Source: Streptomyces sp. ICC1 (GTDB taxonomy: Bacteria; Actinomycetota; Actinomycetes; Streptomycetales; Streptomycetaceae). Taken from it: 64,000 nt of DNA. The notes under the pieces were generated by a model. The model did not search any database. It saw only the letters and a list, made by a program, of their open reading frames with translations, and was not told the DNA's origin. Shown piece after piece: positions 1-64,000 of this stretch. The position numbers were made by a program, and so were the translations under genes. The stretch lies in NCBI RefSeq assembly GCF_003287935.1, contig NZ_CP030287.1, forward strand, positions 6,537,227 to 6,601,226, read 5' to 3'. Positions within the stretch are counted from its first letter, which is position 1. Each line of letters begins with the position of its first letter.

Positions 1-2
1 AC

Positions 3-1142
3 GACGCCCGGCCCCCGCTGGCCGAGGCGGTGACCCGCGCGGTCTGCGGGCTGTTCGAGGGCGAGGTCCTGCGCAGGCTGGCCGCGGCCGACCCGTACGA
101 CGTGGCGGTCCTCGACACCCGCCTCGCCCACCTGCACGTCCCGGCCACCGAGCGGGCGGCGGCGAAAGCCCTGGTCACCGTCCCCAAGGGCAGTTTCCAG
201 GCCCTGCCCGACGGCGAGGTGCTGCGCATGTTCCTGCACTGGACGGAGCCGCCGAGGAAGCGGGTGGACCTGGACCTGTCCGTGGTGCTGTTCGACGCCG
301 ACTGGAACTACGCGGGCCTGTGCGACTACACGAGCCTGTCCTACGGCAAGGGGGCGGTCGTCCACTCCGGGGACCTCACCTCGGCGCCCGCGCCCGCCGG
401 GGCGAGCGAGTACGTGGACATCGATCCGGACGCCCTCGCGGAGGCCGGCGTGCGCTTCGCCATGCCGGTCGTCTTCAGCTTCGACAACATCCCCTTCGAG
501 CTGCTGCCCGACGCCTTCGCCGGGTTCATGGCCCTGACCGGCCGATCCGGCCGCACGTCCCGCTACGACCCGCGGACGGTACGGCAGCGCTACGACCTGG
601 TCGGCAACTCGCGGATCCACGTGCCGCTCCTCGTCGACCTCGAGCGGCGCGGCTTCCTGTGGACCGACGTCCACCTCCCGGACGACGAGGGCTACCACAG
701 CGTGGGGGCGCACCAGGAGGACCTGGCCCGGATCGGCCGCGACCTGTTCCAGTACTTCTCCAGCGGCCGCACCACCCTGTGGGAGCTGGCCGGTTGGCAC
801 GCGGCCGCGCGCTGCCGCGAGGTCGCCGTCCTGCGCCGCACTCCCCGGCCGAGCGACCCCGACGAGCTGTGGACCTACCGGCGGGGGGCCGGCGAGGACA
901 CCGCGGCCTTCGCCGCCCGGCTCCTCGGCCTGCGCGATCCGGACGGCGTGGTGCGCTCCGCCGAGGCCGGCTCCCTCGCGGGAGCCGCCGCCTCCGGGCG
1001 CTCCGCCTTCCTCGCCCTGGTGGACGGCGACGTCGCACCGGCCGGTGCGACCGGCTGCGCGTACCGGCTGCTGCCGGGGCCCGTTGACGGCTGCGGCCTC
1101 GAACGGCTCGCCGCGGGCGACCTCGTCGCCGCACTCGGCTGA
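3..1142 (+). CDS. SCO0854/MXAN_6230-like protein, C-terminal part (5' end outside window)
   Basis: The reading frame is open to the left edge of the window, with no stop before a GTG at 30, so this is the last 379 codons of a longer gene. The visible part holds a beta-rich stretch around VDLDLSVVLFDAD and VVHSGDL (about residues 85-130) that recalls TerD-type folds. A conserved-looking C-terminal half (YDLVGNSRIHVPLLVDLERR) follows. This resembles the large MXAN_6230/SCO0854 family of cytoplasmic proteins, whose RING-like part would lie upstream of the window. The role is unknown. The gene ends 75 bases before the exonuclease on the same strand. The family match is from memory and moderately sure; that the gene is real and truncated by the window is well supported. 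Confidence 0.7.
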   Translation, partial: DARPPLAEAVTRAVCGLFEGEVLRRLAAADPYDVAVLDTRLAHLHVPATERAAAKALVTVPKGSFQALPDGEVLRMFLHWTEPPRKRVDLDLSVVLFDADWNYAGLCDYTSLSYGKGAVVHSGDLTSAPAPAGASEYVDIDPDALAEAGVRFAMPVVFSFDNIPFELLPDAFAGFMALTGRSGRTSRYDPRTVRQRYDLVGNSRIHVPLLVDLERRGFLWTDVHLPDDEGYHSVGAHQEDLARIGRDLFQYFSSGRTTLWELAGWHAAARCREVAVLRRTPRPSDPDELWTYRRGAGEDTAAFAARLLGLRDPDGVVRSAEAGSLAGAAASGRSAFLALVDGDVAPAGATGCAYRLLPGPVDGCGLERLAAGDLVAALG

Positions 1143-1217
1143 GGACCCCGCGGGCCGGACCGGCGGGAGGGGCGTCGTCATCGCGGCCACGAGTGTCGGC
1201 GCGGGCCGATATCCTCT

Positions 1218-2198
1218 GTGACCATGCTCGCCGACCGTACGACCGCAGAGACGATGTGGCCGACCGCGTACCCACAGGGGTACGCGGTCGTCGACGTGGA
1301 GACCACCGGGCTCGCTCGCGACGACCGGATAATCTCCGCCGCCGTCTACCGGCTCGACGCTCAGGGCAACGTCGAGGACCACTGGTACACGCTGGTCAAC
1401 CCGCTCCGGGACCCCGGCCCCGTGTGGATCCACGGTCTGACCAGCGACATGCTCCAGGACGCGCCGCTCTTCAAGGACATCGCCGAGGAGTTCGCCGGCC
1501 GGCTCGCCGACCGGGTGCTGGTCGCGCACAACGCGATCTTCGACTGGCAGATGATCGCCCGCGAGTACGCCCGGGCCGCCGCGACCGCGCCGGTCCGCCA
1601 GCGGCTGTGCACCATCGCCCTGTCGAAGGAGCTGAACCTCCCGCTGCCCAACCACAAGCTGGAGTCGCTCGCCGCGCACTTCGGCGTGGTCCAGCAGCGC
1701 GCCCACCACGCGCTCGACGACGCCCGCGTCCTCGCGGAGGCGTTCCGCCCCTCCCTGCACGCGGCCGCGCGGGACAACGTACGGCTGCCCTTGCTGGAAT
1801 GCCGGCCGCTGACGGAGTGGTCGGACACCCCGGCCGCCCCGCGCGTCGGCCACCAGGCCTCCTACGGGGCCGGCTCGAGCTGGCGCCCCTCGCGCAAGCG
1901 GCCGCCGTGCCCCTACCCGAACCCGGGGCGCTGGGCGGACGGCACGCCGCTCCGGCAGGGCATGCGGATCGCGTTCTCCGGCGACACCTCCGTGGACCGG
2001 GAGCTCCTGGAGGACCGCGCGGTCGAGGCGGGCCTGCACATCGCGACGAGCGTGTCGCGGCTCACGAGCCTGCTCGTGACGAACGACCCGGACTCGGCGA
2101 CCTCCAAGACGGTCAAGGCGAAGACCTTCGGCACCCCCGTCGTCGACGAGGCGGCCTTCACCCAGCTCCTGCGGGACGTGGACCCGGCGCAGGACTGA
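1218..2198 (+). CDS. DEDDh 3'-5' exonuclease with C-terminal BRCT-like domain
   Basis: The protein (326 aa) has the three Exo motifs of the DnaQ-like DEDDh superfamily: VVDVETTG (Asp26, Glu28), HNAIFDWQM near residue 105, and HHALDDA near residues 160-168, which gives the catalytic His and last Asp. Residues about 248-322 (GMRIAFSGDTS through DEAAFTQLL) have the pattern of a BRCT domain, as in NAD-dependent ligases. Proteins of this layout trim DNA or RNA 3' ends and probably act in repair or proofreading; no partner is encoded nearby. A GTG at 1218 is used here, and an in-frame ATG at 1224 is an equal alternative. The family is sure; the cellular substrate is not. Confidence 0.88.
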   Translation: MTMLADRTTAETMWPTAYPQGYAVVDVETTGLARDDRIISAAVYRLDAQGNVEDHWYTLVNPLRDPGPVWIHGLTSDMLQDAPLFKDIAEEFAGRLADRVLVAHNAIFDWQMIAREYARAAATAPVRQRLCTIALSKELNLPLPNHKLESLAAHFGVVQQRAHHALDDARVLAEAFRPSLHAAARDNVRLPLLECRPLTEWSDTPAAPRVGHQASYGAGSSWRPSRKRPPCPYPNPGRWADGTPLRQGMRIAFSGDTSVDRELLEDRAVEAGLHIATSVSRLTSLLVTNDPDSATSKTVKAKTFGTPVVDEAAFTQLLRDVDPAQD

Positions 2199-2373
2199 GC
2201 CCCGGTGCGGGAATGAGCCCCGGCGGGCCCGGGAGCGGGCCGGACCGGGTCGGGCCGGAGCCCGGTCCCGGAGCCCGGTCCCGGGGCCTCGCGTTGGGCC
2301 GGCCGGGTGCAGGCGCGGCGACTCACCCCGGTGGATCTTGTTCCGACCGGCCGCCCTGCGCAGCATGCGGCGC

Positions 2374-2607
2374 ATGGCACGTTGCGAAGTCTGCGGAAAC
2401 GATTACGGCATGTCCTTCGAGGTGCACGCGCAGGGCGCCGTGCACGTCTTCGACTGCTTCTCCTGCGCCATCCACCGCATGGCGCCCATCTGTGAGCACT
2501 GCCGGGTCCAGATCATCGGCCAGGGCGTCGAGGTGGAGGGGCAGTGGTTCTGCGGCGGGCACTGCGCCCGCGCGGAAGGGAAGGTGGGCATCACCGACCG
2601 CGTGTGA
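2374..2607 (+). CDS. Small Cys-rich zinc-ribbon/LIM-like protein
   Basis: This 77-residue protein has evenly spaced cysteine pairs: C4-x2-C7, C28-x2-C31, C40-x2-C43 and C60-x3-C64, with His34, His42 and His63 near them. That is enough for two zinc sites in a LIM-like or treble-clef arrangement. The ATG at 2374 is chosen because the cysteine pattern begins at once; the frame is open further upstream to 2338. Very similar small proteins are common in Streptomyces and are sometimes labelled prokaryotic metallothionein. Metal binding is inferred from the cysteines, and no function is known. Confidence 0.75.
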   Translation: MARCEVCGNDYGMSFEVHAQGAVHVFDCFSCAIHRMAPICEHCRVQIIGQGVEVEGQWFCGGHCARAEGKVGITDRV

Positions 2608-2655
2608 CTCCCCGCCCTGGCCCTTATACACGTAGCACGCGGCCGACGCTCTTCT

Positions 2656-2886
2656 ATGCGTATCACCCCCGACGACCCCGCCTGGGAAGCCAAACGCCGT
2701 CGCGCCGGCATCGCCGCCTTCCTCACCGGCGCCGCCGCCTCCCTCGCCTTCTTCGCCTTCTTCCCCGGCCTCCCCCACGTCATCGACTGGGGCGCCATCC
2801 TCACCTCACTCGCCGTCGGCGGACTCGCCCGCCGGGCCCGGCAGGTACACATGACGAGGGCTCGGAAGGGCACCACCCCCGAGTGA
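2656..2886 (+). CDS. Small membrane protein, unknown
   Basis: A 76-residue protein. A basic, polar N-terminus (PDDPAWEAKRRRAG) is followed by two hydrophobic stretches at about residues 17-38 and 40-58, then a basic tail. It is predicted to be a two-helix inner-membrane protein. It lies 48 bases after the zinc-ribbon gene and 29 before the HAD gene, all on the plus strand, so the three may be co-transcribed. No family is recognised. Confidence 0.55.
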   Translation: MRITPDDPAWEAKRRRAGIAAFLTGAAASLAFFAFFPGLPHVIDWGAILTSLAVGGLARRARQVHMTRARKGTTPE

Positions 2887-2915
2887 GGCCCCCGCCTCCT
2901 GCCTACCCTGTCCGG

Positions 2916-3584
2916 GTGACCGATCCGATTGAGCTCGTGATATTCGACTGCGACGGCGTACTGGTCGACAGCGAACCCCTCTTCGTTCGGCTCCAGATCG
3001 CCCTCGGCGCCGAGCTCGGCTGGCCGCTCGCCCCGCACGAGGCGATCGAACGCTTCGTCGGCCGTTCCAGGCAGTCGATCATCGAGCAGATCGCCGCGCG
3101 GCTCGGCGACGAGACGGCCGCGATCTGGTGGGAGCGGCTCATCCACCAGCACGAGGCGGCGATCGAGGCGGAGATCACCCCGATCGAGGGGATCACCGAA
3201 GCGCTCGACGCGCTCGAAGCGCTCGCACTGCCGATCTGCGTCGCCTCCAACGGCCGCCACGAGAAGGTGCGTCACGCCCTCGGCCGCACCGGCTTGTACG
3301 AGCGCTTCGCGGGCCGCGTGCACACCGCCGCCGACGTCGCGCACGGCAAGCCGGCCCCCGACCTCTTCCTGTACGCCGCCCAGCGGATGGGCGTGGACCC
3401 GGCTGCCTGCGTCGTCGTCGAAGACAGCCGGTCCGGCGTACAGGCGGCCCGCGCCGCGGGGATGCGGGCCTTCGGCTACGCCGGCGGCCTGACCCCCGCC
3501 GAGTGGCTCGCCGGACCCGGCACGGTCGTCTTCCACGCCATGCGGGAACTCCCGGCCCTCCTCACGAGCCAGCAGCAGAGATAA
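2916..3584 (+). CDS. HAD-superfamily phosphatase (beta-phosphoglucomutase/phosphatase-like)
   Basis: The protein (222 aa) has all four HAD motifs: FDCDGVLVDSEP (nucleophile Asp11, acid Asp13), the motif II Ser in VASNG, the Lys of HGKPAPD, and the acidic VVEDSRSG of motif IV. An alpha-helical cap sits between motifs I and II, so it is subfamily I and close to phosphoglycolate phosphatase and beta-phosphoglucomutase. The substrate is probably a small sugar phosphate but cannot be read from sequence. The GTG at 2916 directly precedes the conserved core; upstream in-frame codons do not look coding. Its last 23 bases overlap the convergent Lrp gene. Confidence 0.85.
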   Translation: MTDPIELVIFDCDGVLVDSEPLFVRLQIALGAELGWPLAPHEAIERFVGRSRQSIIEQIAARLGDETAAIWWERLIHQHEAAIEAEITPIEGITEALDALEALALPICVASNGRHEKVRHALGRTGLYERFAGRVHTAADVAHGKPAPDLFLYAAQRMGVDPAACVVVEDSRSGVQAARAAGMRAFGYAGGLTPAEWLAGPGTVVFHAMRELPALLTSQQQR

Positions 3585-4014
3585 CGGACACCGGCCGCTC
3601 GAAGAAGGTCTCCAGGGCCACCGTCGCCTGCGTACCGCTGACGCCCTCGATCGCGTACAACCGCCTCAGCACGTCCTGGAGTTGCTCGGTCGTCCCGGTC
3701 CTGACCTTGACCAGGACCGACGCGCTGCCCGCGATGACGTGCGCCTCCTGCAGCTCGGGGATCGCGGCGAAGCTCCCGCCGGAGTCGCCCATCCACGCCG
3801 ATGAGTCGACCATGACGAAGGCCAGCACCCCGCCGCCGACCGCCGCCGGATCCACCTCGACGGTCGTCCGGCGGATCACCCCCGACTCCCGCAGCTTGCG
3901 CACCCGTTCGTGGGCCGCGCCCGCGGAGAGTCCGACCGCCTTGCCCAGGGCCGCGTACGCCTGCGCGGCATCCTCCTGCAGCAGGTTCAGCAGCTTCCGG
4001 TCCACGTCGTCCAT
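3562..4014 (-). CDS. Lrp/AsnC-family transcriptional regulator
   Basis: A 150-residue one-domain regulator. An N-terminal winged HTH (MDDVDRKLLNLLQED through GVIRRTTVEVDP) is followed by the RAM/ligand domain (residues about 65-145, VIAGSASVLVKVRT and QATVALETFFERP). Members bind small effectors, often amino acids, and form octamers. The start at 4014 follows a good ribosome site (GGAGGG) and leaves a standard-length protein; the frame is open to 4068. It is divergent from the SMP-30 gene at 4141 across 126 bases that hold a perfect 8-bp inverted repeat, so it probably controls itself and that gene. The 3' end overlaps the HAD gene. Confidence 0.9.
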   Translation of the reverse strand: MDDVDRKLLNLLQEDAAQAYAALGKAVGLSAGAAHERVRKLRESGVIRRTTVEVDPAAVGGGVLAFVMVDSSAWMGDSGGSFAAIPELQEAHVIAGSASVLVKVRTGTTEQLQDVLRRLYAIEGVSGTQATVALETFFERPVSVISAAGS

Positions 4015-4065
4015 GACACCCTCCTCCAAACCAACTCCCGGCATTCCCTTGCGCTGACCATACGT

Positions 4066-4095
4066 CATCCTGCAATACTCAACTCAAGCAGGATG
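4066..4095. promoter_or_regulatory. Inverted repeat between divergent Lrp and SMP-30 genes (candidate operator)
   Basis: CATCCTGC at 4066-4073 and its exact complement GCAGGATG at 4088-4095 are separated by 14 bases of AT-richer DNA (4074-4087). It sits midway between the two divergent start codons. Lrp-type regulators commonly bind such dyads and repress their own gene. The assignment to this Lrp protein is inferred from position. Confidence 0.5.
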
Positions 4096-4140
4096 CAGTT
4101 CAGCAGTCGCTCCCAGGGCGACGACCGAAGGAGAACGGAC

Positions 4141-5058
4141 ATGGCCACGGGCCGCCCCGCGCTGTACGAAGTGCTCGACGACAGGTTCCGTACGGAGAAG
4201 TGCGCCGCGGGCGATCTGCAGCTGGAGACGATCCACGTCGGCTCCCGCTGGGCGGAGGGGCCGCTGTACATCCCCGCCTGGCGCCAGCTGATCTGGAGCG
4301 ACATCCCGAACGACCGGATGCTGCGCTGGGACGAAACCACCGGCACGGTCAGCGTCTTCCGCTCGCCCGCCGGGCACCCCAACGGCAACACCCTCGACCG
4401 CGAGGGCCGCCTGATCACCTGCGAGCAGGGCAACCGCCGGGTCACCCGGACCGAGCACGACGGCTCGATCACCGTGCTCGCCGACAACTACCGGGGCAAG
4501 CGCCTCAACAGCCCCAACGACTCGACCGTCAAGTCCGACGGCTCGGTCTGGTTCTCGGACCCGGACTTCGGGCTGACCAGCGACTACGAGGGCGTACGCG
4601 GCGAGCCCGAGATCGGCGCCACCAACGTCTACCGGATCGACCCGGCCACCGCCGAGGTCCGGCTCGTGGCGGACGGGTTCAGCGGGCCGAACGGCCTGGT
4701 CTTCTCGGCCGACGAGCGCGAGCTGTACGTCTCCGACAGCCGGGCCAACCGCATCCGGGTCTTCGACGTGCGCGAGGACGGCACCCTCTCGGAGGGCAGG
4801 GTCTTCGCCGAGGGAACCGGGGAGGGCCGCTTCGACAACATCCGCTTCGACGACCGCGGCCACCTCTGGGCGGCGGCCATGAACGGCGGCGTGCACTGCT
4901 ACGCCCCGGACGGAACCCTCCTGGGCCGCATCCTCGTCCCCAACACGGTCTCGAACATCCGCTTCGGCGGCCCGAGGGCGAACCGTCTCTTCATCACGGC
5001 CAACGACACGCTCTACTCACTGGTCATGGGCGTCAGAGCCGCCCCGACCCCCGCCTGA
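4141..5058 (+). CDS. SMP-30/gluconolactonase/LRE family protein
   Basis: A 305-residue six-bladed propeller of the SMP-30 family, which hydrolyses sugar or other lactones using one divalent metal. The metal ligands can be placed: Glu39 in the WAEGPLY loop, the Asn of NSPND near residue 126, and the Asp of VSDSRANR near residue 199. Blade repeats such as GSVWFSDPDFG and GHLWAAAMNGG are clear. The ATG at 4141 follows GAAGGAGAACGG. It is divergent from the Lrp regulator, which suggests inducible control by a metabolite. The substrate is unknown. Confidence 0.88.
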   Translation: MATGRPALYEVLDDRFRTEKCAAGDLQLETIHVGSRWAEGPLYIPAWRQLIWSDIPNDRMLRWDETTGTVSVFRSPAGHPNGNTLDREGRLITCEQGNRRVTRTEHDGSITVLADNYRGKRLNSPNDSTVKSDGSVWFSDPDFGLTSDYEGVRGEPEIGATNVYRIDPATAEVRLVADGFSGPNGLVFSADERELYVSDSRANRIRVFDVREDGTLSEGRVFAEGTGEGRFDNIRFDDRGHLWAAAMNGGVHCYAPDGTLLGRILVPNTVSNIRFGGPRANRLFITANDTLYSLVMGVRAAPTPA

Positions 5059-5116
5059 CCAAACTGGGCACGCCCTCGGCGTTAGCGAACGTCGGACGTC
5101 GGGGTATCACCTGGGA

Positions 5117-5650
5117 GTGGACTGGATGGCATCAGCAGGCACGCTGGCAGGAGCCGTGGTTGGCGTGGGAGCCGCGTTGACCGCCGAGCGCCTTCGCTGG
5201 CGCCGCGACAAGGAGCGGGAGGCGGCGCAGACGCGCAGAGCCGTGTACTCGGAGTTCCTGATGGCGCTCAGCCGCGGACACACCGACATGCGGAGCATCG
5301 TTCTGCGACCTGACCGACCGTCTGGCGAAGCCCTGTTCGGCGAGCTCCATCAGGCCCTCGACGGCGCCGGCATCTGGCGCCTGAGACAAAGCCTGTCACT
5401 CACGGCATCGGCCGAGATCATTCAACTGGCTGAAGCCGCCTGTGACGCCTTGGCCGTGATGCGCGACGGGCTCATAGAGGAACCGCACCTTCGAGGCGCC
5501 TCCTATCCGATCTGCCGCGCGGAGCTCTGGCGGGAGAACGCGCACCTGCGAGAAGCCATGCGCAGAGACCTCGGGATGGACGGCCCCGCAGACCCGGAAG
5601 TGGGCCAGTACCGCCTCTCGGACAGAAGCAGATCCCCAAGGGACGACTGA
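5117..5650 (+). CDS. Hypothetical protein with N-terminal membrane segment
   Basis: A 177-residue protein with one hydrophobic stretch (residues about 5-22, ASAGTLAGAVVGVGAALTA), then a charged helical region (RLRWRRDKEREAAQTRR) and a largely helical remainder. The layout is that of a membrane-tethered helical protein. GTG 5117 and ATG 5126 are both possible starts. Small DUF-type proteins of this kind are frequent in Streptomyces; no family is recognised and no function is proposed. Confidence 0.6.
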   Translation: MDWMASAGTLAGAVVGVGAALTAERLRWRRDKEREAAQTRRAVYSEFLMALSRGHTDMRSIVLRPDRPSGEALFGELHQALDGAGIWRLRQSLSLTASAEIIQLAEAACDALAVMRDGLIEEPHLRGASYPICRAELWRENAHLREAMRRDLGMDGPADPEVGQYRLSDRSRSPRDD

Positions 5651-5733
5651 CCGCCATCGGCCCCCGCGGCTGCCGGCTCGCGCCCGGCCAGGGCCGGCGT
5701 CCTGAAGAAAGCACCAGACCCCGGACAAAGCAA

Positions 5734-5768
5734 AACCCCCAGGTCACGGCGAGTGAGTCCTGAGGGTT
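5734..5768 (-). terminator. Terminator downstream of tRNA-Thr
   Basis: AACCCCCAGG (5734-5743) pairs with CCTGAGGGTT (5759-5768) with one mismatch. Read on the minus strand the stem is followed by a T-rich run (TTTTGCTTTG). It lies 8 bases after the mature 3' end of the tRNA, as expected for an intrinsic terminator. Confidence 0.65.
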
Positions 5769-5775
5769 CTACAGA

Positions 5776-5848
5776 GCCGCCTTCGGGATTCGAACCCGAG
5801 ACCTACGCATTACGAGTGCGTTGCTCTGGCCAGCTGAGCTAAGGCGGC
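5776..5848 (-). tRNA. tRNA-Thr, anticodon CGT
   Basis: Read on the minus strand, 73 bases fold as a canonical cloverleaf. The acceptor stem is GCCGCCT/AGGCGGC and the D arm GCTC...GAGC. The anticodon stem ACGCA/TGCGT has loop CTCGTAA (anticodon CGT, reading ACG). The T arm TCGGG/CCCGA has loop TTCGAAT. The 3' CCA is not encoded, which is usual in Streptomyces. tRNA genes are frequent integration sites, but no integrase or duplicated 3' end lies beside it here. Confidence 0.97.
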
Positions 5849-5904
5849 ACCGCTGGGAAGACAAGAATTTCCCTGGTGGGAGGCTCTCATCAGCAGCGGC
5901 CCAA

Positions 5905-5910
5905 AGTCTA
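5905..5910 (-). promoter_or_regulatory. Candidate -10 element for tRNA-Thr
   Basis: On the minus strand TAGACT (5910-5905) matches the Streptomyces -10 consensus TAGRCT and lies 57 bases before the mature tRNA 5' end. No good -35 hexamer is seen 16-18 bases upstream, so the call is weak. Confidence 0.3.
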
Positions 5911-5989
5911 CAGGGTTAAACGGGGTGCCCCGAACCGGGTCCCGCGGCGAGTCCGCGGGGTCCTCCCGGGGCCCCGTGTGCGTCCCCCG

Positions 5990-7561
5990 TCAGCACTTCT
6001 TGCCCTCCTCCGGGGCCTTGCCCTCCAGGAGGTAGCGGTTGATCGCCGAGTCGATGCAGTTGCTGCCCCGGCCGTACGCCGTGTGGCCGTCCCCGTCGTA
6101 CGTCAGCAGCACGCCCGAGTCGAGCTGGCCGGCCAGGGCCTGGGCCCACTTGTACGGGGTCGCCGGGTCGCGGGTGGTGCCCACCACCACGATCGGCGGG
6201 GCGCCCTTCGCGGTCAGCGCGGCGGCCTTGCCGGTGGCCTTGGCCGGCCAGTACGCGCAGTTCAGCGAGGCCCAGGCGAGGCCCTGGCCGAAGACCGGAG
6301 AGGCCTTCTCGAAGGAGGGCAGCGCCTTCTCCACCGCCGCGGGGCCGTCGAAGGCCGGAGGCTGGTCCAGGCAGTTGACGGCGGCGTTCGCCGACATCAG
6401 GTTGGCGTACTTCCCGTCCGGCTCGCGCTCGTAGTAGCTGTCGGCGAGCGCGAGCAGGCCGTTGCCGTCGTCGTCCTTGATCGCGGCCGTGAGCGCCTCT
6501 CGCAGCTGCGGCCAGGCGTTCTCGTCGTACAGCGCGGCGATCACGCCGGTCGTGGCCAGCGCCTCGCCGACCCCGGTGCGGGCCGGGTCGGTGGTGGGCA
6601 CCGGCACGGCGTCGACCTTGCGGAAGAACTCCTTCAGGCGCGCCGCCACCGCGTCCGGGCTGCCCTGGCCGAGCGGGCAGTCCGGCTGCTTCGCGCAGTC
6701 CGCGGCGAAGGCGCGGAAGGCGGTCTCGAAGCCCTCGGTCTGGTCCCGGTTCAGTTCGAGCGCGGGCCGGGAGGGGTCCATCGCCCCGTCCAGGACCAGC
6801 CGGCCGACCCGCCCCGGGAAGAGGTCGGCGTACGTCGCCCCGAGGAAGGTGCCGTACGAGGCTCCGACGTACGTCAGCTTCTCGTCGCCCAGCGCCGCAC
6901 GGAGCACGTCCATGTCGCGGGCGGCGTCGACGGTGGACACGTGCGGCAGGATCCGCTGCGAGTGCGTCTGGCAGGCGGCCGCGAACTCCTTGAAGGCCGC
7001 CACCAGCAGGGCCTGTTCCGCCGAGGTGTCCGGCGTCTGGTCCACCTGCGTGTACCGGTCCATGGCCGGGCCGGTCAGGCACTGCACCGGGCTGCTCCGG
7101 TCCACGCCGCGCGGGTCGAAGGAGACCATGTCGTACGCCGCGCGGACCTGCGCCGGGTAGCCGATGCCCGCGTACGCCTGGAGGTAGCCGATGCCGGAGC
7201 CGCCCGGGCCGCCCGGGTTGACCACGAGCGAGCCGAGCCGCTTTTCGGGGCTGGTGGCCTTGCGGCGGGCCACGGCGATGTCGATGTCACCGGACTCGGG
7301 GTGCTCGTAGTCCAGCGGGGCCTTCATGGTGGTGCAGTCGAAGCCGGGGACACCGCAGTCGCGCCAGCTCAGCTTCTGGTCGTAGTACGGGCGCAGCGCG
7401 GCCGGGACGGCGCCCGGCTCGGCCGACGGCGCGGCGGATCCGGCGCCGGAGGATGCGGACGCGCTCGGGCCCCCCGAACCGCCCGAGGTGCACCCTGAGA
7501 GCAGCAGCCCCGCGGCAGCGATCACGATCCCGGTGGTGCGCAGCAGGCGACTGGTGTCCAT
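5990..7561 (-). CDS. Secreted lipoprotein alpha/beta hydrolase, tripeptidyl aminopeptidase (TAP) type
   Basis: A 523-residue protein with a lipoprotein signal peptide: basic N-terminus, hydrophobic core, and lipobox LLLSGC with lipidated Cys24, followed by a Ser/Gly/Ala linker. The alpha/beta-hydrolase core carries the nucleophile elbow GASYG (Ser near residue 235), and the catalytic Asp (TTRDPATP, near 464) and His (GDGHTAYG, near 493) lie in the C-terminal TAP-like domain. This matches the Streptomyces Slp/Tap mycelium-associated peptidases that remove N-terminal tripeptides from secreted proteins. It is transcribed toward the tRNA. Activity is inferred from the intact triad. Confidence 0.88.
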   Translation of the reverse strand: MDTSRLLRTTGIVIAAAGLLLSGCTSGGSGGPSASASSGAGSAAPSAEPGAVPAALRPYYDQKLSWRDCGVPGFDCTTMKAPLDYEHPESGDIDIAVARRKATSPEKRLGSLVVNPGGPGGSGIGYLQAYAGIGYPAQVRAAYDMVSFDPRGVDRSSPVQCLTGPAMDRYTQVDQTPDTSAEQALLVAAFKEFAAACQTHSQRILPHVSTVDAARDMDVLRAALGDEKLTYVGASYGTFLGATYADLFPGRVGRLVLDGAMDPSRPALELNRDQTEGFETAFRAFAADCAKQPDCPLGQGSPDAVAARLKEFFRKVDAVPVPTTDPARTGVGEALATTGVIAALYDENAWPQLREALTAAIKDDDGNGLLALADSYYEREPDGKYANLMSANAAVNCLDQPPAFDGPAAVEKALPSFEKASPVFGQGLAWASLNCAYWPAKATGKAAALTAKGAPPIVVVGTTRDPATPYKWAQALAGQLDSGVLLTYDGDGHTAYGRGSNCIDSAINRYLLEGKAPEEGKKC

Positions 7562-7720
7562 TCCCGGAGCCTACGGCCTGCGGGCCCTGCCGGAGCTGCA
7601 GCCCCTGGCCTGGCGGCGGGCGGCCGCCCGGGACCGGGCCGCCGCCCCGCACGGACCGGCCCCGTCCCGGAGGTCCGGCCCGGACCCCTCGAACGGGTGA
7701 AGCCGTCAACCCAGGTGGAA

Positions 7721-7780
7721 CCCCCGCCGGACGCCCCCGCGCCGGTCGGCCCCCCGCCGGACGCCCCCGCGCCGGACGGC
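7721..7780. repeat. Tandem 30-bp repeat downstream of holB
   Basis: Two consecutive 30-base units (7721-7750 and 7751-7780) beginning CCCCCGCCGG differ at a single base (T/A near the end of the unit), and a third copy begins at 7781 and runs into the holB stop codon. It is GC-only sequence with no hairpin strong enough to call a terminator. Confidence 0.7.
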
Positions 7781-7790
7781 CCCCCGCGGG

Positions 7791-9002
7791 TCAGCCCGCG
7801 CGCAGGGACATCGTCATCGCCTCGACCGCGAGCAGCGGGGACACATTGCGGTCCAGCGCCCGCCGGCACGCGATGATCGCCTCGATGCGCCGCAAGGTGC
7901 GCTCGGGGCCCGAGTCCCGGGCGATCCGGTCCAGGTCGTGTCGTATCTCTTCGTTCGCGATGGCCAGCGAGGAGCCGAGCTGCAGGGCCAGCACGTCCCG
8001 GTAGAAGCCGGTGAGATCGGTCAGCGCCAGGTCGAGGCTGTCGCGCTGCGTGCGCGTGCGCCGGCGCTTCTGCCGGTCCTCGAGCTCCTTCATCACGCCC
8101 GCCGTACCGCGCGGCATCCGCCCGCCCGTACCGGCTCCGGCGCCGAGCGCGGCCCTCAGCTCCTCGGTCTCCTTGACGTCCACCTCTTCGGCGACCTGCT
8201 TGGCGTCCTCCGCGGCGGCGTCCACCAGTTCCTGCGCGGCCTTGAGGCAGCCGCCCACATCGTCCACGCGCAGCGGCAGCTTCAGCACCGTGGCCCGGCG
8301 GGAGCGCGCGGCCTCGTCGGTCGCGAGCCGGCGGGCCCGGCCGATGTGCCCCTGGGTCGCGCGGGCCGCGGCCTGGGCGACGGCCGGCTCGATGCCGTCG
8401 CGTCGGACCAGCACCTCGGCGACGGCGGACACCGGCGGGGTGCGCAGCGTCAGGTGGCGGCAGCGCGAGCGGATGGTCGGCAGCACGTCCTCCAGCGAGG
8501 GCGCGCACAGCAGCCACACGGTCCGCGGAGCGGGCTCCTCCACGGCCTTGAGCAGTACGTTGCCCGCGCCTTCCGTCAGCCGGTCGGCGTCCTCCATGAC
8601 GATGACCTGCCAGCGCCCGACGGCCGGGGAGAGCTGCGCCCGGCGCACCAGGGCCCGGGTGTCCTTCACGCCGATGGACAGCTGGTCGGTACGGACGATC
8701 TCCACATCGGCGTGCGTACCGATCACGGTGGTGTGGCAGCCGTCGCAGAACCCGCAGCCGGGCTCGCCGCCGAGGGCGCGGTCCGGGCTGGTGCACTGGA
8801 GCGCGGCCGCGAAGGCACGGGCGGCGGTGGCCCGCCCGGAGCCGGGCGGGCCGGTGAACAGCCAGGCGTGCGTCATCTTGGAGGCGGTCGGCGGGGCGAT
8901 CCCCGACTCGATGGCGGTGACCAGGGCGTCGGCATCGCGGGCGGCGGCGGCCAGCTGCGTCTGGACGCGCTCCTGTCCCACCAGGTCGTCCCATACGGGC
9001 AT
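7791..9002 (-). CDS. holB: DNA polymerase III subunit delta' (clamp-loader subunit)
   Basis: A 403-residue AAA+ protein. The N-terminus MPVWDDLVGQERV is the standard clamp-loader opening. The P-loop reads GPPGSGRAT, with Arg in place of the Lys, fitting a delta' subunit that does not itself hydrolyse ATP. A four-Cys zinc site (CTSPD...CGFCDGC) follows. The Walker-B-like VIVMEDADRLT and the SRC arginine-finger motif (TIRSRCRHL) are present. It loads the beta clamp with gamma/tau and delta. ATG 9002 is chosen over the upstream frame (open to 9071). It follows tmk by 113 bases on the same strand, the usual Streptomyces tmk-holB order. Confidence 0.92.
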   Translation of the reverse strand: MPVWDDLVGQERVQTQLAAAARDADALVTAIESGIAPPTASKMTHAWLFTGPPGSGRATAARAFAAALQCTSPDRALGGEPGCGFCDGCHTTVIGTHADVEIVRTDQLSIGVKDTRALVRRAQLSPAVGRWQVIVMEDADRLTEGAGNVLLKAVEEPAPRTVWLLCAPSLEDVLPTIRSRCRHLTLRTPPVSAVAEVLVRRDGIEPAVAQAAARATQGHIGRARRLATDEAARSRRATVLKLPLRVDDVGGCLKAAQELVDAAAEDAKQVAEEVDVKETEELRAALGAGAGTGGRMPRGTAGVMKELEDRQKRRRTRTQRDSLDLALTDLTGFYRDVLALQLGSSLAIANEEIRHDLDRIARDSGPERTLRRIEAIIACRRALDRNVSPLLAVEAMTMSLRAG

Positions 9003-9115
9003 CCCGCCCACCGCCTTTCCCTCGCGTACCGTCCGTGCCTGCTCACCCAGTGTGGCGGCTCCCACTGACAATCCCGGTCAGCCCGCCGCCCGCACCGTCA
9101 ACGTCACCGCCCGCC

Positions 9116-12100
9116 TCAGCGGCGGCGCGGCCCCCGGCCTTCGTCGTCCTCGTCGTCCCGGCGCCGGCCGAGCAGCTCGTCCGCCAGCGTCGGCAGATCG
9201 TCCAGCGGGGTCTCCTCCGCCCAGTCCGAGCGGGCCCGGCGCGGCCGGCCGTCCTCACCGAGGACGGGCAGCTCGCGGGTCGCGTCGTCGCCCGAGTCGC
9301 GGAAGATGCCCGGCGGGACCCGGTCGGCCGGGTTCTCCGTGGGGCGCTGGGCCGTCGGCCGCGAAGCGGAGTAGGCGGACCGGGACGAAGGTGCCGGAGC
9401 CGGCGACCGCGTCGCCGCCCCGCCCTCACGGGTGCCCGTGGCCGCGCCCTCGGGGCGTACGGGAGGCAGGACCGCCGTCTCGTCCGCCGGACGCGCGGGG
9501 CGTACGGGAGGCAGGACCGCGGTCTCGTCCGCCGGGCCCGTCGCGCGGACCTGCGGCAGCACCGAGGTCTCCGCCACCGGGTCGGCCTTCGGGACCGGCA
9601 CCGTCTGGGTAACGTCGTCCGGCTGCACGACCCGCTTCACGGCCGGGGTCTCGACCGTCACGGCGTCGTCGGGGTGCGGCTCCTTGCGCAGGCTGGGCGC
9701 GGGCGCGGCGGGTACGACAGGTGCGGCGGGTGCCGGTGCTGCGGGTGCGGCGGGTGCCGGTGCGGCGGGTGCGGCCGGCGCCGGTGCGGCAGGCGCAGCG
9801 GGCGCGGCGGCAGCCGTGGCCGCAGCAGCAGCGGCCGCCGCAGCCTTCGTCGCCGCCGCGGCCTTCGCGGCCGTCTCGGCCGCCGCGGCCTCGGCCAGTC
9901 GGCGCGCCTGCTCGGCCTTCAGCAGGGCCTCCTCGGCCCGCCGCTGCTTCTCCAGCCGGCGCTCCTCCGCCTCGGCGCGCAGCCGCGACTCCTCCTCGGC
10001 CTGCCTGCGCAGCCGCTCCCGCTCCACCGCGCGGGCCTTCTCCTCGGCCTCCAGCCGCAGCCGCTCGGCCTCGGCCCGCTCCCGGGCCTCCTCCTCGGCG
10101 CGCAGCCGCTCCTCGCGTTCCTTGCGGGCGGCCTCGGCCTCGGCCAGCAGCCGGGCCTCCTCCGCCTCGCGGGCCTTGCGGGCTTCTTCCTCGGCCAGCA
10201 GCCGGGCTTCCTCGGCCTTGCGCGCGGCCTCTTCCTTCGCCTTGCGCGCAGCCTCCTCCTCGGCGAGCCGCCGGGCCTCCACCCGGGCTGCCACCTCGGC
10301 CTCCGAGAGCGGCAGCATCCGGTCCAGGCGGTGGCGCACGACGGTGCTGACCGACTCCGGGTCCTGGCCCGCGTCGACCACCAGGTAGCGCCCGGGGTCG
10401 GCCGCGGCCAGCGTCAGGAATCCGGCGCGCACCCGCTGGTGGAACTCGGCCGGCTCGGACTCCAGCCGGTCGGGCGCCTCCGTGAACCGCTCCCGGGCCG
10501 TCTCCGGCGACACGTCGAGCAGCACGGTCAGATTCGGTACGAGGCCGTCCGTGGCCCAGCGCGAGATGCGGGCGATCTCGGTCGGCGACAGATCGCGGCC
10601 GGCTCCCTGGTAGGCCACCGAGGAGTCGACGTAGCGGTCGGTGATGACCACCGCGCCACGCTCCAGGGCCGGCCGTACGACCGTGTCCACGTGCTCGGCG
10701 CGGTCGGCCGCGTACAGCAGGGCCTCGGCGCGGTTCGACAGCCCCGCGGAGGAGACGTCGAGCAGGATCGAGCGGAGCCGCTTGCCGACCGGGGTGGCCC
10801 CCGGCTCGCGCGTGACGACGACCTCGTGGCCCTTGGCCCGTATCCAGTCGGCCATCGCCTCCACCTGGGTGGACTTGCCGGCCCCGTCACCGCCCTCCAG
10901 AGCGATGAAGAACCCGGCGTCGGACGCGGCCTGCACCGGTTCCCCGCCGCGCAGCGCCTCGCGCAGGTCGCGGCGCAACGGTACGCCGCTGCGGTCGTCG
11001 GCCTTGGCCAGGACGACGACGGCGACCGGCAGCAGCAGGGCGCCGACCAGCATCAGCGTGAAGGCCGCGCCGCCGTGCGCGAAGACGATCCCACCGCCGG
11101 CCAGCTCGTGCGGCCCGATCCCCGCGGCGAGCAGCGGGGCGACGACGGCCCCGACGGCCACGGCCACCCGGACGACGGCCTGCAGGTGCTCGGTGACCCG
11201 GGCCCTGCGGAACTCCTCGGTCTCCTGGTCCAGCAGGGTGTGCCCGGTGTTGGCGGCGACTCCCGCGGCGGCGCCGGCGAGCAGCGACAGGAACAGCACG
11301 GTCGCGGTGTCCGGGACCAGCCCGGTCAGCAGCAGTGCGAGGCCGGCGACCGCGATGGACAGGGCCAGCAGGCGGCGCCGGGACAGGGCGGGCAGGACCT
11401 TGCCGGCCTGGGTGGCGCGGATGCCGAGGGCGGTGCCGCCGATCAGGGCCAGTACGAACAGCGCGAACGCGGCCGCGCCGCCCCCGAGGTCGACGGCGTG
11501 CAGGACCGCCACGGCAGCGGCGGAGGCGATCGCTCCGGCGACGGCGGCGCAGGCGAGCACGAACAGCGGAACGGCCCCCGTGCGCCCCTTCTCGGGACGG
11601 TCGCCGACCCTGGGGGCGCGCAGGCCCTCCAGCGGCGAGCGCGGGCGCGGGGTCTTCGCGTCGGGCAGGACCAGCGGCAGCAGCAGGGACACGGACGCGG
11701 CGAAGAGGCCGGCGGCCACGTACGAACCGAGGGCGGCCCGGTTGTCGGCGAACCAGCCGACTCCGAGTCCGAGGGCCTTGCCGACCAGGGTCGCGGCGAG
11801 CAGCGCGGCCGCGGCGATCGGCATGGCGGCGAAGGAGGTGCGCAGGTTCAGCCGGCGCAGCGCGTCGAGGTGGTCGGGGAGCGGCCGTACGGTCGCGCCC
11901 TCCGGCGGGGGCGACGGCACCAGGCCGGGCGCGGAGCTGTCCTTGGCCAGCGCCCAGATCCGCTCGGCGCCGCCCGCGACGAACACGGTGGCGAGCAGGG
12001 CGGTCAGCGCGTGGGCCGGGATCCAGTCGAGCCACAGCGGGGCGACGACGAAGAGGCCGAGCCGGATCCCGTCGGCGCCGATCATCGTCCAGCGGCGGTC

Positions 12101-12457
12101 CAGCTTGCCGCCGGCGGCGGTGAGCTGGGCCAGGGGGCCGAGGAGGACGGCCCCGAAGAGGACCGTGGACAGCACCCGGACGCCGAACACGGCGGCGATG
12201 GCGAGGGCCCAGCCGGCGTAACCGCCGCCGAAGGGCTCCTGGTCCACGGCCGCCTGGAGTGCCAGCAGCACCAGGACCAGCAGGGCGAGGGCGTCACCGA
12301 TGCCGCTCACCAACTGGGCGCTCCACAGACGGCGGAGCCCAGGGGTGCGCAGCAGCGCGCGCACCGCCCGCTCGCGGGAGTCCGCGGCGAGGGCTTCGTC
12401 GTAGGTGGGGGTGGTGTCGGGGGCGGTCACGACCGTTGGCTGCTCGGCTCGCGTCAT
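9116..12457 (-). CDS. tmk: Thymidylate kinase fused to N-terminal MFS-like membrane domain
   Basis: A 1113-residue fusion. Residues about 30-505 are a multi-helix MFS-like domain (LWSAQLVSGIGDALALLVLV and many further hydrophobic segments). Residues about 515-725 are a complete dTMP kinase: P-loop ALEGGDGAGKST, the DR motif ITDRYVDSSVAYQG, and the LID region RFTEAPDRLE. Residues about 725-860 are a highly charged E/A/R coiled coil, followed by an Ala/Pro-rich repeat tract and a polar tail. The kinase makes dTDP for DNA synthesis; the membrane domain may tether it. This architecture is known from Streptomyces. The gene lies between topA and holB on the same strand. Confidence 0.92.
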   Translation of the reverse strand: MTRAEQPTVVTAPDTTPTYDEALAADSRERAVRALLRTPGLRRLWSAQLVSGIGDALALLVLVLLALQAAVDQEPFGGGYAGWALAIAAVFGVRVLSTVLFGAVLLGPLAQLTAAGGKLDRRWTMIGADGIRLGLFVVAPLWLDWIPAHALTALLATVFVAGGAERIWALAKDSSAPGLVPSPPPEGATVRPLPDHLDALRRLNLRTSFAAMPIAAAALLAATLVGKALGLGVGWFADNRAALGSYVAAGLFAASVSLLLPLVLPDAKTPRPRSPLEGLRAPRVGDRPEKGRTGAVPLFVLACAAVAGAIASAAAVAVLHAVDLGGGAAAFALFVLALIGGTALGIRATQAGKVLPALSRRRLLALSIAVAGLALLLTGLVPDTATVLFLSLLAGAAAGVAANTGHTLLDQETEEFRRARVTEHLQAVVRVAVAVGAVVAPLLAAGIGPHELAGGGIVFAHGGAAFTLMLVGALLLPVAVVVLAKADDRSGVPLRRDLREALRGGEPVQAASDAGFFIALEGGDGAGKSTQVEAMADWIRAKGHEVVVTREPGATPVGKRLRSILLDVSSAGLSNRAEALLYAADRAEHVDTVVRPALERGAVVITDRYVDSSVAYQGAGRDLSPTEIARISRWATDGLVPNLTVLLDVSPETARERFTEAPDRLESEPAEFHQRVRAGFLTLAAADPGRYLVVDAGQDPESVSTVVRHRLDRMLPLSEAEVAARVEARRLAEEEAARKAKEEAARKAEEARLLAEEEARKAREAEEARLLAEAEAARKEREERLRAEEEARERAEAERLRLEAEEKARAVERERLRRQAEEESRLRAEAEERRLEKQRRAEEALLKAEQARRLAEAAAAETAAKAAAATKAAAAAAAAATAAAAPAAPAAPAPAAPAAPAPAAPAAPAPAAPVVPAAPAPSLRKEPHPDDAVTVETPAVKRVVQPDDVTQTVPVPKADPVAETSVLPQVRATGPADETAVLPPVRPARPADETAVLPPVRPEGAATGTREGGAATRSPAPAPSSRSAYSASRPTAQRPTENPADRVPPGIFRDSGDDATRELPVLGEDGRPRRARSDWAEETPLDDLPTLADELLGRRRDDEDDEGRGPRRR

Positions 12458-12639
12458 CCGCCCAGCCTATCCGCTGCGCTTGGCGGGTGCGGAGCCCTGT
12501 GGACAAGGTCCGATGTGACCCCCGACCCACCTGCCGGACGCGCCTGCCCGACCCACTGCCGGACCCACCTTCCGGACGCGCCCTCCGGACCGGACCACAG
12601 CTGCCGGACCACAGCTGCCGGACCACGGCTGAAAAGAAA

Positions 12640-12676
12640 GAGGCGGGGCCCGTGCTCAGTGCACGGGCCCCGCCTC
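12640..12676 (-). terminator. Terminator downstream of topA
   Basis: A perfect 16-bp stem (12640-12655 against 12661-12676; core GGCGGGGCCCGTGC) with a 5-base loop lies just after the topA stop codon. On the minus strand the following bases include CTTTCTTTTC, a modest T run. Confidence 0.75.
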
Positions 12677-12682
12677 GCCTCG

Positions 12683-15517
12683 CTACTCGGCCGCCGGGGC
12701 GGCCGCCGTCTTCTTCGCGACCGTCTTCTTGGCCGTGGTCTTCTTCACCGCGGCCGTGGTCTTCTTCGCCGCCGTCGTCTTCTTGGCGGCAGCCGTCTTC
12801 GTCGCCGCCGTCTTCGTCGCCGTCGCCTTCTTCGCCGGGGCCTTCTTCACGGGCGCCTTCTTGGCCGTCTTCTTGACCGGGCCCTTCGCGCGCTTCTCCG
12901 CGAGCAGCTCGTAGCCCCGCTCCGGCGTGATCGTCTCGACGTCGTCGTCCCGCCGCAGCGTCGCGTTCGTCTCGCCGTCCGTCACGTACGGCCCGAACCG
13001 GCCGTCCTTCACGACCACCGGCTTCTCGCTCACCGGGTCGGTCCCCAGCTCCTTCAGCGGCGGCTTCGCGGCCGCGCGCCCCCGCTGCTTGGGCTGCGCG
13101 TAGATCGCGAGCGCCTGCTCCAGGGTGATCGAGAACAGCTGGTCCTCGGTCTCAAGCGACCGCGAGTCCGTGCCCTTCTTCAGGTACGGGCCGTAGCGGC
13201 CGTTCTGCGCGGTGATCTCCGCGCCCTCCGCGTCCGCGCCGACGACCCGCGGCAGGGACATCAGCTTGAGCGCGTCGGCCAGGGTCACCGTGTCCAGGCT
13301 CATCGACTGGAACAGCGAGGCCGTCCGCGGCTTGACCGCGTTCTTGCCGGTCTTCGGCGTGCCCTCGGGCAGGATCTCCGTCACGTACGGCCCGTAGCGA
13401 CCGTCCTTCGCGACGATTTCGTTCCCGCTCACCGGGTCCGTGCCCAGCTCGAACTCGCCGCTCGGCTTCGCGAAGAGCTCCTCCGCGTACTCGACCGTCA
13501 GCTCGTCCGGGGCCAGCTCCTCGGGAACGTCCGCCCGCTGGTGGCCCTCGGAGTCCTTCTCACCGCGCTCCACGTACGGCCCGTAGCGGCCGACCCGCAG
13601 CACGATGCCCTCGCCGACGGGGAAGGAGGAGATCTCCCGGGCGTCGATCGCGCCCAGGTCGGTCACCAGCTCCTTCAGACCGCCCAGCGCGTCGCCGTCG
13701 GCCGGCACGACCTCGGTCGCGTCCTCCGCGCCGAAGTAGAACCGCTTCAGCCACGGCACGGACTGGGCCTCGCCCCGCGCGATGCGGTCGAGGTCGTCCT
13801 CCATCCGGGCGGTGAAGTCGTAGTCGACGAGCCGGCCGAAGTGCGTCTCCAGCAGGTTGACCACGGCGAACGACAGGAAGGACGGCACGAGCGCCGTGCC
13901 CTTCTTGAAGACGTAGCCGCGGTCCAGGATCGTGCCGATGATCGACGCGTACGTCGACGGGCGGCCGATCTCGCGCTCTTCCAGCTCCTTGACCAGCGAG
14001 GCCTCGGTGTAGCGGGCCGGCGGCTTGGTCGCGTGGCCGTCGACGGTGATTCCCTCGGACGACAGCGCGTCGCCCTCCGCGACCTGCGGGAGGCGCTTCT
14101 CGCGGTCGTCGAGCTCGGCGTTCGGGTCGTCCGCGCCCTCGACGTAGGCCTTCATGAAGCCGTGGAAGGTGATCGTCTTGCCGGACGCGGAGAATTCCGC
14201 CTCCCGGCCGTCGCTCGCCCGTCCGGCGATCTTCACGGTCACCGAGTTGCCGACCGCGTCCTTCATCTGGGAGGCGACGGTGCGCTTCCAGATGAGCTCG
14301 TACAGGCGGAACTGGTCGCCGGTCAGACCCGTCTCGGCGGGAGTGCGGAAACGATCACCCGAAGGACGGATCGCCTCGTGCGCCTCCTGCGCGTTCTTGA
14401 CCTTGCCCGCGTAGACGCGGGGCTTCTCCGGCAGGTAGTCGGCCCCGTAGAGCTGCGTGACCTGCGCGCGGGCGGCCGTGACGGCCGTCTCCGACAGCGT
14501 CGTGGAGTCCGTACGCATGTAGGTGATGAAGCCGTTCTCGTACAGCTTCTGCGCCACCTGCATGGTCGCCTTCGCACCGAAGCCGAGCTTGCGCGAGGCC
14601 TCCTGCTGGAGCGTCGTCGTGCGGAACGGGGCGTACGGGGAGCGGCGGTACGGCTTGGAGTCGACCGACTTGACGGCGAACGAGGTCTGCTCCAGCGCGG
14701 CGGCCAGGGCCCGCGCGTTCGCCTCGTCGAGGTGCAGCACCTCGCCCTTGAGCTGCCCGGTCGAGCCGAAGTCGCGGCCCTGCGCGATGCGCTTGCCGTC
14801 GACCGAGTTCAGCCGGGCGACCAGCGTGGAGGGGTCGGAGGCGTCACCGGCGCGGCCGGTGGCGAAGGTGCCGGTCAGGTCCCAGTACTCGGCGGAGCGG
14901 AAGGCGATGCGCTCGCGTTCCTTCTCGACGACCATGCGGGTGGCCACCGACTGGACGCGGCCCGCCGACAGCTTCGGCATGACCTTCTTCCACAGGACCG
15001 GCGAGACCTCGTAGCCGTAGAGCCGGTCGAGGATGCGGCGGGTCTCCTGGGCGTCGACCATGCGCTGGTTGAGCTCGCGCGGGTTGGCGACGGCGTCGCG
15101 GATCGCGTCCTTGGTGATCTCGTGGAAGACCATCCGGTGGACGGGGACCTTGGGCTTGAGGACTTCCTGCAGGTGCCACGCGATGGCTTCGCCCTCGCGG
15201 TCCTCATCGGTGGCGAGGAAGAGTTCGTCGGACTCGGCCAGCAGCTCCTTGAGCTTCCTGACCTGGGCCTTCTTGTCGGCGTTGACGACGTAGATCGGCG
15301 CGAAGTCGTGCTCGACGTCCACGCCGAGCCGGCGCACCTCGCCGGTGTACTTGTCGGGAACCTCGGCCGCGCCGCTGGGGAGGTCGCGGATGTGCCCGAC
15401 GCTCGCCTCGACGACGTATCCAGGGCCGAGGTAGCCCTTGATCGTCTTCGCCTTGGCAGGGGACTCGACGATGACGAGTCGGCGGCCGCCCTTTGCGGTC
15501 TCGCTAGTCGGGGACAA
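12683..15517 (-). CDS. topA: DNA topoisomerase I
   Basis: A 944-residue type IA topoisomerase that relaxes negative supercoils. The TOPRIM domain starts at once (LVIVESPAKAKTI, acidic FLATDEDREGEA). The active-site Tyr is in GFITYMRTDS, and TOPRIM/toprim-like C-terminal repeats (GRYGPYV) recur four times. Streptomyces TopA ends in a Lys/Ala-rich tail in place of zinc fingers; here residues about 885-944 are AAKKT/PAKKA repeats, which help DNA binding and processivity. The start is TTG 15517, after GGAGAGAAG; the frame runs open to 15583 but without homology. The upstream DNA is interrupted by the adapter-like junction at 15887. Confidence 0.95.
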   Translation of the reverse strand: MSPTSETAKGGRRLVIVESPAKAKTIKGYLGPGYVVEASVGHIRDLPSGAAEVPDKYTGEVRRLGVDVEHDFAPIYVVNADKKAQVRKLKELLAESDELFLATDEDREGEAIAWHLQEVLKPKVPVHRMVFHEITKDAIRDAVANPRELNQRMVDAQETRRILDRLYGYEVSPVLWKKVMPKLSAGRVQSVATRMVVEKERERIAFRSAEYWDLTGTFATGRAGDASDPSTLVARLNSVDGKRIAQGRDFGSTGQLKGEVLHLDEANARALAAALEQTSFAVKSVDSKPYRRSPYAPFRTTTLQQEASRKLGFGAKATMQVAQKLYENGFITYMRTDSTTLSETAVTAARAQVTQLYGADYLPEKPRVYAGKVKNAQEAHEAIRPSGDRFRTPAETGLTGDQFRLYELIWKRTVASQMKDAVGNSVTVKIAGRASDGREAEFSASGKTITFHGFMKAYVEGADDPNAELDDREKRLPQVAEGDALSSEGITVDGHATKPPARYTEASLVKELEEREIGRPSTYASIIGTILDRGYVFKKGTALVPSFLSFAVVNLLETHFGRLVDYDFTARMEDDLDRIARGEAQSVPWLKRFYFGAEDATEVVPADGDALGGLKELVTDLGAIDAREISSFPVGEGIVLRVGRYGPYVERGEKDSEGHQRADVPEELAPDELTVEYAEELFAKPSGEFELGTDPVSGNEIVAKDGRYGPYVTEILPEGTPKTGKNAVKPRTASLFQSMSLDTVTLADALKLMSLPRVVGADAEGAEITAQNGRYGPYLKKGTDSRSLETEDQLFSITLEQALAIYAQPKQRGRAAAKPPLKELGTDPVSEKPVVVKDGRFGPYVTDGETNATLRRDDDVETITPERGYELLAEKRAKGPVKKTAKKAPVKKAPAKKATATKTAATKTAAAKKTTAAKKTTAAVKKTTAKKTVAKKTAAAPAAE

Positions 15518-15886
15518 CTTGGCTCTTCTCTCCGGTCGGCACTCGGTCGCAGTACGGCGACGCTGCGGAGTGTGACGGTACAACCCGCCCCCGTGTCAAA
15601 CGGCAGAAGCCCGCAACGGCCACTCGAACGGTAACCCGACAAGTGCCATTTCTGCCGCCCGGATGCCGCGCCGGGCGCTCGGCGATCACTGGGCAGGGTG
15701 GTCCGGGGGCCGTCTGGCCCCGCTCCCGCACCCCTCTTCACGTCGGCGTTTACCGCCCGGGGCACATTCCGGAGACCCGGTGAAACCCGGCGCGCCGTGG
15801 CGGCCGGGGCGGGATCCGGAACCCTCCCGCGTGTGAGCGGCCGTACGCCGCCACCCGCGTCGGCGGCCCCGCGGGCCCCTGCGGTC
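15518..15886. other. topA upstream region, no gene seen
   Basis: About 370 bases between the topA start and the adapter-like sequence. No frame here shows a recognisable protein; the open frames are GC-bias artefacts. The stretch next to topA should hold its promoter. Confidence 0.6.
15594..15599 (-). promoter_or_regulatory. Possible -35 element of topA
   Basis: TTGACA on the minus strand (15599-15594), about 75 bases before the topA TTG start. No convincing -10 lies at 16-18 bases, so this is only a candidate. Confidence 0.25.
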
Positions 15887-15928
15887 CTGTCTCCTATACC
15901 CATCTCCGAGCCCACGCGACTAGGCTTG
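15887..15928. other. Embedded Nextera (Tn5 transposase) sequencing-adapter sequence
   Basis: Bases 15887-15920 match the 34-nt Illumina Nextera read-2 transposase adapter at 31 of 34 positions. It begins CTGTCTCCTATACC and ends GAGCCCACGCGAC. All three differences are to C on this strand, that is to G on the other, as expected from low-signal calls in two-colour chemistry. The next 8 bases (TAGGCTTG, 15921-15928) occupy the index position and differ by one base from an i7 index I recall (TAGGCATG). This is not natural bacterial DNA; it marks an assembly join. Confidence 0.88.
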
Positions 15929-15987
15929 GCGAGGGGGTCCGCCGCGTCCAGGGCTTCGGCGCGGGCGGACAGGGTCGGCTCAGACAT
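15929..15987 (-). pseudogene. kynU: Kynureninase N-terminal fragment (20 codons)
   Basis: From ATG 15987 the minus strand encodes MSEPTLSARAEALDAADPLA and is then cut by the adapter sequence. The ALDAADPLA pattern is the conserved opening of actinobacterial kynureninases. The start overlaps the stop of the upstream dioxygenase fragment (ATGTCTGA), the tight coupling expected for a kyn operon. It is a fragment only and cannot be functional. Confidence 0.6.
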
Positions 15988-16135
15988 GGCTGCGCGCCGT
16001 CCAGAGCCCCGGGAAGACGTTCTTCGTGGCCCGCTTCTCCAGCCAGGCCACGCCGGCCGAGCCGCCCGTGCCCGTCTTGGCGCCCATCGCGCGGCGGGTG
16101 GCGACCAGGGGGTCGTTGCGCCAGCCCCCGACCAG
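15980..16135 (-). pseudogene. kynA: Tryptophan 2,3-dioxygenase C-terminal fragment
   Basis: About 50 codons ending at 15980 encode the family's hallmark C-terminus: GAKTGTGGSAGVAWLEK followed by FPGLWTARSHV. The KxGTGGSxG loop binds the tryptophan amino-acid group in tryptophan dioxygenases. Homology stops near 16125-16135, where the opposite strand begins to read as an LAXTG protein tail. The fragment is followed by a kynU start with 8-bp overlap. The 5' three quarters of the gene are missing. Confidence 0.65.
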
Positions 16136-16334
16136 CTCCGCGGCCCCGACCCCGGAGCAGACCACCTCCAGCGCATCCTCGCCCGCTCCCACGGGCTCCC
16201 TCGCCCAGACCGGCGCGGACGCCACCGGATGGCTCCTGGCCGGGGCAGGAGTCCTGATCGCCGCGGGCGGCGGTGCGCTGTTCGCCGTACGCCGACGCCG
16301 CAACGCGGTCGAGGATGACCAGACCACCGGCTGA
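16125..16334 (+). pseudogene. C-terminus of an LAXTG cell-wall-anchored protein (5' part missing)
   Basis: The last 70 codons encode a Thr/Ser/Pro-rich spacer (PTSSAAPTPEQTTSS), the sortase motif LAQTG at 16200-16214, a hydrophobic helix (WLLAGAGVLIAAGGGALFA) and a basic tail (RRRRNA). LAXTG is the signal read by class E sortases of Streptomyces. The nominal frame extends to 16026, but that part is antisense to the dioxygenase fragment and does not look coding, so the body and signal peptide of the surface protein are absent. A strong terminator follows. Confidence 0.65.
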
Positions 16335-16363
16335 CCGGACCACCACCCAGAACTGATCACTAA

Positions 16364-16415
16364 CGCCAAGAGGCCCCAGGAACCGAGCACGACCGGTTCC
16401 TGGGGCCTCTTGGCG
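16364..16415. terminator. Bidirectional terminator, 22-bp perfect stem
   Basis: CGCCAAGAGGCC... (16364-16385) pairs perfectly over 22 bases with 16394-16415, with an 8-base loop. It lies between the convergent LAXTG tail (ends 16334) and the gene ending at 16459 and would serve both. Confidence 0.85.
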
Positions 16416-16458
16416 TCTCCGCGACGGGCTGCTGCTTGAACCCGGGCCCTTGCCCGGA

Positions 16459-17469
16459 TCAGCCTGGGCTGCCTCGAAAGCGTCGGGGCCGAGACCCAGT
16501 GACGTTTGCCGGGTCGAGCTCGGGGTGCGGTGCCTGGCCGGGCATGGGGTCCTGCTGGGTGAACGGCGGAAGATCCCCCGCAGTCCGCCCGGGGGCGGGA
16601 GGAATGGCGGGCGCACTCAGCCTGTCCCAAACGCTGGGGACCAGCACCCTGTTCTCTCCGTAGTGCACCTTGATGCTGTCCTGGCGCGTCGTGCGCATCC
16701 ACAACGGAGCCCCAATCAGGATGCGGCTGACGCCCGCCAATTCCGGGTCTCCGCGGAGGTTCCAGCGGCTCGGCGTGAGCGTCACATCCTTGTAGATGAC
16801 GGCCACGTACTCAGTCGCGTCGAACCCCATAATCGTGTAGCCGCGGGTTTCGGGACGCCCCTGGTGATCAGCCGGGTCGCCGTAGATGCCCTGCGTCAGC
16901 GAGACCTTGAGGATCTCCCGAGCGGCCTCCTCGTCGTCGAGCGAATACGCCGGTCCCCTCCTGGCGCTCACCCCCGCGCCCCTGCGGGCCAGGAACTCCT
17001 CGATCAACGGAGCATTCGACGAGGTCCATCCGCCGGCAGAGTCTTCCTCCGGGACGTCGTAACCCTTCAGGTTCTTCAGGCTCCCGAACAGGCAGAGGTC
17101 GACACGGCGGCCCTGCTGAGTGACGGTCTGCATGTGGGTCAGGGCGGTCCGCCCCGGGAGGCGGTGCTCGGGAAACCCCCACCGCTGGAACTCCGCCACC
17201 TCGGCCCAGCCCGCTCCCTGAACGTACTGCCCGGAAGTCGGGGCGTCGAAGTCCGTGACGATGGACCTGCGGAGCTTCTTCTTCAGCTTCTCGGCAATGT
17301 CGAAGGTGGTGTTCTCGCGATCCCGGCCGGCGAGATTGATGCCGTTGCCCGCCAGACCAAGATTCAAGGCGGGCTTGATGCGATGGTCCAGTCGAATCCC
17401 GTTGTCGTCGATCACCTCACCGACGAGCCTTTCGGACCAGTAGACGTATCTGCCTACAGGCTTGGGCAA
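16459..17469 (-). CDS. Hypothetical protein (Streptomyces SAVMC3_10250/DUF7019-like)
   Basis: A 336-residue soluble protein with no signal peptide or membrane segment. The opening GRYVYWSERLVGEVI, a mid segment VDLCLFGSLKNLKG and SSNAPLIEEFLARRG resemble a family of Streptomyces hypotheticals I associate with SAVMC3_10250/DUF7019; this is from memory and unsure. The C-terminal 60 residues are Pro-rich and probably disordered. The start is TTG 17469, supported by GGAGGT 11 bases upstream; no ATG or GTG nearby fits. It converges on the terminator at 16364. The function is unknown. Confidence 0.6.
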   Translation of the reverse strand: MPKPVGRYVYWSERLVGEVIDDNGIRLDHRIKPALNLGLAGNGINLAGRDRENTTFDIAEKLKKKLRRSIVTDFDAPTSGQYVQGAGWAEVAEFQRWGFPEHRLPGRTALTHMQTVTQQGRRVDLCLFGSLKNLKGYDVPEEDSAGGWTSSNAPLIEEFLARRGAGVSARRGPAYSLDDEEAAREILKVSLTQGIYGDPADHQGRPETRGYTIMGFDATEYVAVIYKDVTLTPSRWNLRGDPELAGVSRILIGAPLWMRTTRQDSIKVHYGENRVLVPSVWDRLSAPAIPPAPGRTAGDLPPFTQQDPMPGQAPHPELDPANVTGSRPRRFRGSPG

Positions 17470-17696
17470 GGCTGACCTCCGCAGGAAAGCAGGCCCGGCT
17501 ACGGACGCGAGGCCACTGACACAGCAAGACGATCGACAGACAGCACTAGTTCCCGACTGTCACCCATTCCAGTGACCCCCATACCACTCGGTAAAGTTGG
17601 GCCCTCCGAATTGGAGCCACCTCCTTCGGTCCCGGGAGAAGGGGGGCGGCCTGCTGTCCGACTTCGGTAGGGTGCTGCCCTCACGGAGGTACGACC

Positions 17697-18014
17697 ATGA
17701 ACGACGAACCATTCGAGCGCTGGTTCGCCCGCCGACAGGCGCGCTTACGCCAGCCAGGTCAGCTCAGGGCCATCACCCTCGGCGTTGGTCCGCAGCGGGC
17801 CGCCCACATCGATCCCGACGCCCCGCGCATGATCGTGGAGTGGGACGGTTTCGACTGGCAGGCGGTCATGGTCGTGGACAACTACGCGGCGGCCTGTCTC
17901 GTCCTCACCCCGTCCGAGGGCAGGGCCGCCGACCAGACCGAGACCACCGGTCCCGTCACGGGACGCAACCCTTTGGCTCCGGGCACCGGACGTCACCGCA
18001 AGCCCAGGCCCTGA
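17697..18014 (+). CDS. Small hypothetical protein
   Basis: A 105-residue protein with a strong ribosome site (GGAGG, 8 bases before ATG 17697). The N-terminal half is basic (RWFARRQARLRQPGQL), a central segment (RMIVEWDGFDWQAVMVVDNYAAACLVL) looks like a compact beta fold, and the tail is polar and low in complexity. It ends 12 bases before the convergent neighbour. No family is recognised. Confidence 0.55.
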   Translation: MNDEPFERWFARRQARLRQPGQLRAITLGVGPQRAAHIDPDAPRMIVEWDGFDWQAVMVVDNYAAACLVLTPSEGRAADQTETTGPVTGRNPLAPGTGRHRKPRP

Positions 18015-18025
18015 ACCATGCCAAG

Positions 18026-19054
18026 CTACCGGGCTGCCGAAGGTACGTACGGTTGATCAAGTACCCAGGAGGCAGCAAGGTCCTGGCATGCCATTTCCCG
18101 GGCATCCGTCAGCTCGCCACTGACTACTCCGGCCGCCGTCACCCATCCGTACTTGAACCCACGGCCGTAGCCCATGTGGGTGGGGACCACGCCGAATGTC
18201 CAGCCGAGGAGTGGCCGGTCGGCGTTCTCCCCGAGCACCGGGATCATGTCGAAGGCGCGACGGTAGACAGCCCGCGCCCGCTCCCGAGCTTGGTCGTCCT
18301 GCCAGTGCTCCGCAGGCCCAGAAAGGTGCTCCAGCAGGGCGGCTGCCGCGACCCCCTCGTCTTGGTATGTCCGGCGGCCCACCGCATTGCCGGTGGTCAC
18401 CCACGACGCCTGTAGGAGGGTTTCGGGGCTGGTGTGGTACGTCCACCCCACCAGTTGTCCACCCGGATCCTCCACCGGACGGAAGATATGCGCGCCGGGG
18501 TGGACGTGTGCGACAGCAAGTCGCGCCGTCTCCGTGGCGGCCAGCTCCTCGCGGCGCGCAAGACGAAGGGCTTCGGCAGCCTCCTCGCGTGAGGCGTAGC
18601 GGGGTGTTTCGGTCTGGGCGTCGGCGGAAACCCAGCCGAACTCCCTGTCGTAGATCCCGTACACCCACCCCGCGGTCTGGCCATCGTCCGTCGTTTCCTG
18701 GCAATCGTGGCCGCGGTCCCGGTGAATGCGGGCGGCCGCCAACAGCGCGGCGCCTCGGATTTGAAACGCGATCCGATCGGGCAGATCGTCACCCGGAACA
18801 GGCGGCCTGACAGGGGCGGGAACGCTGACTGACAGGGGAGTGCGATCCCTCGCCCCGTGCTCCGCCACCCACTCCAGCCGCCCGAGGTGAGTCACGACGG
18901 CCAGGCCTTCACGTTCCAGTTCTTCGAAGGCCCGCCGGTCGATCCCTGCGCTGGAGTGCACCGCGCCGAGCCGATCATGCAGCGCGTGCCAAGCCTTCCT
19001 CGCGCGCGGAGACAACTTCACGGGCGGACGAAAGTCCGTGCTGGCACGGGTCAT
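18026..19054 (-). CDS. Hypothetical protein with repeated WVYGIYD/WTYHTS/WTFGVV-like modules
   Basis: A 342-residue soluble protein. Its N-terminus (LSPRARKAWHALHDRL and EELEREGLAVVTHLGRLEW) resembles a winged-helix fold. The rest contains three similar segments, each with a Trp-aromatic pair before a beta hairpin: GWVYGIYDREFGWVS, GWTYHTSPETLLQASW and GWTFGVVPTHMGYGRG. These suggest an internal repeat. Good Shine-Dalgarno (GGGAGGA) before ATG 19054. No known family; as an island gene it may be an accessory or defence-type protein, but nothing shows that directly. Confidence 0.55.
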   Translation of the reverse strand: MTRASTDFRPPVKLSPRARKAWHALHDRLGAVHSSAGIDRRAFEELEREGLAVVTHLGRLEWVAEHGARDRTPLSVSVPAPVRPPVPGDDLPDRIAFQIRGAALLAAARIHRDRGHDCQETTDDGQTAGWVYGIYDREFGWVSADAQTETPRYASREEAAEALRLARREELAATETARLAVAHVHPGAHIFRPVEDPGGQLVGWTYHTSPETLLQASWVTTGNAVGRRTYQDEGVAAAALLEHLSGPAEHWQDDQARERARAVYRRAFDMIPVLGENADRPLLGWTFGVVPTHMGYGRGFKYGWVTAAGVVSGELTDAREMACQDLAASWVLDQPYVPSAAR

Positions 19055-19129
19055 GGCGAAGGTCCTCCCAGGACAGTAGGCGGCGCGCTGACGGGTTCGA
19101 GGCGCGCTATGTCAGCCCGCGCCGGTGAC

Positions 19130-19158
19130 GGGCTGCATCCCCGCGTACGCGGGGCTAC
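19130..19158 (-). repeat. Solitary type I-E CRISPR-repeat-like palindrome
   Basis: On the minus strand a 29-base stretch centred on CCCCGCGTACGCGGGGATG has the stem and 3' ATG of Streptomyces type I-E repeats. There is no second copy about 61 bases away on either side and no cas gene, so it is an orphan or a chance palindrome. Confidence 0.25.
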
Positions 19159-19243
19159 TGGGAGGCCGGCTGTTCTCCAGGAGCAAGTCTGCCCTCCTTG
19201 GCCATCCCAGCTCTACCTTTTCCTCGAGTGAGCGACCGAGGCC

Positions 19244-19714
19244 TCAGATGGCTGGATAGGGCCTCGGGTGGCCCAACCGCTCGTACTCCACAGCCTTCGC
19301 GTCGACTTCTTCCAGCGCGCGGACACGCCCAAGGGCCTGCAGCGCCATGACCGTGGTGCAGACCGCGACAGCGTGTACCTGGTCTGGTAGCGCCAGATCC
19401 CCCAGTGCGGCAGTAAGCCTCGTCTCCTGCGCCGCGACTCGGCGGACAGCCACCGACGTGGCTAACTCGTTCTCCATGGGCGACAGGGCTGCCACAACAT
19501 CCAGGTGGCGCACCGCCATCGTTGGCTCGCCCAACCTGTCGAATAACTCGTCGTGTTCGAGGACCAGCCAAGCGCGTACCCGCTCTAGCCGACCGGTGTC
19601 CAGACCCGAGAGGCAGGCCTCGACCTGGAGCCGGTTCTGGGAGAGGTAGGCGCGAGTCAGGTCGGTTGCCCGCCACACCGCATCGACCATCCAAGGGTCA
19701 GCGGATTCCGTCAT
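19244..19714 (-). CDS. Hypothetical helical protein
   Basis: A 156-residue, almost wholly helical, acidic and soluble protein, with Leu/Ala heptad-like spacing throughout and no Cys cluster apart from two isolated residues. ATG 19714 follows AAGGAGG at ideal spacing, which strongly supports the gene. It is upstream of, and co-directional with, the 342-aa gene. No family is recognised. Confidence 0.55.
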   Translation of the reverse strand: MTESADPWMVDAVWRATDLTRAYLSQNRLQVEACLSGLDTGRLERVRAWLVLEHDELFDRLGEPTMAVRHLDVVAALSPMENELATSVAVRRVAAQETRLTAALGDLALPDQVHAVAVCTTVMALQALGRVRALEEVDAKAVEYERLGHPRPYPAI

Positions 19715-20015
19715 GGCCTCCTTCTAGCGGAATTTGGGGAGGCGGTACGGGATAATCGTCCCGTCTTACCACTATCGATGTCGCAGCGGGCATGTAAGAC
19801 CGGTCGTCCTGGCGGCTCTTCCTGCCGAGGACAGCTTCGGAGTTAACGTTAGAAAGTGTGCAGAATGGTATGGGGCCGACCTTCACCGGAGCGTAGTGAA
19901 GTGCCAGTTCGCCTGGGGCAGACAAGAAAGAAGCCCAAAAGACTGGTGCAACGCCGCAACGGATGTCAACGTGGACACCTTCCCAAGAAACCGCAGGTCA
20001 GAGAGGTGTCTGTCG
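19715..20015. other. Non-coding stretch with a lower-GC patch
   Basis: About 300 bases between the divergent 156-aa gene and the small gene starting near 20016. A nominal plus-strand frame crosses it but has no gene-like composition. The section around 19840-19990 is richer in A/T (for example GTTAACGTTAGAAAG) than the island average and probably holds the promoter for the plus-strand genes. No clear -10/-35 pair was found. Confidence 0.4.
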
Positions 20016-20378
20016 TTGGCCGTGGACACAGCGAAGCCCGGATTCTCCACCACGATCGAGGCCCTGCGACTGCGTACCTGGCGGCTTGGGCCGGGACAGC
20101 CAGCCAAGGTGATAGACCAGTTCACCGACGAGGACTTTAAACTCGTCGTGGACGACCGGGCCGATGTGCACATCAACTCGCGCGACGGCCGTTTCTACCT
20201 GGGCTGGTTCCCCACCGGACGCCCCGGCACAGATAGCGACGGCTGGGTAATTGCCGTCACGGGCACAGCTGCCGTCCCCGGATATCGCGTCACCTTCGAC
20301 ACCGAGACCCCCGCCCAAGTCGTAGCCGCAGTGGTGGCTGAGGTCATAGTCACTTCCGCGCCCGTACGCTCGCACTGA
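20016..20378 (+). CDS. Small DUF317-like protein
   Basis: About 120 residues. The segment from FSTTIEALRLRTWRLGPG through DGRFYLGWFPTGRPG and GYRVTFDTETPAQVVAAVV resembles single-domain DUF317-type proteins of Streptomyces mobile elements. The start is uncertain: TTG 20016 has GAGAGG nine bases upstream; GTG 20022 is an alternative; the frame is open back to 19734 but that part does not look coding. It precedes two further plus-strand island genes. The function of DUF317 is unknown. Confidence 0.5.
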   Translation: MAVDTAKPGFSTTIEALRLRTWRLGPGQPAKVIDQFTDEDFKLVVDDRADVHINSRDGRFYLGWFPTGRPGTDSDGWVIAVTGTAAVPGYRVTFDTETPAQVVAAVVAEVIVTSAPVRSH

Positions 20379-20445
20379 ACTTCTCCCCGCGTGCGCTTGG
20401 CACGAACGTCGCGCACGCGTCCTGTTGACGATGAAGGAGCCCACT

Positions 20446-20724
20446 TTGGCACCGGAGTACACCATCGGCGAGATTATCGACCGACTCTCCGAGTTCGACC
20501 GCGATGCCATCCTCAGGATGGCCATCAACCCGCTCTTCCCGATGGAGCACACGGCAGGCTCCATCGTCAGCGCCGTGGACCCGCAGGGCCGGACCGTCGT
20601 GTACCTCGCCGAGAGCGGCGAGCAGCTCGGCCCCTTGCCCAAGCCTGCAGCCGTTGAACTGGCCTGGCACGAGCCAGTCGAAGCTCCGTCCCGCCGGCGC
20701 CGAGGTGCCACCGGAAACCTGTAG
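20446..20724 (+). CDS. Small hypothetical island protein
   Basis: A 92-residue acidic protein (EYTIGEIIDRLSEFDRDA opening) with a basic C-terminal tail (SRRRRGATGNL). TTG 20446 lies 6 bases after AAGGAG, a textbook ribosome site, and is preferred over ATG 20431, which has none. It sits between two DUF317-like genes and is probably co-transcribed with them. No family recognised. Confidence 0.5.
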   Translation: MAPEYTIGEIIDRLSEFDRDAILRMAINPLFPMEHTAGSIVSAVDPQGRTVVYLAESGEQLGPLPKPAAVELAWHEPVEAPSRRRRGATGNL

Positions 20725-20748
20725 CCCGTTCCACCGCTCCGTACTGCC

Positions 20749-21495
20749 TTGGAGGCGCCCCTGAACCCCCGCTCTTCCCGCTACCCGTCCACCCCCGACC
20801 CGGGCCCGTCCTACTGGGTCTCTCCCCGCCACCTCGCCGGTGATGACGGCGTCCTCGCCGACCGGATCGGCGACACCCTCGCTGAGGCCGGCTGGGCGAG
20901 CTGGACGACCGCCCGCAGCACGTTGCTCTACCTGAGCCCGAACGGGCTGAGTGGCGCCGAATGGATCCGTACCGACAACGCCTTCCTGCTCGGCGGACTG
21001 CCCGTGGCCTGGCAGGTCTCCGCGCGTCCTCACCGCGACAGCGCCTTGGCTGAGTGGAACGCGTACTTCACCCCCGACACCCCGCACGAGGCCGTCGCGG
21101 ACTTCCTCCTCGCTGTCGAGGCCCGTACGGATCCCGCCGTCAACTACTGCGGCCCGGAGTCCGTCATGACGGCGTTGACGGCCATGGGCTGGCCCCGCGA
21201 TTTCGACCAGCCGGAGACCACCGCCTGGGACGCAGGGATGTCGGCGGGCTTCACCCGAGGGCCGCTGCCGGCGGGGATCCAGGACGGGGACCCGCGCCCG
21301 GACCTTGAGGGGTGGCAGGCGTGGGCCGAGCCGGTCCTTGGCTCCCCCTACCTCTGGTGCGCGACCTTCAGTGCCAGCACCCCTCACGACCTGGTCGCGG
21401 CCTTCGCCGCCTCGATCGCCTCTCCCGCCCCGGTGCGGCGTCGAGTCCTTCCGGAACTCGCTGCGGGACGTCTTACCTTCAGCCTTCCCGGCTGA
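20749..21495 (+). CDS. DUF317 domain protein
   Basis: A 248-residue protein with the double DUF317 layout: YWVSPRHLAGDDGVLADRI opens the first unit, and WEAWSEPVLGSP-like wording (WQAWAEPVLGSPYLWCATFS) closes the second. DUF317 proteins occur on Streptomyces plasmids and integrative elements, where their role is unknown. The start is unclear: TTG 20749 overlaps the only Shine-Dalgarno (GGAGG), so initiation at CTG 20761 is also possible. It is 24 bases after the preceding gene, on the same strand. Confidence 0.7.
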   Translation: MEAPLNPRSSRYPSTPDPGPSYWVSPRHLAGDDGVLADRIGDTLAEAGWASWTTARSTLLYLSPNGLSGAEWIRTDNAFLLGGLPVAWQVSARPHRDSALAEWNAYFTPDTPHEAVADFLLAVEARTDPAVNYCGPESVMTALTAMGWPRDFDQPETTAWDAGMSAGFTRGPLPAGIQDGDPRPDLEGWQAWAEPVLGSPYLWCATFSASTPHDLVAAFAASIASPAPVRRRVLPELAAGRLTFSLPG

Positions 21496-21593
21496 CCTCT
21501 CTGCGCTGCACCGTAACGGGCTGCCGTCCGGCCATCTCCAGGCCGGCGGCAGCTCCTTCGGCATGTCCAGTTCCCTGCCACCCAGGAGGCCCC

Positions 21594-22502
21594 TTGCCCC
21601 ACACCCTGATCCGACTTTCCACTGGCCGCACCAACGGCGTCGCCCACTACGGCCTGATGTTCGGCGACGCCGAGTTCCTGACGGCCTGTGCGACGCACTC
21701 GCCCGACCTCGCCCCGATCGGCGACCACACAGCCCACCAGACCTGCCAGAGCTGCACGAGGGCCATCTTGGTGCTCATGACCCTGCCCTACTCCGGCGAG
21801 CTGGAGGCCAGGCCCGCATGCGGTGCGGGAAGGAGCGCGGCCGCCCACCGCCCGATCCCCGGCCACCTCCTCGGCTACTGCGGCAAGGCCCTGGACTACC
21901 GCCGTACCTCCGGCAAGCGGGCCTGCGCCAACTGCGCACACCTCACCAAGACCCTGGACGCGCTCCGCCGGCGAGCGGGCGAACTCGTCCTGCCCGCGGC
22001 CGAGCCGTGTCATAGCGATGCCAGCATGCTGTGGACCCTGCCGGGCGGCGGTCGCTCTGGCGTGGGACACCGCCGCAATGGTGCCACCGGGCAGACGTAC
22101 TGCGGTGAGCGGCAGCCGACCGTTCCGGCCGCCGGGTCCCACGAGTGCCCCGGCTGCTTGCGCCTGTGGGCGGAGGAGGAGACCGTCCGCCAGATGTACA
22201 CCCTGCCCGAGATGCGTGGGCAGGCGGCAGTGTGGCGAGCTGATGTGCACGGCGCCTTCGAGGATCGGGCGTGGGTGCTGGAGCCGGGCGACCGGTACGC
22301 GATCTCTGGCTGCGATGAAGCCCACCACGTCGTCGCCGTCTCCCGGCGCCGCTACGACAGCCGCGTCGACCTCGTCGTCTATCTGTCCGGCGAGGACCGC
22401 GTCACCGATGCCCGTGTCCACGGCGACCGGCTCCTCCGTATCCAGCGGCCGTTCGACGACGGCAGCGCGACCGTACGGCCCGCCCAGCAACGGGAGGCGT
22501 AA
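21594..22502 (+). CDS. Cys-rich zinc-binding-type island protein
   Basis: A 302-residue protein with several paired cysteines (CQSC, CANC, CPGC) plus nearby His, suggesting two or three zinc knuckles in residues about 40-190. A C-terminal domain (YAISGCDEAHHVVAVSRRRYDSRVD) follows. TTG 21594 is preceded by AGGAGG with 7-base spacing, and the frame upstream lacks coding character, so TTG is the likely start. It follows the DUF317 gene by 98 bases. Nucleic-acid or protein binding is inferred only from the zinc motifs. Confidence 0.55.
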   Translation: MPHTLIRLSTGRTNGVAHYGLMFGDAEFLTACATHSPDLAPIGDHTAHQTCQSCTRAILVLMTLPYSGELEARPACGAGRSAAAHRPIPGHLLGYCGKALDYRRTSGKRACANCAHLTKTLDALRRRAGELVLPAAEPCHSDASMLWTLPGGGRSGVGHRRNGATGQTYCGERQPTVPAAGSHECPGCLRLWAEEETVRQMYTLPEMRGQAAVWRADVHGAFEDRAWVLEPGDRYAISGCDEAHHVVAVSRRRYDSRVDLVVYLSGEDRVTDARVHGDRLLRIQRPFDDGSATVRPAQQREA

Positions 22503-22540
22503 CGAGCCGCGATACGTCGGGGTGTCACGGAACTGGTCAG

Positions 22541-22562
22541 GGCACCCCGAGCACGGGGTGCC
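22541..22562. terminator. Hairpin after the Cys-rich gene
   Basis: GGCACCCCG (22541-22549) and CGGGGTGCC (22554-22562), a perfect 9-bp stem with a 4-base loop, 39 bases after the plus-strand stop. Confidence 0.6.
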
Positions 22563-22590
22563 CCAACGTCAGGAACCCCCGGTAGCCAGT

Positions 22591-22633
22591 CAGGCCCGGT
22601 TCCCACTCCGCAAGGAGGAGGGAACCGGGCCTG
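22591..22633. terminator. Second strong hairpin in the convergent intergenic region
   Basis: CAGGCCCGGTTCCC (22591-22604) pairs perfectly with 22620-22633. Inside the loop CTCC and GGAG can pair again. It lies between genes ending at 22502 (plus) and 22746 (minus). Confidence 0.7.
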
Positions 22634-22697
22634 TCGCGTATCCCGGGCCCTGTTCCTCCGGGCTCTGGGCGCCCAAGCAGCCCCCGAAATGCAGGTC

Positions 22698-22729
22698 GGC
22701 CCCGCCGTTCCTGGGGGAGCGGCGGGGCC
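22698..22729. terminator. Hairpin downstream of the lipoprotein gene
   Basis: GGCCCCGCCG (22698-22707) pairs perfectly with CGGCGGGGCC (22720-22729), 17 bases beyond the minus-strand lipoprotein stop. With the two other hairpins it gives three terminator-like structures within 190 bases. Confidence 0.65.
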
Positions 22730-22745
22730 GGGGCGCGTGGTGCGG

Positions 22746-23438
22746 TCAGCTTGCGGGGTGGGCCTTGGTGAGGGCCTTCTCCACGTGGGAGTCGACCAGG
22801 GCCGGTGATCCCGAGACGATCAGCAGGACGGCTCCGGAGCGGACGGCCGTCTGCTTGACGACGCTGTCCTGCCCGCCGGCGGTGAAGGTCAGCAGCTGGC
22901 TCCAGGCCTGGTCGCCCAGGGCGGGGGCGGCGAGCTTCTGCGTGGCGATCTTGATGGGCTTGCTGCCGACCACCACCTGGTAGACGGGGCAGCCGGTCAT
23001 CGCGTCGAAGATCCGCTTCGTACCAGCGGCCAGCTTCGGCGCGGTATCGCTGTAGAGCTCCTCGGAGACTTCGGATCCGGTGTCGCCGCTGTAGAGGAAG
23101 GAAGCCTTCGCCTTGTTCGGGAAGTCCAGGCTCCCACCGGAGGCGGCGTCACCGCCCAGCTGTTCCAGCGCCGGACAGCCGATCACCGTCACGTCGTCGT
23201 GACGGGCGGGGGTCTCGGGCTTGAGTGCGTAGTCCTGACCGAGGTCGGCCTCGACGAGCAGGCGTCCGGCGAGCAAGGAGGAGGACAGGGGAGTGCTGGA
23301 CGCCGAGGCGCTGGCCTTGGGCTGCCCCGACAGCTCCCCGAAGGGCGAGGTGGAACCTGCGGCGGTGCTGCTGGAGCAGCCGGATATGGCGAAGGAGGCC
23401 GCGATGGCCAAGCTGGTGGCGATGGCGCGCATGCGCAT
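22746..23438 (-). CDS. Lipoprotein, unknown function
   Basis: A 230-residue protein exported as a lipoprotein: MRMRAIATSLAIAASF then the lipobox ISGC (Cys21) and a Ser/Thr/Ala-rich spacer. The mature domain (residues about 55-230) has two Cys (GCPALEQLGG and TGCPVYQVVV) that could form a disulphide, and alternating beta strands. This resembles small sensor-domain lipoproteins of actinobacteria. The function is unknown. Confidence 0.7.
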   Translation of the reverse strand: MRMRAIATSLAIAASFAISGCSSSTAAGSTSPFGELSGQPKASASASSTPLSSSLLAGRLLVEADLGQDYALKPETPARHDDVTVIGCPALEQLGGDAASGGSLDFPNKAKASFLYSGDTGSEVSEELYSDTAPKLAAGTKRIFDAMTGCPVYQVVVGSKPIKIATQKLAAPALGDQAWSQLLTFTAGGQDSVVKQTAVRSGAVLLIVSGSPALVDSHVEKALTKAHPAS

Positions 23439-23522
23439 GTGAACCCCTGGGGTGGTCGATCGGGTCTGACGGCCGGGCCCCCGTGGGGCTCTCCTCCGGC
23501 GTTGCGGGTGGCAGGGGTTGGG

Positions 23523-23945
23523 TCAGTGGCCGAGAAAGCGCAGGCATTCCTCGTACGAGGCGTGCTGTGCGGTGATGGGCCCGCTGATCGTGTTGAACCA
23601 GGCCGCATCGAGGCGGGGCTCGACCTGCTGGTGGCCGGCCGGGCAGCGCAGCCACACACCATCGGTGGTGCTCGCGACGATCCACTTCCGGTACGCACCG
23701 CACTCGCTGCAGGCGCGGACTTCACCGTCGAGGACGAGCGGGCTGTCATGGGCCGTCAGCATCCCGGCCAGTTCCTCGCGCGTCGGCATGCGCAGGTCGG
23801 GCGGCAGGAAGTCGTCCACGACCGGCACGGGCCCCGGTCCTTGGTTCTCCGGTTCCAGCGGCGGCTCGACGTGCGCCGCACTCCACGCTTCCCACTGCTG
23901 CTGGGCTTCGAGTCGTTCTCGTCGTTCGCGATTGCGTCCGAACAT
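23523..23945 (-). CDS. Hypothetical protein with a Cys-x2-Cys zinc-ribbon-like core
   Basis: A 140-residue protein. A basic N-terminus (FGRNRERRERLEAQQQ) and Pro-rich linker lead to CSECGAYRKWIVAS followed by RCPAGHQQVEP, so three Cys and a His could bind one metal. ATG 23945 lies after GAGGGGGGA; the frame upstream to 24173 is antisense to nothing coding and is rejected. It follows the relaxase gene by 80 bases on the same strand and could be part of that operon. Confidence 0.55.
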   Translation of the reverse strand: MFGRNRERRERLEAQQQWEAWSAAHVEPPLEPENQGPGPVPVVDDFLPPDLRMPTREELAGMLTAHDSPLVLDGEVRACSECGAYRKWIVASTTDGVWLRCPAGHQQVEPRLDAAWFNTISGPITAQHASYEECLRFLGH

Positions 23946-24025
23946 GAGGTCCCCCCTCGTCCTTGTCCTGCCGGGCACCATAGATCGTGCACCACACCCC
24001 TGTCGTCGTTCCACTCTAAAATCTC

Positions 24026-25762
24026 TCAATGTCCACGGGCCCGGTTGCGTTCGTCCTGGCGGGTGTTCGCGGGGCCGTTCGTGTGCGAACGCGACGGCTG
24101 GGCGGTGGTGTTTCCGGGTAGCGGTGTCGCGGAGGCGTCGGCGGGGAGCCCGGCCAGACGGCGCAGCCGCCACACCAATACATCGCTGACCGAGGATGCG
24201 GTATCCAACTCCCTTCGCCCGGTGGCCTGCACGAGGAGTCCGGCCGGATCGTGGCCGGCCGCTTCAGCGTCGGCGAGGGTAGAGGCGAGCGCCGGCCACC
24301 CGGCCTCGGCCAGGACCTGCTCGGCGAGCTCCGGCACCGCTTGGCGCAGGACGGCGGCATGCCGCCGCTGGAGCGCGGGGGGCAGGAGGCGGCCCCGCTG
24401 GTGGAGTACGGCCATGGGGTGGCCGGCTGCGGCCTGGTAGGCGGCGCGCAGGTGTTCGGCGGCCTGGAGGGCAGCGGCGGCCTGCTGGGCGTGCTCTTTC
24501 CTGCCGTGCCAGGCCGCGGCGGCGGTGACGAGGAAGAACGCCATGTCGATCAGCATCGCGGTGCTCGCCCCGTCCTCCCCGCGGCCGAGCGCCGGCCCGC
24601 CGTGAACGAGGTCACGGGCGGCCTGGCGCAGGGCGCGGTCGTGCCCCCGTGCGGCTCGGACGTGGGAGCGCGAGGCCCGCTCGAACACGGAGGCGGCCTC
24701 GCCAAGTTGCTTGCGGGTGTGCGCGGCGGAGGTCTTGGCGAGTGCGTCCAGGACCTCGCCAGCCGCCGCGATGTGCGCGGAGATCACGCCGTCGTCGCCA
24801 TCGTCGAACACCAGCACCGCCTGCCAGGCTGCGGTCGTTGCGGCCCGTCGTGCGGAGGCAGGCCCGGGCACCGAGCGCAGCGGAGCATCCGCGGTGACGC
24901 CTTCGCCGTCCGGCCCGGCCGCTACGGGGTCCGTCCAGCGCTCACGGATGCGTGGCAGGGAAAGGTCCGGGGCAAGCCGTGCGCCAGGGTAGAAGACCGG
25001 CTCACCCTTCTTGTTGCGGTCGTCGGGGAGCGCGACCTTGTACCCGAGGAGGTCACCGGACGGTGCGACCCGCTTGTGGACGAGCAGGCCGGCCGAGGCC
25101 AGGCGGTCGAAGAACTCACCCTCGCTCTGGGCGCCGGCGACCGCACGGCGCACGGTCTCGCGCAGTTCTTCCCGGGCAGTGCGCTCGCGGCCCTGGCGCT
25201 CGGCCTTGTGGCGTTCGGCGCTGGTGGGGCGCTGGGCGGCGGTCCCGTCCCCGGGCGCGACCTGGTGCAGGCCGAGTTCCTTCTCGATGAGGCGGCACTC
25301 GGCCTGGGCTCGCTTGCCGGAGCGGAAGTCGTCGGGGCGGCTGCCGTCCTCGCACACCAGGGTGGCGATGATGTGGATGTGGTCGTCCGCGTGCCGTACG
25401 GCGGCCCAGCGGCAGGCCGGCTCGCCGTCGCCAGGGTCGATGCCGGTGGCGGCCACGACCCGGCGGGCGATCTCGCCCCACTCCTCGTCGGACAGGATCC
25501 GGTCGCCCGCGGTGGCGCGCACGGAGGTGTGCCACACGTGCTTGGCGGGTCGGGCGTGCTCCGGGAGGGCCTCGACGGGCTGGTCGAGGAGCTGCTGGAG
25601 GTCCTTCAAGGTGGCTTTCGGATCCCGGCCGGGGTCGGGGGACATGCCGTCGAAGGACGCGACGAGGTGCGGGTCGGTGTGCTCCTCGTGCTTGCCCGGC
25701 CCGTACAGGTAGGCGAGGAGGCCGATGGTCCGCGAGCCGGGGTCGTTGACGCTGGGGATCAC
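24026..25762 (-). CDS. Relaxase/mobilization nuclease (HUH type)
   Basis: A 578-residue protein whose N-terminal 200 residues are a relaxase domain. HADDHIHI at residues 124-131 is the metal-binding histidine motif of HUH nucleases, and upstream HVWHTSVRATAGDR fits the family. Such enzymes nick the transfer origin, stay attached to the 5' end through a Tyr, and pilot the strand into a recipient. The remainder is Ala-rich and helical and ends in a basic disordered tail. Its start overlaps the MobC-like stop by four bases (ATGA), showing translational coupling. No coupling ATPase is encoded in the window, so transfer would need helper functions. Confidence 0.85.
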   Translation of the reverse strand: MIPSVNDPGSRTIGLLAYLYGPGKHEEHTDPHLVASFDGMSPDPGRDPKATLKDLQQLLDQPVEALPEHARPAKHVWHTSVRATAGDRILSDEEWGEIARRVVAATGIDPGDGEPACRWAAVRHADDHIHIIATLVCEDGSRPDDFRSGKRAQAECRLIEKELGLHQVAPGDGTAAQRPTSAERHKAERQGRERTAREELRETVRRAVAGAQSEGEFFDRLASAGLLVHKRVAPSGDLLGYKVALPDDRNKKGEPVFYPGARLAPDLSLPRIRERWTDPVAAGPDGEGVTADAPLRSVPGPASARRAATTAAWQAVLVFDDGDDGVISAHIAAAGEVLDALAKTSAAHTRKQLGEAASVFERASRSHVRAARGHDRALRQAARDLVHGGPALGRGEDGASTAMLIDMAFFLVTAAAAWHGRKEHAQQAAAALQAAEHLRAAYQAAAGHPMAVLHQRGRLLPPALQRRHAAVLRQAVPELAEQVLAEAGWPALASTLADAEAAGHDPAGLLVQATGRRELDTASSVSDVLVWRLRRLAGLPADASATPLPGNTTAQPSRSHTNGPANTRQDERNRARGH

Positions 25763-26385
25763 GACGTGCGCTGCGCGATCAGCTGTGCCGCGGCTTCGTG
25801 CACCGTCTCGGCGGCCCGCTGGACGGCGGAGAGCGCCGTGTCGAGCTGGGGGACGTCAGCACCGGAGTTCAAGGCCTTGGAGACCTGGTTCAGGTTGCTG
25901 CCGGCCCAGCCGAGCCTGCGCCGGCTATCGAACAGGGCGGTGATCACTTCGCGCTCGTCGGCGATCTCGGCGCTGGTGCGGTCGAGGTCACGGGCGGCGG
26001 CGAGAGCGGAGCGGGCGAGGAAACCGGCGACGGACAGATGGCATCGGGCGGCGGCGGACTTGATCAGCGAGAACTCTTCTTCGTTGAAGCGGGTATTGGG
26101 CTGGTGCAGTCGCTTTTTCTCTCGCGGCTGGCGCGGGCGCTGTCGGGCGCGGTCGGCGCGGTCACGGCGGCTGCGACGCTCGGACGGCTTCTCCTCCTGC
26201 CCTGACTTCGATCCGCCCCCGGTCGAAGACAGAAGGACCTGCGCCCCCTGGTGCAGGTCCTCTCCCGCCCCCTCGGGGGCGGGTGTGACGGAAGCTACGC
26301 TTCCGTCCCAACTTGCTCGCCGCGAGAGCGAGTTGTAGTCCGGCTGATCTGGAGCGGTGGTCGCACTGTTCGGCGGGTTCGTCAT
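25759..26385 (-). CDS. mobC: MobC-like relaxosome accessory protein
   Basis: A 208-residue protein. Residues from REKKRLHQPNTRFNEEEFSL to AVQRAAETVHEAA carry the ribbon-helix-helix-like core and helical tail of MobC proteins, including the ALNSGADVPQLDTAL wording. MobC helps the relaxase melt and nick oriT. ATG 26385 has AGGAC upstream. However, the first 95 residues look unlike coding sequence (hairpin-rich DNA at 26287-26334), so translation may really begin further downstream and this DNA may be part of oriT. The gene is coupled to the relaxase by a 4-bp overlap. Confidence 0.75.
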   Translation of the reverse strand: MTNPPNSATTAPDQPDYNSLSRRASWDGSVASVTPAPEGAGEDLHQGAQVLLSSTGGGSKSGQEEKPSERRSRRDRADRARQRPRQPREKKRLHQPNTRFNEEEFSLIKSAAARCHLSVAGFLARSALAAARDLDRTSAEIADEREVITALFDSRRRLGWAGSNLNQVSKALNSGADVPQLDTALSAVQRAAETVHEAAAQLIAQRTS

Positions 26386-26489
26386 CGGGTTCGGGTCCTC
26401 GTGGAGCTGGTGCGGTCGGGGTTGCGGTGGGGCGTTCGGGAACCTGCTGCCCGAACGCTGGGCGGCCCGGCAAGGAGCCTGGGCCGCCC
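26287..26489. other. Cluster of inverted repeats before and within mobC (candidate oriT)
   Basis: Four dyads lie in 200 bases: GACGGAAGC/GCTTCCGTC (26287-26295, 26299-26307, 3-base loop); AACTTGCTC/GAGCGAGTT (26310-26318, 26326-26334, one mismatch); GCGTTCGGG/CCCGAACGC (26432-26440, 26450-26458); and GGGCGGCCC/GGGCCGCCC (26460-26468, 26481-26489). Transfer origins usually sit directly upstream of mobC and are rich in such repeats. The outer two could instead be terminators of the upstream operon. Confidence 0.4.
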
Positions 26490-26533
26490 TGTGGAGTGCC
26501 TCAGGGGGCACCCTGTCTGCCGTTATGGGTGAG

Positions 26534-26725
26534 TCATCCGCATTCGGGGCAGTGCGTGTAGTGCCGTGTGAGGGCCTCGGCCATCCGCTGCTTGGTGCCG
26601 AGTGCGTTCCGGGCGCTGGTCTTCGACTGGGGCGTTCCCTGGTGGTGGGCGGCGTAGTTGCCGAGGTAGCGGATGTCGCGCTCGAAGTCGGTGCGGATGC
26701 GAGTGAAGCGGGGACAGGTCTTCAT
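26534..26725 (-). CDS. Small basic island protein (63 aa)
   Basis: A 63-residue basic protein ending in THCPECG, with an early Cys, so a partial zinc-knuckle is possible. Its ATG overlaps the stop of the DUF2637 gene by 4 bases (ATGA), which argues for translational coupling and a real gene. It is the last gene of the WhiB-DUF2637 operon; the hairpins at 26432-26489 lie beyond it. No family recognised. Confidence 0.55.
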   Translation of the reverse strand: MKTCPRFTRIRTDFERDIRYLGNYAAHHQGTPQSKTSARNALGTKQRMAEALTRHYTHCPECG

Positions 26726-28179
26726 CGGGGGCTCCTCGTCTTGGTGTTGTCGTCGCGCAGTCGGGCGAGGACGGGGGTAAGGCGGTCGTTGCGGATGGGG
26801 ATCTGCTGGGCGCGCATGATCGCTCGCAGCTGCACGCGGGTGACCGACTCGTTGCCGTCCCGTTCAAGTGCGGTCCGAACGTGGGGACGCAGTCGGTCGA
26901 CGATCTCGTCCTCGGTGAGGCGGGAGCGGGACCGTGGTCCCGTTCCGGTGCGGGACCGGTCTGGGACGCGGTTCCCCGTCCCCCGCTTCGGTTTGGGGAC
27001 CGGTCCCCGGCGCGGCTTCGCCGGCGGGTCCTCGGGGTCGGCGTTGCCCCGGTCCCCGTCACGGTCCCCGGCGTCGTCCTGGTCCCCATCCGGTGCAGGG
27101 TGGGGACGGGGACCGTCCGTCTCGGTCCCGGGGGCCGTCCCTTTACGGTCCCCGGTCCCCGGGACCGAGACGGTGCGGTCGTGGCGGGGACGGTCCCCGC
27201 TGACGCCGTTGTTCCGCACCGTTGCGGGCGCGTGCCCCGCCCGGTCCCCGCCGGCGGCTTTGGGGTTGGGGACCGAGTTGGGGACCGTGCGGGGCTCGTT
27301 GCCGGTCCCCGGTGGGGCGACAGTCTCAGGACGGTCCCCGTGCTGGGGACCGTCGGTCCCCTCGGGACGGTCCCCGCGCGGGACGGGGACCGTGTTGGGG
27401 CCGGGGTTCAGCTTGGGGACCGTGCCAGGTCGGTCCCCGTTGTGGCGGTCCCCGGTCCCCAGGCCGGTGACGGTCCCCGATGGCTGCGCCGAATCGAGGC
27501 CGATGGGGGCCGGGGGGTCGGGGACCGGGTGGGGACCGTGCCTGTGCTCGGGGACCGTGCTCGTCTGGTCCCCACCCGTACGTTCCCCCGAACGGTGGTC
27601 CCCGCCGGCGGGGACCACGGTCCCGTTGCGGTCCCCTGCCTCTGCGGTGGGCTGGTCCCCCGCCGTCGTCCCGACGGTCAACGCGCTTTCGGGGGCGCCC
27701 TCCGTGGGGAGCGGAGCCCGGTCCCCGGGAGAGGCGACGTGCTGGTGGATCTGGCGCATCAGCACGCCGAAGGCCAGTAGTGCGGCGGTGGGTGGGACGG
27801 CGGCGACCACATAGTCCAGCGCGGGGACCGGGTCGGGGCCGGTCCCGCTTACGCCGGCGACGTTGAGCGCGATGGAGCCGACGGATCCGATGGAGGTGAG
27901 AGCGACGGCCCACCAGTCGGTGACCTTGCGCAGGCCTGCCCGCAGCATGAGCAGTTCGCCGATGACGATGAAGGCGTCCAAGGTGCCGGGCCAGGCCCAC
28001 TGCCGCTCGGGTGACTTGGCCAGGCCGTGCTGGCCGGCGACCTCGGCCAGGTGCGCGTAACTCAGCCAGAAGGCGGCGGCGGTGAGCGCGGCGATGACGG
28101 CTCCGGCGGCGGCGAGCGTGAACCGCTCGGCGGACTCGGTGCTCTTCGTGGCTCTGGAGCCCGTGCCGGGGGTGCTCAT
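26722..28179 (-). CDS. DUF2637/Spd-like membrane protein with a repeat-rich linker
   Basis: A 485-residue protein. Four hydrophobic helices lie at about residues 20-45, 63-83, 89-110 and 119-140, a DUF2637-type domain found in spread/Spd proteins of Streptomyces plasmids. Residues about 150-400 are a disordered linker rich in GDR, GTVP and PVP words. The final 70 residues (SRLTEDEIVDRLRPHVRTAL through LTPVLARLRDD) look like a winged-helix DNA-binding domain. In plasmids such proteins help spread DNA within the recipient mycelium. The gene is coupled to whiB upstream and the 63-aa gene downstream by ATGA overlaps. The linker DNA carries the GGGGACCG array. Confidence 0.7.
   Translation of the reverse strand: MSTPGTGSRATKSTESAERFTLAAAGAVIAALTAAAFWLSYAHLAEVAGQHGLAKSPERQWAWPGTLDAFIVIGELLMLRAGLRKVTDWWAVALTSIGSVGSIALNVAGVSGTGPDPVPALDYVVAAVPPTAALLAFGVLMRQIHQHVASPGDRAPLPTEGAPESALTVGTTAGDQPTAEAGDRNGTVVPAGGDHRSGERTGGDQTSTVPEHRHGPHPVPDPPAPIGLDSAQPSGTVTGLGTGDRHNGDRPGTVPKLNPGPNTVPVPRGDRPEGTDGPQHGDRPETVAPPGTGNEPRTVPNSVPNPKAAGGDRAGHAPATVRNNGVSGDRPRHDRTVSVPGTGDRKGTAPGTETDGPRPHPAPDGDQDDAGDRDGDRGNADPEDPPAKPRRGPVPKPKRGTGNRVPDRSRTGTGPRSRSRLTEDEIVDRLRPHVRTALERDGNESVTRVQLRAIMRAQQIPIRNDRLTPVLARLRDDNTKTRSPR
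26995..27726. repeat. Array of 27 exact GGGGACCG/CGGTCCCC octamers
   Basis: By direct count CGGTCCCC occurs 17 times and GGGGACCG 10 times on the plus strand between 26995 and 27726, often followed by T or paired as the 14-bp palindrome GGGGACCGGTCCCC (26995-27008). Copies fall in more than one codon frame of the overlapping gene (giving GDR or GTVP) and in both orientations. Selection or expansion at the DNA level is therefore likely, beyond peptide repetition. Confidence 0.85.
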
Positions 28180-28892
28180 ACTGCCTTCCGGAGATTGTTG
28201 ATCAGGGCCTGGGTCTGCACGTGACGAGCCACCGGCTTCGGCTTCTGCGCCACGACCTTGCCCCGTCTGTCCTTGCGGGGAATGCTTCGGTCCCGCTCGG
28301 GACCGTCACCGTCGTGGGCTTGGCCGGAGCGCGGGGGCTGCTGCCCGTCGAGGACGGCCTGCCGGGCGGTCTCGGCCGGATTGGGATCCGAGGCGAGGTT
28401 GTCGCGGTCGCGGTTCTCGATGGCGCGGGCCTCCACCCGGAGCAGGTCACGGGCCCACTCGACACCGATTTGAAGGGTGTGGGCGAGGCGGTTCGGGCTC
28501 CAGCCCTGGGCGCTCGCGTAGCGGGTGAGGGTCCTGCGCTCCAGTCGGCTCAGCTGGATGTCCCGGCCCTCGATCGCGGCCTTCACCCGGCTGTAGTCCA
28601 GCCGGTTCTCGACCTGGTCGTGCCAGGTCAGTCGCTCGGCCTCGGTCAGGCCGCCCCAGATGCCCTCCTTGACCTCGTTGTCCAGGGCGTAGTTGAAGCA
28701 TTCGCGGCGGACCGGGCACCAGCTGCAGATCTCCTTCGCCTCCGCGATGGCGTAGTCGTCGTTGGGCGTGTGGAAGTACAGCTCGTCTGCGGTGGCGGGG
28801 TCGACTCCGTTGCAGGCGGCTCGGGCGTGCCAGCTGATATCGGCGACGCCGTGGAGGTCCGTGGGAGGGACGTTGGTGGTGATGTAGCGCAT
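28176..28892 (-). CDS. WhiB-family regulator with a long C-terminal extension
   Basis: A 238-residue protein. Residues 18-95 are a complete WhiB domain with the four iron-sulphur cysteines C27, C56, C59 and C65 (ICSWCPVRREC) and the turn GIWGGLTEAER. WhiB proteins bind a 4Fe-4S cluster and partner the main sigma factor at promoters. The extra 140 residues include an HTH-like segment (RYASAQGWSPNRLAHTLQIG) and a basic tail; most WhiB proteins are 80-130 aa. ATG 28892 is preferred to 28919. It heads the operon with DUF2637 and the 63-aa gene, so it may regulate the element. Confidence 0.85.
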   Translation of the reverse strand: MRYITTNVPPTDLHGVADISWHARAACNGVDPATADELYFHTPNDDYAIAEAKEICSWCPVRRECFNYALDNEVKEGIWGGLTEAERLTWHDQVENRLDYSRVKAAIEGRDIQLSRLERRTLTRYASAQGWSPNRLAHTLQIGVEWARDLLRVEARAIENRDRDNLASDPNPAETARQAVLDGQQPPRSGQAHDGDGPERDRSIPRKDRRGKVVAQKPKPVARHVQTQALINNLRKAV

Positions 28893-29047
28893 GGGGATGT
28901 GTCTCCGGGTACGCCTCATGGGCCGGCGGGCGGGCAGCGCGGCACACCAGTGCTGAAGCGGTGTGGGTGCGGCTCGGCGGCGAGGCAGGGCAGGGGAGCG
29001 GCGGCGGGGCCGCCCCGAAGGGGGGGCGGTGGCTGCTTTGCCCCTCG

Positions 29048-29613
29048 TACGCGGAGCCCGTCGCGGGCAGCGGCTCGGGCCGGGGCTGCACGGCGGTCAG
29101 CACCACGTACCAGCGCTTGCCCTCGCGCTTGACCGACACGGTCTTGACCTTGCCGACCACCGACCGGTGCCGGTGGACCTTGACGTGCCCGACGCCCTGG
29201 AAACGGACGCGGGCCGCATGGTCCGGGAGGGAGTCCCACCGGCAACCGTCGCCGTCCTTCGGGAAGTCGACGGTGTCGAACCAGTTCACCCCACGGAAGC
29301 GCGGGTATCCCGGCGTATCGCCGGACTTGACCCGGCGGAAGAACGCGGCGAACGCCTTGTCGAGACGGCGCAAGGTGGCCTGCCGGCTGGAGAACGACCA
29401 CCGGCCGTGACGCTCCGGGTCGAAGGCCCTGATGTCCTTGAGCTGCGCGGACTGCATCCCGTACTTGATGCTCGTCTTCGAGGCGTGCCGGTAGGCGTCG
29501 CGGCGTTCCTGCAACGCGCCGTTGTAGACGCCGCAATGATCACGCAGCATCTCGCCGAGCGCGATCTCCTGCCGGAAGGTGGGCCGCAGGAGGAACTTGT
29601 ACGCACGGATCAC
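29048..29613 (-). pseudogene. tnpB: TnpB (IS605/IS607-type OrfB) fragment lacking the RuvC half
   Basis: From GTG 29613 the minus strand encodes IRAYKFLLRPTFRQEIALG, the standard TnpB N-terminal domain. The OrfB domain follows (WSFSSRQATLRRLDKAFAAFFRRVKSG, GYPRFRG) and then VVLTAVQPRPEPLPATGSA. Intact TnpB proteins continue directly into the first RuvC motif (GIDLG) and a zinc ribbon. Here the homology stops at about 29048 and unrelated low-complexity sequence continues the frame. It therefore cannot cleave DNA. No partner TnpA or element ends are seen. Confidence 0.7.
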
Positions 29614-29750
29614 CCGGCCCACCCCCTTCCGGTCAAGGTGGACCAACATAGCGAAGGCCACTGACAACGCAGAGCACTCCGGCGCTCCGCGCCTCCGGGC
29701 CAAGGATCCATTCCCTCCCGGCCCAAAGTCCGGGATTCCCTGGAAGAAGG

Positions 29751-30122
29751 ATGATGGAGGTCCTGCACGCGTCCGTCGACACCGCGCATCTGGCGCGGGC
29801 CGTCGCCGAGGGGGAGCGGGACCTCGCCGACGACCGGGTGGGCGCCGCGTTCCTGGTGTGCCCGGGGATGGGCGAGCTGGTCACCCCGGAGAGCCTGAAG
29901 GGGATCGGCCGCCCGGTCGCGGTCCGGTGGGGCGGGGCCGACGTCGTCACGCCCGCGGAATCCAACGCGCTGCGCTACCTCGGGGCCATCCCCGGTGCGG
30001 AGGGCCGCTCGGCCGGCGCGGACGTGGAGCACTACCACTTCGTCCGCGACGACGCCGACGGCGCGGAAGTGCGCCGCCGGGTGGCCGCCGAGGCCGTGGA
30101 GTTCTTCCGTACCCGGCTGTGA
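29751..30122 (+). pseudogene. Alpha/beta hydrolase (dienelactone-hydrolase-like), 5'-truncated
   Basis: The 123 codons encode only the second half of a hydrolase: AAFLVCPGMGELVTPESL, the acid-residue strand VAVRWGGADVVTPAE and the His region VEHYHFVRDD, ending RVAAEAVEFFRTRL. The nucleophile elbow expected about 60 residues earlier is missing and the DNA before 29751 is unrelated, so the gene was cut at the right edge of the island. An ATG is present by chance, so a peptide could still be made. Confidence 0.6.
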
Positions 30123-30155
30123 GGGCGAGCGGGGCGGGCGCCGCGAGGGGCGCGG

Positions 30156-32093
30156 TCAGCGTTTGACGCGGCCGCGGACCGCGAGGGCGGCGAAGCCGAG
30201 GAGGACGGGCTCGGTCAGCCGCGAGGCCATCTCGACGTAGGTGCCCGGCGTGGTCAGGTTCTGGCCCGAGGAGCGGAAGACCACCGAGTTCACCACCACG
30301 CGCAGGCTCTTCTCGAACCGCTTGGCCGTCAGCCGCTCGTGGAGCGGCCCCGAGGGGTTGACGGGGTCGGGGGTGTCGGTGGTCAGGCGGACGTTCTGGC
30401 CGACCACGCGGCCGGCCGACACGGACTTCGGATCGTTCTGCGGAAGCCCCCACACCATCATGACCAGCACCGTCGCGGTCATCGCGAGCCCGAGCCAGGC
30501 CAGGGCGCGCGAGGCGCGCAGCCCGTAGCCGGAGAGGGCCCAGTAGGCGGTGAGCAGGCCCCGTTCGGCGCGGCTGCGGGGGGAGCGGCGCTCCAGGCGG
30601 CGCATCTCCATCTCGGCGTAGTAGAAGTCGGCGGCTCCGGGCTCGTCCCTGCCGTCCTCGAACCCCTTGCGGAGCTGGCGGTAGAGCGCGGCCAGTGCGG
30701 CCGGCCCCGGCGGGGGTGCCGACGTCACGGTGGGGGGCGCGTCCGGGACCCAGCCGGCCCGCATGCGGCGCCGGTGGTGGGGCAGGGCGCGCCAGTGGTG
30801 CTCCTCGGCCAGGGCGAGCCGGTCGGTCCAGCGCAGCGGGACCAGCCTGCGCAGGTCGGTGCCCGCCGGGGTCCGGGCGAAGACGGTGTCGCCGCCCAGG
30901 CGGAGCTGGTCGAGGTGGAAGGCGCCGAGGAACCGGCAGGCGGACAGGTCGGTGCCGGTCAGGACCAGCTGGGCGGCGTCGATGCCCCGCAGGGACAGGA
31001 CCCGTACCCGGTCGTCGGCGTTGCCGAGGCAGGATTCGTCGAGGTGGGCGAAGGGGGCGGCGTGGGCGGTGACCGCGATCGGCTGCGTGACCACGGCGTC
31101 CGACAGGTCGACGTCGGCGTACCGCAGGCGCAGGGTGGCCGTCGACTCCCAGACGGCGCGGGCGCAGGTCAGGGACCGGGCGGCGGCCTCGATCGTCACG
31201 GCGCGCCCGAAGGCGGCGCCCGACAGGTCGAGTGATCCGTGGCAGGCCAGCGGACCCAGCCGGTGGGCGGTGGAGAAGGACGCGTCCTCGAAGAGGCCGT
31301 CGGCGTGGAGCACGGCGCCGTCGAACAGGACGGCTCCGGCAAAGGAGGCGCGCTTGAACCAGGCGTCGGTGTGGAACGTCGCGCCGACGAACCGGGCCTT
31401 GGACTGGAACGCCGTGCCGTGGAAACGGACTTCGTCGGGGAACACCACCTCGTCGAACTGGGCTTCGGCGTGGAACACGGCTCCCGAGAACCAGGCGCCG
31501 GCTTCGAAGGTCACGCCGTCCACCTGGACCGTGGTGGTGAGGTTCGCGACCGCGCTGCCCGACCGGACGGCGACGGAGATCGTCAGGGAGCCGAACCGGA
31601 CGTCTGTGTGGAACACCGTGCCGACGAACCGGGCACCGTCCCGGAACACCGCGCCCGAGAACCAGGCTTCGGCCTGGAACGTCACGTTGTCGAACCAGGC
31701 GAGGGCGCCGAACTCCGCGCCCCCGAAGTCGGCCACGGACGAGAAGGTCGCACCGTCGAAACGGGCTTCGGAGGCGAAGACCGCGTGGTCGAACGTGGCC
31801 CGGCCGAAGCGGGGCCGCCCCGTCGCGGGGTCCCGGAGGGCGTCGAAGAGCCGGTCGGCCAGGTTTCCGGTGAAGGTGACGCCCTGGTGCTCGACGTCGT
31901 CGCCCGCGGAGAGCGACGCCAGGTGCAGGGTGAGGTCGGCGGGCGCGAGGTGGGCCAGGCAGCGCGGTGGGCCCGCAGTCAGCGGGACCGCGACCTGCCG
32001 CCCCCGGCAGCCGACCGGATCGGCCGGGCTCGCGCCCTCACCGCAGTGCGGCCACACGGGCGTGCCGGGCGGAGGTGCGGGCGGCGACGTCAT
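30156..32093 (-). CDS. Pentapeptide-repeat protein with C-terminal membrane helices
   Basis: A 645-residue protein. After a short Pro-rich N-terminus with a few Cys, residues about 70-390 are pentapeptide-type repeats (FxxAxF pattern: FDGATFSSVADFGGAEFGALAWF). These form a right-handed beta-helix. The C-terminal part has a basic helical segment and two hydrophobic helices (ALAWLGLAMTATVLVMMVWG and PVLLGFAALAVRG). The fold is clear; the role is unknown, and no channel or gyrase-protection link is seen here. ATG 32093 is chosen; it is divergent from the acyl-CoA dehydrogenase operon. Confidence 0.75.
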   Translation of the reverse strand: MTSPPAPPPGTPVWPHCGEGASPADPVGCRGRQVAVPLTAGPPRCLAHLAPADLTLHLASLSAGDDVEHQGVTFTGNLADRLFDALRDPATGRPRFGRATFDHAVFASEARFDGATFSSVADFGGAEFGALAWFDNVTFQAEAWFSGAVFRDGARFVGTVFHTDVRFGSLTISVAVRSGSAVANLTTTVQVDGVTFEAGAWFSGAVFHAEAQFDEVVFPDEVRFHGTAFQSKARFVGATFHTDAWFKRASFAGAVLFDGAVLHADGLFEDASFSTAHRLGPLACHGSLDLSGAAFGRAVTIEAAARSLTCARAVWESTATLRLRYADVDLSDAVVTQPIAVTAHAAPFAHLDESCLGNADDRVRVLSLRGIDAAQLVLTGTDLSACRFLGAFHLDQLRLGGDTVFARTPAGTDLRRLVPLRWTDRLALAEEHHWRALPHHRRRMRAGWVPDAPPTVTSAPPPGPAALAALYRQLRKGFEDGRDEPGAADFYYAEMEMRRLERRSPRSRAERGLLTAYWALSGYGLRASRALAWLGLAMTATVLVMMVWGLPQNDPKSVSAGRVVGQNVRLTTDTPDPVNPSGPLHERLTAKRFEKSLRVVVNSVVFRSSGQNLTTPGTYVEMASRLTEPVLLGFAALAVRGRVKR

Positions 32094-32175
32094 ACCCGTG
32101 AAGACGACCGGAGGGTGCCGCACGGTTGCCCGCCCCCGCCGATCCCCGCGGCGTTCCCCGTGCGGGGTCAAATGC

Positions 32176-32223
32176 GAGAACACGTTTCAGTTCTGACCTT
32201 CCGTCAGAATGGAACGTGTTCTA
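32176..32223. promoter_or_regulatory. Paired KstR-like boxes flanking a CTGAC-N5-GTCAG palindrome
   Basis: GAGAACACGTTTCA (32176-32189) fits the KstR operator TNNAACNNGTTNNA except at the first base; TGGAACGTGTTCTA (32210-32223) fits it fully. Between them TTCTGAC (32191-32197) and GTCAGAA (32203-32209) form a perfect dyad with 5-base spacer. The whole 48-base region is nearly palindromic and ends 11 bases before the acyl-CoA dehydrogenase start. Confidence 0.6.
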
Positions 32224-32234
32224 CTCTGCCGCGC

Positions 32235-34379
32235 ATGGGCATCGGAATCACACAGGAACAGCGGGAGTTGGCCGCGGCCGTACGCGGCTGGGTCGCTCGG
32301 GCCGTGCCGCCCGAGGAAGTGCGCAAACTCCTCGACACCCCGCCGCAGACCGGCGCGCGCCCCGCCTACTGGGACGCGCTCGCCTCCTCCGGGCTGCTGG
32401 AGCCGCACCTGGACGGCGGGACCCTGCTCGACCTCACCGTCGCCGTGGAGGAAGCCGCCCGGGGCGCGCTGCCCGGGGCGTACCTGCCGAGCGCGCTGGC
32501 CTCCGTACTCCTGGACCGGGCCGGCGCCGAGCCGCTCGGCGGGCGGGTCGGCGCCGTCGCGCTCGGACCCGGGGACCTGACCGCCGTCGCCGTCGAGGGC
32601 GGCTACCTGCTCGACGGGAGCGCCCCGCCGGTGCTCGGCGCGGGCGAGGCCGACCTCGTCCTGCTCGCCGCCGAGACCGCGCACGGCACCCGCTGGTTCG
32701 CCGTGGACGCCGCGGCGCTGGACGTCCGCACCCACGAGAGCGCCGACCCGACCAGACCCACCGCCGGCGTCCGCGCCCGCGGGGTCACCGCCGGGCCCGA
32801 CCGGCTCCTCGAACTCGACGCCGCGCTCGTCCGCGACCTCGCCTGCGTGCTCTTCGCCGCCGACGCCTGCGGCACCGCCGCCTGGGCCCTGCACACCGCG
32901 GCCGAGTACGCCAAGGTGCGCGAGCAGTTCGGCCGGCCCATCGGACAGTTCCAGGGCATCAAGCACCTGTGCGCCGACATGCTCGTGCGCGTGGAGCAGG
33001 CCCGGGCCCTGGTCTGGGACGCCGCCCAGGCGACCGAGGAGCCCGCCGAGGTCCGCTCGCTGGTCTCCGCCCTCGCCGCCGGGACCGCACTCGACGCCGC
33101 CTACTCCTGCGCCAAGGACTGCATCCAGGTGCTCGGCGGCATCGGCTTCACCTGGGAGCACGACGCCCACATCTACCTGCGCCGGGCCCTCGTCGCCCGC
33201 CAGCTCCTCGGCTCCGGCGACGGCCACCGGGTCCGCGCCGTACGGCTCGCCGCCGCCGGGGCCCGGCGCGAGCTGCGCCTCGAACTGCCCGCGCAGGCCG
33301 AGAAGCACCGCGCGAAGGCCCGTACCGCCATCGAGGACGCGCGCGGCCTCGACCCCGCCACCGCCCGCCGGGTCCTGGCGCCCACCGGGTACGCCGCCCC
33401 GTACCTCCCGGCCCCCTACGGGCTCGGGGCCGGGCCCGTCGAACAGCTCGTCGTGCAGCAGGAGCTCAAGGCCGCCGGGGTCAAGGTCGCCGACCTCGGC
33501 ATCGCCACCTGGGTCGTCCCCTCGCTGCTGGCCTACGGGACCCCCGAGCAGCAGGAGCGCCACCTGCTGCCCACGCTGCGCGGGGACGTCACCTGGTGCC
33601 AGCTCTTCTCCGAGCCGGGCGCCGGCTCCGACCTCGCCTCGCTGCGCACCAAGGCGGAGCGGACCGCGGACGGGGACGGACCTGCGGACGGCGGCTGGAT
33701 CGTCAACGGGCAGAAGGTGTGGACGAGTTCCGCGCAGAGCGCCGACTACGGCATCCTGCTGGCCCGGACCGACCCGGACGCCCCCAAGCACAAGGGCCTC
33801 GGCTACTTCATCGTGGACATGAAGACCCCCGGGATCGACATCCGCCCGCTCAAGGAGATCACCGGCGAGGCCCTCTTCAACGAGGTCTACTTCGATGACG
33901 TCCGGCTCCCGGCGGACGCGCTCGTCGGGGCGCCGGACGGCGGCTGGAAGGTCGCCCGCAACACCCTCGGCAACGAACGCGTCCACATGGCCGACCAGAT
34001 GACCTTCGACACCGGCCTGGAGGCGCTGCTCGCGGGCTCCGCCGAACTCGAAGGCGCGTACCGCGTGCGGATCGGGGCGCTGGCCGCCGAGGCGCACGCC
34101 CTGGCCTGCATCGGGCTGCGCACCACCCTCCAGCAGGTCTCCGGGCTGGAGCCGGGCGCGGGCGCGTCCGTGCGCAAGCTCGTGCAGACCCCGCACCAGC
34201 AGCGGACCGCCGAGCTCGCGCTCGAACTGCTGGGCCCGGCGGGCGCGGTGAGCGAGGGGGCGGGCAAGCGGGCGGTGCACGGGATGCTCATGTCCCGCTG
34301 CCTGACCATCGCCGGAGGCACCACGCAGGTCCAGCTGAACGTCGTGGCCGAGCGCATCCTCGGCCTTCCCAGGGACTGA
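32235..34379 (+). CDS. Acyl-CoA dehydrogenase, two fused ACAD domains
   Basis: A 714-residue flavoenzyme subunit made of two acyl-CoA dehydrogenase units in tandem. In the first, REQFGRPIGQFQGIKH and IQVLGGIGFTWEHDAHIYLRRA are present (residues about 230-325). In the second (residues about 370-714), FSEPGAGSDLASLRTKAE, VNGQKVWTSSAQ and the C-terminal TTQVQLNVVAERILGLPRD are present. It would form the alpha,beta double bond in the first step of beta-oxidation. ATG 32235 lies directly after the operator region. The thiolase gene starts 12 bases after its stop, so the two form an operon. A steroid or bulky acyl-CoA substrate is inferred from the KstR boxes. Confidence 0.85.
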   Translation: MGIGITQEQRELAAAVRGWVARAVPPEEVRKLLDTPPQTGARPAYWDALASSGLLEPHLDGGTLLDLTVAVEEAARGALPGAYLPSALASVLLDRAGAEPLGGRVGAVALGPGDLTAVAVEGGYLLDGSAPPVLGAGEADLVLLAAETAHGTRWFAVDAAALDVRTHESADPTRPTAGVRARGVTAGPDRLLELDAALVRDLACVLFAADACGTAAWALHTAAEYAKVREQFGRPIGQFQGIKHLCADMLVRVEQARALVWDAAQATEEPAEVRSLVSALAAGTALDAAYSCAKDCIQVLGGIGFTWEHDAHIYLRRALVARQLLGSGDGHRVRAVRLAAAGARRELRLELPAQAEKHRAKARTAIEDARGLDPATARRVLAPTGYAAPYLPAPYGLGAGPVEQLVVQQELKAAGVKVADLGIATWVVPSLLAYGTPEQQERHLLPTLRGDVTWCQLFSEPGAGSDLASLRTKAERTADGDGPADGGWIVNGQKVWTSSAQSADYGILLARTDPDAPKHKGLGYFIVDMKTPGIDIRPLKEITGEALFNEVYFDDVRLPADALVGAPDGGWKVARNTLGNERVHMADQMTFDTGLEALLAGSAELEGAYRVRIGALAAEAHALACIGLRTTLQQVSGLEPGAGASVRKLVQTPHQQRTAELALELLGPAGAVSEGAGKRAVHGMLMSRCLTIAGGTTQVQLNVVAERILGLPRD

Positions 34380-34391
34380 AGGGCAGCAGTG

Positions 34392-35579
34392 ATGAAGTCG
34401 TACATCGTGGGCGTCGGCATGACGAAGTTCGAGAAGCCGGAGTCGCGGGACTGGCAGTACTGGGACATGGCGAAGGAAGCCGGGACGGCGGCGCTCGCGG
34501 ACGCGGGCATCGACTACGGCCTCGTCGAGCAGGTGCCGGTGGGCTACTGCTTCCAGGCCTCCACGGCCGGCCAGCGGGCGGCGTACGAGATCGGGCTGAG
34601 CGGGGTGCCCGTCTACAACGTCAACAACAACTGCGCGACCGGCTCGACGGCGCTGATGATGGCGCGGCAGTTCGTCGAGGGCGGCATCAACGACTGCGTG
34701 CTCGCGCTCGGCTTCGAGAAGATGAAGAAGGGCGCGCTGGGCGGCGGGGCGGACGGTGGGGACTTCAAGACCTCGCCGGTCGCCCGGCACTACGGGATCA
34801 TGGCGGCCGGGCACGGCTTCGAGATGTCGCCGCCGACCGCGCAGATCTTCGGGAACGCGGCCCGGGAGCACATGAAGCTGTACGGGACCACGGCCGCGCA
34901 GCTGGCGGCGGTCGGGGCGAAGAACCACCGGCACTCCGCGAACAACCCGAACGCGCAGTTCCAGGACGTCTACACGGTCGAGGAGATCCTCGCGGCGAAG
35001 ACGATCCACGAGCCGCTGACCAAGCTCCAGTGCTCGCCGACTTCGGACGGGGCGGCGGCGGCGGTCGTGGTCTCGGAGCGGTTCGTGGAGCGGCACGGGC
35101 TGGGGGACCGCGCGGTGGAGATCGCCGCGCAGGCGATGACGACGGACACCGAGGCCTCCTTCGCGTCGGGCTCGTGCATCGACGTGGTCGGCAAGCCGAT
35201 GACGGCGGCGGCGGGGCGGCAGGTCTTCGAGGCGTCCGGGCTCGGGATCGAGGACGTGGACGTGATCGAGCTGCACGACTGCTTCTCGATCAACGAGCTG
35301 CTGACGTACGAGGCGCTGGGGATGTGCGAGGCGGGTGGCTCGGGGCCGCTGGTGGAGTCGGGCGCGACGACGTACGGCGGGCGGTGGGTGGTGAACCCGT
35401 CGGGGGGCCTGATCTCGAAGGGCCACCCGCTGGGGGCGACGGGGCTCGCGCAGGCGGCGGAGCTGGTGTGGCAGCTGCGGGGCCTGGCGGGGGCCCGGCA
35501 GGTGTCCGGAGCCCGGGTCGGCCTGGCGCACAACATCGGCCTGGGCGGCGCGGCGGTGGTCACCCTCCTCCGCAAGTAG
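34392..35579 (+). CDS. SCPx/lipid-transfer-type thiolase
   Basis: A 395-residue thiolase-superfamily protein of the SCPx/Ltp branch: acyl-forming Cys81 in NNNCATGS, HDCFSINELL, and the conserved GHPLGATG near the C-terminus. The expected His and second nucleophile regions are intact, so it is likely active as a thiolase or retro-aldolase. It would release a shortened acyl-CoA in the last step of beta-oxidation. ATG 34392 (or GTG 34389) follows GGGCAGCAG. It is translationally close to the ACAD gene, forming the first and last steps of the cycle. Confidence 0.85.
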   Translation: MKSYIVGVGMTKFEKPESRDWQYWDMAKEAGTAALADAGIDYGLVEQVPVGYCFQASTAGQRAAYEIGLSGVPVYNVNNNCATGSTALMMARQFVEGGINDCVLALGFEKMKKGALGGGADGGDFKTSPVARHYGIMAAGHGFEMSPPTAQIFGNAAREHMKLYGTTAAQLAAVGAKNHRHSANNPNAQFQDVYTVEEILAAKTIHEPLTKLQCSPTSDGAAAAVVVSERFVERHGLGDRAVEIAAQAMTTDTEASFASGSCIDVVGKPMTAAAGRQVFEASGLGIEDVDVIELHDCFSINELLTYEALGMCEAGGSGPLVESGATTYGGRWVVNPSGGLISKGHPLGATGLAQAAELVWQLRGLAGARQVSGARVGLAHNIGLGGAAVVTLLRK

Positions 35580-35662
35580 CCCGGCCGGCTGGTGAACTCC
35601 CGACCGGGCCCGGCCCGACCCGGCCCGGCCCGGTCCCGCGGGTGCGGGGCTGAAGGGTCGCC

Positions 35663-36763
35663 TCAAACTCCCCCAGCTACCGCTGGGAGGTGCCCCCTGG
35701 CGGGGCTGGGTTGTGCCGGGGCGGCTTCGGCCGAGGGGGCCGACAGGCCTGGCATCAGACGGAGCGCGTTGTCGCGGCTGATCGCGCGGTGGTGGGCCGG
35801 GGTGAGGGCCGGGTCCGCGGCCAGGGCCGGGAGGGCGATGTCCGTGACCATCGCCGACGGGCACGCCGGCCAGTCGCTGCCGAAGAGGAGCTGGGACGGC
35901 GGGACCGTCGCGAGGAGCGTGCCCGCCGGGGACATGGGCCCCGCCGTGTCGTAGTGGAAGCGCCGCATGTGGTCCCGGACCATCGCCGGATCGACCGGCG
36001 GGCTGAACGCCCCCGCGAAGGCCTCCACCCGCGTCGCGATGTGCGGCAGGAAGCCGCCCGCGTGCGGCAGGATCACCGACAGGTTCGGGAAGCGGTCGAG
36101 CGTCCGCTTGTGGATCATGTTCACGGCGGCCCGCGTCGTGTCCAGCAGGAAGTCGCACAGGAAGTTCGGGATGCCCGGGACGTTCGCGGCGCCGCCCGGA
36201 CCGCCCGCGCCGCCCGGACCGCCCGCACCGCCCGGACCGCCCGGCGCGCCCCCCGGGAGGTTGTGCGGGTGGGTGTCCACCACCGCCGAGCGCTCGTCCA
36301 GTTCCGCGAAGAGCGGATCGTACGAGGGATCGCCCAGGTAGACCCCGCCGTAGTTCGCCGTCACGTTCACCCCGACCGCGCCGAGCTCGTCCAGGCCGTG
36401 GCGCAGCGCCCAGGACGCGACCTCGGGGTCGTCCAGGAAGAGCGGCACGTGGAACGCGAACCGGCCCGGGTGCGCGCTCACCACCTCGGTCGCCGCCCGC
36501 AGGGTCACGGTGGTGGCCTCCCGCAGCTGCGCGGAGGTCTCGTAGCGCGCCGGCAGCATCGGCTTGAGGACGGCGGTGGCGATCCCCGCCCGGTCCATCA
36601 CGTCCAGCGCGGACGCGGCGTCCCAGCGCGCCCACGGCGGCAGCGCCTTCGGGTTCACCAGCCCCTGCCGTTCGGCCCACTCCAGCCACTGCGGGGCACA
36701 GAAGTGGTGGTGGACGTCGATCCTGGCGCGGCTGCCGTCGTCAGGCGGCGTGGTTTCCGGCAT
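35663..36763 (-). CDS. Amidohydrolase, ACMSD-like metal-dependent hydrolase/decarboxylase
   Basis: A 366-residue TIM-barrel protein. The metal motif HHHF (RIDVHHHFCAPQWLEW) is at residue 18 onward. Further ligands are the His in VDTHPHNL and ILPHAGGFLPH and the Asp in LLFGSDWPACP, as in ACMSD-type amidohydrolases. A Gly/Pro insertion (GGPGGA repeats) is inserted after HPHNL, where the active-site loop would be. The last 13 residues come from a palindromic repeat unit at 35667-35699. It lies convergent with the thiolase and divergent from the P450. Confidence 0.8.
   Translation of the reverse strand: MPETTPPDDGSRARIDVHHHFCAPQWLEWAERQGLVNPKALPPWARWDAASALDVMDRAGIATAVLKPMLPARYETSAQLREATTVTLRAATEVVSAHPGRFAFHVPLFLDDPEVASWALRHGLDELGAVGVNVTANYGGVYLGDPSYDPLFAELDERSAVVDTHPHNLPGGAPGGPGGAGGPGGAGGPGGAANVPGIPNFLCDFLLDTTRAAVNMIHKRTLDRFPNLSVILPHAGGFLPHIATRVEAFAGAFSPPVDPAMVRDHMRRFHYDTAGPMSPAGTLLATVPPSQLLFGSDWPACPSAMVTDIALPALAADPALTPAHHRAISRDNALRLMPGLSAPSAEAAPAQPSPARGHLPAVAGGV
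35667..35699. repeat. Streptomyces-type dispersed palindromic unit
   Basis: ACTCCCCCAGCTACCGCTGG and the following bases form CCCAGC-TACC-GCTGGG with GAGGTGCCCC beside it. This short palindromic unit recurs in Streptomyces intergenic DNA. It overlaps the 3' end of the amidohydrolase gene and supplies that protein's last residues. Confidence 0.5.
36192..36245. repeat. 18-bp coding minisatellite in the amidohydrolase
   Basis: Three consecutive 18-base units beginning CCGCCCGGACCGCCCG (36192, 36210, 36228) differ only in their last two bases. They encode the GGPGGA repeats of the enzyme. Confidence 0.85.
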
Positions 36764-36946
36764 GGAGGCACCGTAGGGGAGCCTCGCGCGGGTCCCCGCG
36801 GGACGGGCCCGGGACCCGGCCGATCCGCTCAGGCGGGCGTACTTTCGGGCCCGAACGGGGTAATCGGAGGGTCATCGGAGTTACCGGGCCGGTGCCCCAC
36901 GGGAGGAGCTCGCTGGAAGTTCGAGCCCCATGAGAGGTCTGAACAC

Positions 36947-38251
36947 GTGACGACCGAACCCGCAGTGGCCGTGAGTGACGGCCTCCCCGTCGACGAAGCC
37001 GTCGCGGCCGTGTCCACGGGCACGCCGGAGTACCGTACGTGCCCCCATCCGGTCTACCGGTCGCTGCGCGAGCAGGCCCCCGTCTGCGAGCTGACGACCC
37101 GGCACGGCGTCCCGACGTACCTGATCACCCGGTACGACGACGCCCGGCTCGCCCTCTCCGATCCGCGCATCGGCAAGGACATGCACCAGGGCCTCGACAT
37201 CTACCACGCGGTCTTCGGGAACACCTGCGACGCCCTCGACGACAACCTGCTCTTCGCCGACCCCCCTCGGCACACCCGGCTGCGGCACATCGCCCACGAG
37301 GCCTTCACCCCGCGCCACGTCAAACTGCTGCGCCCGCGCATCGAGGAGATCGCCGGCGAGCTGCTGGCGAAGTGCCCGACGGACACCCCCGTCGACCTGA
37401 TGACTTCCTTCGCGCTGCCGCTGCCCGTCATGGTCATCTGCGAGCTGCTGGGCATCGTCGGCGACGAGCGCACGGACGTCCTGAAGTGGTTCGGCCAGGT
37501 GACGCGCTCCCGGTTCAGCAAGGACATGGCCGACGACCTGGCCGCCGCCGAGCACTGGCTGCGCGGCTATTTCGGCGGCCTCGTCACCCGCAAGCGCGCG
37601 GAGCCCTCGGACGACTTCCTCAGCGTGCTGATCGAGACGCAGCACGCCGAGGGCGCCCTGACCGACGACGAGCTCGTGTCGATGATGTGGGTCCTGCTCT
37701 TCGCCGGGCACAAGACCACCACCTACCAGATCGGCAACGCGGTCTTCGCCCTGCTCTCGCACCCCGACCAGCTGGCGCTCGTCAAGGAGGACCGGTCGCT
37801 GCTGCCGCAGGCGATCGAGGAGCTCGTCCGGTTCGAGGGCTCCGTGGAGACCTCCACGTTCCGCTACGCGCTGGAGGACCTGGAGATCGGGGGAGTGGCC
37901 ATCCCCCGGGGCGCCCTCGTGCAGATCGCGATCACCTCGGCCAACCGCGACCCGGAGAAGTTCCCCTCGCCGGACACCCTGGACGTGACGCGGAAGGGGC
38001 TGCAGAGCACCCACCTCGGGTTCGGCCACGGGGCGCACTACTGCCTCGGCGCCCCGCTGGCCCGCATGGAGCTGGAGACCGCCCTGACGGCCCTGCTCGA
38101 CCGCTTCCCCGACATGGTCCTGGCGACGCCGGCGACGGGCGAGGAGGAGTGGCTCAAGGGGCCGTTCCCGGCCTTCCGCGGGCTGGAGCGGCTCCCGGTC
38201 GCGCTGGACCCCTCGCGGACCGTCGACGACTGGACCAAGCCCAGCCCCTGA
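36947..38251 (+). CDS. Cytochrome P450 (soluble bacterial class)
   Basis: A 434-residue P450. The I-helix oxygen-activation motif is AGHKTTT (residues about 254-260), the ExxR pair is EELVR near residue 292, and the haem-binding loop is FGHGAHYCLG with Cys366. It is soluble, without a membrane anchor, so it needs a ferredoxin partner, which is not encoded next to it. Length and N-terminus do not fit CYP125, the usual sterol C26 hydroxylase. GTG 36947 follows GAGAGG. It sits within the KstR-like module and divergently from the amidohydrolase; hydroxylation of the module's substrate is an inference. Confidence 0.88.
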   Translation: MTTEPAVAVSDGLPVDEAVAAVSTGTPEYRTCPHPVYRSLREQAPVCELTTRHGVPTYLITRYDDARLALSDPRIGKDMHQGLDIYHAVFGNTCDALDDNLLFADPPRHTRLRHIAHEAFTPRHVKLLRPRIEEIAGELLAKCPTDTPVDLMTSFALPLPVMVICELLGIVGDERTDVLKWFGQVTRSRFSKDMADDLAAAEHWLRGYFGGLVTRKRAEPSDDFLSVLIETQHAEGALTDDELVSMMWVLLFAGHKTTTYQIGNAVFALLSHPDQLALVKEDRSLLPQAIEELVRFEGSVETSTFRYALEDLEIGGVAIPRGALVQIAITSANRDPEKFPSPDTLDVTRKGLQSTHLGFGHGAHYCLGAPLARMELETALTALLDRFPDMVLATPATGEEEWLKGPFPAFRGLERLPVALDPSRTVDDWTKPSP

Positions 38252-38271
38252 GCACCCCCCGCTCGCTCGCG

Positions 38272-38311
38272 CGCCCGCCCCGCCGATCCGTCCGGACCGG
38301 CGGGGCGGGCG
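38272..38311 (+). terminator. Terminator after P450
   Basis: CGCCCGCCCCGCCG (38272-38285) pairs perfectly over 14 bases with 38298-38311; the loop can pair further. It begins 20 bases after the P450 stop. Confidence 0.75.
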
Positions 38312-38360
38312 TACGTGTGCGCTGAGGGGCCCCGAGGTGGCCTGAGGTGACCTGAAGGGC

Positions 38361-38720
38361 TCAGGGGGCGTCCAGCGCCGGGTCCGTCACCGACTCCCCG
38401 CGGGAGGCGCGGCGCACGGACTCCGCGAGGTCCTCGACCGGGCCGTCGCGCAGGACCAGGCCCGCCCCGCCCGCCGCGGCCACCGCCCGCGCCAGTCCGG
38501 GGTGCGCCGAGCCCGTCAGGACCAGGATCCGGCATTCCGGATCGTCCGCGAGGAGCTCGGGTACGCGCTCCACCGACTCGGTGAGCGCCACCGCCGGGCG
38601 GGCCATCGCCGAAGCGACCACCTCGATGTCCGGCTGGAGGCCCAGGAGGAGGGCCAGGGAGGGGTTCGGCGGGTCCAGGAGCACCCGCAGGGATCGGACA
38701 GGGCGCTGGGAAACGGGCAT
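38361..38720 (-). CDS. Receiver-like protein without output domain
   Basis: A 119-residue protein that aligns in style with response-regulator receiver domains (RVLLDPPNPSLALLLGLQP opening, RILVLTGSAHPG strand, VEDLAESVRRASRGE final helix). It lacks a DNA-binding domain, and the phosphorylation Asp and conserved Lys are not in place (LVLRDGPVED). It is probably a pseudo-receiver that binds a protein partner. It is divergent from the MaoC operon across the region with the second KstR-like box. ATG 38720 is preferred because the upstream part of the frame (to 38828) does not look coding. Confidence 0.55.
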   Translation of the reverse strand: MPVSQRPVRSLRVLLDPPNPSLALLLGLQPDIEVVASAMARPAVALTESVERVPELLADDPECRILVLTGSAHPGLARAVAAAGGAGLVLRDGPVEDLAESVRRASRGESVTDPALDAP

Positions 38721-38789
38721 CTCGTCCACCCGCCAAGAGTAGGGGCGGGGTGTCCGGTCTCCGGGCAACACGCACCGCAAGAAGAAGAA

Positions 38790-38804
38790 CTGACAGTTCG
38801 TCAG
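38790..38804. promoter_or_regulatory. CTGAC-N5-GTCAG palindrome
   Basis: CTGAC (38790-38794) and GTCAG (38800-38804) with spacer AGTTC. The same half-sites with the same 5-base spacer occur at 32193-32207 upstream of the acyl-CoA dehydrogenase. It lies between the divergent receiver-like and MaoC genes. Confidence 0.5.
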
Positions 38805-38867
38805 GAGTCTTCCCGGGAGTCTTCCCAACTGCTGGGGGGTGCGTTATACATTCCTTCACCGGCAACC

Positions 38868-38881
38868 TAGAACGCGTTCTA
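38868..38881. promoter_or_regulatory. KstR-like operator
   Basis: TAGAACGCGTTCTA fits TNNAACNNGTTNNA and is a perfect palindrome; with one more base each side it is 16 bp (38867-38882). It is about 150 bases before the MaoC gene and downstream of the CTGAC palindrome. KstR is the TetR-type repressor of sterol catabolism in mycolic-acid actinobacteria. Confidence 0.6.
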
Positions 38882-39028
38882 GACGAACGCGTCCCGGGCA
38901 GCCGGTCCCGCATACGACCTCGGTGCGGCCGACGGTGCGGACGGCCGCGCCGAGGTCTTCCAAAGGCCCCAGTTTTCAGAAGACGGTGTTCCGAAGACGG
39001 TGTTTCCAAGACAGGGAGCAGCACGCCC

Positions 39029-39901
39029 ATGCCGATCGATGCCGCCAAGGCCCTCGCCGCAGAACCCCGCCAGGGGAACATCGCCTGGGACCACAAGGAC
39101 ATCCAGCTCTACCACCTCGGACTCGGCGCAGGGACCTCCCCGAACAACCCCGGGGCAGCCACCGACCCCGACGAGCTGCGCTACACCCTGGAGTCCAAGC
39201 TCCACGTGCTGCCCAGCTTCGCGACGGTCGCCGGCGCCGGCATGGCCATGATGGGCGGCCTCGCGGCCCCCGGCATCGAGGTCAACCTCGCCATGGTCCT
39301 GCACGGCGGACAGTCCATCGAGCTGCACCGGCCCATCCCCGTCAAGGGCGAGGCCACCTCCTCCGCGAAGGTCGCCGCCGTCTACGACAAGGGCAAGGCG
39401 GCCGTGGTCGTCCTGCGCACCGAGGTCGCGGACGCCGACGGGCCGCTGTGGACCTCCGACGCGCAGATCTTCGTACGCGGTGAAGGCGGCTTCGGCGGCG
39501 ACCGCGGCCCCTCCGTGAAGACCGAGCAGCCCGAGCGGGCGCCCGACCGGACCGAGGAGCGGAAGATCCGCGAGGAGCAGGCGCTGCTGTACCGCCTCTC
39601 CGGTGACTGGAACCCGCTGCACGCCGACCCGGAGTTCGCCAAGCTGGCCGGCTTCGACCAGCCGATCCTGCACGGCCTGTGCTCGTACGGGATGACCCTG
39701 AAGACCGTGGTCGACACCCTCCTCGACGGGGACGTCTCCCGCGTCCGCGCCTACCGCACGCGCTTCGCCGGGATCGTCTTCCCCGGCGAGACCCTGCGCA
39801 TCCGGATGTGGCAGGAGCCCGGCCGCGTCCTCGTCACGGTGACCGCCGCCGACCGCGACGACGCCCCGGTCCTCGCCGACACCGTCGTCGAACACGCCTA
39901 A
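39029..39901 (+). CDS. MaoC-family 2-enoyl-CoA hydratase (hydratase 2)
   Basis: A 290-residue double hot-dog protein. The N-terminal unit is the linker-type fold and the C-terminal unit carries the hydratase-2 motif GDWNPLHADPEFA (residues about 196-208, catalytic Asp and His) then GFDQPILHG. It matches the MFE-2/Hsd4B type that hydrates bulky enoyl-CoAs to (R)-3-hydroxyacyl-CoAs. ATG 39029 begins MPIDAAKALAAEP. It is the first gene of an operon with the alcohol dehydrogenase (38 bases later) and SDR, under the KstR-like box. Confidence 0.88.
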   Translation: MPIDAAKALAAEPRQGNIAWDHKDIQLYHLGLGAGTSPNNPGAATDPDELRYTLESKLHVLPSFATVAGAGMAMMGGLAAPGIEVNLAMVLHGGQSIELHRPIPVKGEATSSAKVAAVYDKGKAAVVVLRTEVADADGPLWTSDAQIFVRGEGGFGGDRGPSVKTEQPERAPDRTEERKIREEQALLYRLSGDWNPLHADPEFAKLAGFDQPILHGLCSYGMTLKTVVDTLLDGDVSRVRAYRTRFAGIVFPGETLRIRMWQEPGRVLVTVTAADRDDAPVLADTVVEHA

Positions 39902-39938
39902 TCCGTCAGACAGCCAGGCAGACAGAAGGAGCCGCACC

Positions 39939-41015
39939 GTGCGCGCAGCACTCCAGAGCGAGATAGGCCAGGACAAGCTCGAGGTCGTCGAGGACATGGA
40001 GGCCGTGGGATTCGGCCCCGGCAAGGTCAAGATCCGCATCAAGGCCACCGGCCTGTGCCACTCCGACCTCTCCGCGATGAGCGGGGTCCTGCCGCAGCCC
40101 GCCCCCTTCATCCCGGGCCACGAGGGCTCCGGCGTCATCACCGACGTCGGCGACGGCGTCACCAGCCACAAGATCGGTGACCGGGTCCTGGTCTGCTGGC
40201 TGCCGCCGTGCGGCCACTGTCCCTCCTGCCGGCGCGGCCAGGGCCACCTGTGCCTGGAGGCCTTCGGCAACGTCGCCACCCCCAACTTCCAGCGCGGCGC
40301 CAACAGCATCTTCGGCTTCGCCGGAACCGGCACCTTCGCCGAGGAGATGGTCGTCCCGGCGGGCTGCGCCGTACCGATCCCCGACGACGTGCCCTTCGAC
40401 ATCGCCGCCCTGATCGGCTGCGGCGTGACCACCGGCCTGGGAGCCGCCATCAACACCGCCAAGGTGGAGGCCGGCTCCTCGGTCGCCGTCATCGGCTGCG
40501 GCGGCGTCGGCATCTCCGTCATCCAGGGCGCCAAGGTCCAGGGCGCGGCCCAGATCATCGCCGTGGACCCGGTCGCCTCCCGGCGCGAGGCCGCGCTGCG
40601 CTTCGGCGCCACCGAGGCGGTCTCCCCGGAGGCCTTCGCCGACGCCAAGAACCGGATCACCGCGGGCGAGGGCTTCGACTACGTCTTCGAGGTGGTCGGC
40701 AAGTCCCAGACCACGCAGACCGCGTACGAGATGACCCGCCGCGGCGGCTCCGTCGTCGTGGTCGGCGCCGGCGCGCTCGACGACAACTACTCGATCAACA
40801 TGTTCTCCCTCTTCTTCGACGAGAAGAAGATCCTGCCGTCCATGTACGGCGGCGGGGACGTGCTCCGCTCCTACGAGCGCACGATCGGGCTGTGGCGGGC
40901 CGGCCGGGTGGACCTGGCGGGCCTGATCACGCACCGCGTGCAGCTCGCCGAGATCAACGACGCGCTCGACCAGATGCGCACGGGCGTCGCCCTGCGCACC
41001 TGCATCGAACTCTGA
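39939..41015 (+). CDS. Zinc-dependent alcohol dehydrogenase
   Basis: A 358-residue MDR-family enzyme. Catalytic zinc ligands lie in GLCHSD (Cys39) and FIPGHEG; the structural zinc lobe has four Cys in CGHCPSCRRGQGHLC. The NAD fold shows VIGCGGVGIS. It oxidises an alcohol to an aldehyde and matches the mycothiol/NAD-type class used in sterol and long-chain alcohol oxidation. GTG 39939 follows AGAAGGAG. It sits between the hydratase and SDR genes with short gaps, so all three should be co-transcribed. Confidence 0.9.
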   Translation: MRAALQSEIGQDKLEVVEDMEAVGFGPGKVKIRIKATGLCHSDLSAMSGVLPQPAPFIPGHEGSGVITDVGDGVTSHKIGDRVLVCWLPPCGHCPSCRRGQGHLCLEAFGNVATPNFQRGANSIFGFAGTGTFAEEMVVPAGCAVPIPDDVPFDIAALIGCGVTTGLGAAINTAKVEAGSSVAVIGCGGVGISVIQGAKVQGAAQIIAVDPVASRREAALRFGATEAVSPEAFADAKNRITAGEGFDYVFEVVGKSQTTQTAYEMTRRGGSVVVVGAGALDDNYSINMFSLFFDEKKILPSMYGGGDVLRSYERTIGLWRAGRVDLAGLITHRVQLAEINDALDQMRTGVALRTCIEL

Positions 41016-41039
41016 CCCGTTTCGAGAGGAACCGTACGG

Positions 41040-41984
41040 ATGTCACTGCCACTTGAGGGACTCTCCGCCATCGTCACCGGGGCCGGCCGGGGCCTGGGCC
41101 GGGCCGAGGCGATCGAGCTCGCCCGGCTCGGTGCGAGCGTGGTCGTCAACGACTTCGGCCAGGCCGGCCGCGACGGCTCCGGGGAGGCTTCGGCCGCCCC
41201 GGCGGAGGAGGTCGCCGCGGAGATCCGCGCGGCCGGCGGGCAGGCGGTGGCGCACCTCGGCGACGTGGCCGACTTCGAGCAGGCGCGCGAGCTGGTCGAG
41301 CTGGCGGTGAACAGCTTCGGCAAGCTCGACATCCTGGTCAACAACGCGGGCATCCTGCGCGACCGGATGGTCTTCTCGATGTCGGAGGCGGAGTGGGACT
41401 CGGTCATCCGGGTCCACCTCAAGGGCCACTTCAACACCACCCATTTCGCCTCCGTGCACTGGCGCGAGCGCTCCAAGGCGGCGGGCGGCCCGGTCTACGG
41501 CCGGATCGTCAACACCTCCTCGGAGGCCTTCCTCGGCGGTTCGGCGGGCCAGCCCAACTACGCGGCGGCCAAGGGCGGCATCGTGGGCCTGACCACCTCG
41601 ACCGCCCTGGCGCTCGGCAAGTACGGGGTCACGGCCAACGCCATCTGCCCGCGGGCCCGTACCCGGATGACGGAGGACGTCTTCGCGGGCTTCCAGGTCC
41701 CGGAGGAGGGCAAGCTCGACGCGCTCGCCCCCGAGCACGTCGCCCCGCTGGTCGGCTACCTGGCCTCCCCGGCCTCGGCGAAGGCCAACGGGCAGCTGTT
41801 CGTCGTCCACGGCGGCATCGTGGTCGTGATGGAGCGCCCCAAGGTGGCGGCGAAGTTCGACACCGCCAAGGAGTCCTTCTCCTACGAGGAGCTCGACGGG
41901 CTCCTCACCGCGCACTACGAGTCCCGCCCCGCGGGCGAGACCTTCGCGGCCACCGAGGTGCTGGGCCTCAAGCACGACGGCTGA
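41040..41984 (+). CDS. 17beta-HSD4-type SDR, 3-hydroxyacyl-CoA dehydrogenase
   Basis: A 314-residue short-chain dehydrogenase. The cofactor motif is TGAGRGLG (residues 13-20), NNAG is present, and the catalytic pair is Tyr174/Lys178 (NYAAAKGG), with Ser in NTSSEAFLGG. Length and the C-terminal tail after the Rossmann core match the Hsd4A type that oxidises (R)-3-hydroxyacyl-CoA made by the neighbouring MaoC hydratase. ATG 41040 is 24 bases after the alcohol dehydrogenase stop. It is the last gene of the operon; a 17-bp stem terminator follows. Confidence 0.88.
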   Translation: MSLPLEGLSAIVTGAGRGLGRAEAIELARLGASVVVNDFGQAGRDGSGEASAAPAEEVAAEIRAAGGQAVAHLGDVADFEQARELVELAVNSFGKLDILVNNAGILRDRMVFSMSEAEWDSVIRVHLKGHFNTTHFASVHWRERSKAAGGPVYGRIVNTSSEAFLGGSAGQPNYAAAKGGIVGLTTSTALALGKYGVTANAICPRARTRMTEDVFAGFQVPEEGKLDALAPEHVAPLVGYLASPASAKANGQLFVVHGGIVVVMERPKVAAKFDTAKESFSYEELDGLLTAHYESRPAGETFAATEVLGLKHDG

Positions 41985-42001
41985 CCGGCAGCGGGCGGCA
42001 C

Positions 42002-42037
42002 GGTGGGGCGGCGGGTCCTGGGACCCGCCGCCCCACC
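42002..42037. terminator. Bidirectional terminator between SDR and TetR genes
   Basis: GGTGGGGCGGCGGGTCC (42002-42018) pairs perfectly with 42021-42037, leaving a two-base centre. It lies 18 bases after the plus-strand SDR stop and 30 before the end of the minus-strand TetR gene. Confidence 0.85.
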
Positions 42038-42066
42038 CGTGTTCCCGGGCGGCCGTTCCCGGGCGG

Positions 42067-42681
42067 TCAGCCCAGCGGGGCCTGCTGGAGGGCAGGGGGG
42101 GTGGCCGCCGGGGGGTTGAGGCCGTCCAGGAGCAGGGTCACGTAGCGCCGCCAGCCGTCCTCGGCCGGGTCCATGGTCCACAGCACGCTGACGAGCATGC
42201 TCATGATTCTTTTGAGATCGTCGGGCACGAGGTCCCCGCGGATCACCCCGGCCTGCTGGCCGCGCGTCACCAGCGGGTCGAGCGCGTCGAAGAAGCGGGC
42301 GCTGGTCTCCGCGGAGAAGACGCCGGCGTTGCGGGCCGCCGTCAGGACGTGGTGCTCGGCGGCCGCCGATGTCAGGGCGGCCTCGATCACGACGGTCAGG
42401 CTGCGGCGGGGATCCTCGTCGGCGAGGCCCCGGTCGATGGCGGGGCGGACGTCCTGGGTGAACTGCTGGTCGAGTACGGCTCGAAGGAGGGCGGCCTTGT
42501 CGGGGAAGCGGCGGAAGAGCGTCGCGATGCCGACGCCGGCCCGCCGGGCGATCTCGTCGAGCGGCGCATCGGGTCCCACCTGGGCGTATACGTCGCGCGC
42601 CGCCCGGACGATCTTCTCGACGTTGCGGACGGCGTCGGCGCGCAGGGGTTTGGGGGCGTCGTTCGGCACGCTGCCGACCAT
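42067..42681 (-). CDS. TetR-family transcriptional regulator
   Basis: A 204-residue repressor-type protein. The N-terminal HTH (IVRAARDVYAQVGPDAPLDE through GIATLFRRFPDKAALL, residues about 22-66) is standard TetR; the ligand domain is helical and ends in a Pro/Ala tail. ATG 42681 is chosen because it starts directly before the HTH. It is divergent from an MFS exporter across 123 bases holding repeated 12-base motifs, the usual layout for a self-regulating efflux switch. It is not KstR: it lacks neighbours and length fitting that protein. Confidence 0.9.
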   Translation of the reverse strand: MVGSVPNDAPKPLRADAVRNVEKIVRAARDVYAQVGPDAPLDEIARRAGVGIATLFRRFPDKAALLRAVLDQQFTQDVRPAIDRGLADEDPRRSLTVVIEAALTSAAAEHHVLTAARNAGVFSAETSARFFDALDPLVTRGQQAGVIRGDLVPDDLKRIMSMLVSVLWTMDPAEDGWRRYVTLLLDGLNPPAATPPALQQAPLG

Positions 42682-42686
42682 AGCAA

Positions 42687-42772
42687 CTGATAGTCGACGA
42701 TCGGATCTGGTTGACATGCCCCGCGCCGCGAACTGATAGTTGGCTACTGGTAGTTGACTACCGGTAGACGAC
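42687..42772. promoter_or_regulatory. Four repeated 12-base motifs between TetR and MFS genes
   Basis: CTGATAGTCGAC (42687), CTGATAGTTGGC (42733), CTGGTAGTTGAC (42747) and CCGGTAGACGAC (42761) share a common pattern. The last three are spaced exactly 14 bases apart, and CTACCGGTAG (42758-42767) is a 10-bp palindrome. This is a likely TetR operator cluster. Confidence 0.55.
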
Positions 42773-42804
42773 TGATCGTTGTGCGCCGAGCCTCTAGGAC
42801 CTCC

Positions 42805-44268
42805 ATGCCCCAGCCGCCCAGGGCCGCTCCCCGCACCGGCAAGGTGATCGCGACGCTCGCGCTCGCGGGGGTCGCCGCGGCCGTCATGCAGACGCTGGTC
42901 ACTCCGCTGCTGGTCGACCTGCCGAAGATCCTCCACACCTCCCCGTCCAACGCCGCCTGGGTCATCACCGCCACCCTGCTGGTCGCGGGTGTGTGCGTGC
43001 CGATCAGCGGGCGGCTGGGCGACATGGTCGGCAAGCGCCGCATGATGCTCGCGTGTTGCGTACCGCTGATCGCGGGATCGGTGGTGTGCGCGCTGTCGAG
43101 CAGCGTCGTACCGATGATCGCCGGGCGCGGCCTGCAGGGGATCGGCATGGGCATGATCCCGCTGGGCATCGCCCTGCTCCGGGACATCCTCCCCGCCGAG
43201 AAGCTCAGTTCCTCCATCGGCCTGGTGAGCGCTTCGATGGGCATCGGCGGCGGGATCGGCCTGCCGCTCTCGGCGGCCGTCGCGCAGTACGCGAACTGGC
43301 GCTTCCTGTTCTGGGGGGCCGCGGTGCTGGCGTCGGCCGTCGCCGTCATGATCGTGGTCTTCGTTCCGGACGTCCCCGCCGGCGCCAAGGGCCAGCGCTT
43401 CGACGCGGTCGGCGCGCTGGGCCTCGCGGTGGGCCTGGTGTGCCTGCTGCTCTTCGTGTCCAAGGGCTCCGACTGGGGGTGGGGTTCGGCGACCGCCCTC
43501 GGTCTGGTCGGCGCCGCGGTCGTGGTCCTGGGCGCCTGGGGATGGTTCGAGTGGCGGACCACCGATCCGCTGGTGGACCTGCGCACCACGGTCCGCCCGC
43601 GCGTGCTGCTGACCAACCTCGCTTCGGTGTTCATCGGGTTCGGCATGTACGCGAGCATGCTGGTCGTGCCGCAGTTGCTGCAGTTCCCGGCGGCGACCGG
43701 GTACGGGCTGGGCCAGTCGATGCTGGCGGCCGGGCTGTGGATGCTCCCCGGCGGGCTGATGATGATGGCGGTTTCCCCCCTCGGGGGCCGCCTCACCAAC
43801 GCGCGCGGCCCGAAGGTCACCCTGGTCTGCGGGGCGCTCGTGCTGGCCGCGGGCTACGGCACGGCGCTGCTGCTGGCGGGGACGGCCGCGGGCCTGATGG
43901 TCGCCGCCATGGTCATCAACTGTGGTGTCGCGCTGGCCTACGGTGCGATGCCCGCCCTGGTGATGAGCGCGGTGCCGCCCGCGGAGAGCGGCGCCGCCAA
44001 CGGTTTCAACGCCCTCATGCGCTCGCTGGGGACCTCCGTCGGCGCCGCGGTCGTCGGTGTCGTCCTGGCTCGGATGACGACCACGGTCGGCGGCGTCACC
44101 TTCACCTCCGAGGCGGGCTTCCGGACCGGCCTGCTGATGGGCGGCGGCTTCGCCCTGGTGTCGGGGGCCGTCGCCGCGTTCATTCCCGCTCCCCGGCCGC
44201 AGCGGGCGGGGCCGCGGGATGCCTCCGGGCCGGCGGCGGAGGCCGCGCAGACCTCGGTGAGCACGTAG
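42805..44268 (+). CDS. MFS drug exporter (DHA2, 14-helix)
   Basis: A 487-residue transporter with about 14 hydrophobic segments and the MFS motif A, GRLGDMVGKRRMM, between helices 2 and 3. A basic loop and Thr/Ser-rich C-terminus follow. It would export drugs or toxic metabolites by proton antiport. ATG 42805 follows AGGAC. The frame upstream to 42754 is less likely. It is divergent from the TetR gene and presumably its target. Confidence 0.88.
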   Translation: MPQPPRAAPRTGKVIATLALAGVAAAVMQTLVTPLLVDLPKILHTSPSNAAWVITATLLVAGVCVPISGRLGDMVGKRRMMLACCVPLIAGSVVCALSSSVVPMIAGRGLQGIGMGMIPLGIALLRDILPAEKLSSSIGLVSASMGIGGGIGLPLSAAVAQYANWRFLFWGAAVLASAVAVMIVVFVPDVPAGAKGQRFDAVGALGLAVGLVCLLLFVSKGSDWGWGSATALGLVGAAVVVLGAWGWFEWRTTDPLVDLRTTVRPRVLLTNLASVFIGFGMYASMLVVPQLLQFPAATGYGLGQSMLAAGLWMLPGGLMMMAVSPLGGRLTNARGPKVTLVCGALVLAAGYGTALLLAGTAAGLMVAAMVINCGVALAYGAMPALVMSAVPPAESGAANGFNALMRSLGTSVGAAVVGVVLARMTTTVGGVTFTSEAGFRTGLLMGGGFALVSGAVAAFIPAPRPQRAGPRDASGPAAEAAQTSVST

Positions 44269-44317
44269 CGCCGGTGCTCCGCCCCGGGCGGCGGCTCCGT
44301 CTCCGTCTCCGGGTGGG

Positions 44318-44530
44318 CTACGGCCTGTACGTGTGGGACTGGGTGAGGGAGCCGTGGACGGCGGTCGAGCTGTAGGAGACCCGGGCCGCGCTCGCCAGTT
44401 CCCTGCCGGCCTGCTCGATGCGCAGGCCGTCCGCCGTTTCGGTGCTGCGGTTGCCGCGCCGGAGCAGGGTCCTGATCATCCACAACGCCGCCAGGCCCAT
44501 CGCGCCGAAGAACACTCCGAGCTCGATCAC
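44318..44530 (-). CDS. Small single-helix membrane protein
   Basis: A 70-residue protein with one N-terminal membrane segment (VFFGAMGLAALWMIRTLL), then a basic, polar cytoplasmic part. The GTG at 44530 follows GGGGTGGGG. It is convergent with the MFS gene. No family is recognised. Confidence 0.5.
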   Translation of the reverse strand: MIELGVFFGAMGLAALWMIRTLLRRGNRSTETADGLRIEQAGRELASAARVSYSSTAVHGSLTQSHTYRP

Positions 44531-44603
44531 TGTGCCCCACCCCCTCGTACGTACGTCTGACCATGATCCTAAGAGACGGGGGCCGGGCGGGGAAGGTGGC
44601 AGG

Positions 44604-45743
44604 TCAGGCGAAGAAGGTGCGGACGTCCGACACGAAGGCTTCCGGCTGTTCCAGGGAGAGGAAGTTGCCGCCGCGTTCCAGCTCGGTCCAGTGGGTGACG
44701 TGGTGGTCGCGTTCGGCGAAGCGGCGGATGGCGATGTCGGTGGGCAGGGCCACGGCCACGCCGGTCGGTACGGTGCCGCGCGGTTTCGGGGCCCAGGCGC
44801 CCGGGTCGTGGGCCGCTTCGTAGTAGAGGTCCGCCGAGGAGCCGGCCGTGCCGGTGAACCAGTAGACGCTGATGTTGGCCAGCAACCGGTCTCGGCCCAC
44901 GGCGTCCTCGGGGAGCTCGGCGGCGGGGTCGGTCCACTCCTTGAACTTCTCCGCGATCCAGGCGAGTTGGCCCACGGGCGAGTCGTGCAGGCCGTGGGCG
45001 AGGGTCTGCGGGCGGGTGGACTGGATGGCGGCGAAGCCCATCTTGTCCTGCTGGAATTCCTCCAGGCGGGCCAGGCGCTCCTGCTCGCCGGAGGTCAGGC
45101 CGTCGAGTTCGGCGGGGTCTCCGGAGGGGAAGGTGATCAGGCCGTTCACGTGGACGCCGGTGACCCGGTCGGGGGCCCGGCGGCCCATCTCGGCGGCGAT
45201 CCAGGCGCCGCCGCCGGTCCCCTGGACTCCGTACGCGCCGTACCCGAGCCGCTCCATCAGCTCGACGAACGCGCCCGCGATGCGGCCGGTGTTCCAGCCC
45301 TCGCCGGAGAGCGGGCCGGAGAAGCCGGTGCCGGGGGTGGAGGTCACGATGACGTGGAAGTCCTCGGCGAGCGGCTTGATGACATCGACGAACTGGACGA
45401 ACGAGCAGGGCCAGTCGTGCATCAGGAGCAGGGGCAGGGCATCCGGGTTGTCCGAGCGGACGTGCAGGAAGTGGATGTTCTGGCCGTCGATCTCGGTGGT
45501 GAACTGGGGGAACTCGTTGAACTCGGCCTCGGCCGCGCGCCAGTCGAAGCCGTCGGCCCAGTACGCGGCCAGGGCCTTGAGGTAGTCGGTGGGCACGCCC
45601 CGGCTCCAGCCGGCGGCGGGGCTCCCGGTGGCCCAGCGGGTGCGCGCGAGGCGGTCGCGCAGGTCGTCGAGCTCGGCCTGCGGGACGTCGATGCGGAAGG
45701 GGCGGATACGGGCGTCGGTGGGGGTGCCGCTGCTGTTCTTCAT
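44604..45743 (-). CDS. Epoxide-hydrolase-family protein lacking key catalytic residues
   Basis: A 379-residue protein with the epoxide hydrolase N-terminal domain (FRIDVPQAELDDLRDRLART) and the alpha/beta core typical of the family. However, the nucleophile elbow, normally QGGDWG, reads QGTGGGAW, so the Asp is Gly. The oxyanion motif HGWPGS is HDWPCS, and the catalytic His in the C-terminal GGHF motif is Asn (ERGGNFLSLEQPEAF). The YWFTGT lid region is intact. Hydrolysis by the usual mechanism is not expected; binding or a new role is possible. It is divergent from the WYL regulator. Confidence 0.75.
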   Translation of the reverse strand: MKNSSGTPTDARIRPFRIDVPQAELDDLRDRLARTRWATGSPAAGWSRGVPTDYLKALAAYWADGFDWRAAEAEFNEFPQFTTEIDGQNIHFLHVRSDNPDALPLLLMHDWPCSFVQFVDVIKPLAEDFHVIVTSTPGTGFSGPLSGEGWNTGRIAGAFVELMERLGYGAYGVQGTGGGAWIAAEMGRRAPDRVTGVHVNGLITFPSGDPAELDGLTSGEQERLARLEEFQQDKMGFAAIQSTRPQTLAHGLHDSPVGQLAWIAEKFKEWTDPAAELPEDAVGRDRLLANISVYWFTGTAGSSADLYYEAAHDPGAWAPKPRGTVPTGVAVALPTDIAIRRFAERDHHVTHWTELERGGNFLSLEQPEAFVSDVRTFFA

Positions 45744-45806
45744 GGGTACGACGATATTCTCGATATAGGCATGAATCGTTCCTAATGAGTGGGCAGGCTG
45801 GGGCTT

Positions 45807-46775
45807 GTGATCGATACTTCGGCGCGGCTGCTGCGCCTGCTCTCTCTGTTGCAGAGCCCGCGGGCCTGGCCGGGATCCGAGCTGGCCGAACGGCTGGGGG
45901 TGAGCGGCCGTACGGTCCGCAACGACATCGAGCGGCTGCGCGAGCTCGGCTATCCCGTGGACGCCACGCGCGGTACGACCGGCGGCTACCGGCTGGGCGC
46001 GGGCGCGGCGATGCCGCCGCTGCTCCTCGACGACGAGGAGGCCGTCGCGGTGACGATCGCGCTGCGCACCGCGGCGCAGGGCGCGGTCCCCGGTACGGAG
46101 GAGACCTCGCTGCGGGCGCTGGGCAAGCTGGAGCAGGTGCTGCCCTCGCGGTTGCGCCGCCGGGTGCGGGCGCTGGCCGCGTACACGGTGGCCGTGCCGG
46201 CGGACCGGCCGGTGCCGGCCGTCGCGGCGGACGTGCTGACCACCCTGGTCTCGGCGTGCCGGGACCGGGAGCGGCTGCGCTTCGACTACCTGGACCACGC
46301 GGGTTCGCCCACCCGCCGCCTCGTGGAGCCGTACCGGGCGGTGAACTGGGGGCGGCGCTGGTACCTGGTGGCGTGGGACGTGGAGCGCGAGGACTGGCGG
46401 ACCTTCCGGATCGACCGGATCCGGCCCCGCCTCCCGGCCGGGCCGCGCTTCGCCCCGCGCGAGCCGCCGGGCGGCGACCTCGCGGCGTACGTCTCCCAGC
46501 GGGTGTCGGGGGCGGCCTGGCGCCATCACGCGCGGGTGACCGTGCACGCCCCGGCGGCGGCGGTGATCGAGCGGATCAACCCGGCGGTCGGCACGGTCGA
46601 GGCGCTCGACGCCGGGAGCTGCGTGCTGGTCACCGGCGCCGACTCGGTGGAGGCCCTCGCCGTGCACCTGGGGCTGCTCGACTTCGACTTCGAGGTCACC
46701 GGGCCCGCGGAGCTGGTCGGGCACCTGCGCCGGCTGGCGGACCGCTACGCGCGCTCGACGCCGCCCGCCGGGTGA
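45807..46775 (+). CDS. YafY/WYL-domain transcriptional regulator
   Basis: A 322-residue regulator. The N-terminal HTH is RLLRLLSLLQSPRAWPGSEL through GVSGRTVRNDIERLR. The WYL-type middle contains LVEPYRAVNWGRRWYLVAWD, the usual ligand-binding fold, and a C-terminal extension follows. WYL proteins sense a small molecule or nucleic acid. GTG 45807 starts VIDTSARLL; the track to 45789 is only a few codons longer. It is divergent from the epoxide-hydrolase-like gene across 63 bases, which suggests it controls that gene. Confidence 0.85.
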   Translation: MIDTSARLLRLLSLLQSPRAWPGSELAERLGVSGRTVRNDIERLRELGYPVDATRGTTGGYRLGAGAAMPPLLLDDEEAVAVTIALRTAAQGAVPGTEETSLRALGKLEQVLPSRLRRRVRALAAYTVAVPADRPVPAVAADVLTTLVSACRDRERLRFDYLDHAGSPTRRLVEPYRAVNWGRRWYLVAWDVEREDWRTFRIDRIRPRLPAGPRFAPREPPGGDLAAYVSQRVSGAAWRHHARVTVHAPAAAVIERINPAVGTVEALDAGSCVLVTGADSVEALAVHLGLLDFDFEVTGPAELVGHLRRLADRYARSTPPAG

Positions 46776-46960
46776 GCGGGGCGGCCGCCGCCTGCATCGC
46801 GGGCGATCTGGCCGAGCTGGTCACCGGGCGGGTGGCCCTCGACCCGTCGCACCCGCGCCTGTTCAAGAGCGTGGGCACGGCCTGGGAGGACCTGGCCGTG
46901 GCCGCGGCGGCGTACGGACTCGCCACCGGAGGCCAGGGCTGTGACCGCGGGCCGGGGAAC
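46772..46960 (+). pseudogene. Ornithine cyclodeaminase-family C-terminal fragment
   Basis: Overlapping the WYL stop, about 55 codons encode GDLAELVTGRVALDPS and LFKSVGTAWEDLAVAAAAYG, the usual C-terminal motif of ornithine cyclodeaminase/mu-crystallin proteins. The Rossmann and substrate domains are absent, so it is a remnant. Beyond about 46960 the frame is no longer coding-like. Confidence 0.55.
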
Positions 46961-47155
46961 GACCTGCGGCGCCCGGACAGGGGGATGCCGGGCGCCGCGG
47001 TGAGGAAGGCGGGAACCAGGGCGGCCCGGCGACGACGGGGCGGGGGATGCCCGCCGTCGCAGTGGGGCCGCCCTGGTGGTTCGCCCGCACACCGTCAGGA
47101 AAGCGCCCGCTGCTCGCGATGGACTACAGGAGTACCGGACCGTCCCGTCCCGGGC

Positions 47156-47198
47156 GCGCGAGCGGCCCGGGACGGCGTGCGTCCCGGGCCGCTCGCGC
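47156..47198 (-). terminator. Terminator downstream of the MMPL gene
   Basis: GCGCGAGCGGCCCGGGACG (47156-47174) pairs perfectly over 19 bases with 47180-47198, with a 5-base loop, 14 bases beyond the MMPL stop codon at 47213. Confidence 0.85.
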
Positions 47199-47212
47199 GT
47201 GGTGCGGGCACC

Positions 47213-49396
47213 TCAGCCGTGCTTCTCGATGTTGAGCGTGGGCAGCAGCCGGTCCAGGCCCGCCGGGATCCACCAGGCCTTGCGGCCCATCAGCTGCATG
47301 GCGGCCGGGACGATCAGGAGGCGGATGACGATGGCGTCGACGAAAACCGCGACGGCCATGCCGAAGCCGAACTGCTGGAGCATCCGGTCGCCGCCCAGCA
47401 TGAAGGCGCCGAAAACCGCGATCATGATGAGGCCGGCGGCGACGATGAGCGAGCCGGTGTGGGCGAGGCCCTCGCGGATGGCCGTGTCGGGCTCCTTCGT
47501 ACGGTCCCACTCCTCGCGGACCCGGGAGACCAGGAAGATCTCGTAGTCCATGGAGAGGCCGAAGACGATCGCGAAGATCATGATCGGGAGGTAGGCCTGG
47601 ATCGGCCCCGGCTCGACGCCGAACATGCCCTCCTGGAAGACCAGCGTCATGGCGCCCAGCGCGGAGCCGATGCTCAGCAGGTTCAGCAGGGCGGCCTTGA
47701 GCGGGATCAGGATCGATCGGAAGACGATCACCAGGAGGATCAGGGACAGGCCGACGACGATCGCGATGAACACCGGAATGCGCTTGGCGACGGCGTCGGA
47801 GTAGTCCACGACGGCCGCGGTGGCGCCGCCGACGAGGTACGTCGCCGGGTGTTCCCGGGCGAGTTCGGGCAGGACGTTGTCCCGCAGCTCGTGGACGAGG
47901 TCGGAGGTCTTGGCGTCCTGCGGGGCGGAGGTGGGGAAGACGATGACGGTGAACGCCTGCTGGTCCTTCGCCGGGAAGGCGGGCGAGGCCGCGGCGATGC
48001 CGGCGGTGGACCTGAGCTTGGCGGACAGAGCCGCGCCGGCCTTGCTGTCGCCCTCGGCGACCACGACGAGCGAGCCGTTGAAGCCGGGGCCGAAGCCGTC
48101 GGCGAGGAGGTCGTACGCCTTGCGGCTGGTGGACGCGGCGGGGTCGTTGCCGGAGTCGGCGAACCCGAGGCGCATGCCGAGGGCCGGTGCCGCCAGCGCG
48201 CCGAGTGCGACCACGGAGAGCAGCAGGGCGGCCAGCGGACGGCGCTGCACACCGCTCGCCCAGCGGCGCCAAGCGGCCCCGCCCTCGGCGGACTTGCCCT
48301 TGGCCACGCGCTTTTGCGCCTTGGCGGTGAACTGGCGGGCGAACCGCTTGCCGAAGATGGCCAGCAGGGCGGGCAGCAGGGTGAGCGAGGCCAGCATGGT
48401 GACGAGCACGGTCAGCGAGAGGGCGACGGCGGTGCCCTGGAGCGAGCCGAGGCCCATCACCACCAGGCCCATCAGCGCGACGATGACCGTGCAGCCGGCG
48501 AAGAAGACCGTGCGCCCGGCGATGTCGAGGGCCTTGGCGGAGGCTGCCTCCGGACTCGCCCCCCTGACCAGTTCGGCGCGGTAGCGGGCGAAGATCAGCA
48601 GCGCGTAGTCGATGCCGACGCCGAGACCGACGAGGATCAGGACGTACTGGGTGTAGCTGGCGATGTTGACGAAGTGCGAGACGAGCACGACCCCGCCGAG
48701 GGTGGTGCCCACGGCGAACACGGCGGTGATGATGGGCAGTCCGGCGGCGATGACCGTGCCGAACATGAACGCGAGGATCACCAGGGCGGCGAGGAGGCCG
48801 ATGCCCTCGGAGGCACCACCCTCCTGCTCGGCGAGCTTGCGGGCGGCTTCACCGCCGAGCTCGACCTGGAGGGTGCCGCTCTGGGCCGTGCGCGCGGTGT
48901 CGAGGATCTTGAGGGTGTCGACCCGCTCCATGAGCCCGCTCTTGCCCTTGAGGACGACCGTGGCGTAGCCGATCGTGCCGTCCTTGGAGACGGCCGAGGT
49001 CTCCGTGTAGGGGCTCTGGACCCGGGCGACCGTGGGGAGCTTGGCGACCTCGTCCAGCATCGCGGTGACCCGCTGCCTGGTGTCGGCGCCGGAGATTCCG
49101 GCCTCGTCGCGCAGCACGATCTTCACGCTGTCGCCGGCCTGGACGGAGCCGTGCTTCGCGAGGACGTCCAGCGTCTGCTGGGTTTCCGTTCCGGGCAGGG
49201 AGAAGTCGTCGCGGTAGCCGTCTCCGACGGCCGAGGCGCCGCCCCAGACGCCCACCAGGATGACGGTCCACAGTAAGAGGGCGGTCCAGCGGTGTCGCTG
49301 GCTGAAGGCCGAGGTGCGTTCCAGAAGGGTCTTGCGAGGGGGTGGCGGCGGTGTGTCGGGGCTGCCGACGCCCCTGACCGGTGCGGTGGTCACCAT
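47213..49396 (-). CDS. MMPL/RND-family membrane transporter
   Basis: A 727-residue protein with the two-fold MMPL plan. One helix and a large external domain come first (residues about 70-200), then five helices. A second half follows with the same order (helix near 405, external domain to about 545, helices to 700). GIDYALLIFARYR and SMDYEIFLVSRVREEW are the duplicated conserved signatures on helix 4. It would export lipids or drugs using the proton gradient. ATG 49396 has AAGGAG 6 bases upstream. The MarR gene lies just upstream on the same strand. Confidence 0.9.
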   Translation of the reverse strand: MVTTAPVRGVGSPDTPPPPPRKTLLERTSAFSQRHRWTALLLWTVILVGVWGGASAVGDGYRDDFSLPGTETQQTLDVLAKHGSVQAGDSVKIVLRDEAGISGADTRQRVTAMLDEVAKLPTVARVQSPYTETSAVSKDGTIGYATVVLKGKSGLMERVDTLKILDTARTAQSGTLQVELGGEAARKLAEQEGGASEGIGLLAALVILAFMFGTVIAAGLPIITAVFAVGTTLGGVVLVSHFVNIASYTQYVLILVGLGVGIDYALLIFARYRAELVRGASPEAASAKALDIAGRTVFFAGCTVIVALMGLVVMGLGSLQGTAVALSLTVLVTMLASLTLLPALLAIFGKRFARQFTAKAQKRVAKGKSAEGGAAWRRWASGVQRRPLAALLLSVVALGALAAPALGMRLGFADSGNDPAASTSRKAYDLLADGFGPGFNGSLVVVAEGDSKAGAALSAKLRSTAGIAAASPAFPAKDQQAFTVIVFPTSAPQDAKTSDLVHELRDNVLPELAREHPATYLVGGATAAVVDYSDAVAKRIPVFIAIVVGLSLILLVIVFRSILIPLKAALLNLLSIGSALGAMTLVFQEGMFGVEPGPIQAYLPIMIFAIVFGLSMDYEIFLVSRVREEWDRTKEPDTAIREGLAHTGSLIVAAGLIMIAVFGAFMLGGDRMLQQFGFGMAVAVFVDAIVIRLLIVPAAMQLMGRKAWWIPAGLDRLLPTLNIEKHG

Positions 49397-49403
49397 GCAC
49401 TCC

Positions 49404-49415
49404 TTGTCTAGGCAA
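49404..49415. promoter_or_regulatory. Candidate MarR operator before the MMPL gene
   Basis: Read on the minus strand TTGCCTAGACAA (49415-49404) is a near-palindrome of the TTGCCTA type bound by MarR proteins. It lies 8 bases before the MMPL start codon and downstream of the MarR gene. Confidence 0.45.
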
Positions 49416-49585
49416 CCTGCCCAGGTCCCCACAGCGGCGTGGAGCACGGCTGGAGCCCCGCTTGAACGCCGGGCGCATGTGGCTGGAAGGCGCACCGGAT
49501 CCCGTCGCGGTGGCCGGATCCGGCGGTGGGGGCGGATCCGGCGGAGCGGGCCGGCGGGTCAGGGCCGACGGCAGGGGTCGGCGGG

Positions 49586-50104
49586 TCAGGAGGCGGCGGG
49601 GGCCTTCGCGGCCTTGTCCGGTGCGCCGGAGAGCAGTCGCAGGGTCTCGGCGTGGAAGATCTCGTTGCCCCGGGTGGTGACGTCCAGGAGCAACTGCCGC
49701 TGCTCCCCGGTCAGTGTGGAGAGCAGTTCGCCGAGGGCGCCCCGGTATCCGGTGAAGACCTTCTCGACCCGCTCCGCGAAGGCCTCGGGAACGGCTTCGA
49801 CGATGACCCGCCTGCGGTCCCCGGGGTCGGGGCGGCGCCGTACGAACCCGGCCTTCTGCAAGTGGTCGATGACCGCGGTGATGGCCCCGCCCCGGCTGAG
49901 TCCGACGCGCTCGGCGAGCCGGCCGGGGGTCATCGGCCCTTCCAGGTCGAGCAGGCTCAGGCAGTTGAAGTCGGTGGCGTTGAGGCCCACCGACTGGGCC
50001 ACCGCGGACTGGAAGAGGACCGTGCGCGCGGCCTGCACCCGCAGTGCCGTCGCGAGCGACAGCAGCGTGGCGAAGGAGGGGTCCTCTTCGCTGTGCGGTT
50101 GCAT
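49586..50104 (-). CDS. MarR-family transcriptional regulator
   Basis: A 172-residue winged-helix protein. The recognition region MTPGRLAERVGLSRGGAITAVID and the wing FVRRRPDPGDRRRVIVEAVP are typical MarR motifs. It is likely to repress the downstream MMPL exporter and respond to its substrate. ATG 50104 is used. The 190 bases between its stop and the MMPL start hold a TTGCCTA-type site. Confidence 0.9.
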   Translation of the reverse strand: MQPHSEEDPSFATLLSLATALRVQAARTVLFQSAVAQSVGLNATDFNCLSLLDLEGPMTPGRLAERVGLSRGGAITAVIDHLQKAGFVRRRPDPGDRRRVIVEAVPEAFAERVEKVFTGYRGALGELLSTLTGEQRQLLLDVTTRGNEIFHAETLRLLSGAPDKAAKAPAAS

Positions 50105-50193
50105 CCTCGAGCTGCCTTCCTGCCGGTCCGGTGCGGTGTGGTGCGGACAGCGTACTGGCGCGGTCCGGCCCGGGTGCGTCCGGTCCCGGCAGG

Positions 50194-50706
50194 TCAGCGG
50201 GGCTGCCGGGAGCGCAGGGCCCGGTCCACGCGCAGGCGCACGGCCTTGGCGGCCACCGCGAACAGCGGTCCGGAGGTCGGGAACGGCTTCACCCGGCCGT
50301 TGTGGAAGGACGCGACCGTCCAGCGGTCCCCTTCGCGGACCAGGACCAGCGTCTGCCTCGACCGCCGCTTGGCGGTGACCTCGCGCTGCCAGGGGAAGAG
50401 CGCGGCTCCGGTGGAGACCACGACGGCGGTGTGCTCGTCGACCATGCGGACGCTCTCGATGTCCTCGCACACCAGCCGGGTGCCGTACAGCATCGTGCGG
50501 AACATCAGGTCGTGCGTGTCCGCGATCTCCTGACGGCCTTCCAGCACGACCCCGTTGAACTGGACGTACGCGGCGTCCGGCGTGAACAGCCCGGCGTATC
50601 CGGCGCCGTCGGCGGCATTCCAGTGCTCGGACAGCCCGTCCAGCAGGGTCCGGACCCCTTCGAGGACGGCGGGGCCGGCGGGGCCTGCGGTGGTCTGCGT
50701 CTGCAT
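50194..50706 (-). CDS. SnoaL-like/SgcJ-EcaC-family protein
   Basis: A 170-residue protein with a cone-shaped alpha+beta barrel pattern: an opening helix (LLDGLSEHWNAADGAGYAGL), then FTPDAAYVQFNGVVLEGRQE, and a closing SFHNGRVKPFP. SgcJ/EcaC-type proteins occur in polyketide pathways and elsewhere; the function is undefined. It starts at ATG 50706, with an AT-rich dyad at 50748-50771 upstream. It lies 89 bases upstream of marR on the same strand. Confidence 0.8.
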   Translation of the reverse strand: MQTQTTAGPAGPAVLEGVRTLLDGLSEHWNAADGAGYAGLFTPDAAYVQFNGVVLEGRQEIADTHDLMFRTMLYGTRLVCEDIESVRMVDEHTAVVVSTGAALFPWQREVTAKRRSRQTLVLVREGDRWTVASFHNGRVKPFPTSGPLFAVAAKAVRLRVDRALRSRQPR

Positions 50707-50747
50707 GACGATCCCCTTTGCTCTCTTTCCGCGTTTCTCGTTTTCCG

Positions 50748-50771
50748 TATATCTCTAATTTAGAGAGATAT
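50748..50771. promoter_or_regulatory. AT-rich inverted repeat upstream of the SnoaL-like gene
   Basis: TATATCTCTAA and TTAGAGAGATAT form an imperfect dyad around one T; the outer ATATCTCT/AGAGATAT pair perfectly. It is rare AT-rich sequence in this genome and lies 42 bases upstream of the start, so it is a likely operator or promoter. Confidence 0.5.
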
Positions 50772-50854
50772 GGCGGAGCCCGTCAACCCCCGCGCCCGCG
50801 GCGACGGCGGCGCTCCACCGGGACTCAAGCCGGAATCGACCACAACTCCCTTTG

Positions 50855-52801
50855 ATGAAAGGTGAATTCACTACCCTGACCGATATGTGGTTCATCGGAT
50901 TTGGTGGCGCATTTGCCGTGATCGTCCTCCCGGCGATCCTGGGCAGGCGCATGCTCGGCATGGATGCGGGCGTCCTGCGCGTGATGGTCGCCGCGGTGGT
51001 CGGCGTCTCGGTTTCCGGGACGCTCATCGGGCCGCAGTTGCAGGTCAGAGGCCCACTCCTGTTCTCCCTGATGGTCGGCGTGGGGCTGCTGACCGCGATG
51101 GTCTGCCTCGTCGTCCTCGATCTGGCGCTGCCGTCCGGCGGGATGCGGCCGCTGGGCTGGATCCCGTCGGTCCGCGCCCGGCTGTCACGGGCCCGGCGCT
51201 ACTCCGAGATCGTCGCGATCCTCGGCCGCCACGGCCTGCGCCCCTATCTCACGGGCCGGGCCAGAAGCGCCGACGGCACCCGGCACGCCCACCTGGCCCG
51301 GGAACTGCGCGGGGCCCTCCAGGCGGGCGGCACCACCTTCGTGAAGCTGGGACAGGTGATGTCCACCCGGCGCGACCTGCTGCCCGAGGCGTACGTCGAA
51401 GAGCTCAGCCACCTCCAGGACCAGGTGCCGCCCGCACCCTGGCCCGCGGTGGAGGCCATCCTGCTGGAAAGCCTCGGGGCGCCCACGGACGAGGTGTTCT
51501 CCGAGTTCGACCGCGAACCGCTCGCCGCCGCCTCCGTCGCCCAGGTGCACGCGGCCGTGCTGCGCGACGGCACGCGCGTCATCGTCAAGGTGCAGCGGCC
51601 CGGGATCCGCGAGGCGGTCGACCGGGACCTGGACATCGTCGCCCGCCTCGCCCGGACCCTCCAGGTCCGTGCGGACTGGGGCCGCAGCCTCGGGCTGACC
51701 GAACTGGCCCAGGGGTTCGCGGTGGCGCTGCGCGAGGAGCTGGACTTCCGGGTCGAGGCCCGCAACATGACCGCCGTGAGCCGGGCCGCCGAGGCGCGCC
51801 GGGACGACAGCGTCGTCTTCCCCGTGCTGTGCGGGGAACTGAGCGACGACCGCGTCCTGGTGATGAGCCGGATCGACGGAACACCGCTCGGCCAGGCCCG
51901 CCCCGACAGCCCCGAGCACGGGAGGAAGCTGGCGAAGACCCTGCTCACCGCGCTGCTCGACCAGATCATGTACGACGGGGTGTTCCACGCCGATCCGCAT
52001 CCGGGCAACATCCTGCTGCTCCCCGACGGAAGCCCCGCCCTGCTCGACTTCGGCTCGGTGGGGCGCCTGGACAGCGGGCTGCGCTCCGCCATGGCCGGGC
52101 TGTTCCTCGCCGTCGACCGCGGGGACCCGGTGGCGCTGTGCGACGCGCTGCTGGAGGTGACCGACCGGCCGGAGGAGGTCGACGAGCAGCGGTTGCAGCG
52201 GGCGCTCGGGCAGTTCAGCGGCCGGCACCTGGGGCACGGGTCCGCTCCCGACGTGGCGATGTTCACCGCCCTGTTCCGGCTCGTGGCCGAGTTCCGGCTG
52301 ACGGTGCCGCCGGAGCTGGCGGCGGTGTTCCGGGCCCTGGCCACCCTCGAGGGCACCCTGCAGCGGGTGTCGGACGGCTTCGACATCCTGGACGCGTCCC
52401 GCTCGTACGCCGCCGCACGGTTCGCCCGGCAGCTGGAGTCGGACAACATACGGGGCACCGCGCGCGACGAGATGATGGCGCTGCTGCCCGTACTGCGCCG
52501 GCTCCCCCGGCGCCTCGACCGGATCGGCGGGGCGCTGGAGGAGGGGCGGCTGGGGCTGAACATCCGGCTGCTCTCCGACGCCCGCGACCGGCGGGTGATC
52601 GGCGAGCTGCTCAGCCGGGTCCTGCTGACCTTCCTCGGGATCTTCTTCGGGGCGCTGGGGGCGCAGCTGCTGAGCATCGGGGGCGGGCCGGAGGTGACTC
52701 CGGGGCTGGGCCTGTTCGGGCTGATCGGGTACCACCTGCTGGTGCTGTCCGCCGCGCTCGTGCTCAGGACCGTCTACGTGCTGACCAGGCCGCTTTCCTG
52801 A
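50855..52801 (+). CDS. ABC1/UbiB (AarF) atypical kinase-like membrane protein
   Basis: A 648-residue protein. Three hydrophobic helices come first (residues about 12-90). The UbiB kinase-like core follows with the KxGQ motif (FVKLGQVMSTRRDLLP), the Ala-rich loop AAASVAQVH, VIVKVQRPG, HADPHPGN and the metal motif LLDFGSVG. Two C-terminal helices end it. In other bacteria UbiB proteins aid quinone-type lipid handling; in Streptomyces the role is unknown. ATG 50855 is used; ATG 50885 is a possible start. The stop codon is embedded in the following palindrome. Confidence 0.88.
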   Translation: MKGEFTTLTDMWFIGFGGAFAVIVLPAILGRRMLGMDAGVLRVMVAAVVGVSVSGTLIGPQLQVRGPLLFSLMVGVGLLTAMVCLVVLDLALPSGGMRPLGWIPSVRARLSRARRYSEIVAILGRHGLRPYLTGRARSADGTRHAHLARELRGALQAGGTTFVKLGQVMSTRRDLLPEAYVEELSHLQDQVPPAPWPAVEAILLESLGAPTDEVFSEFDREPLAAASVAQVHAAVLRDGTRVIVKVQRPGIREAVDRDLDIVARLARTLQVRADWGRSLGLTELAQGFAVALREELDFRVEARNMTAVSRAAEARRDDSVVFPVLCGELSDDRVLVMSRIDGTPLGQARPDSPEHGRKLAKTLLTALLDQIMYDGVFHADPHPGNILLLPDGSPALLDFGSVGRLDSGLRSAMAGLFLAVDRGDPVALCDALLEVTDRPEEVDEQRLQRALGQFSGRHLGHGSAPDVAMFTALFRLVAEFRLTVPPELAAVFRALATLEGTLQRVSDGFDILDASRSYAAARFARQLESDNIRGTARDEMMALLPVLRRLPRRLDRIGGALEEGRLGLNIRLLSDARDRRVIGELLSRVLLTFLGIFFGALGAQLLSIGGGPEVTPGLGLFGLIGYHLLVLSAALVLRTVYVLTRPLS

Positions 52802-52860
52802 TCCCCGGCCCGGGGATCCGGGCAGGGACCCGGGTCCGGGATCCGGGCCCGGGGACCGGG
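52801..52860. terminator. GC-rich palindromic terminator between convergent genes
   Basis: ATCCCCGG-C-CCGGGGAT (52801-52817) is a perfect palindrome that includes the last base of the ABC1 stop codon. Further CCGGGTCC/GGACCC and CCCGGATCC-type dyads fill the gap up to the POT stop at 52861. Confidence 0.6.
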
Positions 52861-54354
52861 TCAGACGCCCAGACGGCGGGTCAGCGGGCGGCGTCCGAGG
52901 ACGAGCCCGACGCCCACCGCGAGGGCGGCGAGGCCCAGCACGAGGAAGTAGCCGGATCCGGGCACCCGATCGCCCGAGACCTTCAGCGCGTTGCCGCCGA
53001 TACCGCCGCCGAGCGCGCCGGACAGCCAGAACAGGGAGACCATCTGGCTGGTGAAGGTGGCCGGGGCGACGGCCGTGGTCGCGCTCATCCCGACGGGTGC
53101 GAAGGCCACTTCGCCGGCGGCGAGCAGCAGGAAGGACAGGATGAGCCAGAGCGGCGAGACGAGTTTCCCGCCGCCTGCCCCGAGCGCGGCGAGCGCCATG
53201 ACGAGGTAGGCGGCGCCGGTGAGGCTCATGCCGATGGCGTACTTCACCGCGGTCGGGATGCGGTCCCCGGCGCGGGTCCAGAGCCAGGCGAACAGCGGCG
53301 CGGTGACCAGCACGAACATCGGGATCGCCGCGTGGAACCAGCTGGCGGGCACGGTGGTGCCGAACATCTCCCGGTCGGTGGACTCCTTGGCGAAGAGCGT
53401 GAAGACGGACCCGCCCTGGAGGAACAGCGCCCAGAACACGGCGGAGGCCAGGAACAGCCAGATGTACGTCTTCACCCTGACCCGCTCCCCCGCGGTCAGC
53501 AGCGGGTTGCGGATCAGCCGCCAGAAGCAGATCACGGGCGCGGTCATGCACAGCAGCCCGATCAGCGCCATGACGTGGCCGATCTCGAAGGTGCCGAGGG
53601 CGGCGTCCGCTCCGTAGACGGCGAGCACGAGGGCGGTGGCGGCCAGGGAGACGCGCAGTACCCGGGTGCGCTGGGACGGGCTCGCGGCACGCTCGGGGGC
53701 GCCGCCCACGCCCTGGAAGTCGCGGGCGCCCCTGACGTACTGGATCAGGCCCACGGCCATGCCGAGGGCGGCGAGGCCGAAGCCGAGGTGCCAGTTCACT
53801 CCCTCGCCGACCGCACCCACGACGATGGGCGCGATCAGGGCGCTGACCTGCACGCTCATGTAGAAGATGGCGAAGCCGGCATCGCGGCCCGCGCGGTCGT
53901 CGCGGTCGTAGAAGGAGCTGAGGAGGCCCGCCATGTTCGGCTTGAGCATGCCGGTGCCGAGCGCGATGAGCAGCAGGCCGGGGTAGAAGAAGCCGGTGAC
54001 CGGGACCGCCATGCAGAGGTGGCCGAGCCCGATCAGGATCCCGCCGTAGAGCACCGCGCGGTAGGTGCCGAGGACGCGGTCACCGATCCAGCCGCCGGGG
54101 ACGGAGGCGATGAACACCGAGGCCATGTAGAGGCCGTAGAGCAGCGCCGCGTCCTCGTTGGACATGCCGAGGCCGCCGTTGGCGGTGGACTCCGTCGAGT
54201 ACAGGACGAGGATCGCCGTCATCCCGTAGAAGCTGAACCGCTCCCACATGTCCGTGCCCCACAGGGTGACGAACCAGCGGGGGCGGCCCAGGAGTACGGC
54301 GCTGGGCCGGTGGGACGCGGGCGGGTCGATACGGGGTTGGGTCGGGGCGGCCAT
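52861..54354 (-). CDS. POT-family proton-dependent oligopeptide transporter
   Basis: A 497-residue membrane protein with 12-14 hydrophobic helices. The POT signature WERFSFYGM (part of the ExxER motif) is in the first helix. GGWIGDRVLGTYR forms the MFS-type loop, and FYMSVQVSALIAPIVVG follows later. It takes up di- and tripeptides with protons. ATG 54354 is used. It is only 27 bases downstream of the CydC fragment, from which it was presumably once separated by other DNA. Confidence 0.88.
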   Translation of the reverse strand: MAAPTQPRIDPPASHRPSAVLLGRPRWFVTLWGTDMWERFSFYGMTAILVLYSTESTANGGLGMSNEDAALLYGLYMASVFIASVPGGWIGDRVLGTYRAVLYGGILIGLGHLCMAVPVTGFFYPGLLLIALGTGMLKPNMAGLLSSFYDRDDRAGRDAGFAIFYMSVQVSALIAPIVVGAVGEGVNWHLGFGLAALGMAVGLIQYVRGARDFQGVGGAPERAASPSQRTRVLRVSLAATALVLAVYGADAALGTFEIGHVMALIGLLCMTAPVICFWRLIRNPLLTAGERVRVKTYIWLFLASAVFWALFLQGGSVFTLFAKESTDREMFGTTVPASWFHAAIPMFVLVTAPLFAWLWTRAGDRIPTAVKYAIGMSLTGAAYLVMALAALGAGGGKLVSPLWLILSFLLLAAGEVAFAPVGMSATTAVAPATFTSQMVSLFWLSGALGGGIGGNALKVSGDRVPGSGYFLVLGLAALAVGVGLVLGRRPLTRRLGV

Positions 54355-54381
54355 CGGTCTTCGGCTCCTCCGTGCGTACGG

Positions 54382-55062
54382 TCATACAGGCACGGTGAGA
54401 GATTCGCCCGAGCCCTTCGGGGACGGCTCGAGGACGGCTCGGGGGGTGCCGCGCCGGATGATCCGGCCGTCGGCCATCACCAGCACCTCGTCCATGGCCT
54501 CCAGGCCCTGGAGGCGGTGGGTGACGAGGATCAGCGACCGGCCGCGGGTGCTGTCGAGCACGTCGGCGAGGACGGCGTCGGCGGCTGCCCCGTCGAGGCC
54601 CTCCGTCGGCTCGTCGAGGAGCAGGACGGGCGGGGCGGCGAGGAGCGCGCGGGCCAGCAGGAGCCGTCGGCGCTGGCCGCCGGAGAGCCGGCCGCCGTCG
54701 GAGCCCACGAAGGTGTCCAGGCCTTCGGGCAGGCCGAGGACCCAGTCGAGCAGGCCGGCGTGGCGCAGCGCCTCGCGGATCTCGGCGTCGGTGGCGTCGG
54801 GGCGGGCGGGCCGCAGGTTGTTGCGGACGGAGGTGTGGAAGACGTGCGCGTCCTGGAGGGAGCCGCTGACGGTGCGGCGCAGGGTGGACTCCGGTACGCG
54901 GGCGAGGACTTCGCCGTCGAGGGTGATGCCGCCCCCGGCGGGGACGACCAGTCGGGCGATCGCCGCGAGCAGCGTCGACTTTCCGGAGCCGCTGGCGCCG
55001 ATGACGGCGATCCGGCGGCCGGGGGGCAGTTCGAGGCTGACGCCGCGCAGGGCGGGCGGCGG
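54382..55062 (-). pseudogene. cydC: C-terminal ATPase domain of CydC-type ABC exporter
   Basis: About 227 codons encode the complete ATPase domain: GASGSGKST (Walker A), LSGGQ, LLLDEPTEGLDG (Walker B) and VTHR (H-loop). The sequence resembles CydC in the thiol-exporting CydDC pair needed for cytochrome bd assembly. The membrane half is missing: homology starts near PPALRGVSLELPPG at about 55062. Just upstream lies the start of a different gene (lipoprotein) at 55144, joined through a perfect inverted repeat. It is a gene fragment, not an intact exporter. Confidence 0.75.
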
Positions 55063-55063
55063 C

Positions 55064-55096
55064 GGTGCCGCCGGATGCCGAGCATCCGGCGGCACC
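55064..55096. repeat. Perfect 15-bp inverted repeat at a gene-fusion point
   Basis: GGTGCCGCCGGATGC (55064-55078) and its exact complement (55082-55096) are separated by CGA. The point coincides with the switch from the lipoprotein start to the CydC ATPase domain. Such fold-back repeats occur at chimeric joins as well as in hairpin-forming DNA. Confidence 0.75.
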
Positions 55097-55144
55097 GAGA
55101 CCCAGGAGCAGTGCCACGGCTGCGGTCCGTGTCCTGGAACCCAT
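55065..55144 (-). pseudogene. Lipoprotein N-terminal fragment
   Basis: From ATG 55144 the minus strand encodes MGSRTRTAAVALLLGLGAAG followed by Cys and Ser/Gly residues, a standard lipoprotein signal with the lipobox at GAAGC. After about 26 codons it runs into the CydC-coding DNA out of frame. Only the signal region remains; whether it is a chance frame or a true remnant is open. Confidence 0.35.
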
Positions 55145-55149
55145 CGGTC

Positions 55150-55480
55150 TGGTACAGGCACCACTTGTTGGACGCGATGGTGATCAGGTTGTCCTGGATG
55201 TCCAGCCAGCCGGGGCCGCGGTCCAGGTGCCAGGGCGTGCCCTGTTAGCCCGTGGCCTTGTACAGCGTCACGTTGCAGCTGTTGCCGTTGTTGAAGGCCG
55301 AACCGTGCAGGGCGTTCTTGAAGTTCGCGTAGCCGGTGAGATCCGTGTTGTTCTGGTAGACGGTCTGCACGCCGCCCCGGTAGTCGGTGTTCCAGTCCAC
55401 GCACAGCCCTCCGCTGTTGCAGCCGGCCGGGGCCTCGGTCGCGGCCGGCGCGACGGCCGCCGCGCCCAGGGCTCCGTATC
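55150..55480 (-). pseudogene. Small secreted protein (I36-inhibitor-like), internal stop and no start
   Basis: The minus strand encodes GALGAAAVAPAATEAPAGCN, a degraded export signal, then CVDWNTDYRGGVQTVYQNNT and LHGSAFNNGNSCNVTLYKATG before a TAA at 55247-55245. The same frame continues directly into QGTPWHLDRGPGWLDIQD and SNKWC, clearly the same protein. So the TAA is a nonsense change, and no start codon precedes the signal. The pattern recalls peptidase-inhibitor I36-type secreted proteins with paired Cys. Confidence 0.5.
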
Positions 55481-55709
55481 TCGTGGACCGGTGTTCCCGT
55501 ACGCCTTGAGGCTGCCGGTGGCGGCCAACCGGCGACCAACGCGAAACCAACGGGGGCCCGTTGGCGGCGACGGCGAAGCCCGTGGTCCGGATGCGGGCCC
55601 CGGCGGGCCGCCCCACAATGGGGTGAGGGCATGCGTGCGGCCGTCGATGGTGCCCCCGACTCCGACGGCGTCGACGTCGGCTTCGACGTCGGCTGAGAGG
55701 AGCGCGCCC

Positions 55710-57095
55710 ATGCGCGCCGAGTCTTCGGCGGCAGCGCGGACGGGAGCCTTCGTCGCGGTCGCCGTCGCCCTGTTCTGCATCCAGCTCGACTTCTTCGCCC
55801 TCAACCTCGCCCTTCCCGGGATCTCCGAGGAACTCGGCGTCACGGTGTCGGCGGCGCAGTGGACCCTGTCCGCGTACATGCTCGCCATCGGCTGCTTCTT
55901 CATCGTCGGCGGCCGGGTGGGGGACGTCTTCGGGCGGCGGGGGACCCTGCTCGCCGGGACCGCCCTGTTCACGGCCGGTTCCGTGGGGTGCGCGCTGGCG
56001 CCCGGCCTCGGTCCCCTGGTGGCGGCCCGGATCGCCCAGGGCGTGGGCGCCGCGTTCGTCTTCCCGGTGGCCGTGTCCGTGATCACCAACACCTTTCCCG
56101 AGCAGACCCGCGCGAAGGCGCTGGGCGGCGTGTTCGGCGTCGCCAACATCGGGACCGCGCTCGGGCCCTTCGTGGGCGGAGGGTTCACCGAGGGGCCCGG
56201 CTGGCGCTGGATCTTCTGGCTGATGGCGCCGCTGGGCCTGATCTCGCTGCTCGTCGCCCTCGCCTACGTCCCGGACTCGCGCGACGTCTCGGCGCCGCGC
56301 GAGCTCGACCTCCTCGGCTGCGCCCTGATCGTGTGCGCCCTGGCCGCCCTCACCATGGCCGTGGAGCGCGGGGACGCCTGGGGCTGGGACAGCGCCCGCG
56401 TCCTGCTCCTGTTCGCGGGGGCCGTCGTGGCCGGCGGGCTGTTCCTCGTGCGGGAGCGGCTGGCCCGGCACCCGCTGATCGACCTGCGGCTGTTCCGCGA
56501 CGTCCCGTACGTCCTGGTGACCGCGATGGGCTCGCTCACGAACATGGGCTATGGCGTCACCGTCTTCCTCGCCACCCTCTACCTCCAGGGCGTGCGCGGG
56601 CTCTCGCCGCTGCTGGCCGGCACGGTCTTCCTGGCCCCGGCCCTGCTGGTGGCCCTCAGCGGGCCGCTCGGGGCGCGCCTGGGCCGGCACATGGCGCCGA
56701 CCACGGTGATGGCGCTGGCCGCGGCCGTCGCGGGCACGGGGATGTACGCGCTGGCCCAGGCGACCGCCTGGTGGCTGTACGTACCGGTGTTCGCGTGGTG
56801 CGGCCTGGGCCTGGGGCTTGGCTGGACCTACTCCAGCGTGGCGACCCAGCAGATCGTCGCGCCGGCCAGGGCGGGTGAGGCGTCGGGCGTACTGCTGACG
56901 TTCCTGGTCACGCTGGGCGCGATCGCGCTGGCCGGGACGGCCGCGGGGATCTCGGCGATGACGCCGCAGCGCTCGCCCGAGGAGGCCTACGACGCGATCC
57001 TGCGGCTGGGCGGGGTGGGCATCCTCGCCTCGGCGGTGGTCGTCATGGCCGTACGCCGCCTGGTCCGGCCCCGTCTTCGAGCCGGTCGTCCCTGA
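55710..57095 (+). CDS. MFS exporter (EmrB/QacA type)
   Basis: A 461-residue transporter with 12-14 hydrophobic segments. The motif A loop is GGRVGDVFGRRGTLL, and the antiporter motif appears as RIAQGVGAAFVFPV and GGVFGVANIGTALGP. It would export drugs or metabolites in exchange for protons. ATG 55710 follows GAGAGGAG. Its last 53 bases overlap the convergent phosphatase gene, so the two 3' ends share DNA. Confidence 0.85.
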   Translation: MRAESSAAARTGAFVAVAVALFCIQLDFFALNLALPGISEELGVTVSAAQWTLSAYMLAIGCFFIVGGRVGDVFGRRGTLLAGTALFTAGSVGCALAPGLGPLVAARIAQGVGAAFVFPVAVSVITNTFPEQTRAKALGGVFGVANIGTALGPFVGGGFTEGPGWRWIFWLMAPLGLISLLVALAYVPDSRDVSAPRELDLLGCALIVCALAALTMAVERGDAWGWDSARVLLLFAGAVVAGGLFLVRERLARHPLIDLRLFRDVPYVLVTAMGSLTNMGYGVTVFLATLYLQGVRGLSPLLAGTVFLAPALLVALSGPLGARLGRHMAPTTVMALAAAVAGTGMYALAQATAWWLYVPVFAWCGLGLGLGWTYSSVATQQIVAPARAGEASGVLLTFLVTLGAIALAGTAAGISAMTPQRSPEEAYDAILRLGGVGILASAVVVMAVRRLVRPRLRAGRP

Positions 57096-58272
57096 GCCGG
57101 TCGCCTTCGAGCCGGTCGCCTTCGAGCCGGTCCTCTTCGAGCCGGTCGACGAGGATGACCGCCACGTCGTCCGCCAAAGAGCCCCGGGTGTGGCGCAGCA
57201 GTCCCTCGCGCAGGCCCTCCAGGAAGTCCTGCCGGGTGTGGCCGCGCATCGTCTTCATGGCCTCGGGCAGGTCGAAGAAGGCGTTGTCCGCGTCCCGGGC
57301 CTCGATGACGCCGTCCGTGTGCAGCAGCATCCGGTCCCCCGGTGCGAAGGGATAGGTGTCCGGCCGCCCCGGAGGGCCGGTGATGAACTCCTCGAGGCCG
57401 AGCGGCGGCAGCGGGGTGGTGGGCACCAGGGACCGTACGGCGCCGTCGCACAGCAGCAGCGGGGGCGGATGGCCCCGGTTGATCACCACGACGTGGGGGC
57501 CGTCGGGGATCTGGACCACGAGCGCGGTGACGAAGGACTCCCGGAGGGCGTCGTCGGCGCCCTCCGGGCCCGCGCCCGCGCCCATGACGACGGCGTCCCG
57601 GCGCAGGGCCTCTCCGCAGTGGTTGACGACCTCCACCAGGTCGTCCTCGTAGTGCACCGCCTCCCGGAACGCGCCGAGCACGACCGCGGCGGCGCGTACC
57701 GCGGGCAGCCCCTTGCCCCGGACGTCCCCGACGATCATCCGGACCCCGTACCGGGTCTGGACCGCGTCGTACAGGTCTCCGCCGATCTGCGCGCCCGTCT
57801 CGGCCGCCAGGTACATGCTGGCCGCCCGCACGGAGCCCAGCCGGGCCGGTACGGGCCGCAGCAGGACCTCCTGGGCGGCCACGGCGATGCGGCGGATCTG
57901 GTTGAGCTCGTTCTCCCGGCGGGTGCGCGCCGCGCGGCTCGTGATGACGCTGGCCACGGACACCAGGAACAGGGCGACGAAGTTCGTGTAGACCTGCTGG
58001 CCGCCCCAGGCGTGGTTGTGGGTGGCGGTGGTCACGCTGACGCCGACGGCCACCCCCGCGGCCGCGAGCGTGCCCGTGGGACCCATCGTCACGGCCGCCA
58101 GAGCGGGTGTCGCGACCAACAGGGGGCCGGTGTACACGACGTGCGCGGGAGTGAGCTCGATGAGGAGCACCAGCAGGGCGAGCGCGAAGGGCAAGCACAC
58201 CGCGAGCGTGAAAAGGACCTGGTGGTGACCGCCGGCTCCCGGTCCCGGGGGCGAGCGCAAGGGCGCCCTCAT
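57043..58272 (-). CDS. SpoIIE-type PP2C phosphatase with N-terminal membrane helices
   Basis: A 409-residue protein. Residues about 15-110 contain three to four hydrophobic helices (LFTLAVCLPFALALLVLLIE, TGPLLVATPALAAVTMG, FVALFLVSVASVITS), and residues about 150-380 are the PP2C domain. Metal and catalytic motifs are QIGGDLYDA, GDVRGKGLPA, HTDGVIEARD and SLADDVAVILV. Such enzymes dephosphorylate anti-anti-sigma proteins in partner-switching stress signalling. The C-terminal tail is a run of DRLEGD repeats encoded by a tandem repeat, in the DNA shared with the MFS gene. Confidence 0.85.
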   Translation of the reverse strand: MRAPLRSPPGPGAGGHHQVLFTLAVCLPFALALLVLLIELTPAHVVYTGPLLVATPALAAVTMGPTGTLAAAGVAVGVSVTTATHNHAWGGQQVYTNFVALFLVSVASVITSRAARTRRENELNQIRRIAVAAQEVLLRPVPARLGSVRAASMYLAAETGAQIGGDLYDAVQTRYGVRMIVGDVRGKGLPAVRAAAVVLGAFREAVHYEDDLVEVVNHCGEALRRDAVVMGAGAGPEGADDALRESFVTALVVQIPDGPHVVVINRGHPPPLLLCDGAVRSLVPTTPLPPLGLEEFITGPPGRPDTYPFAPGDRMLLHTDGVIEARDADNAFFDLPEAMKTMRGHTRQDFLEGLREGLLRHTRGSLADDVAVILVDRLEEDRLEGDRLEGDRLRDDRLEDGAGPGGVRP

Positions 58273-58428
58273 GAGTACAGCCTGCCTCGCCCGGACCCGC
58301 GGCCGCCACTCCTGTCCGTCCGTCCCCTGGGGGTGTCTTCCCGGCCCGAGCGGCCCGGCCTGCGCCGGAGCGGGTAGGGATGCGCAAACGGCGGGCCGGC
58401 CCGCCGCCCCGCGAGTCTGGAGCGCCGC

Positions 58429-59370
58429 ATGCCCGTGAGCACCGACCCCGCGGAGGTTCCCCGGGTCTCCCGTGCGGAATTCGACGCCCTCTTCGCCTCG
58501 GTCCGTACGTGGGGCCGGTGGACCCCGGCCGACCGGGGCGCCTGGAACCGGGTCACCCCCGACCACGTACGGCGGGCCGCGGCCCTGGTCCGGGACGGTA
58601 CGGCGGTGCCCCTCGGGCTGCCCTGGAACACCCGGCCCGGCCCCGACAACGCCAAGCCCGCCCTGCACTACATGTCCGACCTCGGCGATGTGGAGCCTCC
58701 GGAACCGGCCACCCACAAGGACTTCCTCGGCGTCGACTACCACGGCAAGGCCGTCAGCCACCTGGACGCGCTGTCGCACATCGCCTACCGGGGGCTGCTC
58801 TACGGGGGCCGCCCGGCGCGCGAGGCCATCGGCTCCGGCGGGGCCCGCTTCGGCTCGGTGGCGGCGCTGGGCCCGCTCGTGACCAGGGGCGTCCTCCTCG
58901 ACCTGCCCGCCGTCCTCGGGGTGGACTGGCTGGAGCCCGGGCACGCGGTCCGCGCCCGCGACGTGATCGACGCCGAGCGCGCGCTCGGCGTCCGGATCGA
59001 CGAGGGATGCGCCGTGCTGCTGCGCTCCGGCCGGTTCAGGCGCCGGCGCGAACTGGGCCCCTGGGACGTCGACGCGGCGAGCGCGGGCTTCCACGTGGAC
59101 GCGATGCCGCTGCTGGCCGAGCGTGCGATCAGCCTGCTCGGCGCGGACGGGGACAGCGACGTCCGGCCGTCCCCGGTCGAGGGCCTCCACTCCCCGGTCC
59201 ACGCCCTCGCCATCGCGGCCATGGGGGTGCCGCTGCTGGACAACCTGGACCTGGAGGCGCTGGCCGCCGCGTGCGCGCACGCCGGGCGCCACGAGTTCAT
59301 GATCGTCGTGACACCCCTGAACGTTCCCGGCGGGACGGGATCGCCGGTCAGTCCGGTCGCTCTCCTGTGA
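58429..59370 (+). CDS. Cyclase-family metal hydrolase (kynurenine-formamidase fold)
   Basis: A 313-residue protein of the cyclase superfamily. The metal site SHLDALSHI lies near residue 104, and a later conserved stretch (GLHSPVHALAIAAMGVPLLDNLDLE) closes the active site. The usual HxGTHxDxPxH is shortened here to HxDxxxH, so the metal site is degenerate but ligands remain. Enzymes of this family open amide or ester rings, for example N-formylkynurenine. It is separated from the 907-aa sensor by 88 bases. The substrate is unknown. Confidence 0.75.
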   Translation: MPVSTDPAEVPRVSRAEFDALFASVRTWGRWTPADRGAWNRVTPDHVRRAAALVRDGTAVPLGLPWNTRPGPDNAKPALHYMSDLGDVEPPEPATHKDFLGVDYHGKAVSHLDALSHIAYRGLLYGGRPAREAIGSGGARFGSVAALGPLVTRGVLLDLPAVLGVDWLEPGHAVRARDVIDAERALGVRIDEGCAVLLRSGRFRRRRELGPWDVDAASAGFHVDAMPLLAERAISLLGADGDSDVRPSPVEGLHSPVHALAIAAMGVPLLDNLDLEALAAACAHAGRHEFMIVVTPLNVPGGTGSPVSPVALL

Positions 59371-59458
59371 AGCATCAAATCCCCAGGAATATACTCAAAG
59401 CACACTGATTCAACTTTCGTCCCGGGACGGCCGAGCGCGGCATCGGCAAGGGGAAGTG

Positions 59459-62182
59459 ATGCAGATGGGGGTCACGGGAGAGCAGATCGGCCCCGCACGC
59501 TCCCGTGAGCGGTTCCTGGGGGGCGAGCCGGTCGAGGCCGGCGTGCGCGGCCCGATCCTGAACTCCTGGCGGCGCTGCCGGCTGCTGGGCCTGTCACCGG
59601 ACGGGGCCGAGCTGCCCTACCGGGACGACTTCGATCCGGACAGCCGGCTCGTACGGGCCGCCGGACCCGTCCTCGACGCACTGCAGTCCCGGTTCTCCGA
59701 CAGCCAGATGAACATCTCGGTCACCGACGCGAACGGCACGGTGCTCCAACGCCGCTTCGGCGAGGCCTCCCTGGCCCGCAGCCTGCCCCCCATCCAGAGC
59801 GTGCCCGGCTTCGTCTTCGCCGAGCGCTTCGCCGGGACCAACGGCATCGGCCTCGCGCTGGCCGAACGCGGCCCCATCCAGGTCTTCGGCGCGGAGCACT
59901 TCGCCGAACGCGCCCAGTCGAACGCCTGCTGCGCCGTACCCATCCGCGACCAGCTCAGCGGGCACATCGCGGGCGTGCTCTGCTTCGGCTACCCGCACAC
60001 CTACGAGCACCCGGCCCTCGCCGTCCTGCTCCGCCGGGCGGCCGGGACGATCGAGCGGCGGATGACGGAGCAGAGCTCGCGGCGCGAGCGCGAGCTGCTG
60101 CGGGCGTACCTGGACGCCGGGCCGGACGGACCGGGGGGCCCGACCGGCAGGGAGGGACTGACCGGTCCGGAGGGACCGACCGGCAGGGAGGGACTGACCG
60201 GTCCGGAGGGACCGACCGGGCTGCGGGAGCCGACCGGTCCCGCGCTGGATCCGCGCGATCAGACGATCCTCAAGGACCGGGCGAGCGAGCTGATCTCCTC
60301 GTTCCGGCGGGCCGTCGTCGACGTGGCACTCCCCCACGGCCGAGGGGCCACCTTGCTGAGCCACCCGGTGACGAGCCGCTCCGGGGTGGCGGGCATGGTC
60401 GTCGAGGCCGTGCTCAACAACGACGGGCCACCGGCGCCCACAACCGCGCAGCGGCCCGCCGCGGTCCGCGGACTGGTCCTGGTGGGCGAGCCGGAGGTCG
60501 GGAAGTACGCCGTCGAGGCGCGGCGCCGCCTGGAGCTGCTGGCCGAGGCCAGCACCCGTATCGGCACCACCCTGGACGTGGGCCGCACCGCCCACGAGCT
60601 CGCCGAGATGGCCGTCCCGGCCCTGGCCGACTACGTCACCGTCGACCTGCCCGAGGCCGTACTGCGCGGCGACGACCCCGCCGGTCCCGGGACGGACCTG
60701 TACCGGACGGTGGTCCACGGCATCCGCGACGACTGCCCCTTCTACCCGGCGGGTCAGCACGTACGGCTGGGCGCCGCTAATCCCGTCATGCGCTGCCTGA
60801 CCGAGAGCCGCACGTTCCTGGAACCCGAGCTGGGGTCCGCGGCCGGCTGGATCGCGCAGGACCCCGATCGCGCCCGCCGGATCATGGCGCGCGGCGTGCA
60901 CTCCCTGATCGCCGTGCCGCTGCTGGCCCGCGGCGTCCTGCTGGGCATCGCGAGCTTCTACCGCGCGCAGGACCCCGCCCCGTACGCGGACGACGACAGC
61001 CGGCTGGCCCAAGAGCTCGCGGCCCGCGCCGCCCTGTGCATCGACAACGCCCGCCGCTACACCCGGGAGCACACCCTGGCCCTGGCGCTCCAGCGCAGCC
61101 TGCTCCCCCGCGGCCTGCCCGAGCAGGACGCCGTCGAGGTCGCTCACCGCTATCTGCCCGCCGAGTCCGGAGTGGGCGGCGACTGGTTCGACGTCATCCC
61201 CCTGTCCGGCGCCCGCGTCGCGCTCCTCGTGGGCGACGTCGTCGGCCACGGGCTGCACGCCGCCGCCACAATGGGGCGGCTGCGGACCGCGGCGCGCAAC
61301 TTCGCCGAACTGGAACTCGCCCCCGACGAACTCCTCACCCACCTGGACAACCTCCTGGTGCGTCTGGACCGGGAGGAGGGGGACGACCACGCCACCGGCA
61401 GCACCGGCATCGCCGGCGCCACCTGCCTGTACGCCGTCTACGACCCCACCTCGCGGCAGTGCGCCATGGCCCGGGCCGGCCACCTCCCGCCCGCCCTGGT
61501 CCATCCGGACGGCACCGCGAGCTTCCCCGACCTGCCCGCGGGCCCCCCGCTGGGCCTGGGCGGCCTGCCCTTCGAGACGGCCGAGATCACGCTCCCCCGG
61601 GACAGCACCCTCGTGCTCTACACCGACGGGCTCGTCGAGGACCGCCACCGCGACATCGACGTGGCCCTCGACCGGCTGCGGCGCACCCTGGCCCACCCGG
61701 GCCGGAGCCCCGAGGAGACCTGTCAGGCGGTCATGCACGCCATGGCTCCCGAGCACCCCTCCGACGACATCGCCCTGCTCGTCGCCCGCACCCGCACCCT
61801 GCCCGCCGACCGGATCGCGGTCTGGGACCTGCCGGCCGACCCCGAGCGGGTGTCCGCGCTGCGCGCCGCCGCCACGCGCCGGCTGGCCGACTGGGGGCTG
61901 GACGAGCTCGCGTTCGCCGCCGAGCTGGTGCTGAGCGAGCTGGTCACCAACGCCATCCGCTACGGCACCGAGCCGATCCAGGTCCGCCTGATCCACGACC
62001 GCGCGCTGATCTGCGAGGTGTCCGACGGCAGCAGTACCGCCCCGCACCTGCGGCGGGCGGCCACCACGGACGAGGGCGGGCGCGGCCTGTTCCTCGTGGC
62101 ACAGCTGGCCCAGTCCTGGGGTGCCCGCTACACGCCCCGCGGCAAGGTCATCTGGGCCGAATGCGCCCTGGACGCGGCATAG
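59459..62182 (+). CDS. GAF-PP2C-HATPase partner-switching protein with collagen-like linker
   Basis: A 907-residue soluble protein. The N-terminus (RERFLGGEPVEAGVRGPILN) and the region to residue 195 resemble the GAF domain of AcoR-type regulators. A Gly-X-Y linker follows at about residues 225-262 (GREGLTGPEGPT twice). A second GAF is at about 360-530, then a SpoIIE phosphatase domain (GGDWFDVIPL, GDVVGHGLHAA, LYTDGLVEDR, HPSDDIALLV). The C-terminal HATPase kinase has N box ELVTNAIRYG and G box GGRGLFLVAQ. It can both phosphorylate and dephosphorylate anti-sigma partners in response to a GAF ligand. ATG 59459 follows AAGGGGAA. Confidence 0.88.
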   Translation: MQMGVTGEQIGPARSRERFLGGEPVEAGVRGPILNSWRRCRLLGLSPDGAELPYRDDFDPDSRLVRAAGPVLDALQSRFSDSQMNISVTDANGTVLQRRFGEASLARSLPPIQSVPGFVFAERFAGTNGIGLALAERGPIQVFGAEHFAERAQSNACCAVPIRDQLSGHIAGVLCFGYPHTYEHPALAVLLRRAAGTIERRMTEQSSRRERELLRAYLDAGPDGPGGPTGREGLTGPEGPTGREGLTGPEGPTGLREPTGPALDPRDQTILKDRASELISSFRRAVVDVALPHGRGATLLSHPVTSRSGVAGMVVEAVLNNDGPPAPTTAQRPAAVRGLVLVGEPEVGKYAVEARRRLELLAEASTRIGTTLDVGRTAHELAEMAVPALADYVTVDLPEAVLRGDDPAGPGTDLYRTVVHGIRDDCPFYPAGQHVRLGAANPVMRCLTESRTFLEPELGSAAGWIAQDPDRARRIMARGVHSLIAVPLLARGVLLGIASFYRAQDPAPYADDDSRLAQELAARAALCIDNARRYTREHTLALALQRSLLPRGLPEQDAVEVAHRYLPAESGVGGDWFDVIPLSGARVALLVGDVVGHGLHAAATMGRLRTAARNFAELELAPDELLTHLDNLLVRLDREEGDDHATGSTGIAGATCLYAVYDPTSRQCAMARAGHLPPALVHPDGTASFPDLPAGPPLGLGGLPFETAEITLPRDSTLVLYTDGLVEDRHRDIDVALDRLRRTLAHPGRSPEETCQAVMHAMAPEHPSDDIALLVARTRTLPADRIAVWDLPADPERVSALRAAATRRLADWGLDELAFAAELVLSELVTNAIRYGTEPIQVRLIHDRALICEVSDGSSTAPHLRRAATTDEGGRGLFLVAQLAQSWGARYTPRGKVIWAECALDAA
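60140..60211. repeat. 36-bp coding tandem repeat
   Basis: Two identical 36-base units (60140-60175 and 60176-60211) encode the collagen-like GREGLTGPEGPT peptide twice in the GAF-PP2C protein. Confidence 0.9.
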
Positions 62183-62279
62183 GGTCCGTCATGCACGCAA
62201 TTGCACCGTGACTGCCAGTAGCATCCTGCCTGTCCCACCCTCCGAGAGGGGGATCCGAGGTCAGCCCCGGAGACGTCCC

Positions 62280-63914
62280 GTGCATGACGCCCATGACACT
62301 TCCGACACCTCGGCGAGCGGCCGCCCCTGGCCCTCCGGCGGGCCCTCCGGCGGGCCTTCCGGCGGGGAGCCGCTCGTCCGGATGCGCGGTCTCGGCAAGC
62401 GGTTCGGCGGCACCGTGGCGCTGGACGCGGTCAGCCTCGACCTCCACCGCGGCAGCGTGCTCGCCCTCCTCGGTCCCAACGGCGCCGGGAAGTCCACGCT
62501 CATCAAGGTGCTCGCCGGTGTCCAGCGGGAGGACGAGGGCGAGGTGACGGTGGACGGGCACCCGCTCCGTTCCGAAGCCGCCTCCGGAAAGATGTCCTTC
62601 ATCCACCAGGACCTCGGCCTCATCGAGTGGATGACGGTCGCCGAGAACATCGCCCTGGGGACCGGCTACCCCCGGCGCCACGGTCTGATCTCCTGGCGCC
62701 GGACCCGGGAGCGCTGCGACGAGGCCCTGCGGACCGTCGCCGGACACCTGGACGCCGACGCCCGGATCGCGGACCTGGCACCCGCCGAACGCTCCCTCGT
62801 CGCGATCGCCCGCGCGCTCGCACGCCGGGCCGAACTCCTCGTCCTCGACGAGCCGACCGCCACGCTCCCCGCCGCGGACTGCGCCCGGCTCTTCGACGTC
62901 CTGCACACCCTGCGCGACCGGGGACACGCCGTCCTGTACGTGAGCCACCGGCTCGACGAGGTGTACCGGGTCGCCGACACGTTCGCCGTCCTGCGCGACG
63001 GACGCCTCGTCAGCTCGGGGCCGCTCGCCGGGTACGGCCCCGCCCGTCTGGTCCGCGACATCGCGGGCGGTCCGCCGGCCCGGCGCGGGCCCGCCGCCGC
63101 GGTGACCGCGGGCCGCACGGCCTCCGGCCGTCCGGTCTCCGGCCGCCCGGCCGCCGGAGGGCCTCCCGTACTGCGCCTCGACGCCGTGACGACGCGGCGC
63201 ACCGGGCCCGTCAGCCTGGATCTGGCGCCCGGAGAGATCCTCGGCATGGTCGGGCTGACCGGCGCCGGCCACATGCACCTGGGCCGCGCCCTGGCCGGCG
63301 CGCTGCCGATGCTCGGCGGCCGGGCCCTGCTCGACGGGCGTCCGTACCGTCCGCGCACCACGGCCGACGCCCTGAACCGGGGGGTGGGCCTCGTACCCGC
63401 CAACCGCCAGGAGGAGGGCTGCGCCCCCGATCTGACGGTCCGGGAGAACCTCCTGGCCAACCCCCGGGCCGCCGGTGTGCCGGCCTGGAGCTGGCTCGCT
63501 CCCCGGCGGGAGCGGCGCGAGGCCGACGCCCTGATCGAACGGTTCTCGGTGCGCCCCCGCGACAGCGAGGCGGCCCTGGCCACCCTGTCCGGAGGCCATC
63601 AGCAGAAGGTCGTCCTCGGCCGGGCGCTGCGCGGGCGGCTGCGACTGCTGATCCTGGAAGAGCCGACGGCGAGCGTGGACGTCGGCGCCAAGGCGTCGAT
63701 CCACCGGCTGCTCGACGAGGCCGCGGCCGAGGGCTTGGCGGTCCTGCTGGTGTCCACCGACTTCGAGGAGGTCGCGGACCTCTGTCACCGCGCGCTGGTC
63801 CTCGTCCGCGGATCGGTGGCGGCCGAACTGTCGGGCGCCGCCCTGACGCCCGCCGAGCTCACCCGCGCCGCCTCGGCCATGCCCGCGATCACCGGAAGCA
63901 CGACGGACCGGTGA
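62280..63914 (+). CDS. Sugar-type ABC transporter ATPase (two fused ATPase domains)
   Basis: A 544-residue protein of the RbsA/MglA type. The first ATPase has GPNGAGKST, the degenerate signature LAPAERSLVAIA and Walker B LLVLDEPTATL. The second has a weak P-loop (GLTGAGHMHLG) as usual for this family, LSGGHQQKVVLGRAL and ILEEPTASVDVG. It would energise uptake of a sugar or nucleoside. GTG 62280 follows GGAG; an N-terminal Gly/Ser-rich stretch precedes the ATPase. It overlaps the permease start (GTGA) by 4 bases. No solute-binding protein is seen upstream in the window. Confidence 0.88.
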   Translation: MHDAHDTSDTSASGRPWPSGGPSGGPSGGEPLVRMRGLGKRFGGTVALDAVSLDLHRGSVLALLGPNGAGKSTLIKVLAGVQREDEGEVTVDGHPLRSEAASGKMSFIHQDLGLIEWMTVAENIALGTGYPRRHGLISWRRTRERCDEALRTVAGHLDADARIADLAPAERSLVAIARALARRAELLVLDEPTATLPAADCARLFDVLHTLRDRGHAVLYVSHRLDEVYRVADTFAVLRDGRLVSSGPLAGYGPARLVRDIAGGPPARRGPAAAVTAGRTASGRPVSGRPAAGGPPVLRLDAVTTRRTGPVSLDLAPGEILGMVGLTGAGHMHLGRALAGALPMLGGRALLDGRPYRPRTTADALNRGVGLVPANRQEEGCAPDLTVRENLLANPRAAGVPAWSWLAPRRERREADALIERFSVRPRDSEAALATLSGGHQQKVVLGRALRGRLRLLILEEPTASVDVGAKASIHRLLDEAAAEGLAVLLVSTDFEEVADLCHRALVLVRGSVAAELSGAALTPAELTRAASAMPAITGSTTDR

Positions 63915-64000
63915 CCTCCTGGTCCCCGCGGGGGCACCTCATCGGGCACTACGGCCTGCCGGCCCTGACCGCCCTGCTCTTCGTGGCGTTCTCCATCGCC
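63911..64000 (+). CDS. ABC permease, N-terminal part (runs off window)
   Basis: GTG 63911 overlaps the ATPase stop by 4 bases. The first 30 residues include a hydrophobic segment (GLPALTALLFVAFSIA), which fits the first helix of a sugar ABC permease of the RbsC type. The gene continues past the right edge. Confidence 0.7.
   Translation, partial: MTSWSPRGHLIGHYGLPALTALLFVAFSIA

Follow-up and report, generated by a model that had tools for sequence, protein, structure and literature searches.

An octamer array within a DUF2637 gene

Why would a single gene carry 27 copies of one octamer within 732 bp, in both orientations? The question is raised by a DUF2637 gene of Streptomyces sp. ICC1, located in the 64-kb stretch of DNA that was analysed here as a whole (64,000 nucleotides, hereafter the window). 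We know of no function assigned to DUF2637 in Pfam, and of no established answer to how relaxase-bearing integrated Streptomyces elements reach a mating pore. The locus comprises the following features, given in window coordinates.

28176..28919, minus strand: WhiB-like gene, upstream of the DUF2637 gene (profile match)
26722..28179, minus strand: DUF2637 (PF10935) gene, 485 aa, with the array in a Gly/Pro/Asp/Thr/Arg-rich linker (profile match)
27757..28119, minus strand: N-terminal membrane part of the DUF2637 protein, four hydrophobic stretches at aa 21-39, 65-83, 92-110 and 123-141 (Kyte-Doolittle)
26995..27830, no strand assigned: octamer array GGGGACCG/CGGTCCCC, 28 exact copies, 27 of them within 26995-27726
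26725..26985, minus strand: C-terminal domain 'ct1', the proposed array reader, with three predicted helices and the start of helix 3 within IRNDR
26534..26725, minus strand: 63-aa Cys-containing small protein, a frequent neighbour of the DUF2637 gene (family in 44 loci)
26162..26382, minus strand: candidate oriT, a stretch similar in 19/19 aligned loci that combines GAGCAAGTTG with covarying hairpins and a GACCGAGGGCGGA-like block
25759..26511, minus strand: NikA/MobC-like relaxosome accessory ORF, PF21983 match at residues 133-210
24026..25762, minus strand: relaxase, MobA/VirD2-like (PF03432, 30.5 bits against a cut-off of 24.6)

The DUF2637 ORF scored 40.5 bits against PF10935 (curated cut-off 22.8), and is hence a member of the family. 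As the number of hydrophobic stretches is even, both ends of the protein are probably cytoplasmic. The relaxase, with PF03432 above its cut-off, and its MobC/NikA-like partner together form a MobA/VirD2-type relaxase module; the PF21983 match of the partner reaches 28.4 bits against a cut-off of 27, and its true start probably lies nearer 26.1 kb. No FtsK/SpoIIIE domain (PF01580) was found within the 64-kb window, the nearest of eight matches in the genome being at 6613208, approximately 12 kb past the window end. A single coupling-protein model, TraG-D_C, likewise gave no match in the window, and its two matches in the genome are far off (7646482 and 8021212). The mating pore, if one is used, is therefore probably borrowed. 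A search of positions 25700-28300 against Rfam returned five matches, none of which reached the gathering score.

By exact count, the plus strand of 26995-27726 carries GGGGACCG ten times and CGGTCCCC, which is GGGGACCG on the minus strand, 17 times; a further copy at 27823 brings the total of the ORF to 28. The spacing is irregular, with no period standing out among the array sites, and the majority orientation (17/27) places GGGGACCG on the minus strand, i.e. the strand of the relaxase. This agrees exactly with a preliminary description of the locus, which had counted 17 plus 10 octamers in both orientations and in more than one frame. All three frames are occupied: GGGGACCG falls 11, 1 and 5 times in coding-strand frames 0, 1 and 2, and CGGTCCCC 8 and 3 times in frames 1 and 2. 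The window as a whole holds 40 octamers; dinucleotide shuffles (n=100) average 13.45 (sd 4.13) and reach 28 at most. The densest 732 bp in 40 whole-window shuffles contained at most 4. When the dinucleotides of the DUF2637 ORF alone were shuffled (n=300), at most 5 octamers were obtained, as opposed to the 28 observed. A 36-bp tandem repeat with GGGACCG-like units is also present at 60127-60240, far from the relaxase module.

An ordinary repetitive linker, in which GDR, TVP and GTG peptide repeats mimic DNA repeats by chance, might be expected to produce such a pattern, and the linker is indeed rich in Pro, Gly, Asp, Thr and Arg. However, recoding the same peptide with the codon usage of the window (n=2000) gave a mean of 4.7 and a maximum of 12 octamers, and permuting the ORF's own synonymous codons (n=2000) a mean of 7.8 and a maximum of 16, far below the observed 28. 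The same codon nulls applied to other in-gene arrays yielded maxima of 11 (22 octamers observed, L071), 11 (30, L075), 11 (20, L089) and 14 (23, L127), with a weaker excess in L135 (13 octamers against a null maximum of 12). In addition, the same genome contains two further arrays, L009 and L010, in which these octamers lie mainly between genes. We count this as already refuting the linker explanation, whose probability is negligible: the intergenic arrays and the codon nulls rule out peptide repetition as the cause, and the array is selected at the level of the DNA.

Further arrays in the genome and genus

The genome to which the window belongs (9.03 Mb, one contig) was searched for same-strand octamer pairs at most 30 bases apart, which revealed two more dense groups in addition to isolated pairs. 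The first, L009 (G000:C1:2482000-2495000), has 17 octamers at 5820-6478, all except the first sitting between an IstB-like gene and a MobC-relaxase pair. In the other, L010 (G000:C1:4748000-4761000), a TrwC relaxase-helicase gene is preceded by 11 octamers, at 6251-6536. The region upstream of this TrwC gene also shows, at L010 6251-6565 (G000:C1:4754250-4754564), palindromic GGGGACNGTCCCC units spaced at 26-28 bp. None of 24 other fetched TrwC match loci, some of which are two pieces of one gene, contained an array of the L010 type, GGGGACC reaching at most 2 copies.

A three-octamer pattern was matched in 93/199 genomes of the genus, although many of the matches look like regular tandem repeats and a reversed-pattern control also matched in some genomes. 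We chose 24 regions by eye among the matches listed, one of which (L070) then proved to be without an array; the remaining 23, the window, L009 and L010 make up a set of 26 array loci. In 23 of these 26, all but L010, L061 and L064, a relaxase of one and the same family is found next to the array. According to the gene calls, 10 loci have the array inside a DUF2637 gene and 9 have it upstream of a DUF3631-type gene, the remaining 7 having it in other positions. At the 403 sites of these loci, the base after the heptamer GGGGACC is G in 91%, and the base before it is C or T in 87%. In this octamer-picked set the base profile is near-identical for in-gene and intergenic arrays (G at -1, 0.94 and 0.95; at -2, 0.80 and 0.79). 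The preliminary description had suggested that the octamers may be a recognition array of a mobile element, and had asked whether homologues keep them while the peptide changes; the array is indeed retained, within the transfer module, where the peptide is different or absent. At L061 (9821-10018), an integrase, an excisionase-like gene and an array are present and the DUF3631-MobC-relaxase block was not called, as if lost.

Position of the arrays relative to the relaxase

To avoid picking loci by their octamers, a set of 87 loci was selected by relaxase only, consisting of the best 80 of 555 relatives in named genomes, which are close relatives of the relaxase of the window, and 7 loci from viral contigs. 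Loci cut by contig ends (5 of the 80) were left out of the 75-locus and 82-locus class counts. Some loci were seen twice (L048/L101, L054/L109 and L069/L092), and L112/L115/L118 and L097/L098 are near-copies. The preliminary description held that an octamer equally dense elsewhere would speak against a recognition array. This is not what was found: relative to the start of the relaxase, octamer density in the 87 loci peaks at 10.3/kb between -2000 and -1500 and does not exceed 0.25/kb beyond the interval -2500 to -500. The array thus has its place beside the relaxase.

Within -2700 to -300, at least 6 copies of GGGACCG were present in 52 of the 75 uncut loci (from the best 80 of 555), at least 6 of GCGGACCA in 5 and at least 7 of CGGGCAG in 10; 8 loci showed no motif class. 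The same thresholds were passed by 0, 0 and 3, respectively, of 79 control segments located downstream. The GGGGACCG and GCGGACCA array classes are firm, while that of CGGGCAG is tentative since 3/79 control segments pass its threshold.

Homologues with a repetitive linker but no octamers had also been named as evidence to the contrary, and here too the outcome is mostly in favour of a recognition array. Relatives whose repetitive linker is long have the same or a switched octamer array, whereas some relaxase-linked DUF2637 genes, mostly short ones, have no recognisable array (L104, L124, L136, L152-L154, L156 and L157). In four of the viral-contig loci (L152-L154 and L157), AAGACGG occurs 5-6 times approximately 2 kb upstream of the relaxase, and the short DUF2637 gene has another C-terminus; AAGACGG, not counted as a class here, may represent a further motif class. 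A sample of 34 other DUF2637 loci revealed no strong array, with best 7-mer enrichment scores of 36 and 34; arrays score approximately 26-137 on a similar scale, such that weak arrays are possible.

The motif follows the C-terminal domain of DUF2637

Five loci carry GCGGACCA at the position where their relatives carry GGGGACCG. A whole DUF2637-type protein was called in three of these (L089, L127 and L135, not L088 or L122), and its N-terminal part is 78-89% identical to that of L123 and, in two of them, 84-86% identical to that of L101/L048, while the C-terminus is different. For L127 (GCGGACCA) and L123 (GGGGACCG), identity is 89% over DUF2637 residues 1-146, 78% for IstB and 79% for the relaxase; the C-terminus and the motif are not shared.

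Profiles of the C-terminal domains were built from motif-picked loci: ct1 from 42 rows with GGGGACC arrays, ct2 from L089 and L127, and ct3 from L107, L110, L113, L120 and L132. When applied to the 82 uncut loci, ct1 was accompanied by at least 6 GGGACCG in 43/43 loci (9-36 copies), ct2 by at least 6 GCGGACCA in 5/5, and ct3 by at least 7 CGGGCAG in 10/11. The motif and the C-terminal domain therefore covary, with no locus passing the threshold of another class. One of the three domains is present in 59 of the 82 loci and none in the other 23, of which 10 have GGGACCG. Outside the training rows, motif and class matched in 11/11 loci for ct1, 3/3 for ct2 and 5/6 for ct3. The first of these counts includes L145, which has the lowest-scoring ct1 (86.8 bits) and an array dominated by GGGGACGG. 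The arrays are also polar. GGGGACCG reads towards the relaxase at 454 sites and away from it at 154 in the ct1 loci (608 sites; 44/46 loci), the corresponding numbers for GCGGACCA in the five ct2 loci are 79 and 6 (85 sites), and 77/125 sites of intergenic arrays (10 loci) point towards the relaxase.

Within ct1, the residue preceding the Asn of helix 3 is either Arg or Gly. From Arg to Gly, G at -1 falls from a mean of 0.89 (37 loci, 0.67-1.00) to 0.59 (9 loci, 0.48-0.73; p=7e-6) and G at -2 from 0.71 to 0.45 (p=1.6e-5), both p-values being overstated because the loci are related. Loci with fewer than 6 sites were left out of this comparison and duplicate loci entered once. On the relaxase tree the Gly loci are split between two clades (support 88 and 100*), both of which also have Arg members (L080, and L141 and L148, respectively), with G at -1 of 0.92 in L080, 0.67 in L141 (6 sites only) and 0.90 in L148. 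Reader loci fetched later agree, with G at -1 of 0.53 (L212) and 0.56 (L215) for Gly, and 0.83 (L214) for Arg; these three are the only new loci, L213 and L216 being L097 and L093 again.

AlphaFold2 predicts three helices for both ct1 (pLDDT 71) and ct2 (pLDDT 78). A fold search with the two models gave no PDB match at E<=0.001, and a PDB sequence search returned 21 rows, every one of them calmodulin (including one chimera) or synaptobrevin/VAMP, which were taken as chance. The two profiles resemble each other only weakly (probability 2.6%, P 0.017). The best reading is that the C-terminal three-helix domain of DUF2637 acts as the reader of the array. Of the readers put forward in the preliminary description, this domain fits best, by class covariation and by the effect of the helix residue, whereas a TraB acting locally finds no support, as the window contains no FtsK/SpoIIIE-domain or TraG-D_C protein and the pSVH1 octamer is near chance level in it. 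The array and the C-terminal domain are adjacent, and one recombination could move both without any functional bond; the effect of the single Arg-to-Gly change argues against such mere co-transfer, although the loci are related. At L149 (7833-9282), the DUF2637 ORF ends early, the array continues outside it and ct1 is found in a separate 95-aa frame, through either sequencing error or decay.

A candidate oriT and alternative readers

Located at approximately -620 to -400 of the relaxase, a block of 220 bp that contains hairpins and GAGCAAGTTG is alike across 19 aligned loci comprising 9 ct1, 3 ct2, 2 ct3 and 5 intergenic-array loci, DUF3631-type loci lying outside the alignment. Compensatory changes affect 15/29 consensus pairs, and the hairpin-rich block is a candidate oriT of this MobA/VirD2-like relaxase family. 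Different octamers accompany relaxases that share 72-79% identity, and the IstB proteins on either side of the motif switch share 67-82%. On the relaxase tree, loci of different motif classes are intermingled, ct3 and intergenic GGGGACCG loci being found within one 99* clade of 27 rows. Because these proteins and the candidate oriT stay alike while the motif changes, the relaxase, MobC and the replication proteins are poor candidates for the reader.

These observations bear directly on the alternatives. It is improbable that the octamers form part of oriT and are bound by MobC/NikA or the relaxase: although such a role would fit the upstream position of the array, seen in several gene contexts in the 23 array loci (of 26) with a called relaxase, similar relaxases are found with different octamers, the intergenic label undergoes at least 9 changes on a relaxase tree whose motif classes are interleaved, the separate hairpin-rich candidate oriT is alike across array classes, and the L010 array lies beside a TrwC relaxase. 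The octamers could instead be iterons of a replication origin, read by c13 (a guessed initiator with no Pfam match), the IstB-like loader or the DUF3631 ATPase, and many arrays do adjoin IstB-like (PF01695), DUF3631 (PF12307) or c19 genes (HTH_36, below cut-off). We regard this as very improbable, given the conservation of IstB across the motif switch, the 90% identity over 343 residues between the DUF3631 proteins of L096, which has an array, and L155, which has none, and the presence of an array in L105, where none of these replication-type genes was called nearby. DUF3631 and IstB were themselves rejected as readers on account of this high identity across array presence and motif switch.

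A translocase site is the remaining alternative. The octamers are polar, short, asymmetric and clustered, like the 8-bp motifs of pSVH1 TraB in the excerpts available of PMC3583192, and might be a clt/TRS locus read by a TraB/FtsK-like translocase that a helper element provides, with elements lacking a reader relying on the same site. That the FtsK/SpoIIIE-domain gene nearest to the window lies beyond its end makes this quite improbable, and a foreign translocase would leave the tracking of the motif with C-terminal class and helix residue unexplained.

Proposed role of the array

In our view, the array is likely to be recognised by the DUF2637 protein that its own element encodes, and this protein would dock the element, once excised, at the membrane close to the start of transfer. 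The protein would be held in the membrane by its four N-terminal helices and present a three-helix DNA-binding domain at its C-terminus. Through binding of the ct1 domain to octamers that mostly point towards the candidate oriT and relaxase, the element, excised and probably replicating, would then be docked at the membrane next to the relaxosome. Such docking may bring the relaxosome to a mating pore borrowed from elsewhere, may serve positioning and inheritance, or may do both. With the octamers placed in the linker that the reader's gene itself encodes, reader and array would travel together. The proposal gives DUF2637 a testable role and names a likely DNA-contact residue. The arrays also provide a natural series of specificity switches (GGGGACCG, GCGGACCA, GGGGACGG and perhaps CGGGCAG), and together with the candidate oriT they constitute a DNA signature for finding these elements in assemblies.

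Comparison with known systems

The DUF2637 array resembles clt/TraB, sps/SpdA2 and stbDR/StbA, yet lacks a tested feature of the first two. In the excerpts available, TraB of pSVH1 is reported to read repeated 8-bp motifs via a C-terminal winged helix (PMC3583192). In clt/TRS systems (pSVH1, TraA of pWTY27), short repeats cluster next to, or partly within, the gene for the membrane protein that binds them, an arrangement like the one found here, where binding is proposed. A cluster of approximately 8-bp repeats is present (27 octamers in 732 bp); in contrast, an FtsK/SpoIIIE-type traB is absent from the window, no ATPase domain was matched in the DUF2637 protein, and a relaxase and MobC are present. 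The sequence also differs, the octamer of pSVH1 being GACCCGGA, which occurs in the window near chance level (12 copies, 8.15 expected, with 10/100 shuffles reaching 12).

SpdA2 of pIJ101 is described, in the part of PMC4170104 available, as a DNA-binding protein with sps sites inside its own coding region, or upstream in some plasmids, following the same logic as the in-gene and intergenic arrays. However, sps is there a 12-bp palindrome (CGTCACGTGACG) of 2-3 copies conserved across plasmids, whereas here 27 asymmetric octamers switch in sequence with the proposed reader. One match to CGTCACGTGACG with one mismatch was found in the window (expected 0.51), which is at chance level. The stbDR of R388 consists of two sets of five 9-bp repeats next to oriT, bound by StbA, which balances plasmid positioning and stability with conjugation (PMC3098194, in excerpt). 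The array described here lies upstream of a covarying candidate oriT. The same excerpt does not describe StbA as membrane-anchored and places its sites around its promoter; in our case, proposed reader and membrane anchor are one protein, and the array is inside its gene. The accessible parts of the open-licence literature on GGGGACCG in Streptomyces, on DUF2637 or on relaxases and IMEs do not describe such an array, nor was one found in the portions available of PMC10711302 and PMC9513070. The 13-bp palindrome appeared only in unrelated papers of the open-licence literature.

Arrays without a local reader

Not every array is accompanied by a reader. No ct1 domain was detected in the fetched regions of 26 loci whose array lies outside a ct1-bearing gene, even with filters off (best E 3.5), and 5 of the 24 genomes with reader-less array loci (2/14 and 3/10) have the domain anywhere. 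In the genus sample it was found in 32/199 Streptomyces genomes (27 candidates per genome scored, so that some may be missed), in the class sample in 5/296 genomes and 1/114 genera (18 candidates per genome scored), and PLSDB plasmids gave no match. A host-wide reader was rejected on the basis of this restricted occurrence in the genus and class samples and of strain G44, which holds both motif types (GGGGACCG at L077 and GCGGACCA at L089). A co-resident reader as a requirement for intergenic arrays is unsupported by the 5/24 genomes. The existence of arrays with no reader nearby would favour a shared service such as transfer docking over a private centromere, because incompatibility is the usual result when a centromere is shared.

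One possible, if doubtful, extension of the docking role is a code in which self-encoded reader-array pairs drift in specificity via one recognition helix, and reader-less elements have repeatedly gained the common array to use another element's reader. It would reach an unrelated relaxase family, as the TrwC element L010 is among the reader-less array bearers. In line with such a code, reader-less and reader-bearing arrays have near-identical base profiles (in octamer-picked loci), and the intergenic label changes repeatedly on the relaxase tree, as noted above. The reader-less arrays of L112, L115, L118 and L128 are relaxed at -1 (0.44-0.52), and those of L112 and L115 co-reside with Gly-type readers (L115 also with an Arg-type one). 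Against it, the genomes of L118 and L128 hold no reader, L052 has a strict array (G at -1 of 1.0) together with a Gly-type reader in its genome, and co-residence is not clearly enriched (5/24 compared with 32/199). If reader-less elements do copy the array, this would amount to a new form of parasitism between mobile elements. At L067 (14807-18969), a pPIWI_RE-associated REase gene (PF18154) and a 1085-aa gene adjoin a ct1 element as possible defence cargo.
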